In this document: positions 1 to 64,000 of the stretch, piece after piece
How the letters are laid out: every line of letters starts with the position of its first letter
How positions within the stretch are numbered: the stretch's first letter is position 1
Origin: Bacteroidia bacterium
GTDB lineage: Bacteria > Bacteroidota > Bacteroidia > J057
Direction of reading: 5' to 3'
Assembly: GCA_033391075.1 (NCBI GenBank)
Contig: JAWPMV010000001.1
Location: 6,944,001 to 7,008,000 of the forward strand
DNA: 64,000 bases
Program-made: the position numbers and the translations under genes
Notes under the pieces: model-generated
Database searches by the model: none
Told to the model about the DNA's origin: nothing
Seen by the model: the letters and a program-made list of their open reading frames with translations, nothing else

Positions 1-1212
1 AAAGATCGTGGAGCTTTCCCGATCTTCGATGCCGAGAGAGAAAAGAACAACCCTTTCATCAAACGTCTTCGCAAGGCCAACAAGAGCCTCTATGATGATA
101 TGGTGAAATATGGTCGTAGAAATATCGCCTTATTAACGGTAGCTCCTACAGGAACCACTAGTCTGATGACCCAGACTTCTTCAGGTATTGAGCCCGTATT
201 CCTGGTTTCTTACAAGCGTCGTCGTAAAGTGAATCCTAATGACAAGAGTGTAAAGGTTGACTTTGTCGATGAAGTAGGAGATGCCTGGGAAGAATATCAT
301 GTATTCCACCACAAATTCCTGACCTGGTTAGAGGTTAATGGATTTGACCGCGAAGAAGTGGAAAAACTCGATGAAGAAGAATTAACTCATTTGATAGAGA
401 GGTCACCCTACTTTAAAGCCACTTCTAACGATGTGGACTGGGTGAATAAAGTGAAAATGCAAGGTGCAATTCAGAAATGGGTGGACCACTCTATCAGTGT
501 TACCGTAAACGTACCCAATGATATCTCTGAGGAAATGGTCGCCAAGATCTATGAGACAGGTTGGGAAGTGGGTTGTAAAGGAATCACCATCTACCGTGAT
601 GGATCTCGTTCTGGTGTATTGATCGCTGATAATAAGCAGGAGAAAGAAGCCAGTGAGTTCCAGGAAACTACGGCTCCCAAGCGTCCTGAAAAACTGGAAG
701 CTCAGGTAGTTCGTTTCCAAAACAACCTGGAGAAATGGGTAGCCGTTGTTGGCTTGCTCAATGACAGACCCTATGAGATCTTTACCGGACGTGCAGAAGA
801 TTCTTTCTCTATCCTTTCTCAGGTAGATCAGGGATGGGTGATCAAGAGTAAAGACGAAAAGGCACGCAATCGCTATGATTTCCAGTATGTAGATAAAGAT
901 GGTTATAAGATCACTATCGAAGGACTTTCACGGACCTTTGACAAAGAATACTGGAACTACGCCAAGCTGATTTCAGGAGTATTGCGTCATGGTATGCCAT
1001 TGCCATTCGTAGTACACATGGTAGGTACTTTGCACCTGGATGCAGAATATCTCAACACCTGGAAGAACGGAGTGGTACGGGCTTTGAAGCGTTTTATCGC
1101 AGATGGAACCGCTGCGGTTGAAAATGCTTGTACAGAATGTGGACATGATAGCCTCGTGTATCAGGAAGGATGTCTCACCTGTAAGAATTGTGGCTATACA
1201 AAATGCGAGTAA
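1..1212 (+). CDS. nrdJ: Adenosylcobalamin-dependent (class II) ribonucleotide reductase, C-terminal part
   Basis: The frame is open from base 1, so this is the 3' part of a gene that starts outside the window (about 403 residues visible). The enzyme reduces ribonucleotides to deoxyribonucleotides for DNA synthesis using a B12 cofactor. The visible part has the conserved reductase segments VAPTGTTS, SSGIEPVF, HSISVTVNVP and the TGWEVGCKGITIYRDGSRSG stretch, followed by a basic linker, a TSCPD-type domain (roughly residues 270-370 of the visible part) and a cysteine-rich end with CTEC, CLTC, KNC and a final KCE. The TSCPD domain and the terminal cysteines are typical of NrdJ-type enzymes; the cysteines probably pass reducing equivalents to the active site. 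No NrdB-like small subunit is seen nearby, which fits class II. The assignment is firm; the subclass is inferred from the C-terminal architecture. Confidence 0.9.
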   Translation, partial: KDRGAFPIFDAEREKNNPFIKRLRKANKSLYDDMVKYGRRNIALLTVAPTGTTSLMTQTSSGIEPVFLVSYKRRRKVNPNDKSVKVDFVDEVGDAWEEYHVFHHKFLTWLEVNGFDREEVEKLDEEELTHLIERSPYFKATSNDVDWVNKVKMQGAIQKWVDHSISVTVNVPNDISEEMVAKIYETGWEVGCKGITIYRDGSRSGVLIADNKQEKEASEFQETTAPKRPEKLEAQVVRFQNNLEKWVAVVGLLNDRPYEIFTGRAEDSFSILSQVDQGWVIKSKDEKARNRYDFQYVDKDGYKITIEGLSRTFDKEYWNYAKLISGVLRHGMPLPFVVHMVGTLHLDAEYLNTWKNGVVRALKRFIADGTAAVENACTECGHDSLVYQEGCLTCKNCGYTKCE

Positions 1213-1245
1213 TCGCATTTTAAGCAATAGATAATCTAACACAAA

Positions 1246-1281
1246 AAAGCTTTATGGGCGGGAAACTGCTCATAAAGCTTT
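1246..1281. terminator. Perfect 11-bp hairpin after nrdJ
   Basis: Arms AAAGCTTTATG (1246-1256) and CATAAAGCTTT (1271-1281) are perfect inverted repeats around a 14-base loop, 34 bases after the nrdJ stop. On the plus strand no T-run follows the stem; on the minus strand the stem runs into TTTTTT. It could end the nrdJ message as a hairpin without a U-tract, or stop antisense transcription. Function is inferred from position only. Confidence 0.4.
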
Positions 1282-1378
1282 CCCTGTCTAATAGGATGGT
1301 AGAAATTTTGAAATTATAGGAGTTTTTTTTACCATCAGCGACTAGAGTTGCGTTTATAGATGATATAAAGGAGAAACT

Positions 1379-3955
1379 ATGAGTGATAAGTCCCCAAATG
1401 GTCAGAACAATGGATCAGAAGCAGTAAGTACACCTGTTGCGGGAATGTATAAAGATTATTTCCTCGATTACGCCTCATATGTAATCCTGGAAAGAGCTGT
1501 ACCTATGATTGAAGATGGGTTTAAGCCGGTACAGCGGAGAATTATGCACGCCATGAAGGAAATGGATGATGGCCGTTTCCATAAAGTTGCAAATATAATT
1601 GGGCAAACCATGCAGTTTCACCCCCATGGGGATGCTGCCATAGGTGATGCCCTGGTCAACCTCGGACAAAAAGACCTGCTCATCGATTGTCAGGGAAACT
1701 GGGGAGATACCCGTACAGGTGATAGAGCGGCTGCCGCTCGTTATATCGAAGCAAGGCTTTCCAAATTTGCGCTGGAGGTTTCCTTCAATCCCAAAATCAC
1801 GGATTGGCAGGCATCTTATGATGGAAGGAAAAAAGAACCGGTTTCTCTTCCTGTAAAATTCCCCATGGTGCTTGCACAGGGAGTAGACGGGATTGCCGTA
1901 GGTCTTTCCACCAAAATCCTTCCGCACAATTTTCAGGAACTTATTAAAGCTTCCATCGCTGTCCTGAAAGGTAAGCGGACCAAATTAATGCCCGATTTTC
2001 CTAATGGAGGAATGATTGATGCCTCTAATTATAATGGAGGAAAAAGAGGGGGAAAAGTCAGGTGCCGGGCGAATATAGAAGTAAAAGATAAAAGCACCCT
2101 GCTGGTCAAAGATATTCCTTATGGAGTAACTACTACTGGATTGATTGACTCCATTATCAAAGCGAATGATAAAGGAAAAATCAAGGTCAGAAAAGTACTC
2201 GATAATACAGCAGCTGAAGTCGAAATACAGATTGATTTACCTTCCGGTGTTTCTCCGGATGTTACCATTGATGCGCTATATGCTTTTACAGATTGCGAGG
2301 TTTCAATCTCTCCCAATGCCTGTATCATCATAAACGAGACGCCTCACTTCCTGACGGTCGATGAAATCCTCAATCTTTCCACGGATCATACAAAAGAACT
2401 GCTCCGCCTGGAATTGGAAGTACGGCTTTCAGAATTGAAAGAGAAATTACTCTTCTCATCTTTGGAAAAAATCTTTATTGAAAATCGCATATATCGGGAT
2501 ATCGAGGAGTGTGAAACCTGGGAAGCGGTTATCGAAACCATCGACAAAGGATTAGATCCTTACAAAAAGCAGTTTTATCGGGAGATAACCGAAGAAGATA
2601 TCGTCAGATTGACGGAGATACGCATCAAGCGAATTTCAAAATTCAATGCCTTCAAAGCAGATGAGCTTATTCGTTCCCTCGAAGAGCAAATCGCCGAAAT
2701 TGAGCATCACCTCGCCAATTTGGTAGAATATGCCATTTCTTATTTTGAAGACCTTTTAGCCAAATACGGAAAAGATAAAGAACGTAAGGCTGAATTGATG
2801 ACTTTCGACAATATCCAGATTACTCAGGTCGCTGTTGCGAATCAAAAACTGTATGTCAATCGCAAAGAAGGATTTGTAGGCTATGGCTTGAAGAAAGATG
2901 AATTTGTAAGAGAGTGTTCAGACCTGGACGATGTGATCGTCTTTAGAGGGGATGGAAAATACCTGGTTACCCGTGTGCAGGATAAAGCTTTTGTGGGGAA
3001 AGATATCATTCATGTGGATGTCTGGAAGAAAGGGAATGAACGCAAAGTATATCATGCGGTCTATCGCGATCCTAAAGAAGGGAAAAATTACATCAAGAGA
3101 TTTGCTGTAACGGCTATCACCCGGGATCGAGAATATGACGTTACCAAAGGAAATAAGGGCTCAAAACTGCTCTATTTCCAGGCACACCTCAATAGTGAAT
3201 CAGAAGTCATTACAGTTAACCTTACGCAAAGTTGTAGAGCCAAAAAGAAAGTCTTTGATTTTGACCTTTCCACACTCGCTATCAAAGGCCGGGCTTCTCA
3301 AGGAAACGTACTGAGCAAATATCCAGTTAGAAAGATCATCCAAAAATCTGTTGGAGCTTCAACTCTGGGAGGAAGGAAGATATGGTATGATGAAACGGTA
3401 GGTCGTCTGAATGTAAATGAGAGAGGAACCTTCCTTGGTGAATTTGATACAGAGGATCGCATCGTTACCATCTACAAAGATGGAAGCTATGAATTGGGCA
3501 ATTTCGAGCTCACCAATAGATATGATCTCGGAAAAGTCAGTTTCCTCGTGAAACTTTCCAAAGAACTGGTCTTTACGGCTGTCCACTATGAAGGGAAACA
3601 AAAGGAATATTATGTGAAGAGGTTCCAAATCGAGACTAGTACCATGGATAAAAAATTCACCTTCATCAGTGAAGAAGGGGGATCTAAATTGGTATTCGCA
3701 TCGATAAAAGAAAATCCTCACGTTAGCTATAAAGTCGGTAAAGGAAGAAACAAAGAGCTGGTTGAAAAAAGCCTGGCTGATTTCATCGATGTAAAAGGCT
3801 GGAAAGCAATGGGGAATAAGTTGGATAGAAGGCAGGTAAGTGCAGTGAAAGAGTTGGTCGTGAAAGAAGCAGAAAAAGAAAGCCTGAAATCCGGTGAATC
3901 TATCGAATGGTCAGGAGATGATCTGAAACCTGATGGACAGGCCGAACTATTTTAA
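1379..3955 (+). CDS. parC: DNA topoisomerase IV subunit A (GyrA/ParC family)
   Basis: 858-residue type II topoisomerase A subunit, which cuts and rejoins DNA to separate daughter chromosomes. The breakage-reunion domain starts at once (residues about 20-470): DGFKPVQRRI, the HPHGD block at 81-85 and the catalytic tyrosine at about residue 122 in AAARYIEAR. The C-terminal half (about 500-830) is a divergent beta-pinwheel-like region with no obvious GyrA box, which favours ParC-like topoisomerase IV over gyrase, as is usual for this shorter Bacteroidota form. The residue matching the GyrA quinolone-contact serine is alanine (A86). The start follows a purine-rich AAAGGAG seven bases before ATG, uncommon in a phylum that rarely uses Shine-Dalgarno pairing. 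No parE lies next to it in the window. Confidence 0.9.
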   Translation: MSDKSPNGQNNGSEAVSTPVAGMYKDYFLDYASYVILERAVPMIEDGFKPVQRRIMHAMKEMDDGRFHKVANIIGQTMQFHPHGDAAIGDALVNLGQKDLLIDCQGNWGDTRTGDRAAAARYIEARLSKFALEVSFNPKITDWQASYDGRKKEPVSLPVKFPMVLAQGVDGIAVGLSTKILPHNFQELIKASIAVLKGKRTKLMPDFPNGGMIDASNYNGGKRGGKVRCRANIEVKDKSTLLVKDIPYGVTTTGLIDSIIKANDKGKIKVRKVLDNTAAEVEIQIDLPSGVSPDVTIDALYAFTDCEVSISPNACIIINETPHFLTVDEILNLSTDHTKELLRLELEVRLSELKEKLLFSSLEKIFIENRIYRDIEECETWEAVIETIDKGLDPYKKQFYREITEEDIVRLTEIRIKRISKFNAFKADELIRSLEEQIAEIEHHLANLVEYAISYFEDLLAKYGKDKERKAELMTFDNIQITQVAVANQKLYVNRKEGFVGYGLKKDEFVRECSDLDDVIVFRGDGKYLVTRVQDKAFVGKDIIHVDVWKKGNERKVYHAVYRDPKEGKNYIKRFAVTAITRDREYDVTKGNKGSKLLYFQAHLNSESEVITVNLTQSCRAKKKVFDFDLSTLAIKGRASQGNVLSKYPVRKIIQKSVGASTLGGRKIWYDETVGRLNVNERGTFLGEFDTEDRIVTIYKDGSYELGNFELTNRYDLGKVSFLVKLSKELVFTAVHYEGKQKEYYVKRFQIETSTMDKKFTFISEEGGSKLVFASIKENPHVSYKVGKGRNKELVEKSLADFIDVKGWKAMGNKLDRRQVSAVKELVVKEAEKESLKSGESIEWSGDDLKPDGQAELF

Positions 3956-4069
3956 TTGTTTGTCAGCTTATAATTATTGACTAATTTAATCGCCAGATCA
4001 TTTTGTGGCGTAGATAATGTCTCCATGGCATAGAGGAGAAGGAAAATGTACCTGTGAATTTTTATTGTT

Positions 4070-4621
4070 ATGCGTGAAGGAATCTTCCTAATAGCTGTAT
4101 GCTTGCTTTTTTCCTGCTCTGGTCCAAGTACTCCCAAAGGCTTAAAATCTCAAATCGCTGATCTTGAGCAAAAAATAGATAGCCTTGAAAAGCAAAATAG
4201 CCGCGAAAATGTGGCTGTTTTAAACGAAAGTCGCCAGAAACTGGCTATGACTTATGAGAGCTATGCGGATGAGAATAAGGATACAGATAGTATTCAGTCT
4301 GAAGAATACCTGGCACTTGCCGCCAGTCTTTATCAAAACACTTTGCAGCAACTCGACAAAGCTTTGGCTTTGAATGATAAAATTATTGCGGATTATCCCG
4401 AGAGTGAAAGGGCCATTTTTGCCCTCTTCAATAAAGGCTATATCTACAATAACTATATACGGGATACCAGTATGGCGAAATCGATCTATACAGATTTTAT
4501 TGCCAAATATCCCAATCATAAGCTGGCTACCGATGCCAGCGTGGAGTTGCAGTTTTTGGGTAAATCTGCGAAAGAAATGCTGGAAGAAATCCAGAAAAGG
4601 AATCAGGAGCAGTCAGAATAA
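4070..4621 (+). CDS. TPR-type lipoprotein, unknown role
   Basis: 183-residue predicted lipoprotein. A short signal peptide ends in a lipobox-like LLFSC with the cysteine at about residue 16. A coiled-coil stretch follows (about 25-50, SQIADLEQKIDSLEKQ), then helical repeats at about 75-165 with tetratricopeptide character (ALALNDKIIADYPESERA and a second copy around TDFIAKYPNHKLATDA). This coiled-coil plus TPR pattern resembles YbgF/CpoB- or BamD-like periplasmic proteins, which act in envelope maintenance, but no specific orthology is claimed. It stands alone, 114 bases after parC, in the same direction. Membrane anchoring is inferred from the lipobox. Confidence 0.7.
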   Translation: MREGIFLIAVCLLFSCSGPSTPKGLKSQIADLEQKIDSLEKQNSRENVAVLNESRQKLAMTYESYADENKDTDSIQSEEYLALAASLYQNTLQQLDKALALNDKIIADYPESERAIFALFNKGYIYNNYIRDTSMAKSIYTDFIAKYPNHKLATDASVELQFLGKSAKEMLEEIQKRNQEQSE

Positions 4622-4672
4622 GACTGAAAGAGAGAGCGAAAAGTTCGCACTGTTTTATCCAATCTAAATCCC

Positions 4673-4680
4673 TACATTTG
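4673..4680 (+). promoter_or_regulatory. Candidate Bacteroidota -7 box TACATTTG
   Basis: TACATTTG matches the Bacteroidota -7 consensus TAnnTTTG and lies about 106 bases before the ATG of the next lipoprotein gene. No clear TTG is seen at the expected -33 distance, so the call rests on one box. A small inverted repeat TCGAGC/GCTCGA (4734-4739 and 4751-4756) lies in the putative leader. Confidence 0.3.
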
Positions 4681-4785
4681 ATTGAAATTCATTTAGGGGA
4701 TTTTACCGAGACTTACATACAAGAATAGGGATTTCGAGCGTTAGTATATTGCTCGACTTCACATGGGTTGATTAATTGTAAATTG

Positions 4786-5520
4786 ATGAGTTTGAATAAG
4801 AACGCTTTTTTAGTGCTCTTCATACCTTTTCTTCTCTTTTGGGCATGCGAACCTCCGGGCTTTGATCCGATTCCGCCCAGAGAAAGAACCTACTTGCATG
4901 TTCTCAATGCAAATCCTCAATTGCCGGGGGTAGATTTGGAATTCAGAACCTTTGACGAATCTTCACTGATTGCTCAAAATCTGGGTTTTACCCGTTCATG
5001 GCCTACTACAGGATATGCTTCTCTGCTTACCGGTGCAGATCCGGAAAATATCAATACTTCTGATAGCAATCGTATCGTATTCATGGATGTTTATCTTCCG
5101 AATACTTCGGATTCTGTGGTTCCTACCAGATCTCTCAATCTGAGTGTCGATGGTCGTTCTACCATTTGTTTAATTGATAGCTTCGGCAAACCTCTGCTGG
5201 TTAAGACCGTTGATAATTATGCACGACCTGTAGGCAATATCTCGAATGTGCGCTTCCTGAATTTGAATTTTAATGCACTTTCGGTAACATTAGAAACGAA
5301 AGAAAGCGGTTTAGAGATAGAAAGGCTGAATTTCCTTAACTATTCCTCCTTTAGTCAAATAGATGCGGGAGCTTATACTTTTTATTTCCGGGATGATTTC
5401 TCAGGAAATATTTTGGACTCAATCAGCAATTTTACGATCAAACCGAGACATACATACAGCTTTTACTTTACGCAAGACGGCGGGAAGAATATCGGGGGAG
5501 TTGAAATTTTAGAACAATAA
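4786..5520 (+). CDS. DUF4397-like lipoprotein
   Basis: The ATG at 4786 gives a 244-residue protein; a longer TTG start at 4768 is less likely because the signal peptide fits the ATG. The signal peptide MSLNKNAFLVLF... ends in a lipobox LLFWAC, predicting a lipid-anchored protein. The body starts with TYLHVLNANPQLPGVDLEF and continues with a predicted beta-rich fold; the 'hVLNAnP..pgVDl' opening resembles DUF4397 domains, which are extracytoplasmic beta-sandwich modules of unknown function. A second, related half may begin near SNVRFLNLNFNALSVTLE. It sits 11 bases before the next reading frame, suggesting an operon with the following outer-membrane protein. The family call is by eye. Confidence 0.65.
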   Translation: MSLNKNAFLVLFIPFLLFWACEPPGFDPIPPRERTYLHVLNANPQLPGVDLEFRTFDESSLIAQNLGFTRSWPTTGYASLLTGADPENINTSDSNRIVFMDVYLPNTSDSVVPTRSLNLSVDGRSTICLIDSFGKPLLVKTVDNYARPVGNISNVRFLNLNFNALSVTLETKESGLEIERLNFLNYSSFSQIDAGAYTFYFRDDFSGNILDSISNFTIKPRHTYSFYFTQDGGKNIGGVEILEQ

Positions 5521-5531
5521 ACTGAACGCTT

Positions 5532-6221
5532 ATCAATAACCTGCAATCATACCTAAAGATCATTGGCCTGGCTATTTGTCTGACTCTGCTATCCTTGCCC
5601 GCTGTGGCACAGCATGGGCAGAGCAAAATTCAGTATAAAGGAGGATGGGGAAGAGCGATGTTTGGAGGAAACTTTCTGAATTTTGATCAGCTAAATCAGA
5701 ATTTGATTGCCAATGAATACGCATCTTTGCCTTCCAGCCTGCTTTCTGTAGGATTGGGACTTTACAAAGAAAGAGGCCGTTTCATTTATGGCGGTGAATT
5801 GTACAACTATATGATTAGCGAAAGCGACCTGGCCAATCAGGATGCTTCTATCGCCTATCATTACGCCATTTTCCGTACCGGTTGGGTTGTCTACCGTCAG
5901 GAAAATTCCTTACTCGTTTATCCTAATATTGGAGTAGGTGGCGGATTGGGTATACTAAAGACTCGTCCCAATACGGAGCCTTTACCCGAAAGATTTAATT
6001 CGGCAGGACTGATGTTTGATGCTGCGATAAGTTTGAGCAAATTCAAACCCCTGGACCTTGATGGAAAATATCAATTGGAGCTGGGCGTGAGTCTGGGATA
6101 CATGCGTACCCTCGACAATATGTGGAACATCACGGGCCTTACCCAAACAGATAACTCCATTTCTGTAAATCCGGATGGCTTTTACTTCAAACTTAGCCTC
6201 GGAATGGGAAGTCTTCGATAA
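5532..6221 (+). CDS. Outer-membrane beta-barrel protein with non-canonical start
   Basis: The protein is a small predicted beta-barrel with alternating hydrophobic/aromatic strands ending in phenylalanine-rich FYFKLSLGMG, and many glycine-rich turns such as GVGGGLG. A good signal peptide is encoded in this frame (KIIGLAICLTLLSLPAVAQ), but no ATG, GTG or TTG precedes it: the frame runs back to a stop at 5523 without one. The first usual start codons (TTG 5595, GTG 5604) would remove the signal peptide. I therefore place the start tentatively at ATC 5532; CTG 5541 is an alternative. The gene begins right after the stop of the DUF4397-like lipoprotein, so translational coupling is possible. A single-base sequencing error is the other explanation. 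Confidence 0.6.
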   Translation: MNNLQSYLKIIGLAICLTLLSLPAVAQHGQSKIQYKGGWGRAMFGGNFLNFDQLNQNLIANEYASLPSSLLSVGLGLYKERGRFIYGGELYNYMISESDLANQDASIAYHYAIFRTGWVVYRQENSLLVYPNIGVGGGLGILKTRPNTEPLPERFNSAGLMFDAAISLSKFKPLDLDGKYQLELGVSLGYMRTLDNMWNITGLTQTDNSISVNPDGFYFKLSLGMGSLR

Positions 6222-6362
6222 GTGTGTAGCAATTCTTTATATTTTTTACATTTTTTTCTCCAAAGTCTGAGTAATATTGAGGACTGAGGCGTTAATAAGG
6301 CAGGATTCGCAAAAAAAGAACAACATTTCTGTCTGTTGATCCCTCTTTAAAGCTCTGTATTC

Positions 6363-6953
6363 TTGGCCTATAGAATTCGTGATATCATCATTGCATCTCT
6401 GGCACTCATCCTTTTGAGTCCGGTTTTTTTGTTGATCTGTATCAGCCTTTGGCTGACACAGGAACGAATCTTTTTTGTCCAGCAAAGGCCTGGCTTGAAT
6501 GAAAAGCCTTTCTTCCTCATCAAATTCAGCACCATGGATGATGTAGAGCCAGGTAAGGATGAATTTGATATGCAACTGGATAGACTCACCTTTATAGGGA
6601 AATACCTGCGAAGCTGGTCTTTGGACGAATTACCCCAACTGATCAATGTCATGAAGGGAGAAATGAGTTTGGTTGGACCGAGACCTCTCCTCATGGAATA
6701 CGTTCCCCTCTACACCGAGAAAGAACATAAACGTCATGCAGTTTTGCCAGGGATCACCGGTTGGGCCCAAATAAATGGAAGGAATGCCCTCTCTTTCAAA
6801 CAGAAGTTTGCCCATGACCTGTGGTATGTAGAAAATCGATCCTTTTGGCTGGACTTCAAGATCATGTTTCTGACTTTTTGGAAAGTCCTCATTCGCGAAG
6901 ATATCCACGCAAATGATTTTACGACCTCTGCCCGCTATGATGGGACCAATTAA
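6363..6953 (+). CDS. Bacterial sugar transferase (initiating glycosyl-1-P transferase)
   Basis: 196-residue member of the WcaJ/PglC-type sugar transferase family, which moves a sugar-1-phosphate from a nucleotide sugar onto undecaprenyl phosphate to start surface polysaccharide or glycan synthesis. It has the single N-terminal membrane segment (about 8-30), the QQRPGLNEKPF segment, RSWSLDELPQLINV with the catalytic Asp-Glu pair (about 81-82), the SLVGPRP signature and PGITGWAQINGRN. Length fits the short PglC-like form without the extra N-terminal transmembrane region. The start is TTG, because the frame is closed by a stop at 6348 and contains no ATG before the membrane segment. No other glycan genes are adjacent; the nucleotide-sugar operon at 22-27 kb could supply substrates. 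Confidence 0.88.
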   Translation: MAYRIRDIIIASLALILLSPVFLLICISLWLTQERIFFVQQRPGLNEKPFFLIKFSTMDDVEPGKDEFDMQLDRLTFIGKYLRSWSLDELPQLINVMKGEMSLVGPRPLLMEYVPLYTEKEHKRHAVLPGITGWAQINGRNALSFKQKFAHDLWYVENRSFWLDFKIMFLTFWKVLIREDIHANDFTTSARYDGTN

Positions 6954-7023
6954 GCATAGCTAAAAGAACCCCTTACTAAATTTTGTGAATAATTTAATCC
7001 TATATTCACAAAACCCTTTTTAC

Positions 7024-9546
7024 ATGCATAAACTAACTACCTTACTACTAATTCTCCTGTATGGAGGAGTTGAGCTAGTTGCACAATCCGGAAAAATCTC
7101 AGCAAGAATAAGCGATGAAGAGGGTTTGCAAAATTTTGCTTTTGCAGAAATCGCCTTATACCAACTCCCTGATAGCAATCTGATAGATGGGACCCTGGCA
7201 GATTCTATAGGTAATTTTTCCCTCAAACGCATTCCCAATGGCAGTTTTTATCTTGCTATTTCTTTTTTAGGCTACGAAACGACTTATTCTTCCAGTTTTG
7301 AGGTGAAGGCTGGCCAAAGCCTTGATCTGGGGGTATTCAAAATGAAAGCCAATGAGTTGTTATTAGAAGAAATAGAGATCAGTGGCCGGAAAAAATCCAG
7401 TTTTCACCAGGCAGATCGACAGATTTTTTCAGCAGATCAATACAGGCAAGCACAAGGAGGATCGGCCAGCGACCTCTTGAAAAATCTTCCCAGCCTGAGC
7501 ATGGATGCTTTGGGAAATATCTCCCTCCGGGGATCAAGTGGTTTCATCTTGATGGTAAATGGGAAAAGGCTGGAAGGAGACCCTTTGGTTTTTCTCAATC
7601 AAATTTCTGCCAATTCGATAGAAAATATTGAGATCATTACAACAGCTTCTGCCAAATACGATCCTGATGGTAAGGCAGGTATTATCAACATCCAGACTCG
7701 GCAAAGTGCTTTGAATGGTCTCTATATTCTGGGAAATCTACAGCTAGGTTTGCCCAGTATTGAAGATTATGACAATAAGGAGCAAGCTCGAAGATACGGA
7801 GCCGATGTAACAATCAATTATAAAAACGGGAAGTGGGACCTGGCAACTGGCCTGGATTACAGAAGGAATGACATAGGAGGAAGAAGAGTTGGTTATGTGA
7901 ATACCTATCAAAATGAAATATTAACAGAGTTTCCTTCCTATGGGGAAAGGAGTTTTGATCGTGAATCCTATAGTGCTCGCTTCTCTGCAGTTTATTCCCC
8001 AACTAAAAAGCAGTCAATTTCCACTAGCATATATGCCGGAAAGCGAACCCAATACCGAACGGCAGATATCCTCTATGATTTCCAGCAAAGAAGTTTTATC
8101 CCGGAAGAAAATTTTTTAGGACCACAAGCTTACTGGGACCTTTATCAGTCTCAGGGGCGGGTATTGGAAGGAAGTCAGCAAATCAGTGAATTAACCTACT
8201 TCAATGAAAATCTCAGAGTGAGGAAAGGTGATTTTCTGATTGGCGCCCTGGACTATGATCTGAAGTTTACGGATAACTCAAGCCTGAAATTGTCGGGCCT
8301 GTATGAAAGAACTATTTTAGGTGGCCCCACAGACAACAACAGTCTCGCCTGGCCCAATACGAGGGATACCCTTCAACTTCAGGTTAATGATAATGACAAT
8401 CCCCTGGATGGACTACGTTTGCAGGCAGATTATAGCAGGAAATGGGGGGATTTGAATTGGGAAAGTGGTTATCAATATCGCTACCTTTCCCATCCCGGAG
8501 ACTTCATTTACCTGGATAAGAATCTCCAAACGGGGGAGTGGATTCCCAATCCCACTTTCACCAATAGAATTGAATTGAAAAGGACGATCCATTCCATTTA
8601 TAATCAGTTCAGTGGAAAAGAAAATAAACTTTCCTATTCAGGAGGTTTGCGGCTGGAATATATGGATCGAGAAGTTCGCACTGCAAGTCCCGATACCCTA
8701 TATTCTCTGGATCTCCTGAGCCTTTTCCCCAACCTTAGCCTCAGCTATGATCTGGGCGATGGTTTCTTATTAAAAGGAGGATACAGTAGACGCATTCAGC
8801 GCACGACGACTTTTAAGATGACTCCTTTCCCTGAAAGAGAGCATTCAGAAACCCTGGAGCAGGGAGATGCCGAACTTTTGCCAGAATTCGTAAATCAAAT
8901 TGAAGCCGGTTTGGTAAAAAACTGGGGAGAGGATAATGCATTTCTTAGCCTCTATTATCGGAAAGTTCGAGATGTAATCAATCGGGTGAATAGCATTTAC
9001 AACGACAGCATCCTAAATCGGATCTATACCAATGCTGGAAATGCCCAGGCATTTGGGCTGGAAATGGGAAGTAGTTTTCACCTTAGTCCCAAATGGAACC
9101 TATATCTCGGAGGCAATGTCTATAATTATCGGATAAAAGGGGATCTCTTTGGAGAAAGGATCAACACTTCAAATACGATCTTTAGTTTCAATGCAAGTAG
9201 TTCTTATCAATTCAGTTCGAGCTTCGATATTCAGGCAGCCTTCAATTACCTTTCTCGGAGGGTAACAGCTCAGGGAGAAGATTCCCGTTTTTACAATCCC
9301 AGCCTGACGATTCGCAAATCCTTTTTGAACAATCGCCTAAGTTTCAATTTGCAATGGACTTTTATCGACATGGGCATACTTGAATCCAATGAGCAAAGAA
9401 TCACAACCCTGAGAAACAATTTTTATACGACTACCAATTACATTTATGAGGTGGACGTAATAAGAGTAGGCCTGACTTACCGTCTCAATCAGGCATCTAA
9501 AAAAGTAAAGCTGATAAAAAGTGAATTTGGGGATAAAGAGTTTTAG
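7024..9546 (+). CDS. TonB-dependent receptor-like outer-membrane protein (CarboxypepD_reg + OMP barrel)
   Basis: About 840 residues from the ATG at 7024; an upstream GTG (6985) would put 13 extra residues before the signal peptide MHKLTTLLLILL...VAQ. Order of domains: signal peptide (1-21), carboxypeptidase-regulatory-like beta-sandwich (about 25-110, with GNFSLKRIPNGSFYL and FLGYETTY), a plug-like domain (about 130-220, LLKNLPSLSMDALGNISLRG and the SAKYDPDGKAGIINI segment), then a large barrel ending near YEVDVIRVGLTYRLN. This is the Bacteroidota family often named 'outer membrane beta-barrel family protein', related to TonB receptors but with no TonB box that I can identify. The substrate is unknown. 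Its stop overlaps that of the convergent tsaB by 4 bases. Confidence 0.82.
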   Translation: MHKLTTLLLILLYGGVELVAQSGKISARISDEEGLQNFAFAEIALYQLPDSNLIDGTLADSIGNFSLKRIPNGSFYLAISFLGYETTYSSSFEVKAGQSLDLGVFKMKANELLLEEIEISGRKKSSFHQADRQIFSADQYRQAQGGSASDLLKNLPSLSMDALGNISLRGSSGFILMVNGKRLEGDPLVFLNQISANSIENIEIITTASAKYDPDGKAGIINIQTRQSALNGLYILGNLQLGLPSIEDYDNKEQARRYGADVTINYKNGKWDLATGLDYRRNDIGGRRVGYVNTYQNEILTEFPSYGERSFDRESYSARFSAVYSPTKKQSISTSIYAGKRTQYRTADILYDFQQRSFIPEENFLGPQAYWDLYQSQGRVLEGSQQISELTYFNENLRVRKGDFLIGALDYDLKFTDNSSLKLSGLYERTILGGPTDNNSLAWPNTRDTLQLQVNDNDNPLDGLRLQADYSRKWGDLNWESGYQYRYLSHPGDFIYLDKNLQTGEWIPNPTFTNRIELKRTIHSIYNQFSGKENKLSYSGGLRLEYMDREVRTASPDTLYSLDLLSLFPNLSLSYDLGDGFLLKGGYSRRIQRTTTFKMTPFPEREHSETLEQGDAELLPEFVNQIEAGLVKNWGEDNAFLSLYYRKVRDVINRVNSIYNDSILNRIYTNAGNAQAFGLEMGSSFHLSPKWNLYLGGNVYNYRIKGDLFGERINTSNTIFSFNASSSYQFSSSFDIQAAFNYLSRRVTAQGEDSRFYNPSLTIRKSFLNNRLSFNLQWTFIDMGILESNEQRITTLRNNFYTTTNYIYEVDVIRVGLTYRLNQASKKVKLIKSEFGDKEF

Positions 9547-10256
9547 AAAAACTTCTTTTTCGATTTAGTCGCTACGAAGCTTTTTAAATAAAATGGCTCG
9601 AAACTTCCCAAATCCTCGAAATCTTTTTTCTGGAATTTTGCATACAAGGCCGACCCCATATCACTTGCAGAGGAAAGTCCATTATCGAGGATGATAGCAT
9701 TTGAAGATTGAGATAAAATAGGCCTGCATTTAGCGGCTCCATCTCCAAGGAAGATCACTTTATGCTCGGATAAAATCTCTTCAAAAGCGCCATTTTCAAT
9801 GATTTTTGCCTCAATCGGCATTCGCGAATCCAAATTTGAATCAAAAACCTCACAATAGACTTCCATACGCCTGGCATCCAGCATAGGGCAGATAAGCGCA
9901 TCCAGCTCACGTGCCAGTTTTTGTGCTTTTAGGGCCAACGTATCCAAACTTCCCAGCGCCAGCAAGGGTTTATCCAAAGCCATACACAATCCCTTGGCAG
10001 TAGATACGCCAACTCGCAAACCTGTATAAGAACCCGGTCCTTTGCTTACTCCTATGGCAGAAAGTTCAGCAGGTTTTATCTCCAGATAGTCCAGCATTTG
10101 CTCGATCATAGGCATAAGCAAACGGGCATGACTTCTGGCCCTGCGCATATCCATCGCAGCCAGGAGTTTTTCTCCCTCGAATACTGCAATTGAGCCAATA
10201 GCTGTAGCCGTCTCAATCGCCAGTATTAACGCTTCCCTTTCATCGGCTTGATTCAT
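9543..10256 (-). CDS. tsaB: tRNA threonylcarbamoyladenosine biosynthesis protein TsaB
   Basis: 237-residue protein of the TsaB/YeaZ family, the partner that stabilises TsaD in forming t6A37 on ANN-decoding tRNAs. It has the ASKHA-fold N-terminus LILAIETATAIGSIAV, the RSHARLLMPMI segment and the family signature SKGPGSYTGLRVGVSTAKGL (about 71-90). The start at 10256 is chosen because the protein aligns from there; the longer open frame up to 10475 lies antisense to the first part of rqcH and adds an unrelated basic region. The gene is divergent from rqcH with only 26 bases between the ATGs. A TACTTTTG box ends four bases before its ATG, suggesting a leaderless message. Confidence 0.9.
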   Translation of the reverse strand: MNQADEREALILAIETATAIGSIAVFEGEKLLAAMDMRRARSHARLLMPMIEQMLDYLEIKPAELSAIGVSKGPGSYTGLRVGVSTAKGLCMALDKPLLALGSLDTLALKAQKLARELDALICPMLDARRMEVYCEVFDSNLDSRMPIEAKIIENGAFEEILSEHKVIFLGDGAAKCRPILSQSSNAIILDNGLSSASDMGSALYAKFQKKDFEDLGSFEPFYLKSFVATKSKKKFF

Positions 10257-10278
10257 CTGACAAAAGTAATGAAATTTG
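10248..10278 (+). promoter_or_regulatory. Candidate rqcH promoter (TTG-N20-GAAATTTG)
   Basis: TTG at 10248-10250 and GAAATTTG at 10271-10278 are 20 bases apart, as in the Bacteroidota consensus TTG-N19/21-TAnnTTTG, with one mismatch in the first base of the -7 box. The box ends four bases before the ATG at 10283. The -33 part lies inside the first codons of tsaB on the other strand. Confidence 0.4.
10261..10268 (-). promoter_or_regulatory. Candidate tsaB -7 box TACTTTTG
   Basis: On the minus strand the sequence reads TACTTTTG, then TCAG, then ATG. It matches TAnnTTTG exactly. No clear TTG is found at the -33 distance. Transcription starting the usual few bases after the box would begin at or next to the start codon. 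Confidence 0.4.
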
Positions 10279-10282
10279 CCAC

Positions 10283-11866
10283 ATGCATTTTCATCACTAT
10301 ACCCTCCTTCATTTGGCAAAGGCTCTTCAGGAAAAATTCCTGGGGGAGGAGATCTATTCCTGCCTTTCGCAAAATAAGAATGAGCTGGTGATTGAATTGG
10401 AAAGCGGATATTTACGGATCGGCTGCCATACACCTTTGACCTATCTGATCCCCGTAGACGATTATAGTCGTGCAAGGAAAAATGTGGTGAATCTTTTCCC
10501 TGAGATCATAGGGGCAAAAATCGAAGGGATTGAGGTCGTTGAGTATGAGCGGGTGATGATCCTTGAGCTGGATGGGAAGAGACGATTGATTTTGAAAATG
10601 CATGGGATCGGGGCCAATGTATTGCTGGAGCAGGAAGGGGCGATCACTCGCCTGTTTAACCAGCAAAGAGAAGAGGATTGGCAATACCGTCCCCAGGCAG
10701 GAGCCTATCATCCTGAATATATCGAGGAAAATCCGGAACAGGATCAGGCATCTATCCTGAAAGCCCTCCGAAAAATTTCACCCATTTTTGATAAAGAATT
10801 TGCTGCCCGAACCTTATTTCATATGGATTCGGGCAACTCTTTTTCTGAAGCTTATCATATCGTACAGGAGGAGGTAAAGGAGGCTGTATATTTTGTAAGT
10901 AAAAGGAAGGAGAAAGTTAAATTCCTGCTCTTTCCGGAAGCGGAAGGCCTTGGAATTGAAAAAGGGATCATTATTGCCCTGCAGACCTTCCAGAAATGCT
11001 ATTACCAATTTCAAAGCTATCAGCGAACCTATAAAAGTCTTTCACAGCGATTGCAGAAACCCCTGAAGAAGTTTCGCAAGGTCTATGGCTCTTACGAAAA
11101 GAACATTTATAGCCTGGAGCATGACCGAAATCCGGAGGAGTTGGGACATATTTTGATGGCGAATCTGCATGCAATGGAAGCTGGACAGAAATCAGTGAGT
11201 CTGCCGGATTTCTATGGAGAGGGAGAAGTGAAAATCAAGCTAGACCCTAAACTTAATCCTCAGGATAATGCACAGGCCTATTACCGAAAGCATAAGCAAC
11301 GGAAGGCAAAACTTGTCCATTTGAAAGCTCAGATGGATGAGGTAGGGGAGAAGTTACTGGCAGCAGAGACAGATTGGGAGGAATTGCAGGCCTTTACCCA
11401 TCCCGATGAATTGAGACTGGAAGGAAATAGCTTCAATACGGATGAGTTGAAACGGATGCGAATCTTTTTCAAGGAACAGCAAAAAGAGGAAAGTCAGAAA
11501 GCACGAAATCGATATCCATATAGAACGTTTCAGAAGGAAGGCTACGAGATTTTTGTTGGGAAGAACGCCCGTAACAATGATGAGTTGAGTTTCAAATTTG
11601 CTTCTAAGGATGATCTCTGGCTGCATGCCAAAGATGTAGCCGGTTCTCATGTGGTGATTCGACAGAGGGCAGGAAAAGCCCTCCCGGGAACGGTGCTCGA
11701 ATATGCGGCACAATTGGCTGCCTTTTACTCCAAAAGGAAAAACGACAGCCTGGTACCGGTCCTTTATACCCCCAGAAAATATATCAGAAAAAGAAAAGGA
11801 GATCCTCCAGGCAAAGTAGCCGTTGATCGGGAATCCGTCATTATGGTAGAACCTATCAGAACCTAA
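10283..11866 (+). CDS. rqcH: RqcH/NFACT family ribosome quality control protein
   Basis: 527-residue NFACT-family protein. Bacterial members (RqcH) bind stalled 50S-peptidyl-tRNA complexes and direct untemplated alanine tails that mark chains for breakdown; older names are fibronectin-binding protein A. NFACT-N covers about residues 5-210 (ELVIELESGYLRI, RLILKMHGIGANVLL), a coiled-coil arm about 235-400, and NFACT-R about 410-527 with the family signature YEIFVGKNARNNDELSFK, DDLWLHAKDVAGSHVVIR and YTPRKYIRKRKGDPPG. Domain order and length fit a full RqcH, with the usual HhH region compressed. It sits head-to-head with another translation-quality gene, tsaB, separated by 26 bases. Its stop overlaps the convergent membrane-protein gene by 4 bases. 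Confidence 0.88.
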   Translation: MHFHHYTLLHLAKALQEKFLGEEIYSCLSQNKNELVIELESGYLRIGCHTPLTYLIPVDDYSRARKNVVNLFPEIIGAKIEGIEVVEYERVMILELDGKRRLILKMHGIGANVLLEQEGAITRLFNQQREEDWQYRPQAGAYHPEYIEENPEQDQASILKALRKISPIFDKEFAARTLFHMDSGNSFSEAYHIVQEEVKEAVYFVSKRKEKVKFLLFPEAEGLGIEKGIIIALQTFQKCYYQFQSYQRTYKSLSQRLQKPLKKFRKVYGSYEKNIYSLEHDRNPEELGHILMANLHAMEAGQKSVSLPDFYGEGEVKIKLDPKLNPQDNAQAYYRKHKQRKAKLVHLKAQMDEVGEKLLAAETDWEELQAFTHPDELRLEGNSFNTDELKRMRIFFKEQQKEESQKARNRYPYRTFQKEGYEIFVGKNARNNDELSFKFASKDDLWLHAKDVAGSHVVIRQRAGKALPGTVLEYAAQLAAFYSKRKNDSLVPVLYTPRKYIRKRKGDPPGKVAVDRESVIMVEPIRT

Positions 11867-12621
11867 ACTTTGAGAGATTCTACTTCTGCTTCTTCCTCCA
11901 TTTTAGCCTCCTCAAAGACGAGCCAGGGAATGCTGTAATGCGAAGTTCTAATGAGGAATTCGGGCAGATACTGAGAAAGCTGTAGCCAAAAATCCGGTCC
12001 GAAGCGTACATAAGAAGCAATCCGAGCGGCAGAGGTAAGAAAGCCCCAAATAGCTGCATAAAATGCACCAGCTTTCACATATTTAGGAATAAACATGGCG
12101 ATCACTACCAGCATATCCATGGCACCAGCAGCGATCAGGAATTCTGAGGTCCAGGCTGCTTTCATTCCCAGAAATCCCAGGCTGTTTGATACCATCTCAT
12201 GAAAATGAGGCGGCTGTTCGTAAATAAATCCCAAAGCATACCATCCGTGTCCCAGAAAGGTCAAAGCTATGGCCAGGCGAAAATAGGCATAGAGCCTCTC
12301 TTTTGATTCTGATTGTAGGGCAATAGCCAGGAGAGCGGGACTACTGAATTGTAGGGTCAACTCCACCAATTGAGCGATTTGATATCCGGAGCCGATAAAT
12401 TTAATTATCGCAAGCAGGAAGAAAAATCCTGAGGTTCCCATCAATCCATAAAAGCTTATTTTACTTTCTTTCATCCATACGAAAAGCAGGCCCAAACCAA
12501 AGATCAGGAGAAAAACAGGATTGCTGCCCTGAATGAAATGTTTATAGGCACTACCCAGAATTTCGGCGGAGCAGGTGATTCGCAGAATGAGAATAAGGTA
12601 CTTGGAGGCTTGTACAGGCAC
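11863..12621 (-). CDS. Polytopic membrane protein, DoxX-like at most
   Basis: 252 residues with about seven or eight hydrophobic segments (about 7-25, 35-50, 58-78, 85-105, 112-130, 160-178, 187-205). The stretch FRLAIALTFLGHGWYALGF recalls the helix-plus-GHG pattern of DoxX-like proteins, but the resemblance is short and I do not assign a function. The C-terminus is acidic (KMEEEAEVES). The start is GTG at 12621, the only start codon ahead of the first membrane segment. It is convergent with rqcH (4-base stop overlap) and preceded by a 309-base gap. Confidence 0.6.
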   Translation of the reverse strand: MPVQASKYLILILRITCSAEILGSAYKHFIQGSNPVFLLIFGLGLLFVWMKESKISFYGLMGTSGFFFLLAIIKFIGSGYQIAQLVELTLQFSSPALLAIALQSESKERLYAYFRLAIALTFLGHGWYALGFIYEQPPHFHEMVSNSLGFLGMKAAWTSEFLIAAGAMDMLVVIAMFIPKYVKAGAFYAAIWGFLTSAARIASYVRFGPDFWLQLSQYLPEFLIRTSHYSIPWLVFEEAKMEEEAEVESLKV

Positions 12622-12930
12622 GGATCTTAAATTATTAGAGAAGGAAATTAAAGAAGATAATTCACAATTTGGAACGTCCTGCTTATTCTTTGCTGGATAA
12701 TTAGTGCACTTTGTCGGGAAAAGGAAAAGGATTGGCTTTGAGCCAGCTGTAAATGCAGCACTTAGGGCTCAGATTCCGTCTAGCTTATGAATTTCTACTA
12801 CATTTAAGGGAAAACACAAAAAAGAGTTTACAGGAATTTAGCCCATTATGGATATGCACAAATATTTCTATTTACAATTCAAGCTTTTCCTGTTAATTTT
12901 TGGAACTCAATCATTTATCAAAAAGAACTT
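12622..12930. other. Intergenic region, divergent promoters expected
   Basis: 309 bases between a minus-strand membrane gene and a plus-strand surface-protein gene. No convincing reading frame or RNA gene is seen. It holds the 13-mer TACATTTAAGGGA (12799-12811), which also occurs once ahead of the M6 protease gene (16698-16710); the first eight bases differ from TAnnTTTG only at the last position, so it may be a weak -7 box. Confidence 0.45.
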
Positions 12931-13755
12931 ATGCCGATACGTAGGATTGCATATGTAAGGCTCCTATTGTTCTTATTCCTTCTCATCGGAATAGCATCAA
13001 CACTGGAAGCACAAAACAGAGTATATGAAGAAGATGTCATCTACCTGAAAAATGGAAGTGTCCTCAGAGGGGAAATCATCGAATATGAAGTGAAGGATTA
13101 TGTAAAAATCCGCCTTCGTGAAGGAACGATATTTTCCTACAAAACCAGCGAAATTGAAAAAATCACGCGAGAGGCTTCAAAATTTACTCAATTAAAACTC
13201 AGGTATCGTCCGGGATTGACTCCGATTAGGTATATGGAGGAAAAGAAATTCTATCCACATATTTCCTATGCGTTTACTTTCAATGAAACCGGCGACAGGA
13301 TTCTGACAAATTTCTCTACTCATTTAAGGGCCCTATACAATTTCAGCCGCTTTTTTCAGGCAGGGCTGGGAACCGGTTTTGATTTTTATGAAGGAGGTCT
13401 GGTAATACCGGCTTTTATCGAGATACAGGGAGATTTATTGAAGCAAAAAGCTACTCCTTTTTATTTGCTACAAGGAGGTTATGGCTTTGGAACAGGTGGG
13501 ACGAGGGATCATATTGTATTTGATGGAGGTCTGATGGCACATGCTGCTTTGGGGCTGCACTGGTACACTGCAAACCGTCGCTCCTATTATATCAGCTTGG
13601 GCTTCAAGATTCAAAACACCTATCAGGAGTTTCGTGAATTTCCCCCCAACTTTTTCTGTTGTGGTTTTCCGGGAGGAGCTGTGCCTGATCCTCCTTTGGT
13701 TATTGGTACAAGACGTTACCAAAAGATCGTCTTACAGTTTGGTTATAACTTTTAG
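12931..13755 (+). CDS. Secreted protein: 'EDVIYLKNG' N-terminal domain plus outer-membrane barrel (paralog A)
   Basis: 274 residues: signal peptide (1-29, ending LEAQ), a small N-terminal domain (about 33-85, EDVIYLKNGSVLRGEIIEYE and FSYKTSEIEKITRE) that is common in Bacteroidota surface proteins and looks like a small beta-barrel module, then about 170 residues of barrel-like strands with glycine-rich turns (FQAGLGTGFDFYEGG, LLQGGYGFGTGG) ending in VLQFGYNF, a typical outer-membrane C-terminus. It is a tandem paralog of the next gene with the same order of parts. The function is unknown. The start is ATG and fits the signal peptide. Confidence 0.7.
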   Translation: MPIRRIAYVRLLLFLFLLIGIASTLEAQNRVYEEDVIYLKNGSVLRGEIIEYEVKDYVKIRLREGTIFSYKTSEIEKITREASKFTQLKLRYRPGLTPIRYMEEKKFYPHISYAFTFNETGDRILTNFSTHLRALYNFSRFFQAGLGTGFDFYEGGLVIPAFIEIQGDLLKQKATPFYLLQGGYGFGTGGTRDHIVFDGGLMAHAALGLHWYTANRRSYYISLGFKIQNTYQEFREFPPNFFCCGFPGGAVPDPPLVIGTRRYQKIVLQFGYNF

Positions 13756-13788
13756 GGCATGTCAGTATCAATCACTAATTCCCCAATC

Positions 13789-14559
13789 ATGAAACGATTA
13801 AGCTATACAATTCTCCTGTTTTTCCTGACTTGTTTTATGGCCTCTGCCCAGACCACAGGAAAAATGGAAGATGTTATTGAGTTAAAAGATGGACATGTGA
13901 TCTATGGATGGATTTTGGAACAAGAAGCTGGAAAGCATGTGAAAATAGAGCTGGTAGGAGGAAGTGTTCTCATCATTGAACAGGAAAAAATCGAATCAAT
14001 CAGCCGCGATCCCAGTAGATTTCTACGAGTAAAGCGGACGTATAACTATAGGCAAAAGCCGATCTTATATCGCGAACGTGGAGCCTATATGTACCTGAGT
14101 TCACATTTCTCCTTTAGAGATGGGAGTGATCGTGATCGGTTGGATGTGGGGATTCATATTCGCACAGGTTACCGCATCGATCGTCTCTTAGGGCTGGGAA
14201 TCGGGGTAGGAGTAGATAATTATGAAGGAGGGACCTATATGCCGATATACCTGGATCTGAGTGGAGACCTGATGAGAAGTCGTGTTACGCCCCATTATCA
14301 TGTGTCAGGAGGTTATGCTTTTGCGGTGAATCCCAATTGGCCAAATTCACAAATTGAGGGAGGGCTTATGGCCTTTGCTGCAATTGGATACAAGATTCAT
14401 ACACAGGGAAATCTTGAGTGGACGGTCATGGGAGGATATAAATTCCAGCAGGCAAGCGAAAGACCTAATGCCTTCAGAGGGGGAGTTGTCCCTGGTGAAT
14501 CTACTTTTCGAAATGTAGAGTATCAGGGATTGACTTTACAATTTTCAGTGGGATTCTAG
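13789..14559 (+). CDS. Secreted protein: 'EDVIELKDG' N-terminal domain plus outer-membrane barrel (paralog B)
   Basis: 256 residues from the ATG at 13789, which starts directly at a signal peptide MKRLSYTILLFF...SAQ; the upstream ATG at 13759 would add ten polar residues. The N-terminal module (EDVIELKDGHVIYGWILEQE, IEQEKIESISRDPSRF) aligns with that of the gene before it, and the barrel region shares FxxGLGIGVGVDNYEGGTY and the C-terminal LTLQFSVGF. The pair therefore arose by tandem duplication, with clear divergence. They are 33 bases apart and probably cotranscribed. The stop overlaps the convergent T9SS gene by 4 bases. Function unknown. Confidence 0.7.
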   Translation: MKRLSYTILLFFLTCFMASAQTTGKMEDVIELKDGHVIYGWILEQEAGKHVKIELVGGSVLIIEQEKIESISRDPSRFLRVKRTYNYRQKPILYRERGAYMYLSSHFSFRDGSDRDRLDVGIHIRTGYRIDRLLGLGIGVGVDNYEGGTYMPIYLDLSGDLMRSRVTPHYHVSGGYAFAVNPNWPNSQIEGGLMAFAAIGYKIHTQGNLEWTVMGGYKFQQASERPNAFRGGVVPGESTFRNVEYQGLTLQFSVGF

Positions 14560-16547
14560 GATTCCTTGTTCTCACTTATGACAACCTGTTTTTCAAAGGT
14601 TTGGCCTTCCCATTCGAGGGATAGCTGGTAAATACCAGGTTTCAATCCACTCCAGCGAACCTGTCTTTTGAATTTTCCCTGGATGTTTCCATAAGTCGCT
14701 TCGATCATGGACCTTCCTTGATCGTCGGATAGTTTCATATTGATCTTTGCGGGATGTTCTGATCCTTCAATATTCCCTTCTATAAATAGATGATTGATGG
14801 CCGGATTTGGACTAATTTCCAGAGAGCTCCAGATATTGGATGCAATGTCTGGTGCTTCAAATGTAATCGGATCAGATACCGCGGAGCAGCCCGCTTCATT
14901 CTTGACGATGAGGGTAAATTCTCCATATTCTTTGGGAATAAGTACGTTGCTGTTCCCATTGGGAATTGCCTGGCCATCATTGAGCCAAATGTATTCATGA
15001 TAATCTTTCGCAAGCAATTTATCTCCATCCTGCACAAGCTCAGGCTTTGTGGGTGATTCAGAGATTTGGAGTGGGACTTCAACCTCACTTTTACATTCAC
15101 TTTGCTCAACAATATATCTGACTTTTTGACCTCCGGCTTTTAGTTCTTCCGGAATCAAGAGCCCGGATGCCTGAATGCCTCTTCCTTCATAATATCCTCC
15201 CAATGGTTTGCCGCCTTTTATAGAAATGGCAGGTGATCCCAGGCATATAAGATCTACCTGGCGATGGCTAATCTTTGGACTCTCTTTTACAACAATTTCC
15301 TGAGCAACCTCTCTCTTGCAGCCCTCTTCTGTGGTATAGATATATTCGATTTTATGTGTTCCTGCACCTACATTCCGGGCAAAAAACTTTCCTTCACTTA
15401 CTCCACCGCCTCTATATACCCCTCCCAATGGGCTTGCCTGAGTTAATTCAATTTCATTTTCTGTATCACAGACCGCATCCAGTTTCTCAAAGGAAAGCTT
15501 GGTGTCTGGTCCTACACTCAGAAATTTGCCTCCATCAATGCTCAGCATCTTCGGATCCGTACTTCTCAGTCTCACTTTATAGTTTGAGCTCTCTTCCAGC
15601 TCTTTGGGAATATTTACCCTGACTACTCCACTCGTATCCTGACTTCTTATCGCTCCGATTCGTCTCGCTTTCTTAAAATTCCCTGCTTTATCTGATATCT
15701 CAGCAATGATCTCATTGCCTTTACCCAGAATCAATCCCTTAAATTGAAAAGGAATATCAAAACTTTCCTCTCTACAAAGACCCGCCTTATCCCAATCGCT
15801 GATCAGGGCAGCTTTTTCTGTACTGACGGTCAAATCTACCTGAATGAAAGAACGGGATTGTTTGGGATCATTGGAAGATATCCATGCATTTCCCTGATAA
15901 CTCCCATTGTCTATGCCTTCTCCACTTACGATCAGGGAAAGCATCTGACTTTCTCCCGGAGGAAGCACACCCTGAGTAGGCATCATTGCTTGCATCCAGG
16001 GCACAGAAACATCGGTGTACAAGCTGTAGTCGAGTTCTGTATTTCCTTTATTCTCTATACTGAAATTGATTTGCTTAAATCCATTTGCCATGAGGGTAGC
16101 CGTAAATTCCTTGATAGGAATATGAATTTCAGGCTTTGCTTCCAGCATGACTTCGATAGGGACATACACCAATTCTTCCCTGCTTTTACTATCCTTGATC
16201 CGTAAAGTATCACTGTAGATGGCAATCGGTAAAGTGTCTACACGCATCTCCAGAGGAAGCTTCATACTTTCTCCTGCCTTTAAGGTCCCGGATATCTTTT
16301 CAGGATACAGCCAATCGTAAGAATGCTGACTGTACCAGGAAATATCCTCCGAACTCAGGTTTTCTATTAAGAGCGTGTCATGACCTTTATGATTGAGGAG
16401 GGTGCGGCTAAAAAGCTCATAAGGGGTGACCTTGATCTTTTCTTCGATCTCTTGCTTCTGGCTGGATCTTTCCTGCGAAGGATTATCCTGGGCCTGAATA
16501 AAGCCCGCCCATAAAAAGCATAGAATCAGGATTTTGGTCAGGGTCAT
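14556..16547 (-). CDS. T9SS-exported surface protein with Ig-like and repeat domains
   Basis: 663 residues from the ATG at 16547, which begins the signal peptide MTLTKILILCFLWAGFIQAQ; a longer frame to 16607 adds residues before it. After the signal peptide come two Ig/choice-of-anchor-like modules (about 35-230, with SGTLKAGESMKLPLEM and GVLPPGESQMLSLIVSG), a beta-rich central part, then two short repeats built on P.GG.Y.G.G (ASPLGGVYRGGGVSEGKF and GKPLGGYYEGRGIQASGL). The last about 85 residues (LEISPNPAINHLFIEG ... LKPGIYQLSLEWEGQTFEKQVVI) are a classical type A T9SS sorting domain, so the protein should be exported across the outer membrane and attached or released. Binding partner unknown. 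Confidence 0.82.
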   Translation of the reverse strand: MTLTKILILCFLWAGFIQAQDNPSQERSSQKQEIEEKIKVTPYELFSRTLLNHKGHDTLLIENLSSEDISWYSQHSYDWLYPEKISGTLKAGESMKLPLEMRVDTLPIAIYSDTLRIKDSKSREELVYVPIEVMLEAKPEIHIPIKEFTATLMANGFKQINFSIENKGNTELDYSLYTDVSVPWMQAMMPTQGVLPPGESQMLSLIVSGEGIDNGSYQGNAWISSNDPKQSRSFIQVDLTVSTEKAALISDWDKAGLCREESFDIPFQFKGLILGKGNEIIAEISDKAGNFKKARRIGAIRSQDTSGVVRVNIPKELEESSNYKVRLRSTDPKMLSIDGGKFLSVGPDTKLSFEKLDAVCDTENEIELTQASPLGGVYRGGGVSEGKFFARNVGAGTHKIEYIYTTEEGCKREVAQEIVVKESPKISHRQVDLICLGSPAISIKGGKPLGGYYEGRGIQASGLLIPEELKAGGQKVRYIVEQSECKSEVEVPLQISESPTKPELVQDGDKLLAKDYHEYIWLNDGQAIPNGNSNVLIPKEYGEFTLIVKNEAGCSAVSDPITFEAPDIASNIWSSLEISPNPAINHLFIEGNIEGSEHPAKINMKLSDDQGRSMIEATYGNIQGKFKRQVRWSGLKPGIYQLSLEWEGQTFEKQVVISENKES

Positions 16548-16697
16548 GTTATAATGCTTAAGCACTAAAATTGGCGAGTCAAGCTTGATGTACCAAAACG
16601 AAGCCAAATGTTTTATTACAGAGAATTTTTTAGAAACTTATTTCGTATATGATAAAACTTATACCCTTAATTGCAGCCTTTCTTAACTTTAGTAGCT

Positions 16698-16710
16698 TAC
16701 ATTTAAGGGA
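16698..16710 (+). promoter_or_regulatory. Repeated 13-mer TACATTTAAGGGA, possible promoter box
   Basis: This 13-mer is identical to 12799-12811 and lies 92 bases before the ATG of the M6 protease gene. It resembles TAnnTTTG with the last base changed. Two copies ahead of two secreted-protein genes suggest a shared control element, but chance cannot be excluded. Confidence 0.25.
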
Positions 16711-16802
16711 GAAAGCCGTTTATCAATTATTATCGGCCTATTTCTTACGAGAATTGAAGAAAGAATCTTCTTTCGATAGGCCCACATTTCTTGCCAATAC
16801 AT

Positions 16803-18893
16803 ATGAGTATCCAGCATTCTACCTTTTATACAACGCCATCAAGTCTTATTCCATATATATTACTCCTCTGTCTTTGTTTTCAGACACCGATAATAGCATG
16901 GGGGCAAAATGAGCAAGCTTCTTATTTTGGGGATGTACACAGCCCAAAAGGGGATCTTCACGTACTTCTGATCTTTGTTCGCTATAGTAGTGCTGATTTG
17001 ATGAAAGGTTCCAAAAACTGGCCAAATGAAAGTAAGGAGGGAGTCTTACCCAAAATGGCAATAGGAGAGCTTAATGATCTCTTCCACCCTGATCCCAGTT
17101 TGCTGGATAGTATTACAGACCGGTTAAATGTCAGTGACTTCTACTATACCATGTCTCATGGGAGTTTCCGCCTTACTGGAGATGTTTTCCCCATTCAGGT
17201 GCCGGTAAAATTAATAGGAGAAAATCGGGGCAACTTCTTTGCCCGACAGTCACAAATGAATCAGGCAGCTATCAATTGGATCGCGGAGAATTATCCGGAT
17301 TTTGATTGGGGTAAATATGATCAGAGAAAAAACAAACCCGCTTATAAGTTTGATAATTCTGAGACGGGTCCGGATGGCGTTCTGGATTATGTGATCTTTA
17401 TGCACCGTGCGCCCGGCAGTACAGGTATGGGCAGTAGCGGAGGCTTAAGTATTCCCGGCTCTGAGCTCAAGATTCGAAATGGCCATACAGGTATTCGATC
17501 CTATTCCAATAAGGAACACAACTGGGAATATTTCAAACATGAGTTTGCCCACAATCTCTATGGATGCCCGCATTATCTGGGAGCCAATGGAGCTGATGGA
17601 GATAAATACTATCCCCAAAAAGGCTGGGGCATGATGGCTGCCTGGCATTCGCCCTTTTTTACTGCCAATGCCTGGGAATCCTGGTGGATGGGATGGATGG
17701 ATATACAGGAAGTGAAAAAGGAGGGAAGGTATAGATTAAAAGATTTTCTGACGGAGAAAGATGCAATCCGGATTCCTATACCGGGAACTCAAGATTACCT
17801 CTGGTTGGAAAATCATCAGAAAATTGATCAATGGGACGATAAAGTTTTCTTTAAAGACGAGAGTAAAGGAGAACCGCAATCTGCGAAGGGGATTTATGCC
17901 TATGTGGTTGCTGCTCCCGGAGCTGATCGTAACAAGCCCAGGCTGAATCCTTTTAACCGCAAGCACGCCAATATGATCAAGATGCTCAATGCCGAAGGGA
18001 ATTACGATTATAAATTGACGGGTGAAAGTATGCATACAGGCTATTTCATGAGCCCTGTTCTGGAGAAAGTAGCTCCCAACCCCATTTCGGGACAAAATTC
18101 CTTCCAGCGGATTCGTTTGGATTATGATGCTAATGGAAAGATTCAAGTGGGCATGGCCCATGGGAATTCAGATGGAGGTAGCAAAGAAAGTAAGGAACTT
18201 TGGACAGAGGTCATCGATGGGAAAGCCGTTTGCCATATCGGATGTACCGGAGATGAAAATGATGCCTTTGGGGAAGGAGATGAGTTGAGTCTTTCGGGGC
18301 ATCAACCCATCGTCAACTATCCCATTTATAACAAAAAGAAGCAATCACTTTCCCCATATATACTCAATGGCATACAGATAAAGATCGTCAAAGAATACGA
18401 AGACGGAAGCTTTGATCTGGATATAAAACTGGATGATTGGGAGATTCGCAATTCGCAAAGATGGTGCGGAAACATCCTTATTCCGGCTTTTGAAGGCCTG
18501 CGAAAAATGGTGTTGACAAAGAAAAACAAGATCGAGCTGGATCTTAGTGGGACGCCTATTCGGATAGATAAACATCCTGAAACAGGCACCTTCGCAAATC
18601 CCACTTTTCTGGATATTCAAAAAGGAAATGAGTGGATTCTTGAGAAAAAATCTGTCCTGAATATCAAAAGACATTCTAGACTTCGACTCAAAGAAGGCGC
18701 GATCATTCGTTTGAAAAAAGGAGCAAAATTGATCATCGAAGACAAAGGAAGTCTGGAATTAATGGAAGGAAGTAGACTGATCCTGGAGAAGGGAAGTCGA
18801 TTGATCCTGGAAGAAGGATCAAAATTGGAGGAAGGAAAAGAAGGACTTATAGAGCAATCAAAATCGGCCAAAATAATAAAGCAGAACTCCTGA
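16803..18893 (+). CDS. Secreted M6-family metalloprotease with C-terminal beta-repeat tail
   Basis: 696 residues from the ATG at 16803 (a TTG at 16791 is also in frame). Signal peptide to about residue 34 (IIAWGQ). The peptidase region covers about 45-420 and holds the zinc motif HEFAH (246-250) in KHEFAHNLYGCPH; the surrounding sequence (ITDRLNVSDFYYTMSHGSF, GWGMMAAWH) is that of M6/immune-inhibitor-A-like zinc peptidases, which degrade extracellular proteins. After a linker the C-terminus is a run of short repeats, GSRLILEKGSRLILEEGSKL, probably a small beta-helix. No T9SS domain is recognisable at the end, so final location (periplasm, surface or medium) is open. A terminator overlaps the stop codon. 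Confidence 0.82.
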   Translation: MSIQHSTFYTTPSSLIPYILLLCLCFQTPIIAWGQNEQASYFGDVHSPKGDLHVLLIFVRYSSADLMKGSKNWPNESKEGVLPKMAIGELNDLFHPDPSLLDSITDRLNVSDFYYTMSHGSFRLTGDVFPIQVPVKLIGENRGNFFARQSQMNQAAINWIAENYPDFDWGKYDQRKNKPAYKFDNSETGPDGVLDYVIFMHRAPGSTGMGSSGGLSIPGSELKIRNGHTGIRSYSNKEHNWEYFKHEFAHNLYGCPHYLGANGADGDKYYPQKGWGMMAAWHSPFFTANAWESWWMGWMDIQEVKKEGRYRLKDFLTEKDAIRIPIPGTQDYLWLENHQKIDQWDDKVFFKDESKGEPQSAKGIYAYVVAAPGADRNKPRLNPFNRKHANMIKMLNAEGNYDYKLTGESMHTGYFMSPVLEKVAPNPISGQNSFQRIRLDYDANGKIQVGMAHGNSDGGSKESKELWTEVIDGKAVCHIGCTGDENDAFGEGDELSLSGHQPIVNYPIYNKKKQSLSPYILNGIQIKIVKEYEDGSFDLDIKLDDWEIRNSQRWCGNILIPAFEGLRKMVLTKKNKIELDLSGTPIRIDKHPETGTFANPTFLDIQKGNEWILEKKSVLNIKRHSRLRLKEGAIIRLKKGAKLIIEDKGSLELMEGSRLILEKGSRLILEEGSKLEEGKEGLIEQSKSAKIIKQNS

Positions 18894-18918
18894 TAAGAAG
18901 TCCTGCTTTATTTTATAT
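18875..18918. terminator. Bidirectional terminator between M6 protease and ilvE
   Basis: Arms AATAAAGCAGAACT (18875-18888) and AGTCCTGCTTTATT (18899-18912) pair with one mismatch; TTTTAT follows on the plus strand and the arm-end A/T tracts serve the minus strand. The protease stop codon lies in the loop. It separates convergent genes. Confidence 0.65.
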
Positions 18919-18930
18919 AAAACCGGGATG

Positions 18931-19998
18931 CTAAACTACATGCATCCAGTTGTGAATATCTTCTGCTTCACCGGCTTTGATAGCAGCCATATGAGACTTG
19001 AGCCAGTTGCCTACTTTTCTTTCTGAAATCGGAGGCAGGATCATATCCTCACCAGAGAATCCGATTCTTGCGATATGAGAGATGACAGCTGCTGTACCCA
19101 CTCCAAATGACTCCTGAAGACGTCCTTCATGATAAGCCGCCTGTATCTCGTAAATAGAGATGGGCCTAACCTCCAGTTTGTATCCTTTATCTTTCAATAA
19201 CTGGATTACACTGGCACGGGTGATGCCTTCAAGTATAGTTCCGGAAAGTTGTGGAGTCAATACGGTATCATCAACCACGAAAAACATATTCATGGTTCCA
19301 CATTCCTCTACATACTTCAATTCTTTAGCATCCAGCCAAAGGACATTGTTGTAGCCTTGTGCCTTAGCCAGTTTATCTGGAAATAGCGCTCCGGCATAAT
19401 TACCAGCTGCTTTGGCCGCTCCGGTACCTCCGGCTACAGCTCTTACGTGATCCTTGCTTACAAGCAAGTCTACAGGCTTGGCATAGAATGGGCCTACCGG
19501 ACAGGTAAAGACCGTGAAAATATATTCTGAAGAAGGATGTACACCAATAAACTCATCAGAGCCAAAATATAAGGGTCTGAGGTAAAGCGAGCCTTGCTCA
19601 GCTGAGGGAATCCATCCGCTGTCAAGTCTGATCAACTCTTCCAGACCATCGATGAAGATCTCTTTAGGGATCTCAGGCATGCATAGTCTATAAGCGGATC
19701 GGTTCATCCGTTTCCAGTTTTCTTCGGGGCGAAAGAGAACCGCTTCTCCCTTGATATTGCGAGTAGCTTTCATCCCTTCGAAAACGGACTGGCCATAATT
19801 CAGGGCAGTCAGACTAGGAGCTAGTTGCAGTTTACCATAAGGTAGAATTTCCGGACGCTGCCAGGCACCGTCTTTATATTTTGCAACTAACATGTGGTCG
19901 CTGAACACTTTCCCAAAAGGAATATTGTTCATGTCCACCTCGCTCAATTTAGATTGGGCGATTCGCTGAACGCTGATGTTTTTTTCCAGGGTTTCCAT
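18931..19998 (-). CDS. ilvE: Branched-chain amino acid aminotransferase
   Basis: 355-residue fold-type IV PLP enzyme that interconverts leucine, isoleucine and valine with their 2-oxo acids. The PLP lysine is K196 in GGTGAAKAAGNYAGAL; YGQSVFEGMKATR and LRPLYFGSDEFIG are typical of the larger type-I/eukaryote-like BCAT group rather than the shorter E. coli type, as is the length. The C-terminal half contains the phosphate-binding GTILEGITRASVIQL segment and a conserved ESFGVGTAAVIS. It is followed on the same strand side by a small secreted-protein gene 25 bases upstream; the two may share a message. Confidence 0.93.
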   Translation of the reverse strand: METLEKNISVQRIAQSKLSEVDMNNIPFGKVFSDHMLVAKYKDGAWQRPEILPYGKLQLAPSLTALNYGQSVFEGMKATRNIKGEAVLFRPEENWKRMNRSAYRLCMPEIPKEIFIDGLEELIRLDSGWIPSAEQGSLYLRPLYFGSDEFIGVHPSSEYIFTVFTCPVGPFYAKPVDLLVSKDHVRAVAGGTGAAKAAGNYAGALFPDKLAKAQGYNNVLWLDAKELKYVEECGTMNMFFVVDDTVLTPQLSGTILEGITRASVIQLLKDKGYKLEVRPISIYEIQAAYHEGRLQESFGVGTAAVISHIARIGFSGEDMILPPISERKVGNWLKSHMAAIKAGEAEDIHNWMHVV

Positions 19999-20023
19999 AT
20001 ACAGGGATTAATAATTTACGTTA

Positions 20024-20371
20024 TCAGTTGATGAAAAAACTACCATTGTAGTCCTTCCCTTTGTATTTGAGCACAAAAGCCCATCTACCATTGCCTTTTA
20101 AGCCTTTTTTAGGAATTCTGATTTTATCCACCCCGGATTTGTTACTCACTCTTCCTTTGATCCAGACTTTCTTTTTATCTGGATTAAAGAGGTGCAATTC
20201 GATAAAACCAGGGGCATTGATATCATAATTGATTTCCATGTAATCCCCATTGGGAGTACTCGCTTTGATATACAATCTAGGGTCTGCCTTAGTAGCAGCA
20301 TAGGTGCTTTGCCCATAGACAAAGCTTAGACTTGCAAACAGGAGGGAAACAACGATGAGTAATTCTTTCAT
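20024..20371 (-). CDS. Small secreted beta-rich protein, unknown
   Basis: 115 residues: signal peptide MKELLIVVSLLFASLSFVYG (1-20), then about 95 residues that look like a single beta-sandwich (YMEINYDINAPGFIELHLF, KGNGRWAFVLKYKGKDYNGSFFIN). The last strands resemble the end of a carbohydrate-binding or periplasmic Ig module, but I cannot name a family. It lies between waaA and ilvE in the same direction. A TTAATTTG box ends five bases before the ATG, again hinting at a very short leader. Confidence 0.6.
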   Translation of the reverse strand: MKELLIVVSLLFASLSFVYGQSTYAATKADPRLYIKASTPNGDYMEINYDINAPGFIELHLFNPDKKKVWIKGRVSNKSGVDKIRIPKKGLKGNGRWAFVLKYKGKDYNGSFFIN

Positions 20372-20485
20372 AGCTACAAATTAAAGAATAAGAAAGCTGT
20401 GTTCAAACCTTCCAGTACGCTGGAGGGCTGAGAGGGGAAAGATTCGTAAGAGAATTATCTAGCTAACGAGTATGAAGCGCCTGGA

Positions 20486-21742
20486 TTATGAGATAAATCC
20501 TTTTTCTTTCATCCAGGAAATCACCATTTCGGTGGCCCCACTTCTTTCCGCTATGAAGTCTTTATTGATACGATTGATAGCTGCACGAAGTTCTGCACTT
20601 TCCAGCAATCTTTTCAAATGACTTTTCATAGTATGGATGTCCTTTATTTCAAAACATCCCCCCGCTTCTATCATTTCAGCAGCTTCTGGAAACTTATCAT
20701 GAATCGGACCAATCAAAACGGGACAGCCAAATGTAGCAGCTTCCAGGATATTATGGAGGCCCGTTCCCCAACCGCCTCCTACATAGGCGATATCTCCATA
20801 GTGATAAAGCCTGGAGAGCATCCCGATATTATCGATCCAAAGGATGCGATCTTCATCTTTGAGTTCAGAAATTTTGGAAAAACGCTGGCTGATTCGTGGG
20901 TATTTCTGCACCCAGGCACTAATTCGTGATTCGCGAATTTCGTGAGCAGCCACAATCATACAAATATCAAGATCTTGACTCAGCTCTTCAAAAGCCTGCA
21001 TGAGCAACTCTTCTCCTTTAGGCCAGGAACTCCCGGCTATTATACAAAGTCGATCTTTTTTGAATTGCTGGATTTCAGGTATTTCAGAAAAGGCCTCTTT
21101 ATTTGCCCGTACACGATCATAGCGAGTATCTGAACTTACCATGATTTTATCTGTTCCTGAAAAGTCCTGAATCAGCTCCTTGCTTATTTTGTCCTGGGTA
21201 AAGATCATGTAAAATGAACGAAATACTCGTTTGTACAAAGTAGCTAAGGGGCTGGTGAAAAATGAACTTTTTTCCCTAACTCTGGCTGACAGTAAAACGG
21301 TGGGTATATTCCGTTTTTCCAGTTCATTTAAATAATTGATCCAAAGTTCGTACTTGACAAAGAAGACCAGATCCGGTTTTAGAATCTCGACAAATTCCCG
21401 GGCATTTTTTGCAGTATCGAGGGGGAGGTAGCAGATGTGATCCGCATGCGCATAATTCTTTCTGATCTCATAGCCTGAGGGGGAAAAAAAACTAAGCAAA
21501 ATCCCGATCTCAGGCTGATTACTTTTCAGGTATTCTATGAGATTTCTGGCTTGCTCAAACTCACCAAGTGAGGCACAGTGAACCCAAATCCATTGAGATT
21601 TTTGAGGAAGGTTTTCTCGTAGGGAATTATTCCAGTCATTTCTCCCTTTCACCCACTTTCTAGCCTTGGGATGAAAGGCCGCTGCCAGATGAAGCGCCCA
21701 TCCATAAAGGTGTATACCCAGGTGATAGAGAAACTTTGTCAT
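20486..21742 (-). CDS. waaA: 3-deoxy-D-manno-octulosonic acid (Kdo) transferase
   Basis: 418 residues from the ATG at 21742; a longer frame to 21790 adds 16 residues ahead of the membrane anchor. The enzyme transfers Kdo from CMP-Kdo to lipid A precursor at the inner face of the inner membrane. It has an N-terminal hydrophobic anchor (about 4-22), the HCASLGEFEQARNLIEYLK segment with the catalytic-base glutamate (about 63), SFFSPSGYEIRK, PLDTAKNAREF and VKYELWINYLNEL, and a C-terminal GT-B donor half with AYVGGGWGTGLHNILEAATFGCPVLIGP. Length and motifs match GT30 KdtA enzymes. It indicates an LPS-type outer membrane. Confidence 0.93.
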   Translation of the reverse strand: MTKFLYHLGIHLYGWALHLAAAFHPKARKWVKGRNDWNNSLRENLPQKSQWIWVHCASLGEFEQARNLIEYLKSNQPEIGILLSFFSPSGYEIRKNYAHADHICYLPLDTAKNAREFVEILKPDLVFFVKYELWINYLNELEKRNIPTVLLSARVREKSSFFTSPLATLYKRVFRSFYMIFTQDKISKELIQDFSGTDKIMVSSDTRYDRVRANKEAFSEIPEIQQFKKDRLCIIAGSSWPKGEELLMQAFEELSQDLDICMIVAAHEIRESRISAWVQKYPRISQRFSKISELKDEDRILWIDNIGMLSRLYHYGDIAYVGGGWGTGLHNILEAATFGCPVLIGPIHDKFPEAAEMIEAGGCFEIKDIHTMKSHLKRLLESAELRAAINRINKDFIAERSGATEMVISWMKEKGFIS

Positions 21743-22140
21743 AGTAAATGCTCTGCAGGCATAAGTAAGAAAAATGCAGACATCATACAATTAAGTATAG
21801 AGAAAGTATTTGCTGAGCTCTGGGAAACGCATGTAAATTCTGCAATGGCCGGGGCTTATGGTCATTTTTACTACTATTTTGGAGCATTTTGAATGATGGA
21901 AAGACGTAATAATTGTTTTGTGACTATTAGTATATACCCCGTTTTTTATCCTAAATTCGTGCTTTGAAATATTGTTAAATACCGGGTGTGACGGAAACAC
22001 AGCTCTAGTAACCATTCAGATATAAAGAATATCTGTTGGCGAAGTATGGCCTGCTATGTCGGCTATATTTGCTACTTTAGCACCGCCCCTCGTTATTTCT
22101 CATTCCTTTAAACATTCACCCTGATTAGTTTTACCAGCGT
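21743..22140. other. 398-base divergent intergenic region
   Basis: Lies between minus-strand waaA and the plus-strand sugar operon. I see no tRNA, no convincing ORF (short frames on both strands lack coding character) and no clear hairpin terminator. It should hold both promoters; the best box, TATATTTG, is on the operon side and listed separately. Confidence 0.5.
22064..22071 (+). promoter_or_regulatory. Candidate -7 box TATATTTG of the nucleotide-sugar operon
   Basis: TATATTTG is an exact match to TAnnTTTG. The nearest TTG upstream is about 25 bases away, longer than the usual 19-21, so the -33 part is weak. Transcription would start about 60 bases before the first gene. Confidence 0.4.
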
Positions 22141-23274
22141 ATGAAGATTCGGATGGTTGACACCATTACACAGTACGAAAAAATTAAGGAAGAGGTAGAT
22201 TCGGCAGTCAGCGAAGTAGTTCAATCAGCTATCTACATTAATGGACCCGTTGTCCAGTCATTTAGAAAAGACCTTGCAGACTTTCTGGATGTTTCACATG
22301 TGATCGCATGTGCAAATGGTACAGATGCTTTGCAAGTGGCTCTAATGGCTTTGGACCTAGAGCCAGGAGATGAAGTTATTACTCCTGCCTTCACTTATAT
22401 TGCTACGGTTGAAGTTATAGCACTTCTCCGTTTAAGGCCTGTATTTGTAGATGTTGAGCCGGATACTTTCAACATGGATGTGAGTAAGATTGAGGCGGCC
22501 ATTTCAGATCGGACCAAAGTCATATTACCTGTACATTTATTTGGGCAGGCAGCCAATATGGCACCGATTATGGAGATTGCCAGGAAACATGGATTGTCTG
22601 TGGTTGAGGATACAGCTCAATCCATAGGTTCTGATTATCATTTTCCGGATGGGAAAGTTGTCAAGACAGGCACCATAGGAGATATTGGAACAACTTCCTT
22701 TTACCCTAGCAAAAATCTGGGAGCCTATGGAGATGGAGGAGCCATCTTTTCCGGAAATGATGAATTGGCGAAGAAAATACAGATGATTTGCAATCATGGA
22801 TCTACCAAAAGGTATTACCATGATTCTATAGGAGTAAATAGCCGTCTGGATGCCATTCAGGCAGCAGTTTTGCAAGTAAAACTCAAGCACCTTGATCGAT
22901 ATAATGCTTCAAGGATAGCTGCTGCAGATAGATATGATGCCTTATTGGCTGATGTTGATGAATTAGAGATCCCTAAAAGGGCATCTAACAGCAAGCATGT
23001 CTTCCACCAGTATACCTTAAAAGTAAAGGCGGGAAGGGACTTGAGAGATAAGGTAAAAGCCCAAATGGATGAATGGGGTATTCCTACCATGATTTACTAT
23101 CCGCTTTGTTGTCATGAACAACCAGCTTATTTGGATTATGGATTTAAAAGGGGGGATTTCCCGGTATCAGAACAATTAACTGCAGAGGTACTCAGTTTAC
23201 CTATGCACTCTGAACTTGACGAAGAACAACAAAAATATATCGTGGATCATTTGCTCCGCGCTTTACGAACATAA
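22141..23274 (+). CDS. DegT/DnrJ/EryC1/StrS-family sugar aminotransferase
   Basis: 377-residue fold-type I PLP aminotransferase that aminates a keto-sugar nucleotide. Features are INGPVVQSF near the N-terminus, CANGTDALQVALMALDL, ITPAFTYIATVEVI, the VVEDTAQSIGS aspartate block and the PLP lysine K191 in TSFYPSKNLGAYGDGGAIF. The sequence style is near WbpE/QdtB-type 3-aminotransferases, which make 3-amino sugars for lipopolysaccharide or S-layer glycans, but the substrate cannot be fixed from sequence. It opens an operon with ugd, UDP-glucuronate decarboxylase, rfbC and rfbA; the 30-base gap to ugd supports cotranscription. Confidence 0.88.
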   Translation: MKIRMVDTITQYEKIKEEVDSAVSEVVQSAIYINGPVVQSFRKDLADFLDVSHVIACANGTDALQVALMALDLEPGDEVITPAFTYIATVEVIALLRLRPVFVDVEPDTFNMDVSKIEAAISDRTKVILPVHLFGQAANMAPIMEIARKHGLSVVEDTAQSIGSDYHFPDGKVVKTGTIGDIGTTSFYPSKNLGAYGDGGAIFSGNDELAKKIQMICNHGSTKRYYHDSIGVNSRLDAIQAAVLQVKLKHLDRYNASRIAAADRYDALLADVDELEIPKRASNSKHVFHQYTLKVKAGRDLRDKVKAQMDEWGIPTMIYYPLCCHEQPAYLDYGFKRGDFPVSEQLTAEVLSLPMHSELDEEQQKYIVDHLLRALRT

Positions 23275-23304
23275 TTTTATTATTCACTTAAAAACGGAAA
23301 TAAT

Positions 23305-24648
23305 ATGAAAGTTGCTGTAGTTGGAACCGGCTACGTAGGATTGGTCTCCGGAACATGTTTTGCCGAAGCAGGTAACGACGTCCTGTGCGTTGACAACAAC
23401 CAGGAAAAGTTAGCCAAGCTGCGTGCAGGCGAGGTGCCTATTTACGAGCCGGGTTTGGAAACCTTGTTTGAAAGAAATACCAAAGAAGGTCGCCTCAACT
23501 TCACTGATTCTCTAGCCGAAGCTGTAGAATTTGCTGATATTATCTTCTTAGCTCTACCCACCCCTCCCACAGAAGATGGATCTGCGGATCTGAAATATGT
23601 TTTGGGAGTTGCACATGAGATCGGGAATCTGCTCACAGATTACAGAGTTCTCGTCAACAAAAGCACAGTACCAGTAGGAACTGCTGACAAAGTAAGAGCA
23701 GCTGTTGCTTCTCAGACTGATGTTGAATTTGATGTGGTTTCAAATCCAGAATTCCTTCGTGAAGGATTCGCCGTACAGGATTTCATGAAACCTGAGCGTA
23801 TTGTTATCGGTTCTCGTTCTGAAAGAGCTATTGAAATGATGCGCAGATTGTACAAGCCTTTCGTTATGTCCGGAAATCCAATTCTTTTCATGGACGAAAG
23901 AAGCGCAGAAGTTACCAAGTATGCAGCTAACTCTTTCCTCGCTACCAAAATCTCTTTCATGAATGAGATTGCGAACCTTTGTGAAAGAGTTGGAGCAGAT
24001 GTGGATAACGTAAGAAGAGGGATCGGAACAGATTCACGTGTTGGAAATCGTTTCCTTTTCCCTGGAGTAGGATACGGTGGATCTTGTTTCCCCAAAGATG
24101 TATCTGCACTTTATAAGACTTCTCAGGAATATGAGTACAATTTCTCTATCCTGGATTCCGTAATGAGAGTGAATGAGATCCAAAAAGGGATCATGGTTGA
24201 CAAAATCCTTGAGCACTACAATGGTGATTTGAAAGGAAAAGAGTTTGGTGTTTGGGGATTAGCCTTCAAACCTAATACTGACGACATCCGTGAGGCACCC
24301 GCATTGGTTATCATCAAAAGATTATTGGACGCTGGAGCAAAGGTAAAAGCCTATGATCCTGAGGCGATGGAGAATGTTAAGCGTTACCACTCGGATTTGG
24401 AAATCGAATTTACCAACAACATCTATGAAGCGGCCAGTGGCGTTGATGCCTTGATCCTGGTTACTGAATGGAATGAGTTCCGTACTCCGGATTTTGACAA
24501 AATCAAATTGGGTATGAAAGCTCCTGTGGTATTTGATGGAAGAAACGTATATGAACTGGATACTATGTCCAAGCTTGGATTTGCGTATTTCTCTATCGGT
24601 AGAAAATCCATAACTAACTCAGCAAGTATTACTGCGAATGAGCAATAA
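23305..24648 (+). CDS. ugd: UDP-glucose 6-dehydrogenase
   Basis: 447 residues. Oxidises UDP-glucose to UDP-glucuronate with two NAD+. The N-terminal Rossmann motif is [14 protein letters not shown] (3-16); [21 protein letters not shown] and the catalytic C261 in [13 protein letters not shown] are diagnostic; [16 protein letters not shown] marks the C-terminal domain. A related GDP-mannose or UDP-N-acetylglucosamine dehydrogenase is possible from the family alone, but the next gene, a UDP-glucuronate decarboxylase, makes UDP-glucose the natural substrate. Its last 11 bases overlap the next gene (ATGAGCAATAA), a coupled translation arrangement. Confidence 0.92.
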
Positions 24649-25597
24649 ACCAAAAGTATTGATTACAGGGGGAGCCGGATTTTTAGGCTCCCACCTCTGT
24701 GATCGTTTTTTAAAAGAAGGGTATGACGTTGTTGCTATGGACAACCTCATCACCGGAAACCTTGCCAACATAGCTCATCTTTTCGGTGTTGACGGTTTTA
24801 AGTATGTAAAACACGATGTAACCAACTATACCTTCGTAGAAGGAAGATTGGACTATATCCTGCACTTTGCATCTCCAGCTAGTCCGATAGATTACCTTAA
24901 ACTTCCTATCCAGACACTCAAAGTGGGCGCGATGGGAACTCACAAAATCCTGGGATTAGCCAAAGAAAAAGGTGCCCGGGTATTGATCGCCAGTACTTCA
25001 GAGGTATATGGAGATCCCCTGATTCACCCTCAAACTGAAGACTACTGGGGAAATGTAAATCCCATTGGTTTCAGAGGTGTGTATGACGAAGCCAAACGTT
25101 TCATGGAAGCTATGACGATGGCTTATCATCGTTATCATGGAGTGGAAACGCGGATCATCCGTATTTTCAATACCTATGGTCCAAGAATGAGACTCAATGA
25201 TGGACGTGTACTTCCTGCATTCATGGGACAGGCCTTAAGAGGAGAGGATATCACCGTATTTGGTGATGGAGGTCAAACCCGTAGTTTCTGCTACTGTGAT
25301 GACCTGGTTGAAGGAATTTATCGCCTTCTCCTAAGCGAAGAAACAGAACCCGTTAATATTGGTAACCCTTCTGAAATAACTATTTTAGATTTTGCCAAAG
25401 AAATAATCGAACTTACCGGCTCAAAAAGTAAGATCGTGTTCAAAGACCTTCCACAAGATGATCCAAAAGTACGTAAGCCTGATATTACAAAGGCTCGCAA
25501 AGTACTGGGTTGGGAGCCCAAGATCAGCCGTTCAGAAGGTTTAGCGAAGACGCTCGAATATTTCAAAGAGCAAGTTCATGGGGTTCCACAAGTATGA
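24638..25597 (+). CDS. UDP-glucuronate decarboxylase (UDP-xylose synthase)
   Basis: 319-residue short-chain dehydrogenase of the extended type. It converts UDP-glucuronate to UDP-xylose using bound NAD+. The cofactor motif [10 protein letters not shown] is at 11-20, the catalytic Tyr-xxx-Lys is Y149/K153 in GVYDEAKRF, and [12 protein letters not shown] is the family hallmark that separates UXS enzymes from dTDP-glucose dehydratases. [10 protein letters not shown] and the [12 protein letters not shown] segment are also typical. The start overlaps the end of ugd by 11 bases, and its end overlaps the next gene by 20 bases. Together with ugd it forms a two-step UDP-xylose path. Confidence 0.92.
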
Positions 25598-26132
25598 AAC
25601 TTCCCTTCCGGATCTTTTACTCATTGAGCCGGATGTATTTTCAGATGATCGAGGCTTTTTTATGGAATTGCACAATCGGCATTCCTTTGAGAAGATTGGC
25701 CTCGATCATCTTCATTTTTTACAAGACAACCTTTCATCTTCCACCAAAGGCACTTTGCGGGGCCTGCACTTTCAGGGCCCTCCTTTTGAGCAGGGAAAAC
25801 TGGTAAGTGTACTGCAAGGAGCTGTATTAGATGTTGTGGTTGATATAAGGAAAAATTCTCCGACCTACGGAAAATCTTTTGCGGTAGAGTTAGACTCTGT
25901 CGAAAGAAAGATGCTCTACATTCCCGGAGGCTTTGCACATGGTTTTCAGGTGCTTTCTGAAAGCTGTCTGTTTTTTTATAAGTGCACCCAGGTGTACAAT
26001 AAAAATTCAGAAGGCGGCCTTGCCTGGGATGATCCGGCACTGGAAATTCCCTGGAGAGACATTCCTCCGACCCTGTCGGATAAAGATAGACATCACCCAA
26101 AGCTGTCTGATTTTCAGACTCCTTTTGTCTAG
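25578..26132 (+). CDS. rfbC: dTDP-4-dehydrorhamnose 3,5-epimerase
   Basis: 184-residue cupin-type epimerase. It has the usual motifs: DDRGFFME near the N-terminus, [12 protein letters not shown] with the catalytic histidine (about residue 62), [17 protein letters not shown] and [16 protein letters not shown]. The C-terminal tyrosine region [16 protein letters not shown] fits RmlC. It makes dTDP-4-keto-L-rhamnose in the rhamnose path, or related 3,5-epimerised sugars. The gene starts inside the end of the UXS gene. rfbB and rfbD, the partner dehydratase and reductase, are not in the window. Confidence 0.9.
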
Positions 26133-26153
26133 CTTTCTTATTAATTTTCATCC

Positions 26154-27032
26154 ATGAAAGGAATTATCCTCGCAGGTGGGTCTGGTACTCGCCTCTACCC
26201 GCTGACCATAGCTGTAAGTAAACAGATCATGCCTATCTATGATAAGCCCATGATCTATTATCCTTTATCAACTCTGCTGGCTGCCGGAATACGAGAAATT
26301 CTGATTATTTCTACGCCCAGAGATCTCCCGTTCTTTAAGCAATTATTGGGAGACGGTTCCCGGATAGGTGCCTCTTTTTCTTATGCGGTTCAGGAGAATC
26401 CTGAAGGCCTGGCTCAGGCATTTATCATCGGAGAGGAATTTGTAGGAGGAGAAGCTGCCGCCCTGATTTTGGGAGACAATATCTTCTATGGAGAACAATT
26501 GGCCAATACCCTATTCGAAGCCAGTCAAAAGGTAGAAGAAGAAGGGGGCGGTCGTGTTTTTGCCTATCATGTCTCCAATCCGAGAGCCTATGGAGTGATC
26601 GAGTTTGACAAGGAAGGCAAGGCAATCAGCATAGAGGAAAAGCCGGAGCATCCGAAATCTTCCTATGCAGTTCCCGGGGTTTATTTTTATGGATCGGATG
26701 TCATAGAAATTGCCAAAAATCTGAAGCCTTCTCCAAGAGGAGAGTTGGAAATCACAGATGTGAATCGGACCTATCTGGAAAGAGGAGATTTAAAAGTTTC
26801 TATTTTGGGTAGGGGAACAGCCTGGCTAGACACAGGCACGCATGATTCTTTGATACAGGCGGGAAACTTTGTTCGCATTATAGAGAAGCGGCAGGGATTA
26901 AAGATCGGTTGTATCGAGGAAGTGGCTTATCGTATGGGATATATAGATGCCGATCAGTTACGGGAAATTGCCGCACCCCTTGTTAAAAGTGGCTACGGCA
27001 AATACCTCATGGAATTACTCGATGAGGCCTGA
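26154..27032 (+). CDS. rfbA: Glucose-1-phosphate thymidylyltransferase
   Basis: 292 residues of the RmlA family, which joins glucose-1-phosphate and dTTP to dTDP-glucose, the first step of dTDP-rhamnose and other dTDP-sugars. The N-terminus is [18 protein letters not shown] with the nucleotide loop; [30 protein letters not shown] and [18 protein letters not shown] are all classical. The C-terminal [20 protein letters not shown] confirms the long RmlA form. It ends the operon; its stop codon touches the stop of the convergent M56-M23 gene with no gap. Confidence 0.95.
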
Positions 27033-28436
27033 TCACTTCAGGTACGTATTAGGATTCACTCTTTTGCTATCTTTTAGAATCTCAAAATGCAAATGGGGTC
27101 CGGTAGAAGCTCCTGAATTACCACTAAGGCCAATTACTTCTCCTTGTTTTACGGTTTGACCTTCTTTCACTTTCATATCTGAAAGCTGAGCATACATGCT
27201 TTCGAAGCCGTCGGCATGCTTAAGTCGGATATGTTTTCCATACCCTCCTTTTTGCATTTTTGCAAAAACGACTGTCCCACTTGCACTTGCTTTTACTGGA
27301 GTGCCTGTTTCTGCTCTAAGGTCAATCCCAAAATGCCATTTCTTCACTTTTTGAATGGGATGGATTCTTTGTCCCCAATCAGAAACGATCTCAACTTTAT
27401 CCAGGGGATAGATAAAACCATCTTCTTCTTCAAGCTGAAGACTGAGATCACTTAACAGTAGATAGTACTGATCAAGACTAGCTTGAAGCTGCTCTTCTAA
27501 GTCGATCTTTTCCTCAAGCATTTGTGGTTCCAGTGCCAACTCGCAAGCACTTCCAAACATGAGTAGAATTCCCATCAGCGAAGGTAGAATCAAATACCTC
27601 AAAGACTGGGTGGGTGTTTTTAATAACATATTGATACGATGTTTAATAGGTGAATAGGCAAATGAATGCAGGGGGAATGCATGTTTTGTTGAATCCTTGT
27701 GTACCAATTTTAAAAGCAATCGAGAGTAAGCAAATTTGTTTTCCTGATGGGCAACAGCCGCATCGGCCAAATATTCGTGTAGGTCCTTCATCTCTCTTTT
27801 GAGCAAGGACATAAGGGGGAGAAACCAAAAAATAATATGAAGTGCGTCCAGAAATAGCAGGTCCAGGCTGTGTCCTTGCCTCGCATGAACTTCTTCATGT
27901 TTGATGATTCGTTCTTGATCTTCCTGATTCAATTCCTGAAGTTCTTGCCCGATGAATATGTAATTGAAAGCGGAGAAGCTTTGAGTCTCAGAGCTATTTA
28001 CCCAAAAAAGTCCCGATTGGTATGAAACTTTACTTCTGTTGATCAACTGAAAAAGCTTCTTCCAGGAAGTCAAAATCGGAACAGCGATGATACCCAATCC
28101 CAAAGCATATATGAATTTTACGAGTAGGCCAAGATTCCAAAGAGAAACTTGTGTCGCCTCACTGGAAATAATGGTCTTTTCCCCTTCATCTTTCCAGACC
28201 ATCCATTCATCTTCCAGACTTTCGACAAAGCTATATCCTTCTGCCAGACTTGTTCCCGGCTGTAGATTCAAGCTGAAGTTCAGGAGAGGATAAATGAGTG
28301 CAAGGCAAAGGAAAGTCAAGAGGAAAATCCGATTTGCCTTGAACTTTGTGTGCTGCTTCAGGAAAAATCTATAAAGGATATAGACGAGGGAAATCCCTAT
28401 GGAAGCCTTTAAGAGATATATGAAAAAGTAGCTCAT
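27033..28436 (-). CDS. BlaR1-like M56 sensor peptidase fused to M23 (LytM) peptidase
   Basis: 467 residues. The N-terminal half (1-297) is a BlaR1/MecR1-type membrane module with four hydrophobic segments (about 2-22, 36-58, 98-122, 278-297) and the cytoplasmic zinc motif HEEVH at 180-184. A short helical linker (about 303-340) leads to a complete M23 peptidase (341-467) with both zinc motifs: HFGID (H368, D372) and HLHFE (H448, H450). In BlaR1 the external end is a penicillin-binding sensor; here a peptidoglycan endopeptidase fold takes its place. The likely model, by inference, is cell-wall sensing that triggers cleavage of the BlaI-like repressor encoded just upstream (4-base overlap). All metal ligands are intact, so the M23 part may be active, not only a binding domain. 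Confidence 0.85.
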   Translation of the reverse strand: MSYFFIYLLKASIGISLVYILYRFFLKQHTKFKANRIFLLTFLCLALIYPLLNFSLNLQPGTSLAEGYSFVESLEDEWMVWKDEGEKTIISSEATQVSLWNLGLLVKFIYALGLGIIAVPILTSWKKLFQLINRSKVSYQSGLFWVNSSETQSFSAFNYIFIGQELQELNQEDQERIIKHEEVHARQGHSLDLLFLDALHIIFWFLPLMSLLKREMKDLHEYLADAAVAHQENKFAYSRLLLKLVHKDSTKHAFPLHSFAYSPIKHRINMLLKTPTQSLRYLILPSLMGILLMFGSACELALEPQMLEEKIDLEEQLQASLDQYYLLLSDLSLQLEEEDGFIYPLDKVEIVSDWGQRIHPIQKVKKWHFGIDLRAETGTPVKASASGTVVFAKMQKGGYGKHIRLKHADGFESMYAQLSDMKVKEGQTVKQGEVIGLSGNSGASTGPHLHFEILKDSKRVNPNTYLK

Positions 28437-28810
28437 GATTTATCCTCCTTTTTTTCGCCTTCATCAATCAGATTCAGGAGCTCTTCCAATTCATTTTTCC
28501 CCAATTCCTCTTCCTTGACCATATAGGATACGACAGACTCTATAGATCCTTCGAAATAATTGCTCATCAACTTTCGAAAACTAAATCTTCGATATTCTTC
28601 TTTGCTGATTAGCGGATGGTACTGATAAGAACGACCATAAGCCTTATGCCCGATAAATTCTTTTTCTTCCAGTATTCTGACAATGGTAGAAACAGAAGTG
28701 TAGGGTGGGGCAGGGGGAGGCATTTCTGCAATGATCTCTTTGACGAAGGCTGCTTCCAGCTTCCAAAGGATCTGCATGATCTTCTCTTCAGCTTTGGTTA
28801 ATTGTTCCAT
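28433..28810 (-). CDS. blaI: BlaI/MecI/CopY-family transcriptional repressor
   Basis: 125 residues with a winged-helix N-terminus: LTKAEEKIMQILWKLE, then VKEIIAEMPPPAPPYTSVSTIVRILEEKEFIGHKAYGR, the hallmark of this family (helix-turn-helix about 40-60). Family members repress their own promoter as dimers and are cut by the BlaR1-type peptidase when the signal is present. The stop overlaps the start of the M56-M23 gene (ATGA), so the pair is translated together. The name blaI denotes the family only; no beta-lactamase lies nearby. Two tandem inverted repeats overlap its promoter. Confidence 0.9.
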   Translation of the reverse strand: MEQLTKAEEKIMQILWKLEAAFVKEIIAEMPPPAPPYTSVSTIVRILEEKEFIGHKAYGRSYQYHPLISKEEYRRFSFRKLMSNYFEGSIESVVSYMVKEEELGKNELEELLNLIDEGEKKEDKS

Positions 28811-28814
28811 GTCC

Positions 28815-28860
28815 CAAAGCTATAACTTAATTTTACGTTAAACAACTTATTTTTAAGTTG
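28815..28860 (-). promoter_or_regulatory. blaI promoter with two tandem operator dyads
   Basis: On the minus strand: TTG (28843-28845), 20 bases, then TAGCTTTG (28815-28822), then GGAC and the ATG: an exact match to the Bacteroidota promoter consensus with a probable leaderless start. Two 18-base dyads with 4-base spacers overlap it: CAACTTA-TTTT-TAAGTTG (28843-28860, perfect) and TAACTTA-ATTT-TACGTTA (28823-28840, one mismatch). Their centres are 20 bases apart, about two helical turns, as expected for cooperative repressor binding. Confidence 0.65.
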
Positions 28861-28885
28861 ATTCATAAAATTTATTGAAAATAAG

Positions 28886-28911
28886 TAGGGGCAGCTCATG
28901 AGCTGCCCCTA
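28886..28911 (-). terminator. 26-base perfect palindrome, terminator-like
   Basis: TAGGGGCAGCTCA plus its exact complement form a 26-base perfect palindrome between the amidohydrolase stop and the blaI promoter. On the minus strand CTTATTTTC follows, a weak T-rich tail. It probably ends the amidohydrolase message. Confidence 0.5.
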
Positions 28912-28945
28912 GCAAAAAACGGTATATTTCAGGTGGATTACCGCC

Positions 28946-30253
28946 CTATTTCATCCGCATATAATCCAATGCCATACGTGATAAGCTTCTGACTCCCAGT
29001 ACAAAACCTCCTTCGTCTATGTAAAAGTCAGGGGTATGGTGAGAAGCTACATCCTGGGCGCGCTTTCCTGCTTCCATTCCTCCCAGAAAAAAATAAACTC
29101 CGGGAATTTCTTTTTGAAAAAATGAGAAATCTTCAGCTCCAGTAGTCGCATTCATTTCGATTACCCGATTCTTTCCTGCCACATTTTGTAGAGTGGGAAG
29201 CATCATTTTGGTAAGGGCTGGGTCATTGTAGGTAACAGGTGCACCTAAAGGAATATTCACTTCTGCAGTAGTGCCCATACTCTCCGCGATATTGGTAGCG
29301 GTGAGGTGAATCTGTTTATGGATTTCCTTTTGCATAGTGGAGTCCAGGGCACGTATAGTTCCTACCATCCGTACTTCTTCAGGGATGATGTTATTTCGAA
29401 CTCCCCCATGAATCGCCCCGACAGTTACAACTGCTGCATTTTGAGTCAGAGGCATGCGACGACTCACGATGGTTTGCAGTCCGGTAATAATATGGGCGGA
29501 AGCAATGATGGGGTCTGCGCCGGCCCAGGGAGATGAACCATGGGTTTGCTTTCCCCGAACAATAATTTCAAAAAAGTCTGCACTGGCCATGATCCCACCT
29601 GAGCGATAGGTAATCACATTGACGGGAACTTTGCTGCTGATGTGCAGGCCAAAAATCACATCCACATCCGGATTTTTAAGCGCCCCTTCCTTGACCATCA
29701 GTTTTGCACCTCCTTCTTCACCTTGAGGAGCGCCTTCTTCCGCAGGTTGAAAAATGAATTTTATTGTTCCGGGGATTTGTTCTTTCACTTCGCTTAGGAT
29801 GCTGGCCACTCCCATCAGGATGGCAACATGGCTATCATGTCCACAGGCATGCATGACCCCTACATCCTGGCCGTCAAAGACAGAAGTCACCTTTGAGGCA
29901 AAGGGAACAGGCGTCCGCTCCACAACTGGCAGGGCATCCATATCTGCACGCAGGCCTACCACAGGTCCGGGTTTTCCTCCTTTTAGAATACCAATCACTC
30001 CTGTATGTGCGACAGCTGTTTGAACTTCGATCCCTAAGGATCTAAGGTGTTTGGCCACATATTCAGCTGTTTTAAATTCCCGATTGGAGAGTTCCGGATT
30101 CTGGTGGATATGTCGTCTCCATTTTACCACGGACTCCTCTATTTCCTGAGCGAGTTTATCGATACGCTCATCGAGTTCGTCATATTGAGCGTGTAGCTGT
30201 ATTGCTGAAACACAGAGAATCAGGCAAAAGAGCTTTCTGAGTAATGAGTTCAT
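28946..30253 (-). CDS. Secreted M20-family amidohydrolase
   Basis: 435 residues with a signal peptide (MNSLLRKLFCLILCVSAIQLHAQ). The family includes N-acyl-amino-acid and hippurate hydrolases (M20D), which remove acyl groups from amino acids. Seen: RRHIHQNPELSNREF, LRADMDALPV (about 102-110), the metal cysteine and histidine in HACGHDSHVAILMG (C137, H139), FQPAEEGAPQGEEGGAKLM with the catalytic glutamate, and HGSSPWAGADPI of the dimer domain. Near the C-terminus ATTGAEDFSFF supplies a metal ligand region. Export to the periplasm is unusual for bacterial homologs but common in Bacteroidota. Substrate unknown. Confidence 0.88.
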   Translation of the reverse strand: MNSLLRKLFCLILCVSAIQLHAQYDELDERIDKLAQEIEESVVKWRRHIHQNPELSNREFKTAEYVAKHLRSLGIEVQTAVAHTGVIGILKGGKPGPVVGLRADMDALPVVERTPVPFASKVTSVFDGQDVGVMHACGHDSHVAILMGVASILSEVKEQIPGTIKFIFQPAEEGAPQGEEGGAKLMVKEGALKNPDVDVIFGLHISSKVPVNVITYRSGGIMASADFFEIIVRGKQTHGSSPWAGADPIIASAHIITGLQTIVSRRMPLTQNAAVVTVGAIHGGVRNNIIPEEVRMVGTIRALDSTMQKEIHKQIHLTATNIAESMGTTAEVNIPLGAPVTYNDPALTKMMLPTLQNVAGKNRVIEMNATTGAEDFSFFQKEIPGVYFFLGGMEAGKRAQDVASHHTPDFYIDEGGFVLGVRSLSRMALDYMRMK

Positions 30254-30411
30254 AAGTTATTATTGATGTAATCCCTGAAAATAAAGGAAGGCAAACTTGC
30301 ATCCAAATTCCGGCAAGGTCGCAATTTTGCCTTTTGCCACAATTTTGCCCCCTTTGTTTTGACCTGAGTGGAGGACGTATTAGTTTAGGGTTTTCTAGGA
30401 AAAAATCCATT

Positions 30412-32991
30412 ATGGCAAAGAAATCACCCAGGCGTAAGAAAGCAGCGCCTAAGGCCCAAAAGACTTCCCCCAAAGCAAAAGTGGCTGGCTCAGGGATGAA
30501 ACCCTGGCAGAAGAAATTACTGACACATGGAGGAATCCTCCTGCTTTTTTACATCATCGTCATCGGATATTTCAGACCTATAGTCTTTGATGGACAGGTT
30601 GTACGCCAGCATGATATCATAAACTATCAGGGCATGGCAAAAGAAACCATCGACTATCGGATGGAGACAGGTGAAGAGGCGCTTTGGACGACACGCCTTT
30701 TCAGTGGGATGCCGACCTATCAGACTTCCACCCGATATACGGGTAATATCTTTTATCTTCTGGATAAATATGTTTTTCGCTTTGGCCTTCCCAGACCTGC
30801 GAATTATGTCTTTATCACCTTTGCCGGATTTTATCTCCTTCTACTTGTTTGTGGCCTCAATCCCTGGCTGAGTGCCCTGGGGGCTGCCGCCTATTCCTTA
30901 TCCTCCTATTTCTTTATTATACATGGTCCGGGGCATACCTCCAAGGCCAATGCTATCGCCTATATGGCACCTGTAATAGCGGGGATCATTCTGACATATC
31001 AAGGGCGATTATTATTGGGGGGAGTGGTGACGGCCTTTTTCCTGGCCATGGAAATCTATACGAATCACTTACAGATTACCTACTTCCTCGCAATCATGAT
31101 TGCTGGATTGGGGATCAGTTATGCTATAGATGCTTTCCGAGAAAATACTATGCCGGCCTTCCTCAAGGCTTCCGGAGTTCTCTTGATAGCAGCTATGGTT
31201 GGTGTGGGACCTAATATTGCCAAACTCTGGACTACCTCAGAATACGCATCCGAAACTACCCGGGGAAAATCTGAACTCCCCAATGCAGAAGGAAAACTGG
31301 ATTCAGGACTGGACCTGGAATATGCCTTCCGTTGGAGTTATGATGTGCCCGAGACACTTACCCTCATGATCGCCAATAGCTATGGAGGAGCAAGTGCAAC
31401 CAAAGTTACAGATCGAGATTTTACCAGTAGATTTAACCAAAGAGAAATCCAATTGCCGACCTATTGGGGATCTCAACAGATACACTCAACCGCAGGGCCT
31501 GTTTATGTTGGTGCCCTGGTATGCTTCCTCTTTGTGCTGGGTTTATTCTTGGTAAATAGCCATCTGAAATGGTGGCTGCTGGGATTGACTTTGCTTTCCT
31601 TTATGATGTCATGGGGACGAAATTTTATGGGATTCAATGAATTTCTGTTCAATAACCTTCCCATCTACAACAAATTTCGGGCACCGGCTATGCTGCTCGT
31701 AATCGCAGAATTTACCATGCCGCTACTTGGGGCATTGGCGCTACACGAAATTTTCAGCAAAGAAAAGAGTCTGGATAGAAAGAAAGTTGAAAGAAGTATC
31801 TATATCGCAGCAGGTCTTACAGGAGGAATTTCTCTCATTTTTGCCCTGATGCCGGAACTCTTTTTCAGCTTTGAAGGTCCCGGAGATGGGGGCTATCTGA
31901 ATAGAGAAGGAGGGGCTGCTATGCTGGAGATTACCCGAGAGTATCGAGTCAAGATGTTTACGAGTGATGCCTGGAGAACCTTTGGTTTTATAGCTGCGGG
32001 TGCTGCCTTACTTTGGCTCTATATAAAAGGGACGATAAAGAATAGAAATCTTGTTTTCGCTGGCTTGGCAGCTATCATTTTGCTGGATATGATTCCGGTG
32101 AATTGGCGCTACCTCAATAATGATAATTTCGAAAAAGAAAGAAATTTCCAGGCTGGATTGAATCCTACGCAGGCGGATCAGTTTATTCTTCAGGATCAAG
32201 ACCCTAACTATCGAGTGATAAATCTATCCGTAAGCACCTGGAATGATGCTATAACTTCCTATCATCACAAATCTATAGGAGGGTATCATGCGGCAAAACT
32301 CGGACGCTATCGGGACATGATTAGTCGACATCTGGGTGGAGAAGTGAATGAATTTATTAGCCTGATTCAATCGCAACCGGCTGATTCGGTCTTCCAGGCA
32401 GGCATGTCAAGGCTGCAGGTGTTGAATATGCTCAACACTCGCTACTTGATCATTAATCCCAATGCCAGGGCAGTACAAAACCCTTCGGCCATGGGCAATG
32501 CCTGGTTTGTATCTAATGTGCAAAAAGTGAATAGCCCATTAGAAGAGATCAATGCCCTTCAGAATTTTGATCCTCGACGCACGGCAGTAGTCGATCAAAA
32601 TATCTTTGAGGGAGCCTTTGGAAAACAGTTGGAAGGATTCACACCAGCCGGAGGAACTGCCAGAATTACGCAGACCGCGTTTGCCCCTAATCACCTGGTT
32701 TATGAATCCAATTCGCAAGCAGATGCTTTAGCCGTTTTCTCAGAAATCTATTATGATCAGGGGAAAGGATGGCAGGCCTATATCGACGGTCAGCCAGTGG
32801 ATCATATGCGGGCCAACTATATTCTGCGTGCCTTGAAGATTCCTGCTGGGACGCATAAAATTGAATTCAAATTTGAACCTAATTCCTATTATATCGGGAA
32901 TAATATCTCTTTATTCTTCTCCATTCTCCTTTGGCTGGGAATTGTCTTTGTAGTGTATAAGGAATTGAGGAGGAAAGAAATAATCAAATAG
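30412..32991 (+). CDS. YfhO-family polytopic membrane protein with basic N-terminal tail
   Basis: 859 residues from the ATG at 30412 (an upstream frame to 30334 has no coding character). A very basic tail comes first (about 1-30, rich in Lys, Ala and Pro: KKSPRRKKAAPKAQK), then a YfhO-type body: many membrane segments between about 40 and 600 (GILLLFYIIVIGYFRP, YVFITFAGFYLLLLVCGL), a conserved external loop with GIIRNFP-type residues replaced by RTTRGKSELPNAEG, and a C-terminal periplasmic domain with YDQGKGWQAYIDG. YfhO proteins are thought to help glycosylate teichoic acids or lipoproteins in Firmicutes; in Bacteroidota the role is not known. The gene is convergent with the macroglobulin gene. 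Confidence 0.82.
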   Translation: MAKKSPRRKKAAPKAQKTSPKAKVAGSGMKPWQKKLLTHGGILLLFYIIVIGYFRPIVFDGQVVRQHDIINYQGMAKETIDYRMETGEEALWTTRLFSGMPTYQTSTRYTGNIFYLLDKYVFRFGLPRPANYVFITFAGFYLLLLVCGLNPWLSALGAAAYSLSSYFFIIHGPGHTSKANAIAYMAPVIAGIILTYQGRLLLGGVVTAFFLAMEIYTNHLQITYFLAIMIAGLGISYAIDAFRENTMPAFLKASGVLLIAAMVGVGPNIAKLWTTSEYASETTRGKSELPNAEGKLDSGLDLEYAFRWSYDVPETLTLMIANSYGGASATKVTDRDFTSRFNQREIQLPTYWGSQQIHSTAGPVYVGALVCFLFVLGLFLVNSHLKWWLLGLTLLSFMMSWGRNFMGFNEFLFNNLPIYNKFRAPAMLLVIAEFTMPLLGALALHEIFSKEKSLDRKKVERSIYIAAGLTGGISLIFALMPELFFSFEGPGDGGYLNREGGAAMLEITREYRVKMFTSDAWRTFGFIAAGAALLWLYIKGTIKNRNLVFAGLAAIILLDMIPVNWRYLNNDNFEKERNFQAGLNPTQADQFILQDQDPNYRVINLSVSTWNDAITSYHHKSIGGYHAAKLGRYRDMISRHLGGEVNEFISLIQSQPADSVFQAGMSRLQVLNMLNTRYLIINPNARAVQNPSAMGNAWFVSNVQKVNSPLEEINALQNFDPRRTAVVDQNIFEGAFGKQLEGFTPAGGTARITQTAFAPNHLVYESNSQADALAVFSEIYYDQGKGWQAYIDGQPVDHMRANYILRALKIPAGTHKIEFKFEPNSYYIGNNISLFFSILLWLGIVFVVYKELRRKEIIK

Positions 32992-33017
32992 TTAGCAACA
33001 AAGCGGAGGAAAATTCC

Positions 33018-36000
33018 CTAAGGGGAGTAAACCTCAAGAAATACAGGCCCTTTGATCTTTCTTTTAAAGATCAGGGCCTTTTTCTTTTGTGTTAAGCTGA
33101 GATCTTTTACGTCAATACTATTGATCCCTTTATCCCTGATCTGCTCCCAGGAAGGCTGTAAAAGCTTCAGAATCGAAGCCTGCCAGTAGGGGCCTGGCCT
33201 TTTGCTTCTTAGATTGGCAATTACCCAGGATAGTTTCTCTTCTTTCTTTTCAGCCAGAACCTCCTGCTCATGCAATTGAGTTAAGGCTCGCCAGGAGGCT
33301 TGCCAAGCTGGATCAATTTTATAATTCGCCAACCCTTTCCTCAACTCCACATATTTAGCTTTTTCCGCAGTCCAAATGATGGCCTCTGGAACGGGATGCA
33401 GGTAGAGACTATCGAGATAATGTAAGGCGTGGGCCATCGTCTGCTGCTGAAAAATACTACTGCTAATCCCCAGGCTTTTCAGGTCTGTTTCCATTGCAAG
33501 GAGGGATAGAGTAAAGGCAGGATCAATATCCTTAATACCTTCTTCTATAAAAGCACCATTGGATGTTTGTTTTGCACGGAGTCGATATGCCAAACGTTTT
33601 TCCAGTTCATTCAGATAGGAAATCTCCAATTCGCCTTCATAAACCTTTTGGATCCAGGATTGGAACTGAGGATCAAGCTTATCCATTTCTTTCAGAACAG
33701 AGATCGCAAAAAGGGCCTCTTGTATAGAGTGGGGATCATGGACATTCACATGGGCAATGAGACTCGGCAAAGAGCGAATGGCAAAAAAGGCAGGATCTCG
33801 ACTGGCTCGGAAGCGAAATTTCTTTCCTTGCTCTTTGGACTGCAGGTCAATGCGGTACTTTTTCTGCTTGTTGGGAATGCTATAATGCTTGCGCCCCCAA
33901 GCATAATTTTGAGCCTGAACAAAGAGAGGAGACTCAAAAGATATCTCGTCTTCCTCGCTTCCTCCTGAAAGCCTGAGTTCATAAACCCCTTCTTTTTCGG
34001 GTGCTGTAATTCTGTTTTCCAGCTTGCTTGCTTTGTCCTTTTCAATTTCTACAGAATAGCTTTCTGATTTGTTGTTCAGATGAAGGTCCACCCCTAATTT
34101 ATTGAGCGTACTGGAAAGTGATAATAAGGTAAAAGACAAGTCTTTAGTTTTGCCTGCCTCAGCCACAGGATCATGCTCCTGGAGTACGATTATAGCTAAG
34201 GAATTGGAGTCCTGAAATTCACGATAGGCGAAGGAATTATGTTCATCCATAATCAGGCTCATGAACATCTGAGGATTAATTCCTTTTGTTCTGTTAAAGG
34301 GCAGGATTCTTCGCTCTCCTTCCTCAAGGAATTCAAAAGCAAAGGAACTTTCTTGCTTCCAGGCATTTTGACTCTCCCATTTATCCAAAGCCCAATCTAC
34401 CTGCCTTTGAAAATTGAGATTGACATTGGCAAAGAGATTGATCCATCGGTGGGGAGGAGGGATAGATCTGCGATCGCGGGGGAAACTCAGAACACCATTA
34501 GCAGTTTGCTGGAAGAATTCTGAGGCTTCTCTATGATCTGTATTCGGTAGCCAGGAAATAGAGGGATACGCATACAAAGGAAAACTTAAGCTTTCTTCCC
34601 AAATTTTACCTCCTGCCAAAGCCGCTCTTGCAGGTTCGAGGTACCGCCTGCTCTGCTCCTGATTTTTTCTTTTTACTGCGCTTGGAAGCCCAAATGAGAA
34701 GTCGGCTAATCCCGGGCTGTTTGCAGGGACTTTCGCATAAAAAGCATGCAGGGAAGTCCGGGCTTTCTCCTGAAGTTGGAGGGCTACTGAATGCTTCTCA
34801 GAAGCTTCTAAATGATAGTCAGGTTCTGTACCAAGAACGCTTATAAGTTGAGAGACCCAGGTCGCTTCATTCCTGTATATAAAAGAAAAGGAAAGACTGA
34901 GATTTCCGATATGATGTTCATCCAAAACAAAGTTTACTTGCTGTCCTTGTTCTCCCGCTTTTAGCAATCCTCTTGTCAAATTCTTTCTGCCTCTATTGAT
35001 TTGGTATTGTATATCGATTCCTTCCACTTTGCTTTTCAAGGATGCAATCAGGCTATCTCCGGGTCGATATACTTCCTGATTTAAGGAATAGGAAAAAAAT
35101 TCAGGAATATCGCTATGACTCTTTTTTTTCGCTTTCAGTCGGAAATAATGACGTTTTTGTAGGAGCCTTTTTTCTTTGAAAGGAAGAATCATACGAACCC
35201 GATACATTCCAGGCTTCCACTTCTCCGTCTGAAAGGAAATTTTTTCGATACCCTCTTCTGAATTAAGGCTATCCATATAGACGGTATCGACAATGCCCCA
35301 GCTTCTGAAGTCATCTTCAAAGCCATAGACATCATCGGGAAAATCTTTCCGATAATCCTCTTCTGAAACCAAATGAAGGTCGGGAATCATCCAACGCCTT
35401 TTTCTGTAAATCTCTTTCGGATTTTCCAGGGATTCTATGATGACTTTCCCCTTGAAAGGAAGGTCTTCTCCCAATAAGTTCCGAACCTGAAATTCCAACT
35501 TCATTTCTTTTCCTTTCTCCACTTCATCTCCTCCATGGATAGCAAGAGATTTCCCACTTTCACTTATCAGAAGATTATAGCTTTCGATCATCTTTTCTCC
35601 TTCCGGATCAGTTGCCACCAGTCGAACTTTGTAAAAGTAGACGGGACGCTGAGCTATGGGGTGACTGGGATCGGGGCGGGTATGGAAAGCAAGTTGAAAT
35701 TTCCCCAGGGAATCAATGCTTGCATTTCCCTGTTTCACCAGAACTTCCTGATGATGCGGAATGGGTTTCCACCAACTATAATCTCCCCAATCCGGAAATC
35801 GAACATCCCGGGTAACGAGATATCGAAGGTCTGCATCCTCCCAAAGAGTTTCAGGAGGCCCCAGCATTTGTCCATATAGGCTAACGGTATCTTTGGGGGC
35901 ATATGTTTTTTTATCCTGCTGTATCTGCAATCCATAAGGGGATTGATTTCTTTCGACTATATCTATGCCGGCATAAGCAGCTCCGCAAAAAATATAAAGC

Positions 36001-37859
36001 TTTCCCAGCTGCACATGTAGGGGTAGGGGATAAAGCGCTTCGAATACTCCTTCTGCATTGCTACGAACGGATAAGGTGTCTAGGGAATTTCCATCTTTCG
36101 ATATGACAAGCTGGAGGCTGCTATCTGCAATAGGAGAAGTATCCTGCTCAAGTGCTCTTCGGATCAGTCCTTTGATGGCGATAAACTCTCCCCGAAAATA
36201 GGAGGGACGATCTGTGAAAACATGTGTCTTGGTATTTGCTTTATATAATTTGGGTTCTAATGCTGGGATTCTCAATCTTTCAGTCAGGCTGTCATTCTGC
36301 TGGCAAAGGTTTAGTTTCAGGTTTTTGCTGAATAAAGGCTTACGTGCAAAACCTAGTCTTCCTTTGGCATCCGTTTCCAGCTGAATGGTTTTTCCCTTGT
36401 CCTTAAATTCGACTTTTACCCCTTCCAGACCTTTTCCGTTTTCCCGGTCTTTTACATAGAAAAATACACTGTCCGCTCTTTGTAGATGGGAGCTGTACAA
36501 TTGACTGATCTTTATGGGTAAAACTGAGATAAGGCCCTTTTCCTGGTCGAAGTCTTTTCGATTTGAAGCACATAGGGCATAAGTTCCAGTAGGTAATGAA
36601 GGAAGTGCAGCTTCGGTTCGGTGAAAGTGAAAATCTCCATCAAAGGCCAAATAGATATCTCCTTTTTTGCTTATCGAAAACTGACGGGCAAAATCCCATC
36701 TTAGTGCAGAAGTTTTGAGTTCCGTAAAAGTATCTTCTTTTTCGCTGCTAATCCGATAGAGACGAAAGTAGAGGTGGTTTAAATTGCGATAATTCACCTG
36801 CATACGAAATGCTTTCTTGGGCAGGTTGACCTCCTCTGCTGCGATCCGGAGGGCCGGTTTTTCTATCAGAGCAATCAGGGCTTTACATTTGGCAGCTCCC
36901 CGACTTTTGGGAAATTCCTGGATGGTAGCCGTAGAAATTTCCCAGGCTTGTTGGTAGTCCCATTTATAGGCATTTCCTCCCAAAGGCTGGAAGTCTCCAG
37001 CTATGCTGGTATATACCATGGCCATTTCATATTGAACATCCGCCAGGGCAGAATTGCCGGGATAGGTCTCCATCATGTGTCTGAGGTTACGCACATATCT
37101 TCCCGCTTTATCCAATCCACTCGAATATTTCCTTAGCCACTTGATCATCCGTAAGTGTGAATCAATGAGGGCATTATGCGCCTTCTCTTCCAATTGATAG
37201 CTGAAAAGCTCTTTGTAAAGATTCAGGCTGATATGGGTATGGTTGAGTGAATCGAGAAGGGGAAAGAGTGCAGAAAGATAGTTCTTCGGGGGCATGATAA
37301 GTCCCTGTGCCAGCATCCGAAACTCGGCGGGTGCCGGATTTAGTATACAACGAGGGTCCTCAAAATAATCCAGCGCCCTGTGAACAAGGAAGTCATATAA
37401 AGTCGGCCTGAATGAGGGATCTGTATTTCCCGTTCGGGGGAGCTTAACTTTTGATAAATCAATTTTCTTTAGTTCTTCCGAATACTCCAAAGATTGCAGA
37501 TACAAGGCAGTGGAACTTTCGATGAGTTTAGGAGCAGACCAGCTTTTGAGATCTCCTTCTTCTTCTGTAAGGATGGGTTGAGATTTGAGTGCTTCCAGGT
37601 TTTCAATGAAATAGGCGTAATAGAATTCGGCCAAAAGGCTTTGAAGCAGGCTTTTTTGTGGACCGTCTGCTTGCCGAATCATTTCCTGCATCAGACTTGC
37701 TTTACGATTGAGGTCTTGTTGAGAGGCAAGCAGGGCATAGCTCTCCGCTAAACTTTGATTGAGGGCCGGATAGCTTTGGCTCATAGACTTTTTGCCCGAA
37801 AAAAGGAGGACAAAACATATGAGGCAATAAAGGAGAAATGAATTTGGGCTTTTTCTCAT
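33018..37859 (-). CDS. Alpha-2-macroglobulin-like large secreted protein
   Basis: 1613 residues, the largest gene here. Signal peptide (1-27, ending SMSQ), a helical TPR-like part (about 30-340, including SSGLDKAGRYVRNLRHMMETYPGNSAL), then a chain of beta-sandwich MG-like domains. The MG2-like signature VFTDRPSYFRGE is at about 547-558 and the domain repeats (YRPGDSLIASLKSKVEG, KTYAPKDTVSLYGQMLG). The C-terminal third looks like the alpha-helical toroid region. I see no thioester CxEQ motif, so it is unlikely to trap proteases covalently. Bacteroidota carry such proteins next to many genes; a role in envelope defence is inferred. Convergent with the YfhO gene. Confidence 0.75.
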   Translation of the reverse strand: MRKSPNSFLLYCLICFVLLFSGKKSMSQSYPALNQSLAESYALLASQQDLNRKASLMQEMIRQADGPQKSLLQSLLAEFYYAYFIENLEALKSQPILTEEEGDLKSWSAPKLIESSTALYLQSLEYSEELKKIDLSKVKLPRTGNTDPSFRPTLYDFLVHRALDYFEDPRCILNPAPAEFRMLAQGLIMPPKNYLSALFPLLDSLNHTHISLNLYKELFSYQLEEKAHNALIDSHLRMIKWLRKYSSGLDKAGRYVRNLRHMMETYPGNSALADVQYEMAMVYTSIAGDFQPLGGNAYKWDYQQAWEISTATIQEFPKSRGAAKCKALIALIEKPALRIAAEEVNLPKKAFRMQVNYRNLNHLYFRLYRISSEKEDTFTELKTSALRWDFARQFSISKKGDIYLAFDGDFHFHRTEAALPSLPTGTYALCASNRKDFDQEKGLISVLPIKISQLYSSHLQRADSVFFYVKDRENGKGLEGVKVEFKDKGKTIQLETDAKGRLGFARKPLFSKNLKLNLCQQNDSLTERLRIPALEPKLYKANTKTHVFTDRPSYFRGEFIAIKGLIRRALEQDTSPIADSSLQLVISKDGNSLDTLSVRSNAEGVFEALYPLPLHVQLGKLYIFCGAAYAGIDIVERNQSPYGLQIQQDKKTYAPKDTVSLYGQMLGPPETLWEDADLRYLVTRDVRFPDWGDYSWWKPIPHHQEVLVKQGNASIDSLGKFQLAFHTRPDPSHPIAQRPVYFYKVRLVATDPEGEKMIESYNLLISESGKSLAIHGGDEVEKGKEMKLEFQVRNLLGEDLPFKGKVIIESLENPKEIYRKRRWMIPDLHLVSEEDYRKDFPDDVYGFEDDFRSWGIVDTVYMDSLNSEEGIEKISFQTEKWKPGMYRVRMILPFKEKRLLQKRHYFRLKAKKKSHSDIPEFFSYSLNQEVYRPGDSLIASLKSKVEGIDIQYQINRGRKNLTRGLLKAGEQGQQVNFVLDEHHIGNLSLSFSFIYRNEATWVSQLISVLGTEPDYHLEASEKHSVALQLQEKARTSLHAFYAKVPANSPGLADFSFGLPSAVKRKNQEQSRRYLEPARAALAGGKIWEESLSFPLYAYPSISWLPNTDHREASEFFQQTANGVLSFPRDRRSIPPPHRWINLFANVNLNFQRQVDWALDKWESQNAWKQESSFAFEFLEEGERRILPFNRTKGINPQMFMSLIMDEHNSFAYREFQDSNSLAIIVLQEHDPVAEAGKTKDLSFTLLSLSSTLNKLGVDLHLNNKSESYSVEIEKDKASKLENRITAPEKEGVYELRLSGGSEEDEISFESPLFVQAQNYAWGRKHYSIPNKQKKYRIDLQSKEQGKKFRFRASRDPAFFAIRSLPSLIAHVNVHDPHSIQEALFAISVLKEMDKLDPQFQSWIQKVYEGELEISYLNELEKRLAYRLRAKQTSNGAFIEEGIKDIDPAFTLSLLAMETDLKSLGISSSIFQQQTMAHALHYLDSLYLHPVPEAIIWTAEKAKYVELRKGLANYKIDPAWQASWRALTQLHEQEVLAEKKEEKLSWVIANLRSKRPGPYWQASILKLLQPSWEQIRDKGINSIDVKDLSLTQKKKALIFKRKIKGPVFLEVYSP

Positions 37860-37922
37860 GATTGGGAACAGCTTTCCGGAAAAGTCTAGGTAAATGAAAT
37901 TAGTATATTAATTTTAGATTCC

Positions 37923-37930
37923 TACTTTTG
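37923..37930 (+). promoter_or_regulatory. Candidate -7 box TACTTTTG
   Basis: TACTTTTG matches TAnnTTTG and would give a leader of about 60 bases ahead of the ATG at 37996. The region between it and the A2M start is AT-rich; no clear TTG is found 19-21 bases upstream. Confidence 0.3.
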
Positions 37931-37995
37931 AAAACGCCACAGATTGGCAAAAGTTTATCTCATCTCGTTATATCATCAATGACTTGCTCCGGAAG

Positions 37996-38904
37996 ATGAA
38001 AAAACTACCTATGCTCTTTAGCTCTCTATTTTTAGTGGCAATCATCGCCTGTGAAGAAACTCCTGCTGAACCGGAACCTCCCACCCCTCCGAAAAGTGGA
38101 ATAAGCAGGGGAGCTGGAGATATTTCTTTCAGTGATTATAGTCCAATTAGTAATCGTCCCTTGAAGGTTTGGTATTATGCTCCCCAGGATTCCATCAAGG
38201 AGCTGGAAGTGGTCTTTGTGATGCATGGTTTGGGACGAAATGGGAGGGATTATCGAGACAATTGGATAGGATTGGCCAATCAATATAATTGTCTAATTCT
38301 GGTTCCGGAATTTAGCGATGCTCAGTATCCGGGAAGTAGATCCTATAATCTTGGGAATCTGTTCGATGAAAATGATCAGCCCAATGCAGAGGAGGAATGG
38401 TCTTTTTCAATAATGGACGCTTTGTTCTCTCATATTCAGGAAGAGTATTCGGTTCGCGCGGATTCCTTTTACCTTTTCGGCCATTCTGCTGGTTCGCAAT
38501 TTGTGCATCGATACCTGCTATTTCGCCCGGAAAACAAAGCGAAAATGGCAATTGCTGCAAATGCGGGATGGTATACCCTGCCTAAACTGGATGAGGCTTT
38601 TCCGTATGGATTACAAGATGCTCCTGCAACAGAAGAGAACATCCGGAAAGCATTTGCCAAGCGAATGCTGATTCTCTTAGGAACTGAAGATAATGACCCC
38701 AATGCTTCCAGTCTGCGTAAAACGCCCGAAGCAAATGCACAGGGAGCCCATCGATTTGCCCGGGGCAATTTTTTCTTTCAACTGGCGAGAGACCAGGCGA
38801 CTCAGTTGAATACCCCTTTCAACTGGAGCCTGCAAACAGTTGAGGGAGTCGGACACTCCAACTCCCTCATGGCAGCACCTGCTGCGGAACAGTTTTTTAA
38901 GTAA
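37996..38904 (+). CDS. Alpha/beta-hydrolase lipoprotein
   Basis: 302 residues from the ATG at 37996 (a TTG at 37984 adds four). Lipoprotein signal with LVAIIAC; a proline-rich stretch (EPEPPTPPK) follows. The hydrolase part has VVFVMHGLGRNGRDYRDNW (oxyanion-hole region), the nucleophile elbow GHSAGS (Ser at about residue 163), a likely acid in LGTEDNDPN (about 228-235) and a catalytic histidine in VEGVGHSN near the end. This is an esterase/poly(3-hydroxybutyrate)-depolymerase-like arrangement (PHB depolymerase or feruloyl-esterase-type); substrate unknown. It ends 2 bases before the end of the convergent acyl-CoA dehydrogenase gene. Confidence 0.82.
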   Translation: MKKLPMLFSSLFLVAIIACEETPAEPEPPTPPKSGISRGAGDISFSDYSPISNRPLKVWYYAPQDSIKELEVVFVMHGLGRNGRDYRDNWIGLANQYNCLILVPEFSDAQYPGSRSYNLGNLFDENDQPNAEEEWSFSIMDALFSHIQEEYSVRADSFYLFGHSAGSQFVHRYLLFRPENKAKMAIAANAGWYTLPKLDEAFPYGLQDAPATEENIRKAFAKRMLILLGTEDNDPNASSLRKTPEANAQGAHRFARGNFFFQLARDQATQLNTPFNWSLQTVEGVGHSNSLMAAPAAEQFFK

Positions 38905-38906
38905 AT

Positions 38907-40127
38907 TTATTGAGCTGCCGCTTTGGCTTTGGCAGCTTTTCTTTTGGCTTTCAATTCGGCATGGTAGTCTTTGAAAAGGCCACGTGAGATCATTAGCTTC
39001 ATGATCTCATTGGTCCCTCCATATATACGAGCTACCCGGGCATCTGCATAGCGACGGGCAATCGCAAATTCCCACATATAGCCATAGCCTCCATGTAATT
39101 GTAAGCAGCCATCGACAACTCTTGCCTGCATATCAGAACCGGAAGATTTGGACATCGAAGCTTGTATGGCTGTTAATTTCCCCTCTGCCAGCAGTTGGGT
39201 ACATCTATCGATGAAGGCCTGATGCATTTGGAGATCCATAGCCATCTCCGCCATTTTGAACTGAGTATTTTGGAACCCACAGATCGGCTGCTTAAATGCT
39301 TCGCGGGTTTGGGTATACACGATTGTATCTTCGATCGCTCCTTCCGCAGAGCCTACACTTTGCAATCCGATGGTATGTCTTTCTCTGGGAAGCTCTGTCA
39401 TCATATGGATAAATCCTTTTCCCTCGATGCCCAGCAGATTTTCCTTGGGAACTTTTACGTCTTCGAAAAACAACTCACAGGTATCCGATTCTTTCAGCCC
39501 TAATTTTTTGAATGGTTTTCCTTTCGAAAATCCTTCCATACCTTCTTCCACAATGATGAGGCTGATTCCTTCTTTGGGAGTCCCGGGATTTGTCTTACAA
39601 GCCACGATACAGAAATAGGCATTATATCCTATGGTGATAAAAGTCTTTGATCCATTGATCAGGTAATGATCTCCCATATCTGCAGCAGTGGTTCGAATTG
39701 CCTGTACATCTGATCCTGTACCGGGCTCAGTCATTCCCAGACATCCTACCCACTCACCACTTGCCATTTTTGGAATAAATTTCTTCTTCTGTTCTTCGGT
39801 CCCAAGTTTCAGGATATAAGGAGCAATGATATCAGAATGCATAGAGAAACCTGGAGCATTGGCACCCAGTCGAGAAAATTCTTCTATCAATAAAGCTGCG
39901 AAGGTGAAGTCTAATCCACCGCCTCCATACTCTTCTGGCATATCCAGACAAAGCAAACCCAGCTCGCCGGCTTTTAACCAGGCATCCTTATCGCAGTAGC
40001 CTTGTTCTTCCCATCTTTCTCTGTGTGGCTCTATGAATTGTTTGTAGTATTCATTGATGGTATCCTTCAGCATTTGATGTTCTTCGCTGGCATAGATGTC
40101 CCGTGGTAGTTTTATATCTGCGTACAT
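38907..40127 (-). CDS. Acyl-CoA dehydrogenase
   Basis: 406-residue FAD enzyme that introduces the alpha-beta double bond in acyl-CoAs. The usual blocks are present: PEEYGGGGLDFTFAALLIEE, CLGMTEPGTGSDVQAIRTTA, LINGSKTFITIGYNA, RERHTIGLQSVGSAEGA and CLQLHGGYGYMWEFAIARRYAD, followed by VARIYGGTNEIMK with the catalytic glutamate. Chain-length specificity cannot be read. The end is odd: after FKDYHAELK there is a Lys/Ala-rich tail (AKRKAAKAKAAAQ) absent from ordinary family members. No electron-transfer flavoprotein genes are next to it. Confidence 0.92.
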   Translation of the reverse strand: MYADIKLPRDIYASEEHQMLKDTINEYYKQFIEPHRERWEEQGYCDKDAWLKAGELGLLCLDMPEEYGGGGLDFTFAALLIEEFSRLGANAPGFSMHSDIIAPYILKLGTEEQKKKFIPKMASGEWVGCLGMTEPGTGSDVQAIRTTAADMGDHYLINGSKTFITIGYNAYFCIVACKTNPGTPKEGISLIIVEEGMEGFSKGKPFKKLGLKESDTCELFFEDVKVPKENLLGIEGKGFIHMMTELPRERHTIGLQSVGSAEGAIEDTIVYTQTREAFKQPICGFQNTQFKMAEMAMDLQMHQAFIDRCTQLLAEGKLTAIQASMSKSSGSDMQARVVDGCLQLHGGYGYMWEFAIARRYADARVARIYGGTNEIMKLMISRGLFKDYHAELKAKRKAAKAKAAAQ

Positions 40128-40253
40128 ATCTGAATTTTATAAATAATTGTGGCTAGCCTAATATACTACATCGTCCTATTTTTTTTGTTAAAGCACTTTA
40201 ACAAAGCTTTGGACCTTAGCTTCATTTTTGAGTCTATACATAAAGCAGAACTT

Positions 40254-40802
40254 ATGGTACACACAATTCTCGATTACAGTTTCGGACGAAAGGGATTATA
40301 TGGTCTCTATTTTTTTGCCGGAGGTGTGGCTGCCCTTGCTAGTATCTATTTCTATGGTGTATTTGTGGGAGAACTTCCTCCATCGCCATTAATTATCCTT
40401 GTATTTCTGTTTATGATCCTCCTTTTATTTTCGAAAGAAGGGATTCGGATCAATACCCAAAAGCAAAACTACCAGTATTACCTACAGCTTTTTTCTTTGA
40501 AATGGGGGAAATGGGAATCCTATGAGTCCTATTCTGATATTCTCGTTTTGCGAAGCAAGGAGCTGGAGAGTAAATTTCACCGAAGAAGGAAAGGTCGACT
40601 CATTAAAATAGATGCTTTATACGAAGTTTACCTGGCCAATAGGAGTCATTTTGAGATGATCATGATCAAGCAATGTACTGAACGATCCGAGGCGGAGCAT
40701 TATGCGCATGAGTTTGGGAAAATGACACAAAGAGCCTGGGTACAATACAATCCTGGCTTTAGAAAAACGCAAAAAATATTAGGAGGATATTCACCCGTAT
40801 AA
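40254..40802 (+). CDS. Small membrane protein, tandem paralog 1
   Basis: 182 residues when started at the ATG at 40254; the longer GTG frame (40149) adds 35 residues that do not fit the other two copies. Two hydrophobic segments lie at about 15-40 and 46-63, followed by a soluble part. Shared motifs with the next two genes are W.SYESYSDILVLRSK (about 83-98), YEVYLANRSHFEMIMIKQ (about 120-137) and the C-terminal WVQYNPGFRKTQKILGG. I do not recognise the family. A PH-like or membrane-tethered sensing role is possible but unsupported. The equal lengths of the three copies (182, 183 and 186) support the chosen start. Confidence 0.7.
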   Translation: MVHTILDYSFGRKGLYGLYFFAGGVAALASIYFYGVFVGELPPSPLIILVFLFMILLLFSKEGIRINTQKQNYQYYLQLFSLKWGKWESYESYSDILVLRSKELESKFHRRRKGRLIKIDALYEVYLANRSHFEMIMIKQCTERSEAEHYAHEFGKMTQRAWVQYNPGFRKTQKILGGYSPV

Positions 40803-40821
40803 TTTTGAAACACACCCTATC

Positions 40822-41373
40822 ATGAAGAGTTCTATACTTGATTTTAAATTCTCCATTATTGATACCCTAAGCTTCAAAACATTTGCTGCCTTCCTTTTTG
40901 GAGTAGCTTTCTTCTATTACAATCCCCATGCAGAGCTTCCAGATAGAAATCTGATGTTCACATCAATCTTCGTCCTGGTAGGCATATTATTATTCGCTAT
41001 TAGCTTCGGGGTACGAATTGATACGGAGAAAAGAAGGATAAAACACTATATGAGTCTTGCTTTTATCCGCCTTGGATTTTGGAAAGACTACCATGATAAT
41101 TATGATATCGTTTGTTTGCGCTCCAAACAAAAACATCAGGCATGGTCGGAGGGACGAAATCGTGATATAACGGTTTCAGGTGCTTTAAAACATGAAGTCT
41201 ATCTCGCAGACCCCCGTCATTTTAACCTCATCCTTTTGCGCTCCTTTAAATCCAATATCCACGCGGAAGAAGCCGCCGATGAACTGGCGGAAAAAATGGG
41301 CCTCGAATGGGTACAATATAATCCCGCTCGACAAAGGCCGCGAGTCAGACTGGGAGGCATAATGAAAACATGA
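40822..41373 (+). CDS. Small membrane protein, tandem paralog 2
   Basis: 183 residues, ATG start 19 bases after the stop of copy 1. Two membrane segments (about 15-32 and 47-66). It shares LGFWKDYHDNYDIVCLRSK, HEVYLADPRHFNLILLRS and the C-terminal EWVQYNPARQRPRVRLGG with its neighbours. Divergence is strong outside these blocks, so the duplication is old. The DNA is somewhat more GC-rich near the 3' end. Family unknown. Confidence 0.7.
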   Translation: MKSSILDFKFSIIDTLSFKTFAAFLFGVAFFYYNPHAELPDRNLMFTSIFVLVGILLFAISFGVRIDTEKRRIKHYMSLAFIRLGFWKDYHDNYDIVCLRSKQKHQAWSEGRNRDITVSGALKHEVYLADPRHFNLILLRSFKSNIHAEEAADELAEKMGLEWVQYNPARQRPRVRLGGIMKT

Positions 41374-41396
41374 CATTCACCTAAATAAACACAATC

Positions 41397-41957
41397 ATGA
41401 AACACAATCACATCCGAAGCTATAGCTTTGGCAAAAGAGGCTTGCAAGTCCTCAACTTTTTTGGTGCAGCTTTATTTGTTTTGTCTTTGCTCGCCTGGGG
41501 AATCAGTTATGAGCGAATGGAAACTCTCCCCCTTTTTCCTGCAATTTTGACAGTTTTAGGTTTGGGATTACTTCTTTCCCGGACTGGGGTGAAAGTTGAT
41601 CCTGGTGGGGATCGATACAAATACTATTTTCGTTTTCTGGCCCTGACTTTTGGAAGCTGGAAATCCCTGAAAACGTATGGGGAAGTTGTTTTGCTGCGCA
41701 GTAAATATCAAAAACAAAAAGCTCGCTACCGTCCTGAGAATGTAGTGTATAATCTATACCTGGGAACCCAAAACCATTTGAAGCTTTTATTCATTTCATC
41801 CATTCAGTCGCTGGAAAAAGCAGAGTTGGAAGCTTTGCAGCTTGCCCTGCTATTCAAACGAGATTGGGTAGAATATAATCCGGGCTTCCGTAGACCTCGC
41901 AGGATTTTGGGGAATGCAAGTACGGCCGGGCTTGCCATTCCCCCTAAACATCCCTAA
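41397..41957 (+). CDS. Small membrane protein, tandem paralog 3
   Basis: 186 residues, ATG 23 bases after copy 2. It opens with MKHNHIRSYSFGKRGLQVL, matching the SFGRKGL of copy 1, has two membrane segments (about 20-40 and 45-62), and keeps SWKSLKTYGEVVLLRSKYQ, YNLYLGTQNHLKLLFIS and WVEYNPGFRRPRRILG. The three-gene block runs straight into a glutamine-synthetase-family gene 35 bases on, suggesting one operon. Family unknown. Confidence 0.7.
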   Translation: MKHNHIRSYSFGKRGLQVLNFFGAALFVLSLLAWGISYERMETLPLFPAILTVLGLGLLLSRTGVKVDPGGDRYKYYFRFLALTFGSWKSLKTYGEVVLLRSKYQKQKARYRPENVVYNLYLGTQNHLKLLFISSIQSLEKAELEALQLALLFKRDWVEYNPGFRRPRRILGNASTAGLAIPPKHP

Positions 41958-41992
41958 TATCAGGTTCCATTTCACCAAAGAAAGAAATACCC

Positions 41993-43369
41993 ATGTCAAT
42001 CAAAGGAAAACTCAGCCTGGAAGAATTGATCCAGGCCGTTCAGGAAGAGCAAATCGAAACAGTAGTAGTTGCTTTCACAGATCATTATGGAAGACTTGTA
42101 GGGAAGCGTTTCGATGCTGAATTTTTTCTGGAAAGTTGTGCCCAGGACGGTACCCACGCTTGTGATTACCTCTTGACTACGGACATGGATATGGAGCCCA
42201 TACCCGGTTATGAATTTGCGAACTGGGAATTGGGATATGGGGACTTTCATTTGGTCCCGGATTTCAATAGCCTACGAAAAGCGAGTTGGCTGGATAAATC
42301 TGCCCTGATTCTTTGCAATCTTGAAAATGAAAAGACGCATGCTCCCGTTGCAGAAGCTCCGAGATCTTTGCTCAATCAGCAATTGGTTCGAGCTAATAAA
42401 TTGGGCTATGGCTGTTTTGCTGCCTCTGAACTGGAGTATTATCTGTTTGAAAATAGCTATAGGGAGGCTCATGAGAAGCATTACCATGAGCTGAAGCCTG
42501 CCGGATGGTATCTGGAAGATTATCACATCCTTCAGGGTACGCGAATAGAGCCCTTTACTGCAGCTGCCCGTAGGCATTTGAAAAACTCAGGTGTGCCGGT
42601 AGAGAATTCGAAAGGAGAATGGGGACTGGGTCAACATGAATTGAATATTAAATATGCTGAAGCCCTGGAGATGGCTGATCGACATGTGGTTTACAAGCAG
42701 TGTTTGAAAGAGGTCGCGGATGGCATGGATTTATCTGTTTCCTTTATGGCTAAATTTCATGCAGATAGGGCCGGTTCCAGTTGCCATATTCATATGAGTT
42801 TGTGGGAAGGGGATGAAAATGCCTTTGACGGAGATCAGGAATTTGGTCCGGTGAAAGGTTCCGATGCTTTTCTGTGGTTTCTCGGAGGATGGATCAAGCA
42901 TGTGGAGGATGTGATGCCTTTTTATGCTCCGACCGTAAATTCCTATAAACGCTATGTGGATGGAAGCTGGGCGCCGACTCGATTGGCCTGGAGCTATGAT
43001 AATCGTACGGCTGGATTTCGAGTAGTGGGCAGGGGAAAGAGTCTTCGGATCGAATGTCGGATTCCAGGAGCGGATTGCAATCCTTATTTGGCTTATGCGG
43101 CTTCTTTGGCTTCCGGTTTGGCGGGAATAGAAAATAAAATTGAACCTCCGGAGATTTTTGAGGGCGATATATATGCCGCTAAGGATTTACCGAGGGTTCC
43201 TTATTCATTGGCGGAGGCTACGGAGAAATTCGCAAATAGCGAATTTGCCAAAAAATCCTTTGGAGAAAGCGTGGTAAAGCATTATGCGCATTATTTCCGC
43301 ACAGAATATGAAGCCTATAATCAATCCGTGACAGATTGGGAGCGCAAGCGATATTTCGAGCGGATATAA
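41993..43369 (+). CDS. Glutamine-synthetase-family ligase (gamma-glutamylpolyamine synthetase-like)
   Basis: 458 residues of the GS fold, which joins an amine or ammonia to glutamate with ATP. Seen: VVAFTDHYGRLVGKRFDA N-terminal domain, SELEYYLFE with catalytic glutamates, GQHELNIKYAEALEMADR (about 215-232), SSCHIHMSLW (the His-x-His ammonium/metal segment) and NRTAGFRVVGRGKSLRIECRIPGADCNPYLAYA. The lack of a full-size GlnA pattern and the length suggest PuuA/GlnT-like amine-specific enzymes rather than the main glutamine synthetase, but substrate choice is not visible. It may be cotranscribed with the three small membrane proteins. Confidence 0.85.
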   Translation: MSIKGKLSLEELIQAVQEEQIETVVVAFTDHYGRLVGKRFDAEFFLESCAQDGTHACDYLLTTDMDMEPIPGYEFANWELGYGDFHLVPDFNSLRKASWLDKSALILCNLENEKTHAPVAEAPRSLLNQQLVRANKLGYGCFAASELEYYLFENSYREAHEKHYHELKPAGWYLEDYHILQGTRIEPFTAAARRHLKNSGVPVENSKGEWGLGQHELNIKYAEALEMADRHVVYKQCLKEVADGMDLSVSFMAKFHADRAGSSCHIHMSLWEGDENAFDGDQEFGPVKGSDAFLWFLGGWIKHVEDVMPFYAPTVNSYKRYVDGSWAPTRLAWSYDNRTAGFRVVGRGKSLRIECRIPGADCNPYLAYAASLASGLAGIENKIEPPEIFEGDIYAAKDLPRVPYSLAEATEKFANSEFAKKSFGESVVKHYAHYFRTEYEAYNQSVTDWERKRYFERI

Positions 43370-43451
43370 TCATAAAGAATGGCTCCCGATCCTGCGGAGG
43401 GATCTAGCTGCTTTGACTTCGCTCCGTATGACACTATTTAAAAACAAAAAA

Positions 43452-43480
43452 CCCGCATACGATATGCGGGCTTTTTGTTT
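43452..43480. terminator. Bidirectional Rho-independent terminator
   Basis: CCCGCATA (43452-43459), loop CGA, TATGCGGG (43463-43470), with CTTTTTGTTT after it and AAAAAACAAAA before it, so it works on both strands. It lies between the convergent GS-family and ThuA-like genes. Confidence 0.85.
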
Positions 43481-43495
43481 TATGCAAGATCAGCT

Positions 43496-44617
43496 TTACT
43501 GATATTCAGCGATCTTTATATTTCTTTGATCCCAATACTCATCTGTTTTAAAGCTGTACTGGGTGGGTGCATATTCTCCAACAATATCAACCTTTGCTTT
43601 TGAAGGAACCTCCAGTCCCATCAGGTGATAAGATGCATTTACATACATTCTTCTAATGGCTTCGCTAAGCATGTCGGAAGATGAGCCTACGGTTGAGGCA
43701 AAAGATTGACCTGTACTTCCTCCGGGCAGGGTATAGCTTTTTGTCCAGGCAATAGGCATCATAGGATCATTGGGGTTAATGACAGATTCATCTCTCATTT
43801 TCTTTTCCGTAGCCGCTTCTGTATCGCTATCTTTCATCCCAAAGAAGATATCTGTTTCATCATATTCTCCGGCTCTATTTACCACTTCTCCAAGTACCAA
43901 AGCCTGAGCATCTCCGGCCATAGGGAGGCGAATTCCATAGACATCTGTCGAACCCCAGATTTCACCGTCCGCAATTCCTGTCAGGATGGGATGGGTTCCT
44001 CCAGCAAATACTCCTCTAGTACTTTGGTGTTTATGATGGCCATGGTGAGAAATCCATTTTTCACCCAATACCAGGCGACCAAATCCACCGGCCCATTCTT
44101 CCATTTCCCCTTCATAGAAATTACCATAATGTAGCCATTTGCTGGTCGAATCTTTTACATGAAATGCATGGGTAGCTGTCCGTATACCGATTACAGGTTT
44201 TCCCTTCATAAGGTAGGACTGAATATGATTCATCTGCTCATCGGGAAGTTCGCGAAAACGGGTAAATATGATAGCTAAATCTGCATTTTCCAGAGCCTCC
44301 AGGCCGGGAATATTATGGAGATAATTGGGATCTACAATGCCGGGATTTTCCGGGTCCTGTGCAAAAAGTACGGTGCAGTCGAACCCATGTTGTTCGGCCA
44401 GGATATTTGCCAGCATAGGCAAGGCTTCCTCAGAACGATACTCTTCATCTCCGGTAATAAGAACAATGCGCTTATTTTTTGCCATATCAGCATTAGCACT
44501 GACAGAAAGCCATTGGGGAGGTCCCGCAGGTGTTTCTTGCTGGCTGGTTTCGGGGCTGCTCTTACAGGAAAAGAGCATCAGGAGCACAAGGCTCATTAGG
44601 TAGTTAGTAGTTTTCAT
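43496..44617 (-). CDS. ThuA-like domain lipoprotein
   Basis: 373 residues: lipoprotein signal with LLMLFSCKSS (Cys at about 18), a short linker (SPETSQQETPAGPP), then a ThuA/class-I-amidotransferase-like flavodoxin fold with RIVLITGDEEYRSEEALPML, DLAIIFTRFRELPDEQM and KPVIGIRTATHAF. ThuA domains are linked to sugar (trehalose and other carbohydrate) use in proteobacteria and are common in Planctomycetes and Bacteroidota surface proteins. The late part (TGIADGEIWGSTDVY; LPGGSTGQSF) is less conserved. A candidate promoter lies about 50 bases upstream, and a strong terminator follows. Confidence 0.78.
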   Translation of the reverse strand: MKTTNYLMSLVLLMLFSCKSSPETSQQETPAGPPQWLSVSANADMAKNKRIVLITGDEEYRSEEALPMLANILAEQHGFDCTVLFAQDPENPGIVDPNYLHNIPGLEALENADLAIIFTRFRELPDEQMNHIQSYLMKGKPVIGIRTATHAFHVKDSTSKWLHYGNFYEGEMEEWAGGFGRLVLGEKWISHHGHHKHQSTRGVFAGGTHPILTGIADGEIWGSTDVYGIRLPMAGDAQALVLGEVVNRAGEYDETDIFFGMKDSDTEAATEKKMRDESVINPNDPMMPIAWTKSYTLPGGSTGQSFASTVGSSSDMLSEAIRRMYVNASYHLMGLEVPSKAKVDIVGEYAPTQYSFKTDEYWDQRNIKIAEYQ

Positions 44618-44665
44618 ATGTAGAAAAGGCTTTTATAAATTCGAAATCATAAAGAAGAACTAGCT

Positions 44666-44673
44666 CAAATATA
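44666..44673 (-). promoter_or_regulatory. Candidate -7 box TATATTTG of the ThuA-like gene
   Basis: Read on the minus strand the sequence is TATATTTG, an exact TAnnTTTG match, about 48 bases before the start codon. The region just upstream has AGCTAAGAAC next to the box and no clear TTG at -33. Confidence 0.35.
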
Positions 44674-44741
44674 GTTCTTAGCTCAGTCATTTAATATAGC
44701 TTTTTAGGATATACTAAATTTGTCAGATTCCTTGTGAAGGA

Positions 44742-47465
44742 TTAAAATAATAACTGGAGGAATACATTGGGGCTCATCCCAAGCATGGTCTTGTCCACGC
44801 TGATCAATTTAGGGGCATTATGTCCATAGCGGGCGCGGACAATAGAATATCTTCTGTCGAGGACATTGTAATGGTTGAGGAGGTTGAGTATGGAAAGGCC
44901 TGTTTTTGCTTTGAAGCGTCCAAACTCCCATTTATAACTACCAGAGATATCTACTCTTTGGAAGCTAGGTAGTCTGCCGGCATTCAATTCTGAATAGTCA
45001 ATATCAATCAGAGTTGGGCCAGAGGGCAGAGGTCTGTATTGGTAACCTACTATATCGGTATAGGGCCTTCCTGTAGCATATTGCAAGGTGGCAGAGAAAT
45101 CCCACTTCCCGACATTCAGCATATTGACCATTTTGATTTGGTGCCTGATGTCGTGGTTGGCAGAAAAATCCCTTCCTTCATTTAATCCATCAAATTGATA
45201 GCGGATATCTGCAAGGGTATAACTGATCCAGCCTGTATACTTTCCTACTTTCTTTTGAATAAGCAAATCCAATCCTCTGATCTTGCCATTTCCATGCGTA
45301 TGCAGGGTATCATTGAACTGTTCGTTGAAAATGGGATCGAAACTGACATCATACATGCTCAAGCCCCGCTGATTCTTTCTGTAAACTTCAACATCCAGGA
45401 GGAAGTTGTCAGTCTCATAAGCAGCACCCAATAAGCTCTCGTCTGAACGAAGAACAGGAAGTATATTTCCATCAGAAAGTGTCCAGAATTCTTGTCCGGT
45501 TCTGAAAGGATTACTGGCCTCAATCCGATTTACAAATTGATGATGACGTCCGGCCGCAGCTTTCAGTTTCCAGTTTTTGTCAGGTCTGTAAATAATAGAA
45601 ACTCTCGGCTCAACAAAAGACTTTGCCAGCTTGTCTGAGAATGAATGTCTCAAGCCGTGCTGGATGGTCAGTTTTTTATTGAATTTGAGTCTGTATTGTG
45701 CGTAGAAAGAAAGGATGTTGGCAGCTCTGCTGATCCCTCTTTCCAGATCGAGTTCTTTATCTGTTTCCCCTTGCAGGCTACTATTTATCTGTTGGGTGTT
45801 TTGAACAGAGACATAATTGCTCTGTACTCCAAATTCCAGCAATTGCTTATCATCAATTTCCCAGCTATTATCAAATCTTAAGCTAATGTCATAAAGATTA
45901 TTGCTGATCTGCTCATTGAAATTGCTTTCATTATCCAGGGTGTCAATGGCCTGATCCTGGAAGGTATATTCATTTGTATAGGTAGAGTAGGAGAGATTTA
46001 ATCGGCTGTAATAGCTATCGTTCCATTGCCTTCTCCACCCCAAAGCCGTTCCTGAATTCCTGAGATCCAGAAAATCAGTTGTATTATAATCGACCGGAAT
46101 TTCATTGACCGCAAACTGGCGGAAGTTGTACTCCAATTGATCGTCTGCGCGATAGTGGCTGACTGTCAGATAATCTCTATTGCTGGGTCTATACGTGAAT
46201 TTCAGATTGAGGTCCGAGTAGGAGAATAATGGATTGGATTCAAATTGATTATTTCCTCTGCTCAGATTTTGGGCGAAATTGATCAACCCTTGTTGATTGA
46301 CATTATTGAACAGGCTTTTGGACAAAGAGGATTCTCCCAATTCGGAATAGGATCTCCTACCGGCGATCAGTAATGCACCTTTTCCTTTCAACAAAGGAAT
46401 TTCTGCAAAAGCACTTGCATTTAAGAGATTGAGGCCGGCTCCTAATTTCAATTCATTAGACTTGAGCGGCTTGCCCGTTACTTCGATGACCCCTGAGGCT
46501 CTACCTCCATATTTGGCATCCATTGCACTTCTGTGTAGTACCACTTCCTGAACTGCGTCTGAATTGAAAATACTCAGAAGTCCAAAAAAATGCCCTGCCT
46601 GGTAAACCGGCATCCCATCAAAGAGAATCAGATTTTGGTCAGGTGTACCTCCTCTTATATTCAGGCCACTGGAAGATTCGCCTACACTGCTAACTCCCGG
46701 CATCAATTGCACTACTCTGAAAACATCAGATTCACCCAGACCGCCTAGCAAGCCGGTTTTGGATGGGTTGATACTAATTGATCCATCTGTATTTGAAACC
46801 GAAACACTTTGATTGCTTCCTCTTTCAATAGTAATTCCCTCAAGTGAATGACTGGAGGGAAGTAATTCTATTTGTAATGCCAGATTTCTTGGCAGGTCTT
46901 TGACCGCGATCACATAGGACTCATAGCCCACATAAGAAAATTCAACGCTGTCATTCAGGCCTGCAGAAAAGTTAAACCTGAAATTGCCATGGGTATCGGT
47001 ATTTACTCCTTGCGTTTTATTCTTTATCCGAACAGTTGCCAGTTCCAGTACCTCATTGATATCCTTGGCTTTTACCTGCCCATAGATGCTTCTAAGGCCG
47101 GGACTTTTACTGGCTTTGGTAGAAACAGATTTGGGAATAAGTAGATCTTCAGATGAAGTTGTACTGACAATGATAATATGATTCCTCCCCACGGCCTCAT
47201 AGTCGAGATTCTTGCCCTTCAAAAGGGTATTCATACACTTATCCAGACTTACCTCATTGAGCTTTGCTGTCACCCGGTGGGGATAAATAAGGCTATTATC
47301 AAAGGAACAGATAATTCCATGCTTCGATTCGAGGCTTTCCAGCACTTCAGAAAGAGGAGCGTTTTTTACGTCCAGGCTAATACGACTATTGGACTGTGCC
47401 CAAATGAAAGGACCAGTCCATAGAAGTACAAGGGTCAATACGTAACAACGGGCCAGTTTCTTCAT
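44742..47465 (-). CDS. TonB-dependent receptor with N-terminal STN domain
   Basis: 907 residues from the ATG at 47465 (a longer frame to 47525 overlaps the end of the fecR-like gene). Order: signal peptide (1-23), STN domain (about 28-95, LDVKNAPLSEVLESLESKHG) that in FecA-type receptors talks to the anti-sigma factor, a carboxypeptidase-regulatory module (about 125-205), plug (about 230-340, SGLNIRGGTPDQNLILFDGM) and barrel to the C-terminus, ending in SPNVFLQLLF with a terminal phenylalanine. It imports an unknown ligand with TonB energy, or signals through FecR. The gene follows fecR with 19 bases between them. Confidence 0.87.
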   Translation of the reverse strand: MKKLARCYVLTLVLLWTGPFIWAQSNSRISLDVKNAPLSEVLESLESKHGIICSFDNSLIYPHRVTAKLNEVSLDKCMNTLLKGKNLDYEAVGRNHIIIVSTTSSEDLLIPKSVSTKASKSPGLRSIYGQVKAKDINEVLELATVRIKNKTQGVNTDTHGNFRFNFSAGLNDSVEFSYVGYESYVIAVKDLPRNLALQIELLPSSHSLEGITIERGSNQSVSVSNTDGSISINPSKTGLLGGLGESDVFRVVQLMPGVSSVGESSSGLNIRGGTPDQNLILFDGMPVYQAGHFFGLLSIFNSDAVQEVVLHRSAMDAKYGGRASGVIEVTGKPLKSNELKLGAGLNLLNASAFAEIPLLKGKGALLIAGRRSYSELGESSLSKSLFNNVNQQGLINFAQNLSRGNNQFESNPLFSYSDLNLKFTYRPSNRDYLTVSHYRADDQLEYNFRQFAVNEIPVDYNTTDFLDLRNSGTALGWRRQWNDSYYSRLNLSYSTYTNEYTFQDQAIDTLDNESNFNEQISNNLYDISLRFDNSWEIDDKQLLEFGVQSNYVSVQNTQQINSSLQGETDKELDLERGISRAANILSFYAQYRLKFNKKLTIQHGLRHSFSDKLAKSFVEPRVSIIYRPDKNWKLKAAAGRHHQFVNRIEASNPFRTGQEFWTLSDGNILPVLRSDESLLGAAYETDNFLLDVEVYRKNQRGLSMYDVSFDPIFNEQFNDTLHTHGNGKIRGLDLLIQKKVGKYTGWISYTLADIRYQFDGLNEGRDFSANHDIRHQIKMVNMLNVGKWDFSATLQYATGRPYTDIVGYQYRPLPSGPTLIDIDYSELNAGRLPSFQRVDISGSYKWEFGRFKAKTGLSILNLLNHYNVLDRRYSIVRARYGHNAPKLISVDKTMLGMSPNVFLQLLF

Positions 47466-47484
47466 GCCCCAGAGAAATCGATTT

Positions 47485-48438
47485 TTATGGAGTCGGTAAT
47501 ATACGAATTTGCTTTTCAGCATCATATATTATTTTCGCGCCTCCAATGACCTTGGTTAAATTTTCTAATTCGGTTTTCAGGTCGTTGCTGAGTACAGTGT
47601 AATTGTACTTTTTGCTTATACGGTCATTATCGATTTCAAGATCTATGTTTACATCAAAAATTCTTTCAAATTCTGTCGCAATGTCAGATAGCGGATCATT
47701 TCGGAATCTGTACTTGCCACTCATCCACTCAGGAGAAGTGCCATCCAACTCCATTTCGATCTTATTCAGGCTCCCCTTTTCATCAAGCAAAGCAAGTGAA
47801 CCTGGCGTCAGAACCTGCTCTGAAGCATTGTTTAGAGTGTTTACCCGAACTTTACCTGTATAGCAAGTAGTTTTAAAACTATTACTTCTTGCTTTTACAT
47901 TAAAGCTGGTTCCTAATACTTCAACATTACCTCGGGGAGTAATTACCGTGAATTTCTCTCCTTTCTTTACTTCAAAAAATGCCTCACCGCTAAGGTTAAC
48001 GGTTCTGTTTCCATCCCAATCATCAGAAAAACTTACAATGGAACCCGCGTGCATATGCACTAAAGATCCATCGGGAAGTGTAACTGATTCAGTTTGAGCT
48101 GCAAGGGTCTGATAGGTTGATGTATCCGGGAGGAATACAAATAAGGCAAAAAGTAGAGCGACAGCTGCTACTGCAGCATAGCTCCATCTGGGCAATACAA
48201 ATTTCCTAACTGGAGCGTCCATTTTGACAACAGGCGCTTCAGTTAGCTTTGCAGATAAGTCATTCCAAATATCAGCAGGCTCTCGAGTTGCAGGCAACTC
48301 CAAGGCTGAACTGGTATCCAGAATGCGCATATATTCGATATATTCAGGGCTTGCCTTCCACTCCGCAAGCTCTGCTTCACTCAACTCTCCGCTCGTCCAA
48401 CGAGCAAGAAAATTTTCATCAGGCACGAATCTGTTCAT
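47485..48438 (-). CDS. FecR-family anti-sigma factor
   Basis: 317 residues. N-terminal cytoplasmic anti-sigma part (ARWTSGELSEAELAEWKAS), one membrane segment at about 86-104 (YAAVAAVALLFALFVFL), then the periplasmic FecR domain with VTLPDGSLVHMHAGSIVSF, GEAFFEVKKGEKFTVITPRGNVEVLGTSFNVKA and a C-terminal DUF4974-like piece (MSGKYRFRNDPLSDIATEFERIF). Normally an ECF sigma gene sits just upstream; here the upstream neighbour is unrelated and no sigma gene is in the window. It precedes the STN receptor in the same direction. An 11-base tandem repeat lies in the leader. Confidence 0.9.
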   Translation of the reverse strand: MNRFVPDENFLARWTSGELSEAELAEWKASPEYIEYMRILDTSSALELPATREPADIWNDLSAKLTEAPVVKMDAPVRKFVLPRWSYAAVAAVALLFALFVFLPDTSTYQTLAAQTESVTLPDGSLVHMHAGSIVSFSDDWDGNRTVNLSGEAFFEVKKGEKFTVITPRGNVEVLGTSFNVKARSNSFKTTCYTGKVRVNTLNNASEQVLTPGSLALLDEKGSLNKIEMELDGTSPEWMSGKYRFRNDPLSDIATEFERIFDVNIDLEIDNDRISKKYNYTVLSNDLKTELENLTKVIGGAKIIYDAEKQIRILPTP

Positions 48439-48451
48439 AATCTTTTGGTAT

Positions 48452-48473
48452 TCTGGTGTTTATCTGGTGTTTA
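48452..48473. repeat. Tandem 11-base direct repeat upstream of the fecR-like gene
   Basis: TCTGGTGTTTA occurs twice in a row (48452-48462 and 48463-48473), with weaker half-copies on both sides (TTTTGGTATTC before, TATGGTTTAC after). The period is one helical turn, as in stacked binding sites for one protein. It lies 14 bases before the fecR start on the minus strand and could be an operator or sigma-factor site. Confidence 0.6.
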
Positions 48474-48579
48474 TATGGTTTACAATCCATAAATAAAAAA
48501 CCCTACCTGATATAGTATTCTTGACGGAATCACTGTATGAACGGTTTCAATCGTGGGTTAAATATGCGAAAAATCCGGG

Positions 48580-49755
48580 CTATTCGCATCTATTTATCTC
48601 TTTATCTGGCTTAATCACCAACATAAATTGGAAATCTTTGCTAATGTTGGGGAAAATATTGACACCTCCTTCCATTTTGCAGAGAGCAAAATCCGTTTTC
48701 ATGTTTTTTGAGATCCCATCCATGACCTCTGCGAATGCTTCATATTCATCGAAGCGTTCATAAATTCTTCGTAGTCTTCGGAAATATTTAGAAAAACTCA
48801 GGACCTGATTTTGAACGGGAGAAAGTTTATCAAAATTGAGCCTTTGGGCGAGGGTGAGGTAGCCCCAATTTATGGCTGGACTGAGTTCCGTATGTATGCC
48901 GCCAAATTGTGCATAGAAATTTCCTTTACGGAAGCGTTCATGCTCTTGCAGAAGCCTGAAATTCTGAAATAATCGTTCTTCGCGCTTCTTTTGATCACTA
49001 TGGGCGTAAATAAAATCTCGTAATAAAGGTGAATCAAAGCCCTGGACCGTATTATCCAGAATCATTTTAAAGAGCCAATACTGATTTCCCCAGTATCTTC
49101 TATAGGCTCTTCTTCTTATTTGAACTTCTTTATGGAGTTGGCGAAAGTATTTTCTAAGCTCTTTATCATTTTCCGGAGTAAGTTGATAGCGCATCAGTTG
49201 TTCCATCTTTTCCTTTACCCCCGAACTCAATACTTTATTAGGGATGAGCTCATTCAGGGTGTTGACGACCAATTGAGGAGATTGCTCCAGGTCGATCCCA
49301 ACTACCTGGATTCTGTCGAGGGGAGGAAAACGGAGATTATATGCATAGATTTTTCTAAAAAGCTCAGTAAGCCCATCAGGGCAAACAGGGGGATTATACA
49401 AAGCTTTTTTTAGATACCATTCCTTTCCGGTTTTCAGGTACTGATTGATCATGTAGGCATAGGAATAACCTCCTTCTAAAATGAGATTTTTGACCCCTGC
49501 ATGTCTATGCAAAAAGACGAGAAACTCATATTGGATCTGCGTATTGATGTCCAACCAATGTTCTTCCGCAGTGAAAAAGAATTTATACTGAGCCAGAACA
49601 GAATCTAGCATAGGGAGACTATCCATCTTTTGAAGATCGTAGGTATTGAAATAAACTACCTGATCCTCAGGAAGCTGGACTGAGGGAGTTTGGGAATACA
49701 AGGAAGCAAAGCAACTACTCAGAATTAATCCGAAAATGATTCTAGTCATCCACAT
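48580..49755 (-). CDS. Secreted EreA/ChaN/TIKI-like fold protein, tandem copy 2
   Basis: 391 residues with a signal peptide (ending SLYSQ). The core matches the conserved pattern of the erythromycin-esterase/ChaN/TraB-TIKI superfamily: FFFTAEEHW (Glu-x-His, about 60-67), NLILEGGYSYAYMINQYLKTG (about 92-112), VVGIDLEQSP (about 152-161) and a late GNFYAQFGGIHTEL (about 285-298) with the second histidine. These are the positions where EreA, ChaN and TIKI carry their catalytic or metal/haem-binding residues. No GxxHG esterase signature in full form, so I do not call it an esterase. It follows its paralog by 13 bases; together with the FecR/receptor genes it might form one transcript. Substrate unknown. 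Confidence 0.65.
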   Translation of the reverse strand: MWMTRIIFGLILSSCFASLYSQTPSVQLPEDQVVYFNTYDLQKMDSLPMLDSVLAQYKFFFTAEEHWLDINTQIQYEFLVFLHRHAGVKNLILEGGYSYAYMINQYLKTGKEWYLKKALYNPPVCPDGLTELFRKIYAYNLRFPPLDRIQVVGIDLEQSPQLVVNTLNELIPNKVLSSGVKEKMEQLMRYQLTPENDKELRKYFRQLHKEVQIRRRAYRRYWGNQYWLFKMILDNTVQGFDSPLLRDFIYAHSDQKKREERLFQNFRLLQEHERFRKGNFYAQFGGIHTELSPAINWGYLTLAQRLNFDKLSPVQNQVLSFSKYFRRLRRIYERFDEYEAFAEVMDGISKNMKTDFALCKMEGGVNIFPNISKDFQFMLVIKPDKEINRCE

Positions 49756-49768
49756 GTATGCATCATAC

Positions 49769-50929
49769 TTATTCGCAACCTTCTTGTTCCAGATCGGGAT
49801 CTATTAAAATGATGTATTGAAAAGTCTTACTCAATTCTTTAAAAGGGGTCTTATTACCAACCATGCTAAAGAGAACAATGCTATCAGAAAACTTTTTTTC
49901 TGCCAAACTCATCATACTTTCCAGCATTTTATATTCACCCGGTTTTTGATAGTCGGAATTTAGTTTCCTAAAGTAGCGAGATATCGTCAATACCTTTCCT
50001 TGAACCGGAGAATCTATCGAATAATTGAGGCGATTGGCCAAAGTCGGGAATTCCCATCGAGAGGATGTATTGATATCTGTATGCAGGGCACCAAACTGCG
50101 CATAAAATTTGCCTTTTTTCATTTTTTCCTTTGTCAGAAGAAAGTTCGCATACATCCTTTCCTCTCTCTTTTCCCAACTCTTTTTGAAAAAAGTAGCATT
50201 AAATATCGTGAAGCGGTAAGCCTGAACTGTATTTTGGGTAATCATTTGAAAAATCTCAAAATCTTTTCCCCAAAAGCTTCGATATTCCTGCTCTTTACGT
50301 TTGATATCCTTATTTAATCCTTTGAAAAATTTCTTTACTTCCGCCTTATCATAATACGGAGATTGATGGAGCTCAAGCAGTCGTTGAGTTCGCTTGGCAA
50401 TCCCAGAAGGAATTTCTTTTGCCGGCAGCATACTATTAATGCTCTGCAAAGAGAGAATAGGGGAGTGCTCGAGATCAATGCCGTGAACCTGAATCCATTC
50501 TTCTTTCGGCAAAGTCAAATTGTAGGCTCTGATCCTCTCAAAAAGTTGCCGCTGATCTTTGGGGCAAATCGGAATATCCTCCAGAACTTTCTCCAGCAAT
50601 CTATAGTCTCCGGTTTCCAGAAATTTATTGATGAGAAAAGCATAAGAATAGCCACCTTCCAATAAAAGATTTCTCACTCCCGCTTTTTGATGGAGGTATT
50701 GCAGAAAACTAAATTGAAGTTGACTGTTTACTGCTTTCCAATGCTGTTCTGCTGTAAAGAAAAACTCATTCTCTCTCACCGCTGAATCAAGGAGTCCAAA
50801 ATTTTGGTGATTGCTATCTGCGGAAAGATTAATAACACGGGAGTAGTTCTCAAAATAAGAACTATCAATTCCCTGACCTGCGACTAAGAAGGGAATGGAA
50901 AGCAGCAATAGGGAGGCCAACTTTTTCAT
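49769..50929 (-). CDS. Secreted EreA/ChaN/TIKI-like fold protein, tandem copy 1
   Basis: 386 residues, signal peptide MKKLASLLLLSIPFLVAGQ. It shares with copy 2 the FFFTAEQHW, NLLLEGGYSYAFLINKFLETG, VHGIDLEHSP and KFYAQFGALHTDI blocks in the same order and at the same spacing. The equal architecture and adjacency show a tandem duplication. The rest diverges freely, with a charged helical middle (about 190-240). Both proteins end with an acidic tail and a late cysteine (EQEGCE and EINRCE). The pair may act on the same kind of extracellular compound or as a heterodimer; this is inference. Confidence 0.65.
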   Translation of the reverse strand: MKKLASLLLLSIPFLVAGQGIDSSYFENYSRVINLSADSNHQNFGLLDSAVRENEFFFTAEQHWKAVNSQLQFSFLQYLHQKAGVRNLLLEGGYSYAFLINKFLETGDYRLLEKVLEDIPICPKDQRQLFERIRAYNLTLPKEEWIQVHGIDLEHSPILSLQSINSMLPAKEIPSGIAKRTQRLLELHQSPYYDKAEVKKFFKGLNKDIKRKEQEYRSFWGKDFEIFQMITQNTVQAYRFTIFNATFFKKSWEKREERMYANFLLTKEKMKKGKFYAQFGALHTDINTSSRWEFPTLANRLNYSIDSPVQGKVLTISRYFRKLNSDYQKPGEYKMLESMMSLAEKKFSDSIVLFSMVGNKTPFKELSKTFQYIILIDPDLEQEGCE

Positions 50930-50990
50930 TCATTTCCAAGATAGCATTTTCGCAGGGGAAAATCTACTTCAAAACGACACGTTTGATAAA

Positions 50991-51926
50991 TTAATCTGTA
51001 TCAAAAATCCCAATATAGGGAGGCTTCCCTGCTACGCGGGACGCTCTGTACATTCCTTCGCAATTGAAGGCCAATTCTATATTCCCGGACCTGTCCACAG
51101 CGATCAATCCTCCTTTGCCTTGCATGGATTTGAGTTTGATATGCACCAACTCATTAGCAGCTTCTTTTAAAGAAACTCCTTTATATTCCATAAGAGCCGA
51201 AAGTCTATGTGCGGCAACTGCTCGCATAAAAGGTTCTCCATGACCTGTACAACAGACGGCACAGGTTTTATTATCTGCATAGGTTCCCGAACCAATTATG
51301 GGGCTATCTCCTACGCGACCGTATTGTTTGTTGGTCATACCTCCTGTAGAGGTAGCTGCTGCGAGGTTTCCTTCCTGATCTAGAGCTACTGCCCCAACTG
51401 TGCTAAAGTTTCTTTCTCCCTTGTCTGCATGATCCAGCATGGTTATGGGAGTATCTTTGATTCTCAGCCATTGGTCATAACGGAGCTGATCGAAAAAATA
51501 GTCAGCTTTTTTGAAGGGTAGTTTATGAAGCCGGGCAAATTTTTCAGCCCCTCTCCCAATCATCATTACATAAGCCGACTCTTCCATTACCTTTCTGGCC
51601 AGGCTTATGGGATTTTTTACTCCTCGAATTCCTGCAACTGATCCTGCTTCTAAGGTATCGCCTCTCATGATAGAAGCATCCAACTGATGTTTTCCATCCC
51701 CATCAAAAACGGCACCTTTGCCTGCATTGAAGAGGGCATTATCCTCCAGGATTTTTACCGCAATTTCAGTAGCATCCAGCGCACTTCCTCCCTGCTCCAG
51801 GAAATCATAGCCTGCTGAAAGCGCTTCTTCCAGTCCTTTCCTATACAAGACCTCTTTTTCCTGAGGCATATGAGAACGTAAAATTGTACCCGAGCCTCCA
51901 TGAATGGCTATTGCAAATCTTTTCAT
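50991..51926 (-). CDS. iaaA: Isoaspartyl peptidase / type III L-asparaginase
   Basis: 311 residues from the ATG at 51926. Ntn-hydrolase that matures by self-cleavage at a threonine and removes isoaspartyl residues or hydrolyses asparagine. The N-terminus FAIAIHGGSGTI, NAGKGAVFDGDGKHQLDASIM, the cleavage and nucleophile site STVGAVALD (T176) and ATSTGGMTNKQYGRVGDSPIIGSGTYAD are diagnostic. The longer frame to 51992 is rejected since it precedes the conserved start. Plant-type asparaginase is the family; which activity dominates cannot be told. It is divergent from the NhaC gene with 51 bases between start codons. Confidence 0.92.
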   Translation of the reverse strand: MKRFAIAIHGGSGTILRSHMPQEKEVLYRKGLEEALSAGYDFLEQGGSALDATEIAVKILEDNALFNAGKGAVFDGDGKHQLDASIMRGDTLEAGSVAGIRGVKNPISLARKVMEESAYVMMIGRGAEKFARLHKLPFKKADYFFDQLRYDQWLRIKDTPITMLDHADKGERNFSTVGAVALDQEGNLAAATSTGGMTNKQYGRVGDSPIIGSGTYADNKTCAVCCTGHGEPFMRAVAAHRLSALMEYKGVSLKEAANELVHIKLKSMQGKGGLIAVDRSGNIELAFNCEGMYRASRVAGKPPYIGIFDTD

Positions 51927-51977
51927 CTGGCGCGAAGATAATGATCTTTGCCCATTGCCTGGAAATTTTCCTAACTT

Positions 51978-54008
51978 ATGGCAAAGTTTCACTTCTCTAT
52001 GCGTATTGCTCCTACTACTTACATACTACATAGTTTATACAGACTTCTTTCCCGAGGCCTGTTTCTTTTTTTAATGATTGCTTTTCTCCTGCCTCTTTCT
52101 GCTCAGGTGGATAGCCTAAATCAGGAAGAAATTCCTCCTGGATTTTCCTTGCAGGAAGGCAATTATAGTTTGTCCTTGCCTAAGGTTATGCAATCCGGAA
52201 AAGAAGCGAGGGCTTATATAAATATCAAGCAAGCTCCTGCAGATTTGACGGAGATTGATATTGAGGTAGGTGGCGAACAGCAAACAGTCACTTTGGCCGA
52301 TGGCAAAGGAGGGTTTTCCTTTATTCCTGAAAAAGACCAAAAGGAATTGGTATTTCGCTCCGGAGCGCATGAAAAGAAGATAGCAATCCCCGTAGTGAAC
52401 TTTCCCCCCTGGATGTCCATCCTTCCTCCTCTTATGGCGATCATTTTAGCTTTGATCTTTAGAGAAGTTGTTGTTTCTCTCTTTCTGGGGATCTTTGCGG
52501 GCTCTGCAGTATTAGCTTTTTATGCAGGTGAGGGAATAAAAGGCGTCCTGTCCGGTTTTCTGACAGTAATAGATACCTATGTTATAAATGCTTTGATGGA
52601 TCAAGGCCACCTTTCCATTATTCTTTTCTCTTTATTGATTGGGGGAATGGTAGGAGTGATCTCCAAAAATGGAGGTATGCAAGGCATTGTCAATCGCATT
52701 TCTAAAATAGCGACTACTGCCAAGACCGGACAATTTGCTACCTGGCTATTAGGGCTGGTGATTTTCTTTGATGACTATGCCAATACGCTGGTGGTCGGAA
52801 ATACCATGCGTTCGATTACGGACAAACTGCGAATCTCCAGAGAGAAACTGAGTTACCTGGTGGATTCAACTGCAGCGCCTGTTGCAGCTCTGGCTTTTAT
52901 TACCACCTGGATCGGAGCAGAATTGGGATATATACAAGGAGGAATTGAAGGACTGGAGAATTTTCCGGAAGGCCAAAGTGCTTATGGGATTTTCATCAAT
53001 TCGTTGGGATACTCTTTTTATCCCATCATGACCCTGGCATTTATGTTGATGCTCATATTTACCGGGAGAGATTTTGGGCCGATGCTCAATGCGGAAGTCA
53101 GGGCTCGGGAAACCGGAGAAGTAAGTCGTCGGGATTCTTCCGGCTCTGAAGAAGATACGCTTAAGCACTTTCAACCTCTGAAAGATATTATCCCTAAAAG
53201 CTATAATGCGCTGATCCCGATTTTGGTGTTGGTTATAGGAGTGATTTTAGGTTTGTTTTACACTGGGCATGATGCGGAGGTATGGAATGATGAATCCCAG
53301 GGCTTCTTTACTAAGCTTTCGACCATCATTGGTAATTCTGATTCCTATGCAGCTTTGTTGTGGGCTTCTCTTTCTGCTGTAACGGTAGCGATTCTCATGA
53401 CATTGGCTCAGGGCATGATGTCCCTTCTTCGAGTAATGGATACTATGGTTCATGGTTTCAAAGCCATGTTTGCAGCCATTATCATCCTTACTCTGGCCTG
53501 GTCTTTACAAGGAGTTACAGAGGATATGCAGACTGCCGGCTTTCTAACCGAACTATTGGGAGATCAACTTTCCCCTGCATGGATACCAGCCATTGTTTTT
53601 GTATTAGCGGCTTTCATCTCATTCTCAACCGGTTCCTCCTGGGGAACCATGGCGATCATGTATCCATTAGTGCTGCCATTGACCTGGGAAGTAGGGATGT
53701 CGCAAGGACTGGAAGCAGAGGTTACGCTTCCCTATTTGTACAATGCAGTTTCAGCGGTACTGGCAGGCTCTGTTTTGGGAGATCATTGTTCCCCCATTTC
53801 GGATACGACCATTCTGAGTTCGCTGGCATGTTCCTGTAATCATATAGATCATGTAAGGACCCAATTGCCTTATGCACTTACAGTCGGTACAGTCGCTCTG
53901 CTTGTTGGGACAATACCCAGTGCCTTTGGATTTCCGATAGGCTTGAGTTTCCTTTTGGGGCTGGGGATTCTTTTCGCTGTAGTACGTTTTGCTGGAAAGC
54001 TAAACTAA
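51978..54008 (+). CDS. NhaC-family Na+/H+ antiporter with extra exported N-terminal domain
   Basis: 676 residues. The C-terminal two thirds are an NhaC-type antiporter with 10-12 membrane segments (VVSLFLGIFAGSAVLAFYAGEG, FFDDYANTLVVGNTMR, VDSTAAPVAALAFITTWIGAELG, SFSTGSSWGTMAIMYPLVLP, GDHCSPISDTTILSSLA). The N-terminal part is unusual: a signal-peptide-like hydrophobic segment (about 28-43, ending SAQ) and then about 100 residues of predicted beta-strands (YSLSLPKVMQSGKEARAYI and TVTLADGKGGFSFIPEKDQ) before the first transporter helix. In plain NhaC proteins this is absent. Where the signal peptide is cut, the domain would be periplasmic. An internal ATG at 51999 is a possible alternative start. 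Confidence 0.83.
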   Translation: MAKFHFSMRIAPTTYILHSLYRLLSRGLFLFLMIAFLLPLSAQVDSLNQEEIPPGFSLQEGNYSLSLPKVMQSGKEARAYINIKQAPADLTEIDIEVGGEQQTVTLADGKGGFSFIPEKDQKELVFRSGAHEKKIAIPVVNFPPWMSILPPLMAIILALIFREVVVSLFLGIFAGSAVLAFYAGEGIKGVLSGFLTVIDTYVINALMDQGHLSIILFSLLIGGMVGVISKNGGMQGIVNRISKIATTAKTGQFATWLLGLVIFFDDYANTLVVGNTMRSITDKLRISREKLSYLVDSTAAPVAALAFITTWIGAELGYIQGGIEGLENFPEGQSAYGIFINSLGYSFYPIMTLAFMLMLIFTGRDFGPMLNAEVRARETGEVSRRDSSGSEEDTLKHFQPLKDIIPKSYNALIPILVLVIGVILGLFYTGHDAEVWNDESQGFFTKLSTIIGNSDSYAALLWASLSAVTVAILMTLAQGMMSLLRVMDTMVHGFKAMFAAIIILTLAWSLQGVTEDMQTAGFLTELLGDQLSPAWIPAIVFVLAAFISFSTGSSWGTMAIMYPLVLPLTWEVGMSQGLEAEVTLPYLYNAVSAVLAGSVLGDHCSPISDTTILSSLACSCNHIDHVRTQLPYALTVGTVALLVGTIPSAFGFPIGLSFLLGLGILFAVVRFAGKLN

Positions 54009-54013
54009 GAGGA

Positions 54014-55108
54014 TCAAGAGGCAATTTTTCCAAGAAGCTGGTGAATGATGATTTTTTCTCTTTTACCACGGACCTCTACTTCTCCCAGGCTTTTAGCTGA
54101 TACCAAAGTAGAAACCTGTCGATAAACGGCATCACTAATCAGGACAGAGTTGGGCTTGTCTTTGGTCAGGCCTTCGATTCTCTTCCCTGTATTAACTGTA
54201 TCCCCAATCACCCCATAATTGATTCGGTCGATAGATCCCATATTTCCGGCGATCACTTTGCCGGCATTTATACCTATACCCAGGTCTATAGTAATTCCGA
54301 ATTTCTCTTTCAGAGATTTGTTGAGTTCTTCTCGTTTTTCCAACATTTCCAGGGCACAGAAAACGGCATTTTGGCTATTGTTCGGATAGGCGAGGGGAGC
54401 GCCAAAAGTAGCATAGACTTCATCTCCTATGAACTGATTGACAGAACCATTATGGCGATCAACTACTGTTGCCATGGTCGAGTAATATTCATTCAGGAGC
54501 AGGACTACTTTTTCCGGGGCCAATTCTTCACTCAATGGCGTAAACCCCCGAATATCACAGAAAAGAATCGTTGCCTCCAGAAGTTCACCCTGAATAATGG
54601 GACCTTCCTGGCTATTTAAAGCAGAATCAACGACTGGCTTTGGAACATACTTGGAGAAAATAGAAACGGTTTTCTGCAATTCGTCCACACTTCTTTGGAG
54701 ATCTTTTAGCAATAATTGATTTCTTTCCGCTAAATCATATAACTGCCTGGCATTTTCTATATTCATGCGAATCTCGTCCTTATCCCAGGGCTTGGTGATA
54801 TATCTGTAAACACCTCCGGCATTGATCGCATTGATGACGGCTTCTACATCTGAGTAACCAGTAAGGATCATCCGAATAGGTTTGGGAAATTCTTTACGAA
54901 TTGTATCCAATAACTCAACACCGGTCATTTCGGGCATTCGTTGATCGGTAATGACAAGCTGAATTTTATTTTTACGCAAGTAATCAATGGCCTCGGGGCC
55001 ATTATTAGCCGTATAGATATTGTATTCTCGGCGAAAAGCTGCTTTGAATGCAAAAAGATTTTGTTCTTCGTCGTCGACAAATAGAATTGAAAATTTACCT
55101 CTATCCAT
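54014..55108 (-). CDS. Response regulator with class III adenylate/guanylate cyclase output
   Basis: 364 residues from the ATG at 55108. Receiver domain (about 5-125) with acidic pocket FVDDEEQ and phospho-acceptor D55 in VITDQRMPEMTG, conserved TGYSDVEAV and K106 in YITKPWDKDE. A coiled stretch (about 125-165) leads to a class III cyclase (about 172-362): first metal Asp D185 in ILFCDIRGFTPLSEEL, second D229 in IGDEVYATFGAP, and the transition-state Asn and Arg (N306, R310) in GDTVNTGKRIEG. The residue expected to be Lys in the purine pocket is Gln (VNQFIGD), seen in many bacterial cyclases. It should make cAMP or cGMP in response to phosphorylation by the kinase gene that overlaps it by 8 bases. 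Purine specificity is not resolved. Confidence 0.88.
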   Translation of the reverse strand: MDRGKFSILFVDDEEQNLFAFKAAFRREYNIYTANNGPEAIDYLRKNKIQLVITDQRMPEMTGVELLDTIRKEFPKPIRMILTGYSDVEAVINAINAGGVYRYITKPWDKDEIRMNIENARQLYDLAERNQLLLKDLQRSVDELQKTVSIFSKYVPKPVVDSALNSQEGPIIQGELLEATILFCDIRGFTPLSEELAPEKVVLLLNEYYSTMATVVDRHNGSVNQFIGDEVYATFGAPLAYPNNSQNAVFCALEMLEKREELNKSLKEKFGITIDLGIGINAGKVIAGNMGSIDRINYGVIGDTVNTGKRIEGLTKDKPNSVLISDAVYRQVSTLVSAKSLGEVEVRGKREKIIIHQLLGKIAS

Positions 55109-56489
55109 GATCCTGATGACGTTGATTGACCGGCAAGGTAATGATAAATTCCGTGCCAATCGAGGGGGTACTATTTACTCGAATTTCTCCTTGATGTCTT
55201 TCAATAATTTCTTGTGAAATTGAAAGTCCCAGGCCTGTTCCTTCTCCAACATCTTTAGTGGTGAAGAATGGTTCAAAAATATTCTTTTTGACCTCTTCGC
55301 TCATGCCTATACCTGTATCCTTGATTGAAATAAAAATCTTATCTCTGTTTTGCTCTGTTTTAATATAAATGTCTCCTTTTCCCTGGATAGCCTGAATGGA
55401 ATTGGTCAGGATATTCATAAAAACCTGATAGATTTTACCAGGGAGGCATTCGGTGAGTGTTAAATCATCATAGTCCTTGTGTATTCTTATTCTTTCTTTA
55501 AAGCGATTATTTAAGAGGATCAGGGTTGAATCCAGTCCCTTATTAATATCAACGAATTTAAAGTCAAATTCATCTAATCTGGAAAAATTTCTTAATCCTG
55601 ATATAATTTCGCTGGTTCGGGACGCACCTTCTTTGATATCTTCTATAAGTTTATCGATCTCCATCAATAAAAAAGTAAGATCCAGTTTCTTGGCTAGCGC
55701 GTTTGCCTTTTCTAAATTTTCTTCTGCTGTTTCTGGTTGTATTTGCTGGTAGGCTCTTAATATAGATTTTAGGTCTTCAAGGTCTAATTTTATGGAATCT
55801 ATATTAGATTTCACAAAGTTAACAGGATTATTGATTTCATGCGCAATCCCTGCCGTCATTTGACCAATCGAAGCCATTTTTTCCAAATGAACCATTTTAC
55901 TTTGCGCAGCATCAAGGCTATCCTGTAGGTGAATTGTTTCGGCTTTTTGAGTCTTCAATTCCCTTTTAGTATACTCAAGCTTTTGTTTGATACTTTCATA
56001 CTTTCCAGCGCTTTCCAGAGCATAGGCTAATTGAGTTGAAAGTCCGGAAAAGACTAAAAAATCAGTTTCTGAAAATGGCCTGGCTTCCTGCTTTGCTTCA
56101 AGATAGATGATGCCAAATTGATCCTCAGAAGTCTTTATAGATAAACATAGGACGGATTGAGGACGATTTAGAAGCACATAAGGATCCGATTGGAAAAGTT
56201 TCTCTGTATGGAGGCTTGAAATATTCAGATTTTTCCCCTCTTCTAAAGCATAAGAAAGTAGCTTGGCCGGAAAATCTTTCTCAGGATTTGAATGTCCCTC
56301 CTCATGGGCCATGATTTCCCGTTTATCTGAGCGCAACTTCAACTTGAATTCTTGTGAATCATCCCATAACAAGATAATCGCATAGCTATTATCTGCATAG
56401 CTCATAAGGGTACTCATGATGTTATCCAACAAAAGGGAAAGCTTTTGCTGATGGGCTAATGAAAGAATGCTTTTTCTAATAGAAATCAT
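55101..56489 (-). CDS. GAF-domain sensor histidine kinase
   Basis: 462 residues from the ATG at 56489; a GTG at 56510 would add seven. A GAF-like domain occupies about 10-155 (IIYLEAKQEARPFSETDFLVFSGLSTQLAYAL), then a coiled coil (about 160-205), a dimerisation/phospho-acceptor helix with His in MTAGIAHEINNPVNF (about 217), and an ATPase domain with the N-box QVFMNILTNSIQA, DTGIGM, FEPFFTTKDVGEGTGLGLSI and a final GTEFIITLP. No membrane segments, so it is a soluble kinase sensing an internal signal. Its last bases overlap the start of the cyclase-response-regulator gene, a natural cognate pair. A 640-base gap precedes it. Confidence 0.9.
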   Translation of the reverse strand: MISIRKSILSLAHQQKLSLLLDNIMSTLMSYADNSYAIILLWDDSQEFKLKLRSDKREIMAHEEGHSNPEKDFPAKLLSYALEEGKNLNISSLHTEKLFQSDPYVLLNRPQSVLCLSIKTSEDQFGIIYLEAKQEARPFSETDFLVFSGLSTQLAYALESAGKYESIKQKLEYTKRELKTQKAETIHLQDSLDAAQSKMVHLEKMASIGQMTAGIAHEINNPVNFVKSNIDSIKLDLEDLKSILRAYQQIQPETAEENLEKANALAKKLDLTFLLMEIDKLIEDIKEGASRTSEIISGLRNFSRLDEFDFKFVDINKGLDSTLILLNNRFKERIRIHKDYDDLTLTECLPGKIYQVFMNILTNSIQAIQGKGDIYIKTEQNRDKIFISIKDTGIGMSEEVKKNIFEPFFTTKDVGEGTGLGLSISQEIIERHQGEIRVNSTPSIGTEFIITLPVNQRHQDHG

Positions 56490-56510
56490 GGTTTGGATGC
56501 AGTGATCCAC

Positions 56511-57149
56511 AGAGAGGAAATGGCCTATATTAAATGTACGTATTTTAGTCGAGATACATTTTATTTGAGAAGGCTAAATTTAATTCATTCGCCAAAAATG
56601 TTTTGGTTGACGTCTTTTATGGGATGTAAAGGATGTTGTTATCTTAACTTCCTATTTATCTCAAGGGGAATTTAATTTTGATAAAGCAGGATAGAATTGT
56701 CGATTAAGCCCTTCAAGAGAAAGGACTATTTTCTATATTTATAGTAAGATTTCAATTTATCCTCAATCTAGCTTGTTATGAATTACACGCTGCTGAAGAA
56801 TCTTTGGAAGAACAAGTGCTTCCCGGGAATTTCTTTTAGCTTTCTCTTCGCCGTTTAAGGCCATTCGATTTTGATGAATTTGCCCTAATTAAGCCTTGTG
56901 CACGTGCACATTATAAATTATTTTGCTATTATTGTCTAGGATAGGGCAATTTTTCTCCCATAGTGAAATGTTTTTTATCATTCATTTTACATGAGTGATT
57001 CATTACATAAAATACATCAGGGAGTGATAATCATCTTTCTTCAAAAGTAGCCAGTTTGATGATTTTCCTCTTCAAATTGTTGTTGACAATCGAGTTCTGA
57101 TTTTCTTTATCAAAAAGGATATACCTGAAACCGAACATTAAGACTTGCT
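56511..57149. other. 640-base intergenic region with a palindrome
   Basis: Long, AT-rich gap between the kinase gene (minus) and the DUF1549/DUF1553 gene (plus). The frames in it (for example a 60-codon one near 56493-56675) show no coding bias. A perfect 14-base palindrome TGTGCACGTGCACA sits at 56897-56910, a likely protein-binding site; near it (56970-57030) TCATTCATTTTACATGAGTG and GATTCATTACATAAAAT are partly repeated. Promoters for both operons must lie here. Confidence 0.5.
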
Positions 57150-59495
57150 ATGAATTCTACTACACGCATATTTTCTACAGTTCTAGCCAAGAGGAAATGG
57201 TTATTATTAGCAATAGTGGCGGTGCTTGCCTGTCTGTGGATCGCAGGATTTAGTTCGGGAGCAAAAGAAGAAGTCCTCCCAGAGGTCGTAGATTACAATT
57301 TCCACATCCGTCCCATCCTTTCTGATAAATGCTATACCTGCCATGGTCCGGATGCTAATAAAAGAGAAGCAGGATTGAGATTGGATAAAGAAATGGCGGC
57401 CAAAGCAGAGTTAGCGGAATCTCCCGGGAAGTTTGCCATAGTTGCAGGAGACATTTCACAATCAGAATTGGTCCATCGGATTTGGACGGCTGATGAAAAC
57501 GAACTCATGCCTCCGCCTGAGTCTAATTTGAAACTGACAGAAAGAGAAAGAAGGCTCCTCCAAAAATGGATCGAAGAAGGAGCCGAGTTCAAGCAACATT
57601 GGGCCTACATTGCCCCTCAAAAAGAGAAATTGCCGGAAGTAAAGAAGACTTCCTGGGTGAAAAATGAAATCGACCCCTTTGTCCTGCAAAAACTGGACGA
57701 ACTTGGTTTGGCTCCTAATCCTATGGCAGATAAAGAGCGGCTGCTGAAAAGAGCGGCATTTGACCTTACCGGTTTGCCACCTGGGGTAGATATGCAGGAT
57801 CGCTTTTTAGCGGATGAAGGTTCAGATGCTTACGAGAAGGTGCTGGATGAATTGATGGAAAGCAAGCATTATGGAGAAAAGATGGCTTTGCATTGGTTGG
57901 ATGTGGCGCGATATGCAGATTCACATGGATATCAGGATGATGGATTGCGAACGATGTGGCCCTGGAGAGACTGGGTTATCCATGCGTTTAATGAAAACTA
58001 TTCCTACGAAAAATTCCTAACCTGGCAGCTAGCCGGAGATCTCCTTCCTGATCCCAATAAAGAGATGTTGCTGGCAACGGGTTTCAACCGAAACCACAAG
58101 ATCACACAGGAAGGAGGCGTAATCGATGAAGAATATCGGATTGAATACGTAACGGATCGAACCAATACCTTCGGCAAGGCATTTTTGGGATTGACATATG
58201 AATGTGCCAAATGCCATGACCATAAATATGATCCCATTTCTCAGCAGAATTATTTCGAGGCTTTTGCCTTTTTTAATCAGGTGCCAGAGAAAGGACTATT
58301 TGGAACCATAGATGCCAACTTTGCTGATCCTCCCAATATGCAGATCAAGACGGAAGATGTGGAGGAGCTTCTGCACTTTGTCAACAAAAAAGATAGCATG
58401 CCTGTCAAAGTCATGATCATGCAGGATTCTGTAGATATGCGTACGACACATATTCTGGATCGCGGAAATTATGATTCACCTACGACAAGGGTCAAGCCTT
58501 TTATGCCGGAATTTATTTTCCCTTTTGATAGTACAAAGTTTGAGCAAAATAGATTGGGATTGGCGAAATGGTTGCTGGCGGACGAACATCCGCTTACAGC
58601 ACGTGTTTTTGTCAATCGGATTTGGCAGGAAATCTTTGGAACAGGCATCGTCAAGTCTTCCGGAGATTTTGGGATGCAGGGAGATTTGCCCACGCATCTG
58701 GAATTACTGGATTATCTGGCGGTCGATTTTCGGGAATCGGGCTGGGACATAAAAGCCCTCATGAAAAAGATTCTTATGTCGGCGACCTATATGCAATCCT
58801 CCGAAACCGATAAAAGGAAATTGGAACGCGACCCCGACAATCTCTATTTCTCTCGTTTTCCTCGCCGTCGCCTCAATGCCGAATTTGTAAAAGATCATGT
58901 GCTGGCAAGTAGTGGTTTGTTGAATCCGGAAATCGGGGGACCTAGTGTGAAACCTTATCAGCCGGATGGCATTTGGGAGTCTGCAACTTCGGGTAGAGGT
59001 TTACTCCAAACCTATATACAGGATCATGGAAATGACCTCTATCGAAGAGGGATGTACACCTTTATCAAACGTACGGTTCCGCCTCCATCCATGCTCATGT
59101 TTGACGCTTCCAATCGGGATCAATGTGAAGTTCGACGCTTACAAACCAATACGCCTCTTCAGGCTTTGGTGATGTTGAATGATCCTCATAGCCTGGAGGC
59201 TTCTCGAGTATTGGCTGAAAAACTCATGCAAGAAGCAAAGCCTTTAGATGAGATGATACAATTAGCCTTTCGCCAAATCGTCTGCCGTAAAGTAAAAGCG
59301 GAAGAACTGGAAGTGCTTCAGGAATACTACAAAGAAATGAAAACAAGCTTTGAGGCAGAACCTCAAAGAGCCGATAGCAATCTGATGGTGGGAGAATATC
59401 CGCGTTCGCAAATTGAGGATGTTCCCTCTCTGGCTGCTCTGATGCAGGTCATACACACCATTTATAATCTCGAAGAAAGTATCAGTAAAACCTAA
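57150..59495 (+). CDS. PSCyt1/DUF1549/DUF1553 domain protein
   Basis: 781 residues. One N-terminal membrane segment or uncleaved signal (about 17-34), a PSCyt1 cytochrome-like domain with haem motif CYTCH (61-65) and a Met-rich LMPPPES segment, then DUF1549 (about 175-370, PFVLQKLDELGLAPNPMAD, HWLDVARYADSHGYQDDG) and DUF1553 (about 480-770, ARVFVNRIWQEIFGTGIVKSSGDFG and RQIVCRKVKAEELEVLQEYY). This set is characteristic of Planctomycetes and appears in several Bacteroidota; its catalytic role is unknown, although association with sulfatase- and glycan-related genes is common. It is the first of a three-gene operon (21 bases to the next gene). Confidence 0.9.
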   Translation: MNSTTRIFSTVLAKRKWLLLAIVAVLACLWIAGFSSGAKEEVLPEVVDYNFHIRPILSDKCYTCHGPDANKREAGLRLDKEMAAKAELAESPGKFAIVAGDISQSELVHRIWTADENELMPPPESNLKLTERERRLLQKWIEEGAEFKQHWAYIAPQKEKLPEVKKTSWVKNEIDPFVLQKLDELGLAPNPMADKERLLKRAAFDLTGLPPGVDMQDRFLADEGSDAYEKVLDELMESKHYGEKMALHWLDVARYADSHGYQDDGLRTMWPWRDWVIHAFNENYSYEKFLTWQLAGDLLPDPNKEMLLATGFNRNHKITQEGGVIDEEYRIEYVTDRTNTFGKAFLGLTYECAKCHDHKYDPISQQNYFEAFAFFNQVPEKGLFGTIDANFADPPNMQIKTEDVEELLHFVNKKDSMPVKVMIMQDSVDMRTTHILDRGNYDSPTTRVKPFMPEFIFPFDSTKFEQNRLGLAKWLLADEHPLTARVFVNRIWQEIFGTGIVKSSGDFGMQGDLPTHLELLDYLAVDFRESGWDIKALMKKILMSATYMQSSETDKRKLERDPDNLYFSRFPRRRLNAEFVKDHVLASSGLLNPEIGGPSVKPYQPDGIWESATSGRGLLQTYIQDHGNDLYRRGMYTFIKRTVPPPSMLMFDASNRDQCEVRRLQTNTPLQALVMLNDPHSLEASRVLAEKLMQEAKPLDEMIQLAFRQIVCRKVKAEELEVLQEYYKEMKTSFEAEPQRADSNLMVGEYPRSQIEDVPSLAALMQVIHTIYNLEESISKT

Positions 59496-59516
59496 ACGCT
59501 CAACATTTTTCCGATT

Positions 59517-60971
59517 ATGGCTAATCCCTTATTCGAACATAAACTCAATACCAATCGACGGCACTTTCTGAGCAAACTCAGTTTGGGCGTAGGAAGTCTG
59601 GCTTTAGGTTCTCTTTTGGTACCTGATATATTTTCGGGCAAAGAAGGAGCAAGTGATAGTTTGCCCTTGGGCTTTTCTCATTTTGCTCCCAAAGCCAAGC
59701 GTGTCATTTACCTCTTTCAAAATGGAGCTCCTTCCCAATTGGAAAGTTTCGACTACAAACCCAAGCTCAATGAATTGCATGGGCAGGAACTCCCAGAATC
59801 AGTGAGGAATGGACAGCGTTTGACGGGCATGACTTCCGGGCAGAAAAGCTTTCCTTTGATCGGCTCAAAATTTGGTTTCAAACAATATGGTCAATCCGGA
59901 GCCTGGGTGAGTGATCTCTTCCCCAATATTGCCAAGATCGTGGACGATATTTGCATCGTTCGCAGTATGCATACAGAAGCGATCAATCATGATCCGGCTT
60001 TGACCTTTATGCAAACTGGCGCACAACAAGGAAACCGACCCAGTATCGGTGCCTGGATGAGTTATGGATTGGGGAGTGAAAATAAAAATCTGCCTTCCTT
60101 CTGTGTTTTGCTTTCGCGGGGTAGGGGAAATGGGCAAGGGGTTTACTCTAAACTCTGGACCAATGGCTTTTTGGATAGCATCCATCAGGGCGTACAATTT
60201 AGTAGTGGAGAAGATCCTGTTCTCTACCTTAACAATCCCAAAGGAGTAAAAGACAGCGAGCGAAGAAATATGCTGGACAAACTCGATCAGCTCAACTCTA
60301 TGAGTTATGAAGAGTTTGGTGATCCAGAAATTCATGCCAAAATACAGCAATACGAAATGGCTTATCGCATGCAGACGGCGGTGCCAGAAATTACGGATTT
60401 AAGTAAAGAACCCGAGCACATCATTCGGATGTATGGGGCGGATTGTCTCATTCCCGGAACCTATGCAGCCAATTGTTTGCTGGCTCGTAAACTTTCGGAA
60501 TCAGGTGTTCGCTTTGTGCAGTTATACCATCAGGGTTGGGATCAGCATGGAAACCTGGTGGGCGAAATGCCTCTTCAGGCTGAGGATTCCGATCGTGCAT
60601 CGGCAGCTTTGGTGATGGATCTCAAACAAAGAGGCTTATTGGATGAAACCCTGGTAGTATGGGGCGGAGAGTTTGGCCGAACCAATTATGGACAGGGAGC
60701 CTCAAGTCGTGAAAACTATGGGCGTGATCATCATCCAAGAGCCTATAGCATTTGGATGGCTGGCGGAGGTGTAAAGCCGGGTGTGGTGTATGGGGAAACC
60801 GATGAAATCGGATACAATATCGTGAAGGACCCGGTGCATGTGCATGATTTCCACGCGACCATGATGCACCTAATGGGACTCAATCACGAACAACTTACCT
60901 ATAAGCATCTTGGACGTAGATATCGTCTGACAGATGTACATGGAAAAATCGTACCGGGGATATTAGCATGA
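59517..60971 (+). CDS. DUF1501 family protein with Tat-like signal
   Basis: 484 residues of the DUF1501 family, related to alkaline-phosphatase-like/sulfatase folds. The N-terminus (NRRHFLSKLSLGVGSLALGSLLV) has a twin-arginine-type signal with RRHFL. Seen: IYLFQNGAPSQLESFDYKP, SKFGFKQYGQSGAWVSDLFP and GTYAANCLLARKLSESGVRFVQLYHQGWDQHGN, typical of the family, and the C-terminal VVWGGEFGRTNYG and HHPRAYSIWMAGGGVKPG. No sulfatase formylglycine motif (C/S-x-P-S-R) is visible, so catalysis is open. It overlaps the next gene by 4 bases and lies in one transcript with its neighbours. Confidence 0.9.
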   Translation: MANPLFEHKLNTNRRHFLSKLSLGVGSLALGSLLVPDIFSGKEGASDSLPLGFSHFAPKAKRVIYLFQNGAPSQLESFDYKPKLNELHGQELPESVRNGQRLTGMTSGQKSFPLIGSKFGFKQYGQSGAWVSDLFPNIAKIVDDICIVRSMHTEAINHDPALTFMQTGAQQGNRPSIGAWMSYGLGSENKNLPSFCVLLSRGRGNGQGVYSKLWTNGFLDSIHQGVQFSSGEDPVLYLNNPKGVKDSERRNMLDKLDQLNSMSYEEFGDPEIHAKIQQYEMAYRMQTAVPEITDLSKEPEHIIRMYGADCLIPGTYAANCLLARKLSESGVRFVQLYHQGWDQHGNLVGEMPLQAEDSDRASAALVMDLKQRGLLDETLVVWGGEFGRTNYGQGASSRENYGRDHHPRAYSIWMAGGGVKPGVVYGETDEIGYNIVKDPVHVHDFHATMMHLMGLNHEQLTYKHLGRRYRLTDVHGKIVPGILA

Positions 60972-63118
60972 GTAAAGCAGGATATATAATTAGGCAAGTC
61001 GCCTTCGTTTGTCAGATTCTTATTTTGTTTCTCCTTTTTTTTGAGGAAAAGGTCGAGGTACCTCTTTTGCTTCAACCGTTGGGGAGATTGCATCCTTTAT
61101 TACTGCATTTACCGATTGGTTTTCTGGTATTGCTGGGCTTTCTGGAAGTGATAAAAAAGGAATTCTCAGATGAAGCCTTTTGTAAGCTAAGGAGCATTCT
61201 TTTGCATGTCATTGTTCTGACGACTTCGGTTAGTGCACTCATGGGATTTTTCCTTTCTCGCGAGGGAGGCTATGGAGCCGATATGATGGACCTGCATAAA
61301 TGGACAGGCGTAGGTTTGAGTTTTCTGGCCTATGGACTACTGTATGTGGATCAATTGGTTCCCAAACAAAAATGGATCTATCCTGCGGGACTCATCAGCT
61401 CTTTGGTTCTTCTGATTTTTGCCGGACATTTTGGTGCGAGTTTGACACATGGAGAAGATTTTGTCTGGGCGCCTTTACAGGAAGAAGAAGTACAAACCTA
61501 TGATCCGGAAGCTCCGGCCTATCAAACAGCCATTTACCCTATACTAGAAGCCAAATGTGTCACTTGCCATAAAGAAGAGAAGAGTAAAGGCGATCTCATC
61601 ATGACTTCAGTAGAAGCCATTTTAAAAGGAGGGGAAGAAGGCCCCATTTGGGAAGCTGGTGATACGGAAAATAGTCTGATAGTTCAGCGCATGTTGTTGC
61701 CAGTAGAGGAAAAGAAACATATGCCACCCCGAGGAAAATCTCAGTTGGAGCCGATGGATATTGCCCTCATTTCAGCCTGGATATCTGAGGGAGCAGATAT
61801 GGAAAAGCCTCTGAAAGCTTTTGAAGAGCAAAGTGAGTTTGCCGCCCTGGCCGAAAAGAAAATCGACCGTTTATATGCCAGTCAGGAGAAGGCCTATAGC
61901 TTTGAATTTGCTTCGGATAGAGTAGTGGAGGAAATCAATACGCCCTTTCTGACTCTGGGAAAAAGCAGCTATGATTCTCCGGCTTTATTTGCCAGTTTCT
62001 ATGTAGCTCAGGAATATGATCCCCTGAAGCTGGAAGAACTAAGCAAAGTTAAAGAACAACTTGTTTCCCTCAATTTGATGAATATGCCCGTCGGAGATGA
62101 GGTTATACCCACTATATCGCAATTTGCGAATCTGGAAAAATTGAACCTCAATGGGACGAATGTTAGCGGCGCAAAACTTTCGGAGCTAGCAAAGCTTCCC
62201 AAACTCAAATCTCTGGCTTTATCCAGCACAGCAGTTGATGTAAGTTCGCTTCAATCAGTTTTACCTCAATTCCAAAAGCTGGAAGAAGTCTTTCTTTGGA
62301 ACACTTCTTTTAAAACAGAAGACTTTCAGGGCTTGCAGGAAAGCTATCCGGCTATTGCCTTTTACCAGGGTTTCCTCCCTGACAATACAGAGCGCTTGAA
62401 ATTATCCATGCCTTCTTTACTCAATAAAAAGAGTGTATTAGCATCCACCGATAAAGTTCGCTTTAAAAATAGCTTTCCTGGTTCTCAAATGAGATACACA
62501 ATAGACGGAAGCGATCCGGATAGTAGTTCGACCTTGTATGAAGGCCCTTTCGGAATCGAAGGAGTTACGGAAGTTCGGGTACGAGAATTTATGGAGAATT
62601 GGGAGAGCAGTGATGTGGCCAGCTTTACCTTTTTTCCTCGAGGGAAAATAGCAGATGCCAGCTTTCTGACCTTCGAACCCAATCCCAAATACAAAGGAAA
62701 TGGAGCCCAAAATCTTCAGGATGGGGAGAAAGGAGAAGCCGGAAACTTCACAGCCAAAGAATGGCTGGGTTATCAGGACAGTCCTTTCGGTGCTGTATTC
62801 AAATTTGATCAGCCGACAGAATTGAGCCGACTTTCACTCAGCTACGCCCTCAATTCCAATGTCTATATCATGGCGCCTACATCGGTAGAGATTTGGGGCG
62901 GAAAGGATGAGAATTCACTTCAATTACTCAAGAAGCATAACCTACCTCGCGCCAAAGACTATGAGCCGAATCGCGTAGCCGGAATAGACCTGGCTTTTGA
63001 TCCGGTTTCTTATACGACTTATAAGGTTGTTGCAAAGCCCTTAAATCCCATGCCTTCCTGGCATAGAGGTGCAGGAGATAAAGGATGGGTCTTTGTAGAT
63101 GAGGTGTTTTTGTATTGA
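60968..63118 (+). CDS. DUF2231/cytochrome-type protein with LRR and carbohydrate-binding-like modules
   Basis: 716 residues. N-terminal DUF2231-like four-helix membrane domain (about 10-155, with conserved histidines in LHPLLLHLPIG, LHKWTG and AGHFGASLTHGED), a PSCyt1-like haem region (CVTCH at 197-201, HMPPRGK near 251), leucine-rich repeats (about 355-450), a chitobiase/hexosaminidase-type C-terminal beta module (about 490-560, YTIDGSDPDSSSTLYEGPF) and a final F5/8-type carbohydrate-binding-like region (about 590-716). The last three suggest binding of a polysaccharide. Together with the DUF1549/1553 and DUF1501 genes it forms an operon with a four-base overlap (ATGA) to the previous gene. 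The overall role, perhaps redox-coupled polymer handling, is inference. Confidence 0.85.
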   Translation: MSKAGYIIRQVAFVCQILILFLLFFEEKVEVPLLLQPLGRLHPLLLHLPIGFLVLLGFLEVIKKEFSDEAFCKLRSILLHVIVLTTSVSALMGFFLSREGGYGADMMDLHKWTGVGLSFLAYGLLYVDQLVPKQKWIYPAGLISSLVLLIFAGHFGASLTHGEDFVWAPLQEEEVQTYDPEAPAYQTAIYPILEAKCVTCHKEEKSKGDLIMTSVEAILKGGEEGPIWEAGDTENSLIVQRMLLPVEEKKHMPPRGKSQLEPMDIALISAWISEGADMEKPLKAFEEQSEFAALAEKKIDRLYASQEKAYSFEFASDRVVEEINTPFLTLGKSSYDSPALFASFYVAQEYDPLKLEELSKVKEQLVSLNLMNMPVGDEVIPTISQFANLEKLNLNGTNVSGAKLSELAKLPKLKSLALSSTAVDVSSLQSVLPQFQKLEEVFLWNTSFKTEDFQGLQESYPAIAFYQGFLPDNTERLKLSMPSLLNKKSVLASTDKVRFKNSFPGSQMRYTIDGSDPDSSSTLYEGPFGIEGVTEVRVREFMENWESSDVASFTFFPRGKIADASFLTFEPNPKYKGNGAQNLQDGEKGEAGNFTAKEWLGYQDSPFGAVFKFDQPTELSRLSLSYALNSNVYIMAPTSVEIWGGKDENSLQLLKKHNLPRAKDYEPNRVAGIDLAFDPVSYTTYKVVAKPLNPMPSWHRGAGDKGWVFVDEVFLY

Positions 63119-63161
63119 GTAATGAGAATTAACCTCAATCATTCCCTTTTTACTAATTACT

Positions 63162-63169
63162 TAAGTTTG
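63162..63169 (+). promoter_or_regulatory. Candidate -7 box TAAGTTTG
   Basis: TAAGTTTG matches TAnnTTTG and ends 25 bases before the start of the right-edge nuclease gene. No TTG at the expected -33 position; support is weak. Confidence 0.3.
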
Positions 63170-63194
63170 GCCCTATTTTTTACGGTTATAGGAT

Positions 63195-64000
63195 ATGCCT
63201 AAATCTTGGAATGAATATGAGCTAAGAAAAACTATTCAAGAATATTTCCTGCTGTTAGAAAAGAACCAATCAGGGTTAAGCTTTAATAAAAGTAAAGTAT
63301 ATAGAAAATTGCACGAGGATATACCAACTCGTTCAGTAAAATCTATTGAATACAAATTTCAAAATATTAGTGCTGTTCTGTATGAAGAGAAAATTCCCTA
63401 TCTATCTGGATTAAAACCAAGGTTTAATTACCAAAAATTAATGAGACTAATTGTATTAGAGGAATTAGGTAGTTTAAAAATTAGACCAAAGGAACCTTGG
63501 GAGATTTTAACGGATAAGCTAAAAGAAATCAAAGTGAAGGAGCCATTAAAGGTCTTGATAAAAGGTTCCGGAAGGTTTGGTTTAACGATAGAAAAAGAAC
63601 TAGGCATTTTACAAAATAGTGATAAGAAGGCTGACTTTATGGGAATTGAGTTGAAAACCAAAGCAGGTAAAACTCACCAAACGCTTTTTGCTAGAACTCC
63701 CAGTGAATACTTTGCTGTTAGAAGTAAGAGCGAGTTTTTCGATTCCTTTAGCTATTATGATAAGAAGAATGATAGGAAAGCTTTATATACATCTGTATCA
63801 TCGCTTGGAGATTCCCTGGGTTTCACCTTGGTAGCTTCCAGGAACTGTATAGAAGTTTATAAGGATAATAATTGCTTGATGAAGTATAGCTTAGGGAAAC
63901 TAGAAGAAGCTTTGTTATCAAAACATTCGCAGACGTTTTTTATTACGGTAAAGAGTTTAAGGAAGGATGATATTGAGCGAATGGAAATACAGAAAGTAGT
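63195..64000 (+). CDS. MvaI/BcnI- or MutH-like restriction endonuclease, 5' part
   Basis: 268 codons are visible; the frame runs off the window end. The N-terminal part (about 4-85) holds IEYKFQNISAVLYEEKIPYLSG and LKPRFNYQ, which resembles the helical N-terminal module found ahead of HNH-type nucleases in McrA/restriction proteins. The nuclease part begins near residue 115 with VLIKGSGRFGLTIEKELGI and NSDKKADFMGIELKTKAG, giving a PD-(D/E)xK-like D147-x4-E152-x-K154 arrangement typical of MutH and the MvaI/BcnI family, whose members cut CC-N-GG or CCWGG-type sites. It is distinctly AT-rich and its codon use (AAA, TTA, AAT) differs from its neighbours, suggesting recent transfer. A partner methyltransferase would be expected past the window edge. 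Confidence 0.75.
   Translation, partial: MPKSWNEYELRKTIQEYFLLLEKNQSGLSFNKSKVYRKLHEDIPTRSVKSIEYKFQNISAVLYEEKIPYLSGLKPRFNYQKLMRLIVLEELGSLKIRPKEPWEILTDKLKEIKVKEPLKVLIKGSGRFGLTIEKELGILQNSDKKADFMGIELKTKAGKTHQTLFARTPSEYFAVRSKSEFFDSFSYYDKKNDRKALYTSVSSLGDSLGFTLVASRNCIEVYKDNNCLMKYSLGKLEEALLSKHSQTFFITVKSLRKDDIERMEIQKV

Follow-up and report, generated by a model that had tools for sequence, protein, structure and literature searches.

An M56 protease of the BlaR1 type fused to a LytM/M23 domain and encoded behind blaI in Bacteroidota: a putative receptor for the state of the cell wall

Results

A repressor gene overlaps the gene for an M56-M23 fusion protein

The window analysed in this work is a stretch of 64,000 nucleotides from a genome of the Bacteroidia. 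On its minus strand, a gene for a BlaI/MecI-type repressor is located directly upstream of a gene that joins a BlaR1-type membrane protease and a LytM/M23 peptidase domain in a single reading frame, and the two genes share 4 nt:

28433..28810, minus strand: blaI/mecI-type repressor gene, 125 aa (Penicillinase_R, E 1e-30)
27033..28436, minus strand: M56-M23 fusion gene, 467 aa, one open reading frame

MecI is the nearest solved relative of the repressor (E 1.3e-11). Downstream of the fusion gene, an open reading frame on the plus strand is convergent with it (26154-27032), and upstream of blaI a gene for an M20 peptidase is found on the same strand (28946-30253). No beta-lactamase gene was seen beside the fusion gene among the open reading frames read in the window. 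The M20 gene and blaI are separated by a region containing a perfect palindrome, TAGGGGCAGCTCATGAGCTGCCCCTA (28886-28911), the core of which is present at eight exact and two one-mismatch places in the same genome versus none for the reversed control, a dispersed palindromic repeat. The region is furthermore neighboured by an open reading frame for 1613 aa with a signal-like start (33018-37859).

The signalling half resembles BlaR1

27624..27965, minus strand: Peptidase_M56 (BlaR1-type gluzincin), residues 158-271 (Pfam E 1.5e-14, 54.3 bits, cut-off 31)
27885..27899, minus strand: HEEVH zinc motif, residues 180-184 (H180, E181 and H184 present in 29 of 29 fusions)
27660..27662, minus strand: codon of Phe259, at the place of BlaR1 Phe284, the P1' residue of the Ser283|Phe284 autocleavage site

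The initial annotation of the locus had recognized an M56-type membrane sensor with an HEEVH motif, and this is corroborated by the Pfam match as well as by the fold. In an AlphaFold2 model of the fusion protein (41 rows, mean pLDDT 84.8, pTM 0.60), the part from residue 4 to residue 262 superimposes on the structure of S. aureus BlaR1 (8exs_A, Z 15.6, rmsd 5.2, 225 residues aligned). This match stems from a second structure comparison; the best 50 PDB matches listed by Foldseek were all M23-type or LytM-containing. The curated NCBIfam models for BlaR1 stay far below their cut-offs (blaR1_generic 26.3 bits versus 400, sensor_BlaR1 17.3 bits versus 1200).

Residues H180, E181, H184, E221, D225, Y237 and R267, which match residues named for BlaR1 (PMC9834060), are kept in all 29 fusions that we collected, and position 259 is occupied by Phe in 28 of them and by Met in one. 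The local sequence around Phe259 reads HSF and BlaR1 cleaves itself at His-Ser|Phe, that is between Ser283 and Phe284 (PMC9834060); Phe259 is probably the residue-to-residue match of Phe284. With its BlaR1 fold, the HExxH motif and the phenylalanine at the autocleavage position the signalling core looks complete.

Hydropathy peaks are present at residues 3-26, 37-55, 104-122, 193-211 and 282-300. The first loop carries four basic and no acidic residues and the loop from 57 to 103 two basic and nine acidic ones, so that the charges fit the topology of BlaR1, with both termini outside (PMC9834060). For the extracellular loop that links helices 2 and 3 the confidence of the prediction is low (pLDDT 44-65 for residues 51-100), and the model, with the loop at this confidence, does not reveal a plugging of the M23 groove by this loop.

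The M23 domain lacks one catalytic histidine

27033..27416, minus strand: LytM/M23 domain, residues 341-467, plus stop codon (Pfam, structure model)
27186..27188, minus strand: CAG codon of Gln417, where LytM (His260) and Campylobacter Pgp3 (His216) have their catalytic histidine

As initially proposed, an M23 domain is found where BlaR1 carries its penicillin-binding domain. Peptidase_M23 is matched by residues 368-462 (Pfam E 1e-34, 119.1 bits, cut-off 28.7) and there is no penicillin-binding family among the Pfam matches with E values up to 1. Structure prediction for residues 341-467 points in the same direction: from residue 341 onwards the model is confident (pLDDT 94-98 per block), and it matches LytM domains with Z scores of up to 22.6 (7qrl_C 22.6, 6ue4_A 22.1, 4bh5_A 21.8, 2b13_A 21.0). 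Both motifs that had been noted, H368/D372 and H448/H450, are indeed present, H368, D372 and H450 being the zinc ligands and H448 the first histidine of the HxH motif.

The description of the domain as an intact M23 peptidase has to be corrected. That check had covered the two motifs, and M23 enzymes possess a further catalytic histidine about 30 residues before HxH, namely His260 in LytM, His329 in lysostaphin and His81 in LasA (PMC9662197). At the position of LytM His260 the window protein has Gln417; its codon is an ordinary sense codon and the reading frame is open. The same column contains His in Pgp3 (PDB 6jmx) and an engineered Ala in the H216A entry 6jn7. Among 125 M23 stretches it holds His in 121 cases, Asn in three, two of which also lack zinc ligands, and Gln only in the window. 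Of the 29 fusions, 27 have His; the exceptions are the window protein and the first M23 domain of G308, which has Asn. The second fusion encoded in the same genome, on contig 5, has His at this position.

Exchange of either His260 or His291 for Ala abolishes the activity of LytM, and LytM Tyr204 mutants do not cut but still bind peptidoglycan (PMC4594094). Pgp3 H247A likewise fails to cut and binds the pentapeptide with a KD of 6.8 uM (PMC9050674). The initial annotation had suggested that the domain serves as an input by substrate binding or cleavage. Because the M23 domain is not fully intact, cleavage is unlikely as an input in the window copy, which has probably lost hydrolysis, and it is the binding part of this suggestion that fits better. 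In Pgp3 the position of Gln417 is occupied by His216, and the H216A exchange reduces the binding of an inhibitor by a factor of at least five (PMC9050674); by analogy Gln417 may weaken binding as well.

M56-M23 fusions recur in Bacteroidota and follow blaI

We collected 29 distinct M56-M23 fusions with a mutual identity of at most 69%; the window protein does not exceed 33% identity with any of the others. This recurrence led us to reject an assembly artefact or a chance reading frame as the source of the fusion. The initial annotation had named separate genes for the two halves in relatives as a refutation; this objection fails for the fusion as such, although in numerous M56 relatives a different domain is found at the C-terminus in place of M23. 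The expectation that other fusions would always follow a blaI gene proved correct: a blaI gene on the same strand precedes the fusion gene in 27 of 27 cases with assessable upstream DNA, the remaining two ending at contig borders. In 26 of the 27 it overlaps the fusion gene or lies within 12 nt of it; in G649 the distance is 329 nt because the sensor frame is interrupted.

The named relatives with the same fusion are all Bacteroidota and comprise two Aquimarina, a Croceivirga MAG and a Flavobacteriaceae MAG. Fusions are present in four of the 13 genomes of the organism's own family. At least five were found in a phylum sample of 395 genomes, at least ten in a class sample of 395, at least ten in 299 genomes of family f48 and five in 35 genomes of family f11; the samples overlap, and the counts are lower bounds as four candidates per genome were scored in the 395-genome samples and five in the 299-genome sample. 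The survey profiles were built from fusions and therefore favour like proteins. L186, L187 and L190 were dropped as repeats of L070, L071 and L072, and L051 was likewise dropped as a repeat. A first scan of genome contigs with the single protein yielded no relatives, and of 1002 plasmid records with a match none covered 80% of the fusion protein.

All five fusions of family f11 (L070, L071, L072, L188, L189) have a blaI partner and bear an amidase motif behind the M23 domain, which Pfam confirmed as Amidase_3 in each of the three triple fusions tested. In the Croceivirga fusion (L076 3001-5196) and in L183 (G940) about 300 or more extra residues follow the M23 domain; no Pfam family scores above its cut-off in the Croceivirga extension. 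G308 (L063 1024-3015) has a more canonical BlaR1-type M56 part and two tandem M23 domains, the second of which has His at the catalytic position; it does not group with the other fusions.

Origin of the fusion

In the M56 tree, the M23 label needs seven changes, at least three of which are forced by starred branches. When 17 fusions were constrained to one clade, with G308 left out, the AU test returned p 0.022, a value to be read with caution in view of the long branches. The M23 tree, which is based on 125 rows of a short stretch and is poorly resolved, needs five label changes with only one forced. A single origin is unsupported on the M56 tree, the warning on long branches applying here too. 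On the other hand, one origin with subsequent domain losses could still have occurred, given these long branches and the single forced change in the M23 tree. Alignment A3 comprises 16 proteins including that of the window; G308 and G649 were left out.

The genome itself encodes ten M56 proteins above the Pfam cut-off with nine adjacent blaI genes. The C-terminal parts contain M23 in two cases, TonB_C in two, CarbopepD_reg plus Plug, DUF2807 and a Por secretion tail in one case each and nothing nameable in three. The periplasmic part of M56 sensors appears to be prone to swapping because the C-terminal domains differ so much within one genome.

Operator-like dyads and the cleavage position of BlaI

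28844..28859, minus strand: operator-like dyad 1, AACTTAAAAATAAGTT (motif comparison)
28824..28839, minus strand: operator-like dyad 2, AACGTAAAATTAAGTT, with one mismatch, 20 bp from dyad 1
28815..28822, minus strand: TAGCTTTG, a TAnnTTTG box by motif, 4 nt before the ATG of blaI

Of 27 promoters, 26 contain an ACT-N8-AGT dyad no more than 90 bp from the start of blaI, as compared with a mean of 0.96 and a maximum of 5 over 500 rounds of a Markov control, and many of the promoters have two or three copies 20 bp apart. Other spacings between ACT and AGT (4-7 and 9-12) occur in none or one of the 27. The TAnnTTTG box, which we take to be of the Bacteroidota type, precedes the start by 4 or 5 nt in 15 of the 27 promoters including that of the window (control mean 0.14, maximum 3); since start codons were picked by motif, wrong starts may explain some of the 12 misses. 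With the box so close to the start codon, the blaI message would be almost leaderless.

In the organism's own genome, tandem dyads with up to one mismatch give four matches at three loci, all of them blaI-M56 promoters, namely those of the window, the second M23 fusion and the CarbopepD_reg sensor. When up to two mismatches are allowed, the tandem pattern occurs at six places versus ten for the reversed control, all mismatch classes taken together; as this count is below the control, the search locates the best sites and is no evidence of an excess. The exact sequence AACTTANNNNTAAGTT is found at three places, i.e. the window promoter, the inside of an open reading frame and a site 43 nt upstream of another one, versus five for the reversed control, and on these counts a wider regulon was not supported. 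The last of these copies (L156, G000:C1:7254531-7254546) precedes an unrelated reading frame for 206 aa; judged by its sequence, it could be a distant target or a chance occurrence.

S. aureus BlaI is cut at Asn101|Phe102, the phenylalanine being almost invariant (PMC9834060). Tyr96-Met97 of the window BlaI aligns with Asn101-Phe102 of MecI, a point against strict likeness to the staphylococcal system; Phe is present at the cleavage position in 12 of 17 partner BlaI proteins.

Discussion

The gene pair studied here shares its main elements with the BlaR1/MecR1-BlaI/MecI systems of staphylococci and Bacillus licheniformis: a four-helix M56 protease with HExxH and a phenylalanine at the autocleavage position, a C-terminal domain that would lie outside, a BlaI-family repressor in the operon and dyad operators at its own promoter. 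The sensor domain sets it apart. In BlaR1/MecR1 it is a penicillin-binding domain of the class D beta-lactamase type with an SxxK motif, in BlaR1 marked by slow deacylation (PMC7593790), and the outer loop of BlaR1 competes in the sensor active site (PMC9834060); in the window protein it is a LytM/M23 domain. A BlaR1-like transmembrane switch with a peptidoglycan-binding M23 domain as its input is the reading we put forward, and we give it an even chance of being correct. BlaI, bound to the tandem dyads of its own promoter, would keep the blaI-M56-M23 operon low. The sensor would cross the membrane in the manner of BlaR1: its HExxH protease would be located on the inner side and its LytM/M23 domain on the outer, periplasmic side, where the latter would bind stem peptides or cross-links of peptidoglycan. 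A change in the bound material could shift the membrane helices, whereupon the M56 protease would cut BlaI and the operon would be derepressed. With zinc ligands and HxH kept and Gln417 in place of His, the window domain would be more of a binder than a cutter, an enzyme turned receptor comparable to the sensor of BlaR1. A wall-related theme has a basis in this repressor family, since BlaI/MecI is released by wall dipeptides in vitro (PMC3305447). What the sequence itself shows is the fusion, its blaI partner, the conserved protease residues and operators, and Gln417; the topology, the ligand, the transfer of the signal, the cutting of BlaI and the loss of hydrolysis are inferred, as is the wall-stress switch that was initially suggested.

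The main rival explanation reverses the role of the M23 domain and regards it as an output. BlaI and the M56 protease would then determine, in a closed circuit, how much of a wall hydrolase tethered to the membrane is present, and the signal would enter elsewhere, through the helices, through the extracellular loop or via wall fragments that act on BlaI. The M23 catalytic residues are complete in 27 of the 29 fusions, five fusions bear Amidase_3 and another has two M23 domains, which gives them an enzyme-like appearance, and a wall dipeptide can release BlaI (PMC3305447). Furthermore, tandem dyads with up to one mismatch are confined to blaI-M56 promoters in the genome, and by eye no third gene is common to seven fusion loci, except between the two Aquimarina loci. 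A point against an output function is that the window copy lacks a histidine whose loss kills LytM (PMC4594094). Other M56 proteins of the genome carry TonB_C, CarbopepD_reg/Plug or DUF2807 at this place. These domains are not known to be hydrolases. Single dyads may also be present elsewhere, as in the case of the exact AACTTANNNNTAAGTT copy upstream of the unrelated reading frame at L156. All in all, we consider an output role unlikely.

A quite improbable variant is that the M23 domain behaves like the LytM factors EnvC and NlpD, which activate amidases (PMC11870482). Instead of cutting, it would bind a periplasmic amidase and activate it, while M56 and BlaI set the dose. The direct fusion of M23 to Amidase_3 in five relatives and the presence of EnvC LytM domains among the closest folds (4bh5_A, Z 21.8; 8c0j_B, Z 21.1) would agree with such a function. 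EnvC and NlpD are inactive LytM factors that are not known to have such zinc-ligand residues, whereas the window domain retains all of them, and the fused M23 domains of the amidase-containing relatives retain the whole catalytic set. The least probable of the explanations considered is that the window M23 is an enzyme in decay that no longer has a function, the sensor responding through a different part of the protein. A catalytic histidine that 27 of 29 fusions keep has been lost, and the nearest relative is only 33% identical, so that the loss may be recent or old. Points against decay are the open reading frame, the confidently modelled domain (pLDDT 94-98 per block) and the fact that, apart from Gln417, zinc ligands, HxH and all other residues invariant in alignment A3 are preserved.

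Under our preferred reading of M23 as a binding input, a receptor that only binds would not be the rule for the family, since 27 of 29 fusions keep the full catalytic set. More generally, it is possible, albeit doubtful, that BlaI-M56-M23 and BlaI-M56-M23-Amidase_3 operons constitute a class of receptors for the state of the wall, in which a hydrolase domain, attached on more than one occasion to a BlaR1-type protease prone to swapping, would signal the presence of its own substrate to a repressor, and this repressor would control nothing but the receptor, in a closed circuit. In the window, the hydrolase would have become a pure receptor via the change from His to Gln, in parallel to the beta-lactamase-like sensor of BlaR1. 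BlaR1 and MecR1 are known as sensors of drugs; a reading of peptidoglycan via LytM, if true, would suggest what the input of such switches was before beta-lactams. It would also provide a simple system of two genes that allows the sensing of the wall, the activation of the protease and the cleavage of the repressor to be studied separately, and the genome offers a native input domain (contig 5) and a catalytically altered one (window) side by side.

The name "M23/M56 family metallopeptidase" already exists for products of this kind. The architecture itself has been published: a review names M56 among the other catalytic domains that occur together with M23 in one protein, in less than 1% of hits (PMC9662197). 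Its single sentence on this frequency mentions no BlaI partner, operators or amidase extension, and the same source states that M56 has yet to be demonstrated to act in wall cleavage. In the openly licensed literature we found no functional description of the fusion, its linkage to BlaI, the operators, the triple fusion or the M56-TonB relatives. The window M23 domain shares its fold, zinc ligands and HxH with the endopeptidases LytM, lysostaphin, ShyA, Csd1/Csd2 and Pgp3 and differs from them by Gln417 and by the fused signalling protease.

Bacteroidota BlaI-M56 operons with TonB_C, CarbopepD_reg, Plug or DUF2807 have the blaI partner and the M56 core in common with the window operon but differ in the periplasmic domain. 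At locus L034 (3051-5828) two tandem M56-TonB_C sensors are located behind one blaI gene, and they are followed by a small open reading frame (5835-6227) that by eye resembles their TonB_C ends.
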